23,593 nucleotides of DNA from a virus: IMG/VR virus record IMGVR_UViG_3300032163_000432, positions 1 to 23,593 of that record; one strand, given 5' to 3'. The notes below the pieces were generated by a model. The model made no database searches, was not told the origin of the DNA, and was given only the letters and a program-made list of their open reading frames with translations. Below, one piece after another: positions 1-23,593 of this stretch (positions within the stretch are counted from its first letter, which is position 1; every line of letters begins with the position of its first letter). Made by a program: the position numbers and the translations under genes.

Positions 1-79
1 CATCTCGCAGGTTTTTTATCATTGGTTCGGCAAGTGCTTTGTGATATTCAATCATCGCATCGAACATGTTATTAGCCAT
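1..79 (-). CDS. 5' part of a gene of unknown function (left window edge)
   Basis: An open frame starts at ATG 79 and runs off the left edge after 26 codons. The peptide begins MANNMFDAMIEYHK and looks helical and soluble. A GGGAG motif lies about 10 bases before the ATG, and the stop of the large gene upstream is only two bases away, so this is the next gene of the same operon. Given the ejection-protein genes before it, another virion or late gene is the simplest guess, but too little is visible to name it. Confidence 0.7.
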   Translation of the reverse strand, partial: MANNMFDAMIEYHKALAEPMIKNLRD

Positions 80-81
80 GA

Positions 82-3000
82 TTACTGCACTCCCTTTTGA
101 ATACTTTTAAGTGCCGCCACCTTGTCCTTATTACGGAAGTCTGCTGTTTCCCTCGCCCGCCCAATTCTCCCTACTACAATAAAGCGATTTGATTTTCGTT
201 CCCCTGGTGTCATCCTATCCCATATTTCCATAAGTTGGCGGGGGGATAATTCTGGGTTTTTGAGGACTGACTGCAACCCTTGCGGTTGACTAACTCGCTC
301 CGTAATCGTCTTGAGATCGGCGGGTAGGATATCACCTTTTTCAAGTGCTTGACGAATGTTGACCGCTGCCTCCGGTCGTTTCTGTCTAACATCGGATATC
401 AATCCGCGTAGGACATCAGAGTGGGTAATCTGAACTTTGGTCCTGGGAGCTTGAGCTTGTCGCATCAGGTCGATGGCGTAATTTTCTGCCTCAGATCGGC
501 TAAACTTCTTGGCGGAGGGGAGGAAACCCGTCACAGCCCCGCCAATACGAATCCCCAATGGTATGTCTTTTCGCTCCATCGTACCCACAAAAAATGGTTG
601 CATAGTTTTACGGGCGGTAGTTAATATATCACCCCATGTTTCACGAGTAGGTGCGCCCCGATAATCTGATCCCTTTCCCATCTCATAGAGAAAGTCCACT
701 ATAGGAGAGAGACGATTTATCATCATGTCTCGGAAAGATTTATCTCCTGTAGCAATAGCTGCAACAGCCTCAAGCGGGTGTCGCAAAGTAAGACGAATAG
801 GGTTACCGTCTACATCTTTCCACGGTGTTGGAATGTGGGTCATATCCTCATATGACTGTGGCAATTTACCATTGAGTAAAAGATTGGCCGACGTACCATA
901 CCACGCCTGAGCCAATAATGCACCCATCAAACCAAATGCCGCAGGACCAGCCCCCTTACCTTGAAAAAGTGGAGCTAAAGCGCGAATAGATTCCTCTGTA
1001 AAACGAAGTTTCCCTAGTATAAAACCAGGTGTACCAAAAAAAGTGTGTCCCACTTTTGCCATAACTTTGTTTTGGAAGTTGATCCGATTGTCCCCGTGAA
1101 TCATATTACTTGTTTCACGAACGATACTTGACATTCGCGACTTGAATTCATCAGAACTGAGACTTAATCCTTCCCGTTGTGCTCGCATGATCTCGGATTG
1201 TGCCCGGATAGCATTAACTCCCATAGTCTGCCGTTCAATAAGACGCTTAAATAGTGTCTTGTTGAACTGGCCAAGTGTAAGTCTGGATAAGTCCTGTGCC
1301 GCTTTCAAATGGTTACCCTCTGCCCAATCCTCTTTCATCGTCTGGTAGTCGTTCTTATCGAACATCGAACTCCGCATTGTCCTGCCGCCGCCAGTGGCAA
1401 TAGCCTCAGCAACAGGTACTCCCTTAGCAGCAAGTTCTTGGACTTTTGATCCCATTCTAATTGGAGTGGTAATATCTATTGCCTGTAAAGCGACTCTGCC
1501 CGCACGAGCAAATTGACCTCCCGCGAGATCACGTAAAACTTGTTCAAATAAAAGCCCTGAAGATGCCATTGTAGTAAAAGTGGCATGAAGAAAATCCAAA
1601 CCCATTCTCATTGCCGTCATGGCATGGTTTGCCCCTACTAGGGCATTGAGAATTCTACTCTTGGGAGTCTCTTCATGCTTCCAGTTGAATAGATCGGCAT
1701 ATTCTTTTGGGGAAGCATAAGTTTTACCTTGGGGATCGTGAGTCCAGCGAATTGGATCATCAATCATTTCCTCGCCAGGACGCACGGGATTCTCTTTTGT
1801 GACTAGATGTACTTGTCCCTTGTTAATGGCATCCTGAAACATCTCGTGGGCAATCAGACTATTGTGTACTTCAATCTGTTTGGCCGCAGCCATATCAACA
1901 GGATTAGAATATTTGACTCGCCCACCCATTCTTTCCACCGCCGCAAGAGCTTCACCATAAGTTTTGTATTTGGCGGTTTTCAGGAAGTTCTCCGCGCCTG
2001 CAAGCCTATTGGTATAGCCTCGTTCACCCGGCCATCGTCCACTCTCATCAGGAAATTCAAAAATTTTACCGATCCAATCACCAGTCCATTCGGTTGTATT
2101 CCAGCCGAGTTTATTGGCTCGTTGAATATTCTCCGCATTGAGTTTGACAATCTCATCCCGGAATCCAGTAAACCGCCCATCTGAGATAGCATCGCCAGTA
2201 TTGATCTCATCAACTAGTTTTATGCCTTCTTCTTTGGACAGCGACCTGCCCAACTCCTGATAGGGCTGCAAGCGGGCTTCCGTCTTAACCTGTTCTAATT
2301 CCTGTTTGCCTCCAACCTCAACAATCTTATCGGCGACATTTTGACCTCCTTTAGTCAGACCAATTCGTGAACCGATTGCAGAACCAACCTCCCTCAACAT
2401 TTCACGTCCCCGCGTAAAAATATTTACTTTTTCTGGAGGTGGTGTTACCTTTGACTCAACCAGAGGTTCTACTTCTGGCGGTGGAGTTATTGCTGCACGT
2501 TTCGCTTCCATTCTCGCCTGTAATGGAATTTTAGGCGGCTTCATCTCTCCTGGTCCCAGTGCTTTCGCTAACTCTTCTCTTGGGGTAGGATATCCCTCAG
2601 CATACTCTGTAGCCTGAATGCCCCGCAATCGAGTGGCGATATCCGTTTCAGGAGTAATAGGCCGCTCAGGATATTCTGGTAGAGAAGCTATTTTTTCAGC
2701 GCCTGCCATACGTTGCACTAGTTCTGCCCCCACACCTATCGGCTCCACGGGCACTTCTTCTTGGCCCAACATTCGCCGCAGGATATCGCCCCTGGGGGTT
2801 GGTGGTCCTTCCGGCGTTTGAACCCCCCCAGCTAAACGCAACTGCATTTCCTGTCGTGTACCCTGAATATTAGCTGTTGGTTGTTCTAATCTCGCACGCA
2901 AATCCTCCGCGACGTTCTCTCCATACTTGGCTTCCACAGCCCCCAGTTTCTCTTGAATGACAGCGGCACCATGATCCACCCGGGATTCTAGTACTTGCCG

Positions 3001-4329
3001 TTGTTCTGGCGGCATATCTTTTTGGGTCTGCAATTGAGACTTATTCTCATTTAGTGCATCGTATAGGGGGCGTAATTCCTGTTCTGCGGCAATCAGATTA
3101 CGTTCTTGAAACTTTGCCTGCAATCGAGTTTGCGCCTGTTCGGTCGCTTGTCTGACGGGATGTTCCTGCGACAAATCGCTAATTCGCTCAATTCGCTCTC
3201 CTGGTTTGGGGCGATAAATTAGGCCCTCTTTTGTCGGTACATATGTGCCCGGTTCACCAGGAGGACCCTGCGGTACTTGTCGAAGTTGTTCTACGGGAGT
3301 TGGTGCAATTGGCGTTTGTGCCTCTTGTCTAGTGGCAATCATTTGTTGGAGTTTATTTTCTCCCGCTCCAACCAGTTGACGCAGTTTACTTCCCCCTGCT
3401 CCTAACGTCTCCAGACCCAATGGAATAGCCGTACCAATTGCTGCCTGTTTAAGTATTTCTGTTGGGTCTAAAGGCTGTTCATTGATTGCTTGCTGTGCGC
3501 CTGTCTGCGCCCCTATAGTCAATCCACCTAGAATAGCGGGAGCGATTTTTAAGGCGACTACCTCAGGGACTCCTTGTCTAACTAAGTCCTTTGTGATATT
3601 GCCTGATAATTGACTGCCGGGAATTTGTTGGAAAACCTTGGCGGCTCCATAATTGAGCAATCCAGATAAAACGGCCCTAGCGGCATGTTTATAACCGGGA
3701 ATATCTGCCCCTTGTTCATTAGCCAACTGCGAATCTAAATCAGAGTCCATCGCTCCGTATGCGGCGGCACTAATTGGATTTGCCCAGGTAATAACACCGG
3801 AAATCATTTCTCCTGGAATACTCCCCCACTTTGTACCGTGTAACTGTGTTGTCTGTCTGGCTTGACCCGTCATTTTAGCCCCCCACTCGGGAGAATATGT
3901 GCTAACAGTGGGAGCCAATCGTGATTGTAACCAGGTAATCGGCGAAGCTAGAGCTTTTAGTGGTAAACCCAGTGTGGCTTTTGCCACACCCATTTCCCCA
4001 GGTTGAAATGGAGCAGTAGACTGTGCCTCCTGTACTGGAGCGTTGGCATACTTTTGGAACGCATTGTAGATGGCTGTGGCTTGTTGCGGTTGAAGCGGTT
4101 GTCCTGTTTTTCGCTCCTCGTGTTCCATTCTCAATCTGGTCCAATCACCAACAGTACCGGGAGTAATACCTGTGTTGACCAGCCGCTCTAATGTAGCGGG
4201 ATCGTGACCAGCATTAGCAGCACTCTGTAGAATACCGAAGAAGGCGTTAGTTGCCCGTGGTTGGGCGGGAGTTTCCTCTGTCAGCACCAGATCATCAGGA
4301 ATCAAATCAGTTGGAATATCACTCGGCAT
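82..4329 (-). CDS. Very large putative internal virion (ejection) protein, 1415 aa
   Basis: This is the largest gene of the window. A TTG two codons upstream also opens the frame, but ATG 4329 has GGAG seven bases before it and is preferred. It overlaps the end of the preceding gene by 11 bases. The N-terminal quarter is helical with a Gly/Ala-rich hydrophobic stretch near residues 255-275. A proline-rich, Gln/Glu-rich charged middle follows (about 350-650), including two nearby TPPPE motifs. The C-terminal half is helical, with hydrophobic segments near 905-928 and 1128-1146. Size, place after the fibre and two Gln-rich virion proteins, and membrane-like segments resemble the large ejection proteins of podoviruses (T7 gp15/gp16 role: a DNA channel across the cell envelope). 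I see no lytic transglycosylase motif, and a polyvalent injected protein is the main alternative. The role is inferred; the gene itself is certain. Confidence 0.8.
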   Translation of the reverse strand: MPSDIPTDLIPDDLVLTEETPAQPRATNAFFGILQSAANAGHDPATLERLVNTGITPGTVGDWTRLRMEHEERKTGQPLQPQQATAIYNAFQKYANAPVQEAQSTAPFQPGEMGVAKATLGLPLKALASPITWLQSRLAPTVSTYSPEWGAKMTGQARQTTQLHGTKWGSIPGEMISGVITWANPISAAAYGAMDSDLDSQLANEQGADIPGYKHAARAVLSGLLNYGAAKVFQQIPGSQLSGNITKDLVRQGVPEVVALKIAPAILGGLTIGAQTGAQQAINEQPLDPTEILKQAAIGTAIPLGLETLGAGGSKLRQLVGAGENKLQQMIATRQEAQTPIAPTPVEQLRQVPQGPPGEPGTYVPTKEGLIYRPKPGERIERISDLSQEHPVRQATEQAQTRLQAKFQERNLIAAEQELRPLYDALNENKSQLQTQKDMPPEQRQVLESRVDHGAAVIQEKLGAVEAKYGENVAEDLRARLEQPTANIQGTRQEMQLRLAGGVQTPEGPPTPRGDILRRMLGQEEVPVEPIGVGAELVQRMAGAEKIASLPEYPERPITPETDIATRLRGIQATEYAEGYPTPREELAKALGPGEMKPPKIPLQARMEAKRAAITPPPEVEPLVESKVTPPPEKVNIFTRGREMLREVGSAIGSRIGLTKGGQNVADKIVEVGGKQELEQVKTEARLQPYQELGRSLSKEEGIKLVDEINTGDAISDGRFTGFRDEIVKLNAENIQRANKLGWNTTEWTGDWIGKIFEFPDESGRWPGERGYTNRLAGAENFLKTAKYKTYGEALAAVERMGGRVKYSNPVDMAAAKQIEVHNSLIAHEMFQDAINKGQVHLVTKENPVRPGEEMIDDPIRWTHDPQGKTYASPKEYADLFNWKHEETPKSRILNALVGANHAMTAMRMGLDFLHATFTTMASSGLLFEQVLRDLAGGQFARAGRVALQAIDITTPIRMGSKVQELAAKGVPVAEAIATGGGRTMRSSMFDKNDYQTMKEDWAEGNHLKAAQDLSRLTLGQFNKTLFKRLIERQTMGVNAIRAQSEIMRAQREGLSLSSDEFKSRMSSIVRETSNMIHGDNRINFQNKVMAKVGHTFFGTPGFILGKLRFTEESIRALAPLFQGKGAGPAAFGLMGALLAQAWYGTSANLLLNGKLPQSYEDMTHIPTPWKDVDGNPIRLTLRHPLEAVAAIATGDKSFRDMMINRLSPIVDFLYEMGKGSDYRGAPTRETWGDILTTARKTMQPFFVGTMERKDIPLGIRIGGAVTGFLPSAKKFSRSEAENYAIDLMRQAQAPRTKVQITHSDVLRGLISDVRQKRPEAAVNIRQALEKGDILPADLKTITERVSQPQGLQSVLKNPELSPRQLMEIWDRMTPGERKSNRFIVVGRIGRARETADFRNKDKVAALKSIQKGVQ

Positions 4330-5596
4330 TTCCAATCTCCACTAACTGTCCATTTTGATAACGAAATTTCCTACCGGTAGACGCACTAGTATAGGTCCTA
4401 CCTTCTTCATATTTGGTTTGTCCTTTAGTAGCAGGTGTAGTGCCTTGGGAAGTCGTTGATACGAGTTGCTGTCGTAATTGACCTATCTGCTGAGTGAGTT
4501 CTTTTCGCCGCGAATGATCCGCAACGAATTCCTTATCCGTATTTGTATCTACGATGAGAGGATTGACTAATCCACCCGATATCTTATATTTATCATCAAG
4601 TTCTTTAACTTCCTTTTCAGCATTCTTAATGGAGTCCATTATGTGTTGCCGAACTTCTTTTTGTCCCTTTTCTTGTTCCATCTTCGCTTCATGTTCATAT
4701 CTGCGAGTTTCAGATGAAAGATCGGCCACTCCTCTTGTAACGTGTTGTTGTAGTTGTGGGAATGTTATACTCTCATCTTGAGCCTCAGCTTTGAAATTCT
4801 CGTATGTTTCTGGTGTAAGTTTATCTTTCCATCGTTCCACATATTGTTCACGAGGAGTTAGTCCATCAGCATCCTGCGGAGTAAATTGGATGCGTTTCTG
4901 TTTTTCTTTCGCCTGTTGTTCTTGCGCCTTACTAGCGACTCCCGTAAACTGACTAACTTTCTCATAAAACGATGCATCAGTAATTGACCGATTAGTCGCC
5001 ATATTTTGAAGCATCTTATAAGAATTGTCATCCAGCTTATCTTTCAATTCCTCTATTGCCTGTTGTCGTGGACTAGGGGCAGGAGCGGAAGCGATATATT
5101 GAAACTGTCCTGTAGGTCCGATAACACTCATACCCGGTAACTTTTTATCGGACGGTGAGACAGCTGGTTGAAAAGATTTTTCCTTCTCTGCGGCTAACAT
5201 AGCCTGACGTTTTGTCTGTTGCCCAACTTTCACCTTTTGTAAAATACCTTCATATTCATTGAGCGGTACATTAGGATCATTGGTCAATTGTCTGATTTGT
5301 CCCCTCTGATCTTCCGGCATTTGAGCCAGTTCACTATCTTGTTCATCCTCACCACCAAGTAAAGATTTGAGCATCAATTGTTTAGCCGTCTGTACAGCGG
5401 CAGTAACAGGAGCAGTACCGCGGGGTCCAGCAGAGGGCATAGAGGATTGACCACGAGCTATACGCATTGCTTGCGCATTTTGTAATTGTTGGGACACATT
5501 GATATCAGCCAAACCCTGCTGTTGTTGCTGGCCTTGAGCCAAGACTTGCAAAAAAGGATTTGGTTGTAACGGCGTAACTAACGGAGCAAACGGCAT
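4319..5596 (-). CDS. Coiled-coil putative internal virion protein, 425 aa
   Basis: ATG 5596 has AAGGTGA a few bases upstream, and the gene starts eight bases after the preceding gene ends. The protein opens with a Pro/Gln-rich stretch that includes a run of five glutamines. Long charged helices rich in Glu, Lys and Gln follow (about 70-130 and 175-375), as expected for coiled coils. A short C-terminal motif near residues 400-420 (GRKFRYQNGQLVEI) looks like a small beta unit. There is no signal peptide or membrane segment. Between a Met/Gln-rich small protein and a giant helical protein, it fits the middle member of a three-protein ejection set as in podoviruses (T7 gp14-gp15-gp16), although I recognise no family. 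Confidence is high for the gene and moderate for the role. Confidence 0.8.
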   Translation of the reverse strand: MPFAPLVTPLQPNPFLQVLAQGQQQQQGLADINVSQQLQNAQAMRIARGQSSMPSAGPRGTAPVTAAVQTAKQLMLKSLLGGEDEQDSELAQMPEDQRGQIRQLTNDPNVPLNEYEGILQKVKVGQQTKRQAMLAAEKEKSFQPAVSPSDKKLPGMSVIGPTGQFQYIASAPAPSPRQQAIEELKDKLDDNSYKMLQNMATNRSITDASFYEKVSQFTGVASKAQEQQAKEKQKRIQFTPQDADGLTPREQYVERWKDKLTPETYENFKAEAQDESITFPQLQQHVTRGVADLSSETRRYEHEAKMEQEKGQKEVRQHIMDSIKNAEKEVKELDDKYKISGGLVNPLIVDTNTDKEFVADHSRRKELTQQIGQLRQQLVSTTSQGTTPATKGQTKYEEGRTYTSASTGRKFRYQNGQLVEIGNAE

Positions 5597-5604
5597 ATTT
5601 CACC

Positions 5605-6342
5605 TTACAAACTCATAAGAGAATCGCCAAACAACGCGTAAGCCTCGTCCATAGTCATCATACCCAACGGAGTATTAACCGTGTCTGGTGAAGATACTTG
5701 TGTCATTTGTCCGGCCCCCGGTTTACTATACATCCCGCCGGGAGACTGTGCCACGGGTTGTTGTTGCATCTGCTGGGGTGGGATATAACCATAAGGCGAT
5801 TGTGGCTGTTGTGGTGACGGACCACGATCACTGAACCCAAATCCCGTGGGCATATTCATTGCGTTCCATGCCGCTTGGAGAGAGGCCAGATAATTCTGTT
5901 GGTTTTGTGTACTCTGTTGTTGGTTCTGCATCCACTGGGACTGGGCATAGGGAGCCATCATGCCAGAAAGTGCTGTTCCACCCTGCGATTGCATGCCAGC
6001 CAACGCCTGTAACATTTGCATCTGTCGCATAGCCGACGTATTCTGCACTTCATTGGCGGCTAGATTATAGCTGCGGAGTGGAGCTTGCGCCATCGTCTGC
6101 GAAAGTGTAGTATTACCCAACCCCTTATTGATGAGATTCTGATTAAGCAACCCCAGTTGATTTTGATACTGTTGCCGCAATTGTTTCATCTGGCCGGATA
6201 CAGTATTACCCGATAACTGTAGGGCTTGATTTAAATTGGTCATTGCGGCATTATAACCCTGCGAGAGAGGCTGCATAGACTCTGCCCCCGGTCCCGAAGG
6301 TTGTAAGAACGCCGTGGAAGAAATCTGTCCCGCTTTTGGCAT
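5605..6342 (-). CDS. Gln/Met-rich putative internal virion protein, 245 aa
   Basis: ATG 6342 is preceded by GAGAGG at a good distance, and the gene follows the tail-fibre gene after nine bases. The protein is rich in Gln, Met, Ala and Asn. An extended helical region (about 25-165) has many QxxL and MQ repeats, and a Pro/Gln-rich tail (about 175-205) precedes a short end containing TMDEAYALFGD. Low charge, an alanine- and glutamine-rich helix and the place directly after the fibre gene resemble the smallest podovirus ejection protein (T7 gp14-like role in the outer membrane pore). That assignment rests on composition and gene order only. Confidence 0.75.
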   Translation of the reverse strand: MPKAGQISSTAFLQPSGPGAESMQPLSQGYNAAMTNLNQALQLSGNTVSGQMKQLRQQYQNQLGLLNQNLINKGLGNTTLSQTMAQAPLRSYNLAANEVQNTSAMRQMQMLQALAGMQSQGGTALSGMMAPYAQSQWMQNQQQSTQNQQNYLASLQAAWNAMNMPTGFGFSDRGPSPQQPQSPYGYIPPQQMQQQPVAQSPGGMYSKPGAGQMTQVSSPDTVNTPLGMMTMDEAYALFGDSLMSL

Positions 6343-6351
6343 ATTAACCTC

Positions 6352-9303
6352 TCAATAAACTAGTTTAATTGCATCCATCATTGCAGCCCACCGAATATTA
6401 TCTCCCGCCGATCCTGTAACAAACAGATCTAGTGTTCCGGTGGTAGAATTAACTGCCAATCTGACACCCCATATTCCTGTAGATGAATTGATATCTGTTC
6501 CCCAAGTATCGGTTGAACCTATTTGATTCGTTGTACTTGCTCCGCCATTGCGCTCCACATATATGTGCCGTTTAAATCCCGCCCCAGTACCACCAGCCTT
6601 GCGAGCCATGATGTGAACAAGAGCTGAATATGCAGTGCTGTTGCCGATAGAGAATCTATTCGTAGAACTGCCATCAATAAAAATTTCTGTTTCAGTTGAA
6701 GTTGAAGTAAATCCATAGAATAGGTTGCGAACTGCCTGATTCAATCCTTTGGTTGTTGGGGAGATTGAACCCATGGCATGAGCAAATTCACCCAAATGGT
6801 CTGTCTGTGCATATCGCCCGACAGCTAAAGAATAGTTTGTGGCACAGTTATTTTGTACGCCAATCGCCGTCGCCCCTTGCAAATTGGCATTAATTACATT
6901 AAATGATCCCATCGTCGCACAATAACTTGTGCCAGTATTCTGAGTATTGTTAGCCCCTGTTGCAAATCCATCCGATCCTGCAACTACATTACTTTCACCC
7001 GCAGCGAATGAATATATTCCACTCGCAACTTGATTAGCCGCCGTTCTTATAGTTTGAAAATCAGAAGCCCCAACACCCCGTAAGTTTCCCCCAGTCAATG
7101 TGCCATCTGGAATTGTCCGCATAATCGCTTGATACGGATCGCCTAGTATTAGTCCAAACTGAGGGGTTGTTATTCCGCCTACCACATAAGTAGATTTATT
7201 TGGCAGTGTTACACGCTCAACACTAACATCATCCACATCAAAATTTGCTGATCCACTGGCGGATATATTCAGACCAGTCGTGGCATTGACAGACACATAA
7301 TACGTTCTTGTCCCGGAAGAAGTCGGCGCTTCGTTGCTGAAATTCTGTCCGCCCAGTCCCACCTGCAATCCACCGCTCACCCAATTTTTAACGGTCCATG
7401 AAACTCTATATTGACCACCAATAACAATAGGGGGATTCTGATTAAGTATACCAGCAGTTGAGGCGTGTGCTACTCCGCCGCTTGTACTAGTCCAATACCA
7501 CGCACTCGCCGTGGTTGACCATGTAGAAAGATCGGTATTGAATGTGCCGTTAGTTATAAGTTCACTACCAATAAATCCTCCCACCACTATCATGCCAGTA
7601 CTATCTATGACAATATTAGAGTCTTGAAGAAGCGTACCCGTTGAACCGTTCCACATAGCTATTGCTCTATCTGTGGCAGATGAGGGTCCAAAGACTGTCC
7701 CGGTAGATGTGGAAGCATATAAACCATCTGCCAAGGTGGAAATTAAGTTGTTTGTACTAGCACTGACTCGCGTGCCCAGAGTTGTACTTCGGCCGCTCGT
7801 TGAAGTACTGATGCCATTGTTCATGGCGGAGATAGTGGTAGATGCCGCCGTCATATCGGCGAATTGGATTGCCCGGAATGTCGGTGTTGCCGCTGTTCCC
7901 GTGGAGGGACCCCCAAAGAAAGTGGTGGAAATCTGAGTAATAAGTGTGCCCGTCAAAGTGCCGTTGGATGTGACAGGCGAACCAGTAGTTGACAGAATAG
8001 TGGACGGTAAATCCAACCCCACACTCGTCACCGTACCCACGCCTCCAGAGCCAGATTTAACCTCAAGTTCACCAGCAGAGTTAATCTGGATTGTGGCATT
8101 ATCCGGCACTACACCCAATCCCGTACTGCTGATAGCCAAACCACTGAGGGGAAGAATAGTAGTGCTGCCAATACTCAGACCAGTATATCGGTATCCTTGA
8201 TTGAGATTAGTGGTGGTTGTATTGGTATTCAACAATCCTTGGGTGGATATTCCCATAGCAGCAACGGCCTGCGTAACAGACCACGCCGAAGCAAAGTTGG
8301 CGGATATATCCGTTGAAATTCCGGTACTGATATAAAGTGGATTTTGTATATGGAGTTTAGTTCCATCTGGAGTATACGTGCCAGGAAAGTTATCAGTAAA
8401 GGCATTGATGCCATTTACCATAACGGCGAATTGTACCAGTGGACAAGTACTCGTCGCATTGCCACTAGTATCGCCAGTAAAGAATCCAGCGTAAGGATCA
8501 GATGTTACGGTATACGCTTTTGGACCCAAGATTGTAGAGCCATTGATTTGTACGAGTGTACTACCACCAGCAGTAGATAATGATAAAATATGGGTCGTAG
8601 ATGCTGGTGGCGATACAGAAGTAGATTGAAGTTGAGTGCTACCCTGATACAAACGGAAACTCAGATTGCCAACCCATATCGCATATACGACATTCGTACT
8701 ATTAGTGGAAGTTGTGGAACCTAACTGCAAACCCACCGCATACTGAGTAAATTGATGCCGATTGGTGCTGGTAATTGCGACGTGTGCGACCACGTTTGCA
8801 GCAGCGACAGTCTGAGTAGACAACTTAACTTCAAGGCCACTCGTGGCAATATCGAGTCCACCCGATGGATTCTCTACCGTAAAGATTTTAGTGCTCGTAC
8901 CGCCCGTGGATGTGCTGATTGATGCATCCCCAGAAAAGACGTAGAAGGTAGATGCTGGTGGGGTAGTGCCCAACAAACCACTAGATGTTATAGACAAAAC
9001 ATTGGTGGAACCGGGATCAAGTCGCAGGTTAATCCGCGTGCTGTTGAAATTGGTACTCGTCGAAATGGCATTGTCGGCAGAATACACGACTGGCAGTATT
9101 GTACTGATCGTGCTCGAAGGTGTAATAAAGATCGTACTGTTATCGACAAAGACGCCATATCCCGTCGAAGTATTGTAAAGAGCATTGGTAGATGAGGGGT
9201 TGAGTTTGATAAGTGGATTAGCTGTCGCTTGAGCTAATCGCTGCCAATTGCGGCGAACTCTATCTGCCGACCATGCGTTTCTATCTATGCGAGTACTGCT
9301 CAT
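6352..9303 (-). CDS. Modular tail fibre / receptor-binding protein, 983 aa
   Basis: ATG 9303 overlaps the stop of the small upstream gene in an ATGA, so translation is probably coupled; its own ribosome site is weak. Modules in order: a short N-terminal anchor (MSSTRIDRNAWSADRV), a long Ser/Thr-rich beta region (to about 420), the familiar fibre motif GTVTSVGLDLP near 423 with GSPVTSNGTLTGTL after it, and a carbohydrate-binding-module-like beta sandwich (about 575-695, beginning GSELITNGTFNTDLSTW and ending FDVDDVSVERV). Then come YadA-head-like left-handed beta-roll repeats (about 770-843, AIGVQNN, SLAVGRYA) and a C-terminal beta domain of the type found at the end of many phage fibres (GDNIRWAAMMDAIKLVY). 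About 58 Ser-Thr dipeptides occur. It probably binds the host surface glycan; the target is unknown. Confidence 0.88.
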   Translation of the reverse strand: MSSTRIDRNAWSADRVRRNWQRLAQATANPLIKLNPSSTNALYNTSTGYGVFVDNSTIFITPSSTISTILPVVYSADNAISTSTNFNSTRINLRLDPGSTNVLSITSSGLLGTTPPASTFYVFSGDASISTSTGGTSTKIFTVENPSGGLDIATSGLEVKLSTQTVAAANVVAHVAITSTNRHQFTQYAVGLQLGSTTSTNSTNVVYAIWVGNLSFRLYQGSTQLQSTSVSPPASTTHILSLSTAGGSTLVQINGSTILGPKAYTVTSDPYAGFFTGDTSGNATSTCPLVQFAVMVNGINAFTDNFPGTYTPDGTKLHIQNPLYISTGISTDISANFASAWSVTQAVAAMGISTQGLLNTNTTTTNLNQGYRYTGLSIGSTTILPLSGLAISSTGLGVVPDNATIQINSAGELEVKSGSGGVGTVTSVGLDLPSTILSTTGSPVTSNGTLTGTLITQISTTFFGGPSTGTAATPTFRAIQFADMTAASTTISAMNNGISTSTSGRSTTLGTRVSASTNNLISTLADGLYASTSTGTVFGPSSATDRAIAMWNGSTGTLLQDSNIVIDSTGMIVVGGFIGSELITNGTFNTDLSTWSTTASAWYWTSTSGGVAHASTAGILNQNPPIVIGGQYRVSWTVKNWVSGGLQVGLGGQNFSNEAPTSSGTRTYYVSVNATTGLNISASGSANFDVDDVSVERVTLPNKSTYVVGGITTPQFGLILGDPYQAIMRTIPDGTLTGGNLRGVGASDFQTIRTAANQVASGIYSFAAGESNVVAGSDGFATGANNTQNTGTSYCATMGSFNVINANLQGATAIGVQNNCATNYSLAVGRYAQTDHLGEFAHAMGSISPTTKGLNQAVRNLFYGFTSTSTETEIFIDGSSTNRFSIGNSTAYSALVHIMARKAGGTGAGFKRHIYVERNGGASTTNQIGSTDTWGTDINSSTGIWGVRLAVNSTTGTLDLFVTGSAGDNIRWAAMMDAIKLVY

Positions 9304-9470
9304 TGATTACTTTTCTTCTCAGAGAGATCAATTGCTTCTGCTAATCGGAGTGCATTATTCAATACCTTCTGCCAAAGTTTTATACCTTTATCTTTTTTCT
9401 TATCCCATTCTGTTCTATATTTTCTTTCAGCATTACGATAATTACTAAGTTCATGGTATGGAATTTTCAT
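9300..9470 (-). CDS. Small charged helical protein between nozzle and fibre genes, 56 aa
   Basis: This 56-codon frame fills an otherwise empty gap. Its ATG (9470) overlaps the TGA of the nozzle gene as ATGA, and its own TGA overlaps the fibre ATG in the same way. AGGGA lies at a suitable distance before the start. The product (MKIPYHELSNYRNAERK onward) is rich in Lys, Glu, Asn and aromatics, is predicted helical, and has no membrane segment or cysteines. The coding sequence is clearly more AT-rich than its neighbours, which suggests a separate origin. Coupling on both sides argues for a real product made in step with the fibre, perhaps a connector or chaperone, but I recognise no family. Confidence 0.72.
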   Translation of the reverse strand: MKIPYHELSNYRNAERKYRTEWDKKKDKGIKLWQKVLNNALRLAEAIDLSEKKSNQ

Positions 9471-10858
9471 CTGCGTTCCCTATTGCGGCCTGCTGGTTCA
9501 AATTCCAGCAAAGCAGACTCGAAAGAAAAGTAGGCATTATTAGTGCTGTTGTGAATTTTCACCGTAAACCATTCCCCCCGGAGCCGTTGTCGGGCAGTTT
9601 TTTGCCGCTGATCCATTGAATAGTTGATGAACGTGGAATTGCGTGGCGTGCCTTCTGTAACAGTAAAGGCATTCGGTCCACCGTATAAACTTAGATTTGC
9701 GTTCCAAGTACTAGATGCATCTCCAAGAAACAGATCGCCAAAATTGACAGTCGCGGCCGTAAGTATCGACTGCATCGGGATCGGATGAAGTGGGCCAAAA
9801 ACCAAATAAGACGATACAGTGCTACTATCGTCATCAAAAGCACCTTGATCCATAACCCGCAAATAACCATCCCAACCCCCTACGATAATAGCGCGACTAT
9901 TAGGATCATTTTGCCCCTCGAAAGCAACGGCAGATGTGGGACCAACTAATCTAGGATATCCCTGCGGCCAGAATCCCCCATAACGTGCGTCATAAACCAT
10001 ATGCGTACCCGTGGAGGTACTGGACGTAGGTGTTACAAAGACATATAGGTAATGTAGATCACTATCGTACACCAATTGAATACTCTGGTAGTTCCAACTC
10101 AGAGCATCAAAGAAGCGATTCATGGTAGAAGCGGATAAGTTTTTGGCTGGTTCTAATTTCTCCCATGCTGGCCGAAGACGATACAGTCCACCAGAACCTA
10201 CAAAATACAACGTACCGACAGGATCAATCGCCCATGCGCGTGGACCGATAATTCCAATGGAGTCCGAAATACGAACAATCGAACCTCCATCCGCTGGATC
10301 ACCCGATAACATCCACATGGAGTGGGCGCAACCAACTACAAGATAATCATCTGAATAAGGAATCAAAGCGATGATCGGTTCACCGATTTGACCCGCTATA
10401 GATAGATTACCCGCGAAAGCAGACGCGGGATCGGTCTGAGAATAATCCCAATCAGTAGGCGTACCCAACCGAGCACAATAGAAAAGATGCGGCGAATTGA
10501 TGTCTCCTGCCAGTATTAATCGACTACGCCAATTACATGCGAGATTACAGAATGTAGGATGTGTACCCGCTGTCGTGGAGTAAGTTTCCATCGCCAGCGT
10601 GGACGGATTAGCTTGAAAAATTGTGGAACTGCCGTCTACAATATAAACTTTTTGAAAAATCGTCGCCATACTAACCAGTCGAGTTGAACTAATTAGCGAT
10701 GTAGAAGGTGCGGGTTGATTTGTGGCGAGAATTGGATTAGCCCCTGTGGTGCAAAACCAAGTAGAACCCCCAACTACCGCAGTAAGATAACTACGATAAT
10801 TGGAGTTGATCGCTGGGATATTAAACGTACTCGTAGATGGATAAATTGGCAGACTCAT
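9467..10858 (-). CDS. Tail nozzle / hub protein, C-terminal beta-propeller part, 463 aa
   Basis: ATG 10858 overlaps the stop of the preceding gene (ATGA). The protein is all-beta with propeller-like blades. Family features include CNWRSRLILAGD near residue 110, GTPTDWDYSQTDP, GQIGEPIIALIPYSDDYLVVG, SDSIGIIGPRAWAIDPVGTL and FVGSGGLYRLRP, all typical of the central part of podovirus nozzle/hub proteins (the T7 gp12 or P22 gp10 position at the tail tip). Members I know of usually carry the GGVN-type N-terminal part in the same chain; here that part is a separate gene just upstream. Ser-Thr dipeptides are frequent (about 15). The likely role is to form the distal tail tube that holds DNA in and docks fibres. 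Confidence 0.8.
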   Translation of the reverse strand: MSLPIYPSTSTFNIPAINSNYRSYLTAVVGGSTWFCTTGANPILATNQPAPSTSLISSTRLVSMATIFQKVYIVDGSSTIFQANPSTLAMETYSTTAGTHPTFCNLACNWRSRLILAGDINSPHLFYCARLGTPTDWDYSQTDPASAFAGNLSIAGQIGEPIIALIPYSDDYLVVGCAHSMWMLSGDPADGGSIVRISDSIGIIGPRAWAIDPVGTLYFVGSGGLYRLRPAWEKLEPAKNLSASTMNRFFDALSWNYQSIQLVYDSDLHYLYVFVTPTSSTSTGTHMVYDARYGGFWPQGYPRLVGPTSAVAFEGQNDPNSRAIIVGGWDGYLRVMDQGAFDDDSSTVSSYLVFGPLHPIPMQSILTAATVNFGDLFLGDASSTWNANLSLYGGPNAFTVTEGTPRNSTFINYSMDQRQKTARQRLRGEWFTVKIHNSTNNAYFSFESALLEFEPAGRNRERR

Positions 10859-11781
10859 AAGAGTGTCACCACGTAAGGAGCGGCAGAGCCGGTACTATTA
10901 AGAAATACCGTCGCTGCAACTGTATAAGGGCTAGGAAATATTGCCGCCGTGCCAATGGTGGAAGTTGAAGTGCCCAAGAGAGTGCTATTGTTTCCTGATG
11001 TTTGGTGCATTGTCACGGTTACTGTGGTCCCAGTAGATGATGGACTCAGCGATACAGTATACTGAACTTGACACTGAGTAGAACTGCCATAAAATCCCGG
11101 CTGCCCATGTTCTGCTAATAGGGTAGTTCCCGTACCGCTGCTAGTGGTAATGATGAGTAGTGTCGATGAACCTGGCGAGATAAATCCTGTACCCGTACCA
11201 TCCCACTTAACTTTAATGGAATCGGTACTTCCGCCATATGTCAGCATTGCGTATGCTTCATTGACAGTGCCCGCTGTAGATGGTCCCGCCGTAACGGTCC
11301 ACGTATTGTTAGCTCCTCCACCACCAGTCCCGCCGCCCGTCCCCGGTACAATTGGACCGCCGGGACCCGAATTCGGTCGCGTGGCATTTGCCGCCGTACC
11401 ATCACTTAATCGCCCACCCGTTCCTGTGCCGGTACTCCATGGTATGCCTCCACTAGTCCACGTACTCACAATCCCCGCAAGTTTCGTTGATGGGATAGGA
11501 ATAACCGCGATAGGGGGGAGTTGACCATATCCATCAGTACTATTGTTAGTAGGATAAGTAATCACCAGAACCGGAAGCAAACCCTGCACAAATGTGGAAC
11601 CTAATGCCAGATTCCAAGCTTTCGTAATGCCAAATCTTTGGCCTACACGAGCGCGTCCATAAGAATCAAATGGGAGTACATTGAGAGCGTCCCAACATGT
11701 GTCTTCTGGTTGCCTTTCACGAGCGACAACCTTATTCACACCACCGAGAGGCATCGGAATCGGCAATACTTTTTGCGCCAT
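10855..11781 (-). CDS. Tail nozzle N-terminal part with Ig-like domain, 308 aa
   Basis: The opening segment (MAQKVLPIPMPLGGVNK, then QPEDTCWDALNVLPFDSYGRARVGQRFGITKAW) matches the usual beginning of podovirus nozzle proteins, where 'GG(V/L)N' and 'A-NV-P...GR-R-GQRPG' are hallmarks. A Ser/Thr/Gly-rich linker follows, with a GGGTGGGG run near residues 155-162, and then a beta domain (about 165-308) resembling an Ig-like or cadherin-like fold. The gene ends in an ATGA overlap with the propeller gene, so the two products probably assemble together. The start lacks a visible Shine-Dalgarno, and an in-frame TAA lies seven codons upstream, so ATG 11781 is the best start. About 14 Ser-Thr dipeptides occur. 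Confidence 0.75.
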   Translation of the reverse strand: MAQKVLPIPMPLGGVNKVVARERQPEDTCWDALNVLPFDSYGRARVGQRFGITKAWNLALGSTFVQGLLPVLVITYPTNNSTDGYGQLPPIAVIPIPSTKLAGIVSTWTSGGIPWSTGTGTGGRLSDGTAANATRPNSGPGGPIVPGTGGGTGGGGANNTWTVTAGPSTAGTVNEAYAMLTYGGSTDSIKVKWDGTGTGFISPGSSTLLIITTSSGTGTTLLAEHGQPGFYGSSTQCQVQYTVSLSPSSTGTTVTVTMHQTSGNNSTLLGTSTSTIGTAAIFPSPYTVAATVFLNSTGSAAPYVVTLL

Positions 11782-11823
11782 AAAATGTTGTGCGGACGGT
11801 TAGGCCCACACACCATGTAAAAG

Positions 11824-11857
11824 ATCAGTCGAAGTGAGTCAATTTGACCCGACTGAT
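11824..11857 (-). terminator. Inverted repeat with CTTTT tail after the 192-aa gene
   Basis: ATCAGTCG (11824-11831) and CGACTGAT (11850-11857) are perfect complements. Inside them lies a second small palindrome, GTCAATTTGAC (11838-11848). On the minus strand the stem starts five bases after the 192-aa stop codon and is followed at once by CTTTT. The AT-rich stem and short U run suggest a weak, leaky terminator or an RNA-processing hairpin ahead of the nozzle genes. Confidence 0.5.
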
Positions 11858-11862
11858 GTACT

Positions 11863-12441
11863 CTATCCACGAATAAGTTGCTGTTGTTTATTCACCGGTT
11901 CATAACCATACATATCATAAGACACAAGATCGGAGGCATATGTCAGATGCCCATGAATAACACCTGTAGAATTAGCAACCTGAGTAGCGGTGGAAACTGC
12001 AATCGTCGAAACGCGAAACGCCGTATCTCGTTTCATTCCATTATCGGAAAGATCGAGAGTAAACGTATAGAATTCACCCGCCGTATTCGGCAAAGTGAAA
12101 GTAGTAGATTGTGCCGCCGTCGAAACAGCGGTGCTATTACCCGGCACTAACACATCAATCAAATAACTGACAATCGTGAGATCGCCCGTGTACGCAGTTG
12201 ATCCCAACAAATGCAATTGCAAAGTATCGACCGCCTCATCATAATCACGAGGCAGGATGAAATAGTCAAAAGATGTACCGGAGGGAGTGATACCACCGGA
12301 GTTCAACTCGTCGATATAGTCGAGTTGCCTATCGTGGAGAAATCCACCATCAGCGGGTTTGGGACCAGTACCCGAAGTACGACCGCCGCCGGTGATTATC
12401 TGTTTAAGACCATAGAGAAAATTGTTGAGACTTAGTTTCAT
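11863..12441 (-). CDS. Unknown virion protein between adaptor and nozzle genes, 192 aa
   Basis: The frame opens further upstream at ATG 12528, but that would overlap the adaptor gene and span the hairpin at 12456-12480. ATG 12441 has a perfect GGAG five bases before it and gives MKLSLNNFLYGLKQI, so it is chosen. The protein begins with a short helix and a Gly-rich loop, then looks largely beta (strands such as TFTLPNTAGEFYTFTLDLSD). It has seven Ser-Thr dipeptides, like its neighbours. No signal or membrane segment is seen. The position suggests a head-completion, tail-tube or surface protein, but I recognise no family. Confidence 0.8.
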   Translation of the reverse strand: MKLSLNNFLYGLKQIITGGGRTSGTGPKPADGGFLHDRQLDYIDELNSGGITPSGTSFDYFILPRDYDEAVDTLQLHLLGSTAYTGDLTIVSYLIDVLVPGNSTAVSTAAQSTTFTLPNTAGEFYTFTLDLSDNGMKRDTAFRVSTIAVSTATQVANSTGVIHGHLTYASDLVSYDMYGYEPVNKQQQLIRG

Positions 12442-12455
12442 AAAAACTCCAAAAG

Positions 12456-12480
12456 GCTTGGCGACCTTTGGACACCAAGC
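12456..12480 (-). terminator. Intercistronic stem-loop before the 192-aa gene
   Basis: Read on the minus strand, two 11-base arms pair around an AAA loop (GCTTGGTGTCC/GGTCGCCAAGC) with one G-U pair and one U-U mismatch. CTTTT follows at once, then the GGAG ribosome site of the next gene. The stem lies five bases after the adaptor stop. It is consistent with a leaky Rho-independent terminator or a stabilising hairpin that sets expression of the downstream genes. Confidence 0.6.
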
Positions 12481-12485
12481 AAAAA

Positions 12486-13688
12486 TTAGGGATTGGTAAA
12501 CACCGGAACAGTCGGTCGTTGATACCAATGATCCCTGAAAGTTCTAATTGACGGCCACTTGCCGCCTCTGGCGGTTGGATTACCGAAGTAACCTATCGCC
12601 GGTGGAGCCGACGCCGCATCCACACGATAACTATTTGGCAGACAAATCTGCCGATAGTATTGCATATACGGCCCTTGTAACGTATCCTCTACCTCCATCT
12701 CAGCCACGGCAAGGCATGCAGATCGAATTGACTCATCGTGCCCAAAAGGCGCGGGAGTTAAATCATTGTATGTAGATAAATCCTGAAAGTGCAACGAATA
12801 GGGGAAGAGAATATGAAGAAACTCTGATGGAATTCTCCAAGTCATCATCTCCCATCGCCATCGAGGAAATGCCAACGCCGATGCCGAATTGCGTAGCGAT
12901 TGATAGTGCGGAGTTGGAATCAACCGCACTGCCGCTTCATAAGGCGTACCTGATTCGATATTGTAGTTTTGCCTACGCGACCGAATCGCCGCTTCACTTG
13001 TCCACCGCAAAATCATACCACGATTCGTATTCTGGATGTAAGTGATTTCACCAAGATACTGTCCCCCGAAATTGAGAGGCAAGGTGTAATCACCCAACTG
13101 CACAAATGAATACGTAATCGGTTGCGTTGAAGTAGACGCCAACGTAGAGGATAGTTGACCAAATACCTGAATTTGATCCGGTGCTAACCACGCCGTGATA
13201 ACATAAGGCAAACCCGATGTAGATGTAGATATTCCATTCCACCCTTGTGTGCCAGGCGGCGGATTACCACCCAACCAAATCTGTCGCAACTCCATCGAAG
13301 GATAAAATTGCGTCGAAAATGACGGGGCGGTCAAAGTCAACGTGGTTGTACTCGTTGTAGAACTATAACCAGTCGAAGTGACATAGACGGTTGATCCCGT
13401 CGCATCCACACTGATCTGCGGCCATAAGTCCACCTGCGCTATCGGTCGCAACCACTTCCATCCACTCGGTTTCGGACCATCATGGATGAACATGCGGATC
13501 GCCTTGTTGACTATTCGTTTACAAAGCGTTAAATCATGGTTATCAGTCGGTATGGATGGTGCGTCCGTGCCAGTACTTCCATACGACGCGATACCCAACT
13601 TGTAGGCCACGTCAATAATCAAATCCCGAAATGTGAGCACCGACGGCTCAAGAATCTGACCAACGGCCCCATCAACTTGCGAAGCCAT
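12486..13688 (-). CDS. Head-tail adaptor protein, 400 aa
   Basis: ATG 13688 is preceded by GAGGA seven bases upstream. The N-terminus (LTFRDLIIDVAYKLGIASYG, IPTDNHDLTLCKRIVNKAIRMF, then WKWLRP) matches the helical adaptor family placed between portal and nozzle in many podoviruses (T7 gp11 role). The middle is a Ser/Thr-rich beta insertion (about 95-205, 11 of 12 Ser-Thr pairs), followed by FYPSMELRQIW, YTLPLNFGGQYLGEITY and TNRGMILRWTSEAAIR, also typical of these adaptors. The C-terminal third is helical. The product should bind the portal ring and seat the nozzle. It is preceded and followed by stem-loops that isolate it from its neighbours. Confidence 0.85.
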   Translation of the reverse strand: MASQVDGAVGQILEPSVLTFRDLIIDVAYKLGIASYGSTGTDAPSIPTDNHDLTLCKRIVNKAIRMFIHDGPKPSGWKWLRPIAQVDLWPQISVDATGSTVYVTSTGYSSTTSTTTLTLTAPSFSTQFYPSMELRQIWLGGNPPPGTQGWNGISTSTSGLPYVITAWLAPDQIQVFGQLSSTLASTSTQPITYSFVQLGDYTLPLNFGGQYLGEITYIQNTNRGMILRWTSEAAIRSRRQNYNIESGTPYEAAVRLIPTPHYQSLRNSASALAFPRWRWEMMTWRIPSEFLHILFPYSLHFQDLSTYNDLTPAPFGHDESIRSACLAVAEMEVEDTLQGPYMQYYRQICLPNSYRVDAASAPPAIGYFGNPTARGGKWPSIRTFRDHWYQRPTVPVFTNP

Positions 13689-13703
13689 AGTGCTTCCTCA
13701 AAA

Positions 13704-13741
13704 GCCGGTTTAGTGGAGTATATATACCCCACTAAACCAGC
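13704..13741 (-). terminator. Strong stem-loop between decoration and adaptor genes
   Basis: Thirteen-base arms (13704-13716 and 13729-13741) pair with a single G-U, and the stem can extend by four more pairs into the central GTATATATAC, leaving a four-base loop. On the minus strand it starts eight bases after the decoration stop and runs into TTTT, then GAGGA and the adaptor ATG. This is the longest hairpin of the window and a good candidate for a partial terminator that lowers adaptor output relative to capsid proteins. Confidence 0.7.
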
Positions 13742-13749
13742 ATAGAGAC

Positions 13750-14577
13750 TTAGTACACCTTCGCCGCATTCTTAACCCAACCAACTAAAGCAACTGTGCC
13801 CGTACTATCGGCAGCTTGAACAGCGATAATTCCGCCGTAGTTACTGACAATATCGTAAGTCGGATCAACCTGCGATTTGGCAACCTGATCGCCATTGACA
13901 TAAAAGTATAAATACTTCTTGCCATCAAATCGTAGACCCAATTTCACAAACCCTTCATCCGTCAAATCGCCGGGAGGCGTAGGCGGAATAAAAAACGGAT
14001 TTGCTGGATTGGGATTATTCGACGGAGAATTCAATACATCGGCCAACACGACTGTGGGAGCCGCATCACCAGCCCTCTGATATATAGCATCCATTTGACC
14101 CGTGCTGTTGATGGTGCTACTTTCCAACCAGAATCCAATAAGACTGGCAGTAGAACCAACCGTGCTAATATCGGTGATAATTGTGGTACCCAAACCAGCC
14201 AATTCCGCAATACCGACAAACAAAGCCGGAGCAGTAGACACGGTTTTCAATGCCACAATAGTTTCAAACCAATATTCCTTGCCGGAGCCAGGCGTAATCG
14301 GACCTATCGGTCGAATCCACATCGCAGCCGTGCCGGTCGATCCGGTACTGATATCCATAACTGCGTTGTAATTCGGATCATAACCAAAACCACCACTTGC
14401 ATCCGCAGCAGCGGGCAAACCTGGTTCTGTGCCTGCAACTACCGCCCGAAAATCCTGTCCTTCTGCAAAGCCCGACCCCTCATCGAGCAATTGCACCCAT
14501 TGACTGTCGCCCCAGATCGAACCACTCGGCTGAGCAGCTTCGCTAGGACGGCTATAACCAATCATTCCATAAGCCAT
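13750..14577 (-). CDS. Putative capsid decoration / surface virion protein, 275 aa
   Basis: ATG 14577 has GAGG eight bases upstream. The protein is predicted mostly beta. Segments such as EYWFETIVALK, KLGLRFDGKKYLYFYVNGDQVAK and YGGIIAVQAAD resemble a concanavalin/LamG-type jelly roll in pattern, although I cannot name a family. Eight Ser-Thr dipeptides occur. A gene directly after the major capsid gene is often a decoration or head-fibre protein, and a lectin-like fold would suit an exposed virion protein. The role is inferred from position and fold impression; the gene itself is certain. Confidence 0.78.
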   Translation of the reverse strand: MAYGMIGYSRPSEAAQPSGSIWGDSQWVQLLDEGSGFAEGQDFRAVVAGTEPGLPAAADASGGFGYDPNYNAVMDISTGSTGTAAMWIRPIGPITPGSGKEYWFETIVALKTVSTAPALFVGIAELAGLGTTIITDISTVGSTASLIGFWLESSTINSTGQMDAIYQRAGDAAPTVVLADVLNSPSNNPNPANPFFIPPTPPGDLTDEGFVKLGLRFDGKKYLYFYVNGDQVAKSQVDPTYDIVSNYGGIIAVQAADSTGTVALVGWVKNAAKVY

Positions 14578-14600
14578 TGTCTTTACCTCAATTAATTGTT

Positions 14601-14626
14601 GTACTAATTTATAACCCGATTAGTAC
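14601..14626 (-). repeat. Perfect inverted repeat just after the major capsid gene
   Basis: GTACTAAT (14601-14608) and ATTAGTAC (14619-14626) are exact complements around a 10-base loop. The stem begins six bases after the capsid TAA on the minus strand. No U tract follows, so it is more likely an mRNA-stabilising or processing hairpin, or an operator-like palindrome, than a classical terminator. Confidence 0.5.
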
Positions 14627-14632
14627 CATTCT

Positions 14633-15745
14633 TTACGGGATCAGGTAATGAATAACGCCGCCGACTGTTCGCCGATTGATACACAAATTATTGTGTGATC
14701 CATCAAGGAATACAGTAAACGTCGTATGCTGGCCACGGTCCACCATAGGTTTGGACTCTTCCATCCAGTAACCCTCGTGAACGATAGGCTGCAATTTCGT
14801 CCAATCCACGCAATAAATCGGATTCGGGTGGAACGCATTACCATTAGAATCTGTCACCGTCATGCCATCGAGCTGCGGAATCCAGACGACAGGCATCTTA
14901 TTAAAGTAAGCTGTCCCGTCGAAATTGTGCAACATCTTTCCGGCCAAATCCTGCGGCGTGTTAGCATCATCCCGCTTATCGGACAAGTCCTCAAGTTCAG
15001 TCACAACATCATCGGCAGCATAAATCTCGAGCGGGCTGCCAACTTTGTCGTCACCAGGCTTCTGGACTATCGGAGCAGGACGGAAACGAGTGCGACGAAC
15101 CATGGAACGCAATTTACGGAGTAGAGTGTTGTCTACTCGCGTATACGTGTCAGCATAGTTGCGCCATTTCGGTTCGGCGGCCGCATCAATACCAGCACAA
15201 ATCGTACCCGTAGTGGCATCTGTGTATCGAATTGTCTGGCCAGCGAATCCGCCAGTACTAACCCCATTACCCAAGAAGTTGATGTAGTACGGAATTCCAT
15301 AAGGAAACAACGTATCAGTCGCAGACACCGGCGTCAACCAGCCGCGCTCTTCAATCAACTCCGCAATATCCCACATGCGTTCAACCCGCCGAGATTCCAG
15401 TAGGTCGATAAATCCCTTCTCACTATTCTTTTGACGCAGGAGTTCCAGTACATCCCAAGAATAGTTAGTGCCAAGTTGTGTCCAGGGCACATTAATAAGG
15501 AACTGAGATTGATCGACGGTAGGTTGATCTGTATCATACAACCGACGATATTTGGCCCGTCCATGCCGATCCAGAATCACGTTACGCTGGATCGAAGTAC
15601 CACCATCAATCTGCCGACGATGTTCTTGGTAGAGTTGGCAGATTTTATAATTCTGACTATCCCACATGACCTCGAATTGACCTTTCGGCAAATCGCGCAA
15701 CGTAGTTGCAATTAGATCAGCGAGTTGACTACTATTAACGCCAAT
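14633..15745 (-). CDS. Major capsid protein, 370 aa, apparently starting at ATT
   Basis: This is the major head protein of a podovirus-type family. Recognisable parts are the N-terminal SSQLADLIATTLRDL, the region VPWTQLGTNYSWD, the RRVERMWDIAELIEERGW helix, LFPYGIPYYI, WRNYADTYTRVD, and the C-terminal VDWTKLQPIVHEGYWM and HTTFTVFLDGSHNNLCINRR. The usual automatic start would be TTG 15700, but that cuts off the conserved first 15 residues and has no ribosome site. Upstream, before an in-frame TGA, there is no ATG, GTG or TTG. ATT 15745 lies seven bases after AAGAAGGG, so I take it as the start. The scaffold gene ends 51 bases upstream, and a perfect inverted repeat follows the stop. Function is secure; the ATT start is an inference. 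Confidence 0.88.
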   Translation of the reverse strand: MGVNSSQLADLIATTLRDLPKGQFEVMWDSQNYKICQLYQEHRRQIDGGTSIQRNVILDRHGRAKYRRLYDTDQPTVDQSQFLINVPWTQLGTNYSWDVLELLRQKNSEKGFIDLLESRRVERMWDIAELIEERGWLTPVSATDTLFPYGIPYYINFLGNGVSTGGFAGQTIRYTDATTGTICAGIDAAAEPKWRNYADTYTRVDNTLLRKLRSMVRRTRFRPAPIVQKPGDDKVGSPLEIYAADDVVTELEDLSDKRDDANTPQDLAGKMLHNFDGTAYFNKMPVVWIPQLDGMTVTDSNGNAFHPNPIYCVDWTKLQPIVHEGYWMEESKPMVDRGQHTTFTVFLDGSHNNLCINRRTVGGVIHYLIP

Positions 15746-15749
15746 ATAG

Positions 15750-15775
15750 ATACCCTTCTTTCACTTAGGAGGTAT
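15750..15775 (-). promoter_or_regulatory. Possible hairpin covering the capsid ribosome site
   Basis: The capsid Shine-Dalgarno AAGAAGGG occupies 15753-15760. On the mRNA its GGGUAU end can pair with AUACCU just upstream (15770-15775), forming six pairs around a 14-base loop. The upstream arm also contains ACCUCCU, a copy of the ribosome's own anti-Shine-Dalgarno. Either pairing could dampen initiation at the capsid start. This is a by-eye folding prediction only. Confidence 0.3.
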
Positions 15776-15796
15776 ACCCTCTCAAATTATGCACGA

Positions 15797-16885
15797 TCAT
15801 TTATTAAAGACTTCTCTGAGTTTAGCTTTGACTGAGGCTTCCAGTTCTGTCCTCGATCTGGACTCGCCAGGTTTACGCACAGGCTTGGCCTGCGCTCTAT
15901 TGCCCGGCTTCTGGATCATCCCTTGTTCCCGCTTCTTCAAAGACTTCTCAATACTCTCTCGTGCGACCTGTTCTTTCGCACTGCTGGTAACAGAATCAAA
16001 TGCAAGTTGCAGTGCTTCTTCTAAACCCAAATTACGCCCTTGCATTCGACTTCCCCCGATCAATGCGTCGGCATATTCGAGGATTTTTTGACGCGATTGA
16101 ATCTGTGAATCGGTAAGACTGGCGGAGTCTACACCATAAGAATCGGTATAGACTTTCATCTCTTTCCCACCGAAAAAGGAATCGACTTGTTTACCGAGTG
16201 TTTCCAACTGAATCATCTCGGCTCGCTTCTTCGCCTCTCGTGTGACCGGCAACATAGCATTCATTTCTTGGATTGCTCTATTGATCGGTCCAACTAGGGC
16301 ATCAATTAACGGTTCGTCTCCATATGTTTGTTTGAGTGTTGCAATATCGACTGGTTTGAGATCGCCGTCTGTCACTACTGTTTGAGTAGTAGTAACAGGT
16401 TGTTGAGTAGTTCCAGTTCTACGAGCCTCACGACCCGCAGCCGCCCAATGTTGTAATTCGCGCGTGCGAATCATGTGCATTTTGGCTGCTGATGTGAGAA
16501 AATCAGAACCGCCGGACTTTACCGCTCGATCAATCTCCTCATCTGTCCACTCATAATGCTTCAACGACCGCCTGTGAGCATCGGGAAGGATAAGCGAGCC
16601 ATTCTCATCGGTTGACTCAGTAGCTTCCTCTTTTTGCTCCGCTTTACTGTCCTCCGGTTCGTCAACTTTTTCCTCAGTTTCAGTTGACTCAGGTTTATCC
16701 TTCACGATCTTTGGTTCGCCTTGATCCTGAACATGTTTCGCTTCATCCAGTTCCGCATGTTCACTATCCGCAAACGCCGCCTGAAATTTATCAGAGATTT
16801 TTTCAGCTAATGCCGACTTCTCTGCATCATTCAACAGAGGAACAGTAACACCGCGATTCGCCGCACCCTGCGCAACTTCACTCAT
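15797..16885 (-). CDS. Scaffolding protein for capsid assembly, 362 aa
   Basis: ATG 16885 has GGGAG seven bases upstream. The protein is helical and highly charged. An acidic, Glu/Lys/Asp-rich disordered region spans about residues 43-95. A helical middle follows (EEIDRAVKSGG, near 250 KQVDSFFGGKEMKVY), and the basic C-terminus (about 305-362, KSLKKREQ, KPVRKPGESRSR, then a helix ending KAKLREVFNK) is what scaffolds use to hold the coat protein. Its place directly before the major capsid gene completes the case. It should be an internal assembly core that leaves the procapsid during packaging. No protease motif is visible. Confidence 0.85.
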   Translation of the reverse strand: MSEVAQGAANRGVTVPLLNDAEKSALAEKISDKFQAAFADSEHAELDEAKHVQDQGEPKIVKDKPESTETEEKVDEPEDSKAEQKEEATESTDENGSLILPDAHRRSLKHYEWTDEEIDRAVKSGGSDFLTSAAKMHMIRTRELQHWAAAGREARRTGTTQQPVTTTQTVVTDGDLKPVDIATLKQTYGDEPLIDALVGPINRAIQEMNAMLPVTREAKKRAEMIQLETLGKQVDSFFGGKEMKVYTDSYGVDSASLTDSQIQSRQKILEYADALIGGSRMQGRNLGLEEALQLAFDSVTSSAKEQVARESIEKSLKKREQGMIQKPGNRAQAKPVRKPGESRSRTELEASVKAKLREVFNK

Positions 16886-16904
16886 ACAAAACTCCCGTCC
16901 GTAG

Positions 16905-16923
16905 CCCGCCCATTATAGGCGGG
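16905..16923 (-). repeat. GC-rich stem-loop before the scaffold gene
   Basis: CCCGCC (16905-16910) and GGCGGG (16918-16923) form a perfect six-pair stem with a seven-base loop. On the minus strand it lies between the zinc ribbon stop and the scaffold ribosome site, in a gap of 58 bases. No U tract follows. It may punctuate the transcript, or be the remains of a promoter/operator region, since the loop reads TATAATG. Confidence 0.5.
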
Positions 16924-16940
16924 GAAAAGGGACATTCTAA
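16912..16940 (-). promoter_or_regulatory. Possible sigma70-type promoter for scaffold and capsid genes
   Basis: A perfect TATAAT (16912-16917, minus strand) lies 17 bases after TTAGAA (16935-16940), which matches only three of six consensus -35 bases. It sits about 27 bases before the scaffold ATG, so a transcript would start very close to the ribosome site. The -10 falls in the loop of a GC-rich stem. Position before the high-demand scaffold/capsid pair makes biological sense, but the weak -35 keeps this tentative. Confidence 0.3.
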
Positions 16941-16943
16941 CCG

Positions 16944-17285
16944 TTAATTCCGTTCCTCGAACCCAACCGCACGTAAAACTTGTTTCTTTTGTTTACGGTT
17001 CGCAGCAATCGGAATCCCAAACATCTCACTGTTTGGATCATCGTTAATCTGAACATCTGGACACTTAACCTGTATCTCCCTCACTTCCTGTAGCGTACTA
17101 CACGCTACTGAATACATCTCAATAGGTTTATTAAAATTCTTGAGGTCTGTAGTAAATAAAGAAGGAATTTTCCGATATCCTGATTTACCACATACAGAAC
17201 AAAATTGAAGCGGAGGATCACTCATCCGCAAAAATTCAATTGCTGGTTTTTTACAATAATCACAAAAATAATCGTAAAGAGGAAT
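16944..17285 (-). CDS. FmdB-type zinc ribbon protein, 113 aa, apparently starting at ATT
   Basis: FmdB-family zinc ribbons begin 'MP-YDY-C--C'. Here PLYDYFCDYC follows an ATT at 17285, with cysteine pairs at 8/11 and 29/32 (CDYC and CSVC) and the intervening FLRMSDPPL typical of the family. A perfect AAGGAGGG lies seven bases before this ATT, immediately after the stop of the upstream gene. The only conventional start in frame is a GTG at 17357, which adds 24 non-family residues, overlaps the previous gene by 58 bases and lacks a ribosome site. The rest (to residue 113) is a small domain that I do not recognise. Function is unknown; a zinc-stabilised regulator or nucleic-acid binding role is only suggested by the family. 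Confidence 0.8.
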   Translation of the reverse strand: MPLYDYFCDYCKKPAIEFLRMSDPPLQFCSVCGKSGYRKIPSLFTTDLKNFNKPIEMYSVACSTLQEVREIQVKCPDVQINDDPNSEMFGIPIAANRKQKKQVLRAVGFEERN

Positions 17286-17292
17286 GGTGCTA

Positions 17293-17300
17293 CCCTCCTT
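17293..17300 (-). promoter_or_regulatory. Strong ribosome binding site that decides the ATT start
   Basis: AAGGAGGG directly after the TAA of the 69-aa gene, with a seven-base spacer to ATT 17285. It is the best Shine-Dalgarno in the window and points to no other in-frame start. The capsid gene shows the same arrangement (AAGAAGGG, seven bases, ATT). Confidence 0.7.
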
Positions 17301-17509
17301 TACTCCGTTCCATTGCGATGTTTCGCATCTGGTAAAGCACTGCCGTCCGTATGACACGTGTGTTCATACCCATAATTTGACCTGCCTTTACTTTTGCGAG
17401 CAGTTGACATGGCGATAGCAATAGCCTGTTTCCGCGGTTTTCCCGCGTGCATTTCAGTGCGTATATTCTCACTAATTGCTTTTTTACTTGACCCTCGAAT
17501 TAAAGGCAT
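17300..17509 (-). CDS. DUF6496-like small phage protein, 69 aa
   Basis: The N-terminal two thirds ([18 protein letters not shown] then [14 protein letters not shown]) match a widely distributed small protein found in tailed phages, which I place in DUF6496. The peptide is basic and helical with no membrane segment. ATG 17509 lies two bases after the stop of the 30-aa membrane peptide. The C-terminal 25 residues ([19 protein letters not shown]) are unlike other copies I recall. The role is unknown; its usual neighbourhood near portal and capsid genes suggests a virion or packaging accessory. Confidence 0.82.
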
Positions 17510-17511
17510 GA

Positions 17512-17604
17512 TTAATCCTTATCGTAAAATTCGTAAATAATCCATAAAGTTAGGACCAATCCACTCACAATCAAACCCACGATACCTATTATCTGCGAAT
17601 CCAT
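17512..17604 (-). CDS. 30-aa single-pass membrane peptide after the portal gene
   Basis: A short frame from ATG 17604 with AGAGG just upstream. The peptide has a hydrophobic core of about 20 residues ([17 protein letters not shown]) and an acidic, aromatic end (YEFYDKD), as expected for a bitopic membrane peptide. It starts nine bases after the portal stop and ends two bases before the next ATG, so it fills the gap exactly. It resembles small phage membrane proteins of unknown or holin-like function. Confidence 0.72.
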
Positions 17605-17612
17605 CCTAACCT

Positions 17613-19535
17613 CTACAATGGCTTCACCTGTGCCGGAAAGGCGTGATGGATAGCCATCCCAATCATTCGTTGAGCGTCTTGCGCCCCAGCCTGTGCGAAT
17701 TGATTACCCTGCTGTTGTTCAGTAGGCGGAGCACTTTGCACACTAGCGGGTTGCCCATTCTGCATCATCTGTGGGGCCAGATTTGGATTTGGTTGAGTTT
17801 GACCAAGTTGTCCTTTAGATTGCATCGCCTGTGGCCCCATCATCATCTGCTGTTGCATTTCCATCTGAAACTGTGGATCGTAGAGAACTTCATCCATCCA
17901 TTCTATTCCCATATCCTTCGCAATACGAAGCATAAATGCTTTCGCATTGAACGGAATACCCAGAGCCATTGATACCTGCGCTGCTGTCATAACAGCCGGT
18001 AACACTTGTTGAGCAAATACCAATTCCTGTTGAAGGCGAGTTTTACTATCGCGACGACCCATCGACTCTGGTTCGATATTGAACACGTAATCGAGAAAAT
18101 CTCCGCTTCGAACCTCTGGCGTAAGAACAACCTGCACTTCTTGAATAGTCGGAGGTATCAACCAAGGCATACCGTTAGGACCGAGCATCTGACCGCCGGG
18201 GGCCATGACCCGCTGCGTCAACGGTATTTTCATCATGGGATCAGTATGGAAATACCACGCCCGTTTACGCGCTTCACTCGCAACCATCTGGTAGACTAAA
18301 TCTTTCATATCCTCCAAACCAATAGCCGCATTCTGCTGGAGAATTTGAGCCGCTGTCGCTGATTTAGCGTCCACCCGTTGACCGCCAATCTGTTCGGGAT
18401 TGGCAGCCATCATATTGAACCACTGTTGTAATTGAGCTAGATGCTCTTCATTAGAATTCTGTTGACCCCCCAAACTCATTGTCCTAACGCCATCTGGATC
18501 ATCCACGGCAATTGCTTCACCATCACCAGCATTCTTTAGTTCTTCCACATCTTCGCTGGACGCTCGTTTGTAGGCAACAATATCTTTCTGCCGTTCCGCC
18601 TGCTCTACAATCTTTTTGGCCATTCGATTAGCCAAAACATGAAGGTCGTACCAGATTCCAACATTAGGTACAGGTAAAGGGTTGCCAGGCACAGGGGGCG
18701 TAAGGGCCAAGAGAGTGTATGGACCTTCCTTAACACCGTAATAGTCATCAACGCGAAGATAATCATCAAAAGATACATCATCGTCCCCAGGTACAGTGAC
18801 AATGGCGTTTGCAGAGGGGAACCAAAGTTCACGTATTGCAACATCATCTTCCAAATCATAATTATCATCCATCCGGATATTCTTCATCGAGATGGAGTGG
18901 GCGTGCCGTTCTCGGTTGGGATCATCCGAACAACGAGGTAATCGTTCAATGAAATCATTCCTATATTGACCGCTATCCATGAGTAATTGTCGAGGCAGGA
19001 TAATTCGATCCCCAAGGAATCGAGCATCCGAAAACATGTGCTCGCGAGAATCAGGATCAACCACAAAATTATCGAAATCTACCTTCTCTGTGAATACTGT
19101 ACCAGGATCAATGGAGTCCTCATCATTGATCGCGTAGATCGTATCCGATGTAGCCAATCCAGTTTTCAGGATGCCTAATGTGAACAACGCATCGACGATA
19201 ACAGCCCGATACGTATTGCGAATATTAATCTTCAAGTCATGTTGGTCAAGTGCTAAACCTAGTAAGTTAGCATATTGCCTCGCTTGAAGATATGGTGTCA
19301 TTACCGTATGTTTCGGGAAATTAAACACCATATTCGGGATTAATACACGGATTGCATTAAATAGTAGATTCAACGGACTCGTACCAATCTCACCTTGCGA
19401 CTTATCATAATAAGGTCCGCAGTATTCCTGAATAAAGTGGACACGAGCTGCCCGGAAACTAGCCAATCGCTTCTGTCCGCGATTGACAACCTCCATCATC
19501 TTTTTCGGAGAAACTCGATTTAACTCGTCGCCCAT
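17613..19535 (-). CDS. Portal protein, 640 aa
   Basis: ATG 19535 comes three bases after the terminase stop; its ribosome site is weak, so coupling to terL is likely. The length and helical N-terminus (GQKRLASFRAARVHFIQEYCG), the central stretch (LVYQMVASEARKRAWYFH), and VDAKSATAAQILQQNAA are typical of podovirus portals. The C-terminal tail (about 570-640) is Gln/Met-rich and low-complexity, as is common for portal barrel ends. The protein forms the dodecameric ring at the head vertex through which DNA enters and leaves and to which terminase and adaptor bind. It contains no Ser-Thr dipeptide, in contrast with the tail proteins. Confidence 0.88.
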   Translation of the reverse strand: MGDELNRVSPKKMMEVVNRGQKRLASFRAARVHFIQEYCGPYYDKSQGEIGTSPLNLLFNAIRVLIPNMVFNFPKHTVMTPYLQARQYANLLGLALDQHDLKINIRNTYRAVIVDALFTLGILKTGLATSDTIYAINDEDSIDPGTVFTEKVDFDNFVVDPDSREHMFSDARFLGDRIILPRQLLMDSGQYRNDFIERLPRCSDDPNRERHAHSISMKNIRMDDNYDLEDDVAIRELWFPSANAIVTVPGDDDVSFDDYLRVDDYYGVKEGPYTLLALTPPVPGNPLPVPNVGIWYDLHVLANRMAKKIVEQAERQKDIVAYKRASSEDVEELKNAGDGEAIAVDDPDGVRTMSLGGQQNSNEEHLAQLQQWFNMMAANPEQIGGQRVDAKSATAAQILQQNAAIGLEDMKDLVYQMVASEARKRAWYFHTDPMMKIPLTQRVMAPGGQMLGPNGMPWLIPPTIQEVQVVLTPEVRSGDFLDYVFNIEPESMGRRDSKTRLQQELVFAQQVLPAVMTAAQVSMALGIPFNAKAFMLRIAKDMGIEWMDEVLYDPQFQMEMQQQMMMGPQAMQSKGQLGQTQPNPNLAPQMMQNGQPASVQSAPPTEQQQGNQFAQAGAQDAQRMIGMAIHHAFPAQVKPL

Positions 19536-19538
19536 TGT

Positions 19539-21467
19539 CTAATCCACCATTCTAAAATCGAAGTGTGTAGGATACTTACCGTCTCGCCGTTCTCTGAATC
19601 GTTTGACCTGTTGCCATTTGTTGAATCTTCCCCCAAAGGTTCGCATCGAATCCCCCTTTTGTTCTATTACTTTTGCCCTACATTTAGGTGCTCCCACCAG
19701 TAAAAGGGCATCAGCAATTACTCTATCCCCATGCGTCTTGCGTGCGGAATCAGATTCTTTTATAAGGTCTGCAGGACCAACTCCCCCACCGGGATAGTAT
19801 ACATACATTAGGCATTCATTAAGGGCCGCCTCACTATGATTGATAAAAGTACCATTCGCGTAGGCTCGACGCAAAATACCAAGAGCGATTGCTTTTTTCT
19901 CTGAACTAGATCGCCATCCGTATCGCTTTCCCACTTTTTCTCTAGTTGTTCCTACCTGTTTATCAAAGTAGATATCGGGATACTTGTAAACATTGACCAA
20001 TTGGCGACCGAAGTCAAACCCTGGATCGCCATTATTTTCCCATATGACGAATGGACGCCGCGTACCTCCGCACCATATGGTTGCGGCAACAACTGACTTA
20101 GCGAGTTCGTATGGAGGCGTATTAGCATCAGCATATTCCGCAATCTTCTCTCTCGTTTCATTACATAGAATTGAGATAACGCTATTCGACGCTCCCTGCC
20201 CCTTACTGATATCTATCGCCAAGGTATAGGTTTTAGTTTGATCTGGTCGTTTGTCGATCAACTCAGTCCATATCCGCCACGGCCCATCAATTGTGCGGCA
20301 AATTACTTTATCCGTTTGTCGTTGAATTCCTGCCCGCACTACATCCTCGTCCGTCATCCCCTTCTTGAATTTGATTGATGCCCGATATTTGGGTACACGA
20401 GCAAATAGTTTTTTATGTTGTTCGATTATAATATTCTCAAAGAATGTTTCACCTGATCCCACATGGTCCATATCCACTTCGATGGCCAACTCTTTAGGAG
20501 ATCGTTCAAGAATTTGTTGCGTATACCACGGGGATATAATCTTCCAGCGTCCCAAAGCATCTTGCCACGTTGTTCGATCCGCACCTTTTTCCGGGTGTTC
20601 CCACCACGGTAAAACAAACACCTTAATACTGCCAGACATGCGCCACTTGCTGAATACTGTACCGGGTCCATTAGGCGTGGAACACGGTAATATGCAAGCT
20701 GATACATCCTTAATACTTCGTTTAATCGACTCGGCTTCGTCAACCTTGGCAAATTCATCGAGGAATACAGATTTACGACGATCAGATGATCCCGCCGTCG
20801 CATTGCTGGATTCACCATCTATACGGCTTCCATTATCCCCGTTCCGTAAGTGCATCTTTTTACGCGAGAAATTAGGAATCATCCATTCTGGTAGATGAGC
20901 CAGAATATAATCGACCTTACCAAAAAGTGTACCAGGATCAGATTGTGAACCAAAGGGATAGTCCTTCGCCGGACCATCCAGTAAATCAACAGCATCTTCT
21001 TTACGGCTGATAATCAGATGTGCTTCACTACTTTTAAATAAAAGACGATGGGCTAACACCACCAGGTGGTCCCAAGTTGCCCCCATATCACGACTCTTAT
21101 CTGTGAGTAAGGATTCGCCGACATTGATTGCTCTTTCAATGGCGAGTAGATGATCGTCTTGAATTGGCCATGTTACGTAGGGAATATGCGTATCTTCAGC
21201 CTGAATTGTCTGCCCATTTTTGACTTGAAATACGCGAAGTGTCCACGCTGCGAAATTTACAAAAAAGAGTAAAGATTTGGCGCAAGCGGTATAGAGAACA
21301 TCCCTCAAAGGGAGATCAACTTCTGCTTCCCGCAGAAGTTTAGCCCGCCATTGCAGGTTTTTACTCGGATTCTTCGGAACCGTCAACCCTATTATCGGGT
21401 CCGTCCACAGACTTCGCTGTTTCGGGAATTCCTTTTCCAGTTGTGGTTCCTGTGCCCACAGATTCAA
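19539..21467 (-). CDS. terL: Terminase large subunit (DNA packaging motor), 642 aa
   Basis: All motor and nuclease motifs are visible. The Walker A-like P-loop is KSRDMGATW (residues 124-132), Walker B is VFLDEFA (234-240) and the coupling motif is STPNG (263-267). The RNase H-like nuclease has acidic residues in LAIDIS (Asp419), VIWENNG (Glu477) and HGDRVIADALL (Asp581). The protein pumps DNA into the prohead and cuts the concatemer. The start is uncertain: TTG 21467 overlaps the upstream gene by 107 bases and has GGGAG close by. The conserved region starts only at about residue 36 (KNLQWRAKLLREAE), and a later TTG at 21383 (28th codon) is possible. No ATG exists in that part. The gene is complete at the 3' end. 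Confidence 0.93.
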   Translation of the reverse strand: MNLWAQEPQLEKEFPKQRSLWTDPIIGLTVPKNPSKNLQWRAKLLREAEVDLPLRDVLYTACAKSLLFFVNFAAWTLRVFQVKNGQTIQAEDTHIPYVTWPIQDDHLLAIERAINVGESLLTDKSRDMGATWDHLVVLAHRLLFKSSEAHLIISRKEDAVDLLDGPAKDYPFGSQSDPGTLFGKVDYILAHLPEWMIPNFSRKKMHLRNGDNGSRIDGESSNATAGSSDRRKSVFLDEFAKVDEAESIKRSIKDVSACILPCSTPNGPGTVFSKWRMSGSIKVFVLPWWEHPEKGADRTTWQDALGRWKIISPWYTQQILERSPKELAIEVDMDHVGSGETFFENIIIEQHKKLFARVPKYRASIKFKKGMTDEDVVRAGIQRQTDKVICRTIDGPWRIWTELIDKRPDQTKTYTLAIDISKGQGASNSVISILCNETREKIAEYADANTPPYELAKSVVAATIWCGGTRRPFVIWENNGDPGFDFGRQLVNVYKYPDIYFDKQVGTTREKVGKRYGWRSSSEKKAIALGILRRAYANGTFINHSEAALNECLMYVYYPGGGVGPADLIKESDSARKTHGDRVIADALLLVGAPKCRAKVIEQKGDSMRTFGGRFNKWQQVKRFRERRDGKYPTHFDFRMVD

Positions 21468-21801
21468 TTTCTCCCATCCCTTGTGCGATTCGATTTAACC
21501 GTTCTTTCGCCAATTCCTCAATCTTCTCTATGATCTTGACCTTTTTCTCCGTCTCTGGTGCTACTTGTATAGCTTTTCCCTCTACTCGCTCCCATATGAA
21601 TTGTTGTGCCCACGATGCTGGAGGTCTGTTTTCCGCACCCAGTGCCGCCTCCCAAATCATTTTCGCCAGAACTTGAGCACGAGTAATAGGTTTGCCGTTA
21701 TCGTCAACATCTATCGCTTCCAATGCCAATTCTTTCAAGTGCTTTGTCAGCGACTTGGAATCAGGTAGATGGATTACAGATTTTTTATGGCTGGAAGCCA
21801 A
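21361..21801 (-). CDS. Putative terminase small subunit, 146 aa
   Basis: Directly upstream of terL and overlapping it. The frame begins right after an in-frame stop, so TTG 21801 is its first usable start; GAAAG lies five bases before it. Helices such as LTKHLKELALEAI and ITRAQVLAKMIWEAALG, then FIWERVEGKAIQ followed by a charged coiled coil (KKVKIIEKIEELAKERLNR), are what I associate with small proteins next to terL in many phages. The C-terminal 45 residues are Gly/Thr/Glu-rich and probably disordered. It should recognise the packaging site and recruit TerL. Assignment rests on position and general sequence character, so a non-terminase DNA-binding accessory remains possible. Confidence 0.65.
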   Translation of the reverse strand: MASSHKKSVIHLPDSKSLTKHLKELALEAIDVDDNGKPITRAQVLAKMIWEAALGAENRPPASWAQQFIWERVEGKAIQVAPETEKKVKIIEKIEELAKERLNRIAQGMGEIESVGTGTTTGKGIPETAKSVDGPDNRVDGSEESE

Positions 21802-22198
21802 TTAAACTTTCTTTCCAGTTGGGACGTACACCTTGTGTACCAGCAGTGATAATGCGACCCGTGCCATCAATCCGCACATTAGCGGTAGACGTATCAATTA
21901 CCGCCAGAGGAGTGATACCAGGTGGTACAGCCAATCCTTCACCATCCGTGTGATATTCACTAACATCCATATCGAAACTCAACAGACTTGTACTGGAAGC
22001 GACCGTACTACCAGCCGTTATGATATCAACTATCCCAGCATCCACATTACAAATTATATCGTCAATCAGCAATCGTTCATAGGGTTCCAAAACCCGCACG
22101 TTGGCATCTGCATCAAAGAATACTAATTGAGGATTAGTAGACGTACTGGATGCAACCAATGCTATACGTACTGTTTCGCCCTGTAAAATTGAAGCCAT
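21785..22198 (-). CDS. Unknown Ser/Thr-rich probable virion protein, 137 aa
   Basis: ATG 22198 overlaps the stop of the 32-aa peptide (TAATG), with AAGAAGG upstream. The protein is beta-rich with five Ser-Thr pairs (SSTST at 17-21, SSTS near 68) and a segment EGLAVPPGITPLAVIDTS. It has no signal peptide, cysteine pattern or membrane segment. The Ser-Thr signature links it to the decoration, adaptor, nozzle and fibre proteins of this phage, so I infer a virion surface component such as a head fibre or a tail decoration. I recognise no family. It ends inside the start of the terS-like gene (17-base overlap). Confidence 0.75.
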   Translation of the reverse strand: MASILQGETVRIALVASSTSTNPQLVFFDADANVRVLEPYERLLIDDIICNVDAGIVDIITAGSTVASSTSLLSFDMDVSEYHTDGEGLAVPPGITPLAVIDTSTANVRIDGTGRIITAGTQGVRPNWKESLIGFQP

Positions 22199-22296
22199 TA
22201 TTCACCCTTCTTAACAAACAAACCCTTAATCCAATCTCGGTTTTGCCACGCAACCAACAGAATCACACCGAGAACCAATCCAATAAGCAAACTCAT
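22198..22296 (-). CDS. 32-aa single-pass membrane peptide
   Basis: ATG 22296 overlaps the stop of the HExxE gene (TAATG) and has AGAGGGG upstream; its own TAA overlaps the next ATG the same way. The peptide has a hydrophobic N-terminal helix (SLLIGLVLGVILLVAW) followed by a basic, aromatic tail (QNRDWIKGLFVKKGE). Perfect tiling between two genes with good ribosome sites makes a real product likely. Size and layout are compatible with a small holin or antiholin-like protein, or a minor virion membrane peptide. Confidence 0.72.
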   Translation of the reverse strand: MSLLIGLVLGVILLVAWQNRDWIKGLFVKKGE

Positions 22297-22664
22297 TATT
22301 TCTTTCCCCTCTTCTTATAGGTGTGTACTAAATCGGGAACAGCCTGACTTAAAAACATTCCTGCACGTGCGACAACTTCATCAAACTGAGGGTGATTGCA
22401 AAAAAACCAATAACCATCCGCCGCATTAGAATAATCTTGATCGGGACGAAACCTAACACCCATATCCATATACGCATATTCTATAACTTCATGGAGTAGA
22501 GTGATAAATACTTCGCGCCAAGTTTCATAATCCAAACCTACGCAAATCTCACCTAATCCAGCTTCTCCCGCCGTCGTAAATTCTCCACCCGTACCAGAAC
22601 GCGTAAGTAACCGGACATTACGTGATCCTAATTCATACAGACCAATTCTATTCCTTTTCGCCAT
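22296..22664 (-). CDS. Small HExxE protein, zincin-like, 122 aa
   Basis: The central helix reads ITLLHEVIEYAY, giving His58-Glu59-x-x-Glu62. This is the zinc-metalloprotease HExxH pattern with the second His replaced by Glu. A later HPQFDEVVARAG segment and a hydrophobic helix (MFLSQAVPDLV) follow as in small phage metallopeptidase-like proteins I recall. Three starts are possible: GTG 22679, ATG 22673 and ATG 22664. I choose the last because GAGGA lies eight bases before it. It overlaps the end of the 31-aa membrane gene by 17 bases and is coupled to the 32-aa membrane gene. Whether it is catalytic is unclear; a zinc-binding structural or host-interaction role is possible. Confidence 0.7.
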   Translation of the reverse strand: MAKRNRIGLYELGSRNVRLLTRSGTGGEFTTAGEAGLGEICVGLDYETWREVFITLLHEVIEYAYMDMGVRFRPDQDYSNAADGYWFFCNHPQFDEVVARAGMFLSQAVPDLVHTYKKRGKK

Positions 22665-22743
22665 TGGCTTCATCCTCACATAATCCTACAACAAATAGAA
22701 TCAGAAGGCCGGTCACAACCAATACAATCCACACGAACACCAT
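22648..22743 (-). CDS. 31-aa single-pass membrane peptide
   Basis: ATG 22743 opens a frame with a strongly hydrophobic core (VFVWIVLVVTGLLILFVVG) and an acidic end (CEDEANGEKE). A GTG 12 bases upstream would add four residues (GFLM side). The ribosome site is weak, but a GAGTGGG lies about nine bases before the ATG. The gene overlaps the start of the HExxE gene. With the 32-aa and 30-aa peptides it forms a set of tiny bitopic membrane proteins in this operon. A holin-like role is possible but unproven. Confidence 0.62.
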   Translation of the reverse strand: MVFVWIVLVVTGLLILFVVGLCEDEANGEKE

Positions 22744-22800
22744 CAAAAATCCCACTCACATTCAACCCACGGTCCACAATCTCGCCAAGTAGTATTGTCT

Positions 22801-23040
22801 TTATTCGGCATTTGGAAGCCAGTTACCCGGACTTTGCCCATGGGGGAACAAGCGAGGCCAACACATGTAAGTACAAGTAGAATAATCGGTCTTATTGCAA
22901 ATCCGAAATTCATCGTTGGCCCCTTCTCTGAAGGGTTTTACCGCTTCAATAGTCTCATCCAATGTTTTGCGTGGAGAGGAAAATCCCGTAGGCCATGTCG
23001 CGATGAATTCCGTCGAAAATCGTCGTATTCGGAATATCAT
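22801..23040 (-). CDS. Orphan protein of 79 aa
   Basis: ATG 23040 overlaps the stop of the upstream gene in an ATGA. The peptide is mixed in charge, with three cysteines clustered in CNKTDYSTCTYMC (about residues 48-60), aromatic residues (two Trp, several Phe/Tyr) and a Pro-rich end (GQSPGNWLPNAE). No signal peptide, membrane segment or known domain is seen. A plus-strand frame covers the same bases but has no ribosome site and no partner genes, so I prefer this one. Function unknown. Confidence 0.6.
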   Translation of the reverse strand: MIFRIRRFSTEFIATWPTGFSSPRKTLDETIEAVKPFREGANDEFRICNKTDYSTCTYMCWPRLFPHGQSPGNWLPNAE

Positions 23041-23555
23041 TCTTGCACGAACTCAAAAATAGAACCCACGGCATCGGGATATTCAGCCCAGCGATTTTTA
23101 TTATCCAGCAGACGACGAGATTCTCCATTCGTCAACATCTCTAACGTCAATTCACGATCAGGTATACACCAAACAGGAGAGGGTGAATAGAGAACACCTT
23201 TGATACCGAGTTTCAAGTGAGCCGTATTACAAGACAATAGGACAACCTGCCGTCCCGGATATCGAACCTGAATTTTCTTCACCAACTCTTGTGCAGGCAT
23301 CGCGGGATACCCAGCATCAGCTGCACCCACAATCCATCTACCATTTTCAATAGTGCCGCCATGACACAAGATAGCCACGGCGTTATGAGTGCGTCGGCTA
23401 ATTTCCCGTCTCCACATTTCCGCGTAGCGTTCCAGTGACGGATCAACAACCTCTACAATTACATCAGGTTGTTCGTTTAGGATAGTGGTGGTATTAACAA
23501 TCGAGACAGGACACACGCGACTTACTACAATCCCGGCTAAAATACCGGCGGTCAT
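23037..23555 (-). CDS. Membrane-anchored caspase-fold-like protein, at least 172 aa, start may lie outside the window
   Basis: Two segments look like the active-site strands of clan CD (caspase/CHAT/clostripain) peptidases: AVAILCHGG with His65-Gly66, and a Gly-Arg followed by VVLLSCNTA with Cys109. A strand and helix (VGAADAGYPAMPAQELVKKI) lie between them in the usual order. The C-terminal part (YSPSPVWCIPDRELTL, then VGSIFEFV) resembles phage and plasmid proteins I recall. The N-terminus is hydrophobic (TAGILAGIVV). ATG 23555 has no ribosome site, and the frame stays open to the window edge with more hydrophobic codons, so the true start and full membrane helix may lie outside. Enzyme activity is inferred, not shown. 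Confidence 0.65.
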   Translation of the reverse strand: MTAGILAGIVVSRVCPVSIVNTTTILNEQPDVIVEVVDPSLERYAEMWRREISRRTHNAVAILCHGGTIENGRWIVGAADAGYPAMPAQELVKKIQVRYPGRQVVLLSCNTAHLKLGIKGVLYSPSPVWCIPDRELTLEMLTNGESRRLLDNKNRWAEYPDAVGSIFEFVQE

Positions 23556-23593
23556 AAAGATACTAACAATGCAGATGTTTAATCCCCACTCTC

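Follow-up and report, generated by a model that had tools for sequence, protein, structure and literature searches.

Near-cognate start codons are known from infC (AUU or AUC) and sigR (GUC), both of which are controlled through IF3 (PMC5472188). They are rarely acquired; among closely related prokaryotes, one of 61,358 ancestral AUG starts became AUU (PMC5622118). We describe here a viral major capsid gene that probably starts at ATT, together with genes of other phages that resemble it. As in these phage genes, the near-cognate start of infC occupies a conserved position in a bacterial-type gene (PMC5472188), but infC is an autoregulated housekeeping gene, whereas the phage cases are virion structural genes of unrelated phages that share a leader and have no known link to IF3. 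Streptomyces sigR (GTC) likewise has a conserved non-canonical start that was missed by gene callers (PMC5472188); it differs in its codon, in encoding a sigma factor that is kept low by IF3, and in having no shared leader class. Extended Shine–Dalgarno initiation resembles the leader in being purine-rich and in its potential to pair with a CUUUC-type 16S tail. However, the GGGTA and NYTAT parts of the leader are not Shine–Dalgarno complement, and the leader accompanies near-cognate starts. Finally, the HK97-fold major capsid proteins of PHROG 9953 share both fold and head-module position with the protein studied here, and they start with ATG where our gene has ATT.

The capsid locus and its reading frame

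The whole stretch of DNA that we analyzed, 23,593 nucleotides of an IMG/VR virus record, is referred to as the window. Its features around the capsid start are as follows.

14633..15745, minus strand: major capsid protein gene, 370 aa, predicted HK97 fold (PHROG 9953 in relatives and structure model)
15743..15745, minus strand: ATT, putative start codon of the major capsid gene, in the alignment column where 130 of 136 distinct homologues have ATG
15751..15762, minus strand: leader motif GAAAGAAGGGTA, 5 nt (TCTAT) before ATT, fitting GAAAG-N(1-2)-AGGGTA-N5
15753..15760, minus strand: Shine–Dalgarno-like AAGAAGGG within the leader, with a 7-nt spacer to ATT
15761..15763, minus strand: in-frame TGA stop upstream of the ATT start, read from the sequence
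15797..16885, minus strand: upstream gene, scaffold-like by position, ending 51 nt before ATT
13750..14577, minus strand: downstream gene with an ordinary ATG start in the sequence, a within-genome control

Judged by homology and structure prediction, the product of 14633–15745 is an HK97-fold major capsid protein with a predicted role in the shell, in line with the earlier note, which had called the gene major capsid from the sequence alone. The window protein by itself matched no PHROG or Pfam family above threshold; PHROG 9953 ("major head protein") was matched by 38 of 67 relatives (best 1.3e-11). Structure prediction from 16 sequences gave a low-quality model (pLDDT 47.7), which was discarded. 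The model from 67 sequences (pLDDT 81.6, pTM 0.78) retrieved phage capsids from the PDB with Foldseek (best E 6.5e-10), HK97 itself included, and it also matched capsid proteins in a comparison with viral models. No family match was found for the upstream gene (15797..16885).

On the minus strand the capsid frame reads TGA(15763) AAG AAG GGT ATC TAT ATT(15745) GGC GTT AAT AGT AGT CAA CTC GCT GAT CTA ATT GCA ACT ACG TTG(15700). Re-reading the sequence confirmed two statements of the earlier note, namely, that no ATG, GTG or TTG lies between the in-frame TGA 15763 and TTG 15700, and that AAGAAGGG stands exactly 7 nt before ATT 15745, coordinates and spacing both being correct. The same AAGAAGGG precedes the ATG of gene 21785–22198 with a 6-nt spacer. 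The remaining near-cognate codon here, ATC 15751, is separated from this Shine–Dalgarno-like sequence by just a single nucleotide. Without its Met, a protein started at ATT would have the N-terminal peptide GVNSSQLADLIATTLR.

Elsewhere in the window, TTG appears to be the start of the large terminase gene and of the one preceding it (19539–21467 and 21361–21801), so non-ATG starts in the window are not confined to the capsid gene. We also noted that Ser–Thr dipeptides occur, with varied codons, at about three times expectation in 6352–9303 (58 vs. 18) and in the neighbouring tail-module genes (9467–14577).

Start codons across the capsid family

IMG/VR contains more than 200 relatives of the window capsid protein; wherever the start is covered, the codon in the column of ATT 15745 is almost always ATG. 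Removal of near-identical copies left 136 distinct capsid genes, window included: 130 start with ATG, one with GTG (L230), three with ATC (L096, L097, and L100), one with ACG (L095), and one, the window, with ATT. The earlier note had placed the capsid start at ATT 15745 and had described the residues upstream of TTG 15700 as conserved. Both claims hold at the level of sequence, with the ATGs of 130 of the 136 genes falling exactly on the ATT codon, and with the window protein aligning end to end with 15 ATG-started relatives so that ATT lies under their M. Given an ATG at this column in 130 of 136 genes, and the same leader in the three ATC genes and the ACG gene, the sequence comparison excludes chance as an explanation of the ATT at this position.

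The capsid tree places the window among 12 ATG genes in a single clade (support 0.999), gives the ATC clade the ATG gene L122 as its sister (support 0.86), and puts the ACG gene on a separate branch. The branching pattern indicates that ATG was lost independently at least twice, and probably three times, in this family, which makes sequencing error very unlikely. The ATC genes come from three metagenomes and have diverged mainly synonymously; L096 and L100, for example, differ at 50 synonymous and 12 non-synonymous codons (five and zero in codons 2–22), so the gene appears to have stayed functional with ATC. The ACG contig L095 has an identical partner (L126) from another metagenome. Between the window and L036, codons 2–15 show seven synonymous and three non-synonymous differences, and differences from close relatives generally are mostly synonymous. 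An exact search returned no near-identical contig, and only one contig of the window's own virus came to light; a phage-isolate collection contained no capsid homologue.

The capsid gene is single-copy per genome, and a second capsid copy was rejected, none being found. Neighbouring morphogenesis genes of the near-cognate genomes have ATG starts, except for a GTG-started terminase in one ATC contig, and most other conserved structural genes of these genomes also begin with ATG. The gene directly downstream from the capsid keeps its start in 125 of 125 relatives.

Three oddities emerged from the same alignments. The GTG-started capsid relative (L230, position 601; also L300) has its start behind a very strong Shine–Dalgarno sequence, AAGGAGGT. 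In L022 (2995–3010; same contig in L197 and L263), the capsid gene is without its first 24 residues, and the remainder is attached to an ATG in a different frame, apparently through a deletion or a misassembly. In L175 and L177, the post-capsid gene has an ATG, followed soon after by an apparent frameshift or stop interruption.

A leader before apparent near-cognate starts

The motif GAAAG-N(1-2)-AGGGTA-N5 stands directly before the start in each of the five near-cognate capsid genes and is absent from all 130 ATG relatives. With the start codon it reads GAAAGAAGGGTA TCTAT ATT in the window, GAAAGTAGGGTA AACCC ATC in the ATC genes, and GAAAGGTAGGGTA CTTAT ACG in the ACG gene, and among all loci fetched by capsid homology it was found at near-cognate starts only. 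Within the family, distant lineages match at 11 of 12 positions in the same register in 0.12% of pairs, in itself a suggestive figure; the argument that the leader similarity is not a chance one comes from the two scans described below. When the 136 genes were ranked by pairing with the 16S rRNA 3' end, the leader genes fell at 44–125 with the E. coli tail and at 10–31 (top quarter) with a CUUUCU-type tail. Average pairing with the one and top-quarter pairing with the other suggest that pairing strength alone does not explain the association between leader and near-cognate start. Rfam returned no known RNA element. A conserved mini-hairpin over the start (GUA-NNNA-UAY) was dropped, most of it being forced by the pattern of the second scan described below and the ATC clade being without it.

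Because the near-cognate capsid genes were themselves used to define the leader class, only matches outside the capsid family are independent tests. We scanned viral contigs with two patterns. The first, GAAAGN{1,2}AGGGTAN5AYNGGNRT, returned 28 loci, with the known capsid genes among them; it also recovered an unrelated DNA-ejection gene, after ACG in three contigs (L330, L331, and L332) and after ATT in one (L311). The second, GAAAGN{1,2}AGGGTANNNATAYK, was the source of most non-capsid cases; AT was fixed before the start, and ATG and ACT served as controls. A frame was counted as gene-like if it was opened by the codon after the leader with no usual start upstream.

Among the matches listed, over all loci, gene-like frames followed the leader in 14 of 21 cases with ACG, nine of 39 with ATT, four of four with ATC, 15 of 38 with ATG, and none of 14 with ACT. 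Within these matches the excess of ACG over ACT was clear (p = 6e-5), and ATT alone was only marginally above ACT (9/39 vs. 0/14, p = 0.09). The ratio of near-cognate to ATG starts among the matches listed was 26:15 with the leader, in contrast to 4:111 with canonical Shine–Dalgarno controls in the same loci (p = 4e-15); the near-cognate counts include L309 (ATC), which has an ATG two codons on, and the doubtful L415. The leader thus also precedes 15 ATG genes among these matches. At the level of sequence, the family comparison and the scans demonstrate that the arrangement recurs in related capsids and in unrelated phages and that near-cognate starts are statistically linked to the leader.

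The genes served include at least four major tail proteins (L394, L357, L414, and L450), a second capsid lineage (L348), a portal-like protein (L408), and a 1657-aa protein (L409). In L336 and L358, no usual start follows until 46 and 49 codons, respectively, into the gene. When the ACG-started tail tube L357 is aligned with the annotated major tail protein of Streptomyces phage Chymera, which starts with ATG, residue 8 of the one corresponds to codon 8 of the other, and the ACG coincides with that ATG. In the ATT gene L433, residue 2 corresponds to position 2 of the PHROG that it matches. Two further regularities were counted among the matches listed, at positions left free in the search, since positions fixed by the pattern say nothing of conservation: position −4 is a pyrimidine in 21 of 22 near-cognate leader genes versus eight of 15 ATG genes (p = 0.004), and the second residue is G, A, S or P in 21 of 22 near-cognate leader genes versus 53% in ATG genes. 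Such a second residue fits removal of an initiating Met, which supports the near-cognate codons as starts.

No leader followed by ACG was found in 399 Pseudomonadota genomes, where about one would be expected by chance, a result that says no more than that the combination is not common there. Short-DNA searches of isolates with the leader gave chance matches only, the best being intergenic with no long open frame. Our search of the open-access literature turned up no description of such a leader-linked near-cognate class for phages, and nothing relevant on phage genes with ATT or ACG starts.

Competing readings and a possible mechanism

We consider it likely that ATT 15745 is the functional start of a single-copy capsid gene and one case of a recurrent phage class, in which GAAAG-N(1-2)-AGGGTA-NYTAT is followed by a near-cognate start (ACG, ATT or ATC). 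That the true codon is ATG, misread through an assembly or sequencing error, is highly improbable. The virus is represented by one contig and a single base change would suffice, but three capsid genes of different metagenomes have ATC and two contigs have ACG, every near-cognate capsid gene has a leader that is absent from its ATG relatives, and no other gene in the window is broken; the assembly error that the earlier note had considered is countered by this recurrence in independent contigs. We give equally little credence to translation from TTG 15700 with the conserved codons upstream left untranslated. Although TTG is a usual start, apparently used by the window's terminase genes, there is no Shine–Dalgarno sequence before 15700, the protein would lose 15 family-conserved residues whose codons change mainly synonymously, and in the ACG relative L095 the next ATG, GTG or TTG comes only at codon 19. 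Slightly less probable still is that ribosomes begin in another frame or in the gene upstream and reach the capsid frame by frameshifting, bypassing or reading through a stop. In favour of this, the window has its scaffold-like and capsid genes in one frame, with a GTG mini-ORF overlapping the leader; against it, the frame relation and the upstream starts vary between near-cognate lineages, whereas the leader-to-start distance is fixed and the upstream ORFs are not. Moreover, six window genes end in TGA as an ordinary stop, which means that the stops upstream of the capsid start are not recoded, and a scaffold–capsid fusion through a recoded TGA was rejected on the same grounds. An intron in the start codon was also rejected, the 51 nt between the scaffold-like and capsid genes leaving no room for it.

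The most probable of the alternatives, although we hold it unlikely, is a weak start that deliberately limits or times capsid synthesis in an IF3-sensitive manner. Near-cognate starts are generally weak, and the AUU/AUC of infC and the GUC of sigR are regulated through IF3 (PMC5472188). However, the leader class serves genes of the most abundant virion proteins, a specific leader goes with the near-cognate starts, and seven records contained no phage-encoded IF3. The suggestion in the earlier note that ATT limits or times capsid translation is unsupported, since the same leader with ACG, ATT or ATC precedes other genes for abundant virion proteins in unrelated phages. The presence of capsid and tail tube in the leader class argues against a simple brake on expression, and the pairing of leader and near-cognate start before such genes suggests effective initiation rather than down-regulation.

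Under the preferred reading, ATT as a functional start within a leader-linked class, fMet-tRNA would tolerate one mismatch in pairing with the near-cognate codon, aided by the leader, whose GAAAG and AGGG would form an extended duplex with the 16S rRNA 3' end. A U at −1 could give a fourth pair with initiator tRNA, according to an established model; in these genes it could pair with the base 3' of the anticodon and so help initiation. The fMet would then be removed, as the second residue, almost always G, A, S or P, leads us to expect. Initiation would be efficient, to judge by the genes served, which include capsid, tail tube, and DNA-ejection proteins. More tentatively, and with somewhat less than even confidence, we propose that GAAAG-N(1-2)-AGGGTA-NYTAT may be a dedicated phage signal that efficiently recruits ribosomes to near-cognate starts (ACG, ATT, ATC) of abundant virion genes, perhaps with the help of an altered initiator tRNA or of a factor from phage or host, and that gene callers have overlooked.

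A phage-encoded initiator tRNA was rejected as a candidate; the window has none, and the tRNA-like ARAGORN hits in relatives showed no initiator features by eye. ARAGORN reported one odd tRNA-like structure in each of four related genomes (L143, 19676–19751; L147, 15128–15199; L149, 13295–13367; L155, 6681–6752); among them is a tRNA-Ile, anticodon AAT, from a genome with an ATC start.

About three independent start switches in one capsid family, though near-cognate starts are very rare, and a shared leader that is also found in other phages point to a mode of initiating the synthesis of abundant phage proteins that has not been described before. Should the leader act as we propose, it would add a new rule to how ribosomes choose their start sites, and gene callers confined to ATG, GTG and TTG would be shortening or overlooking important virion genes. 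How a weak start codon is made strong would then become testable.
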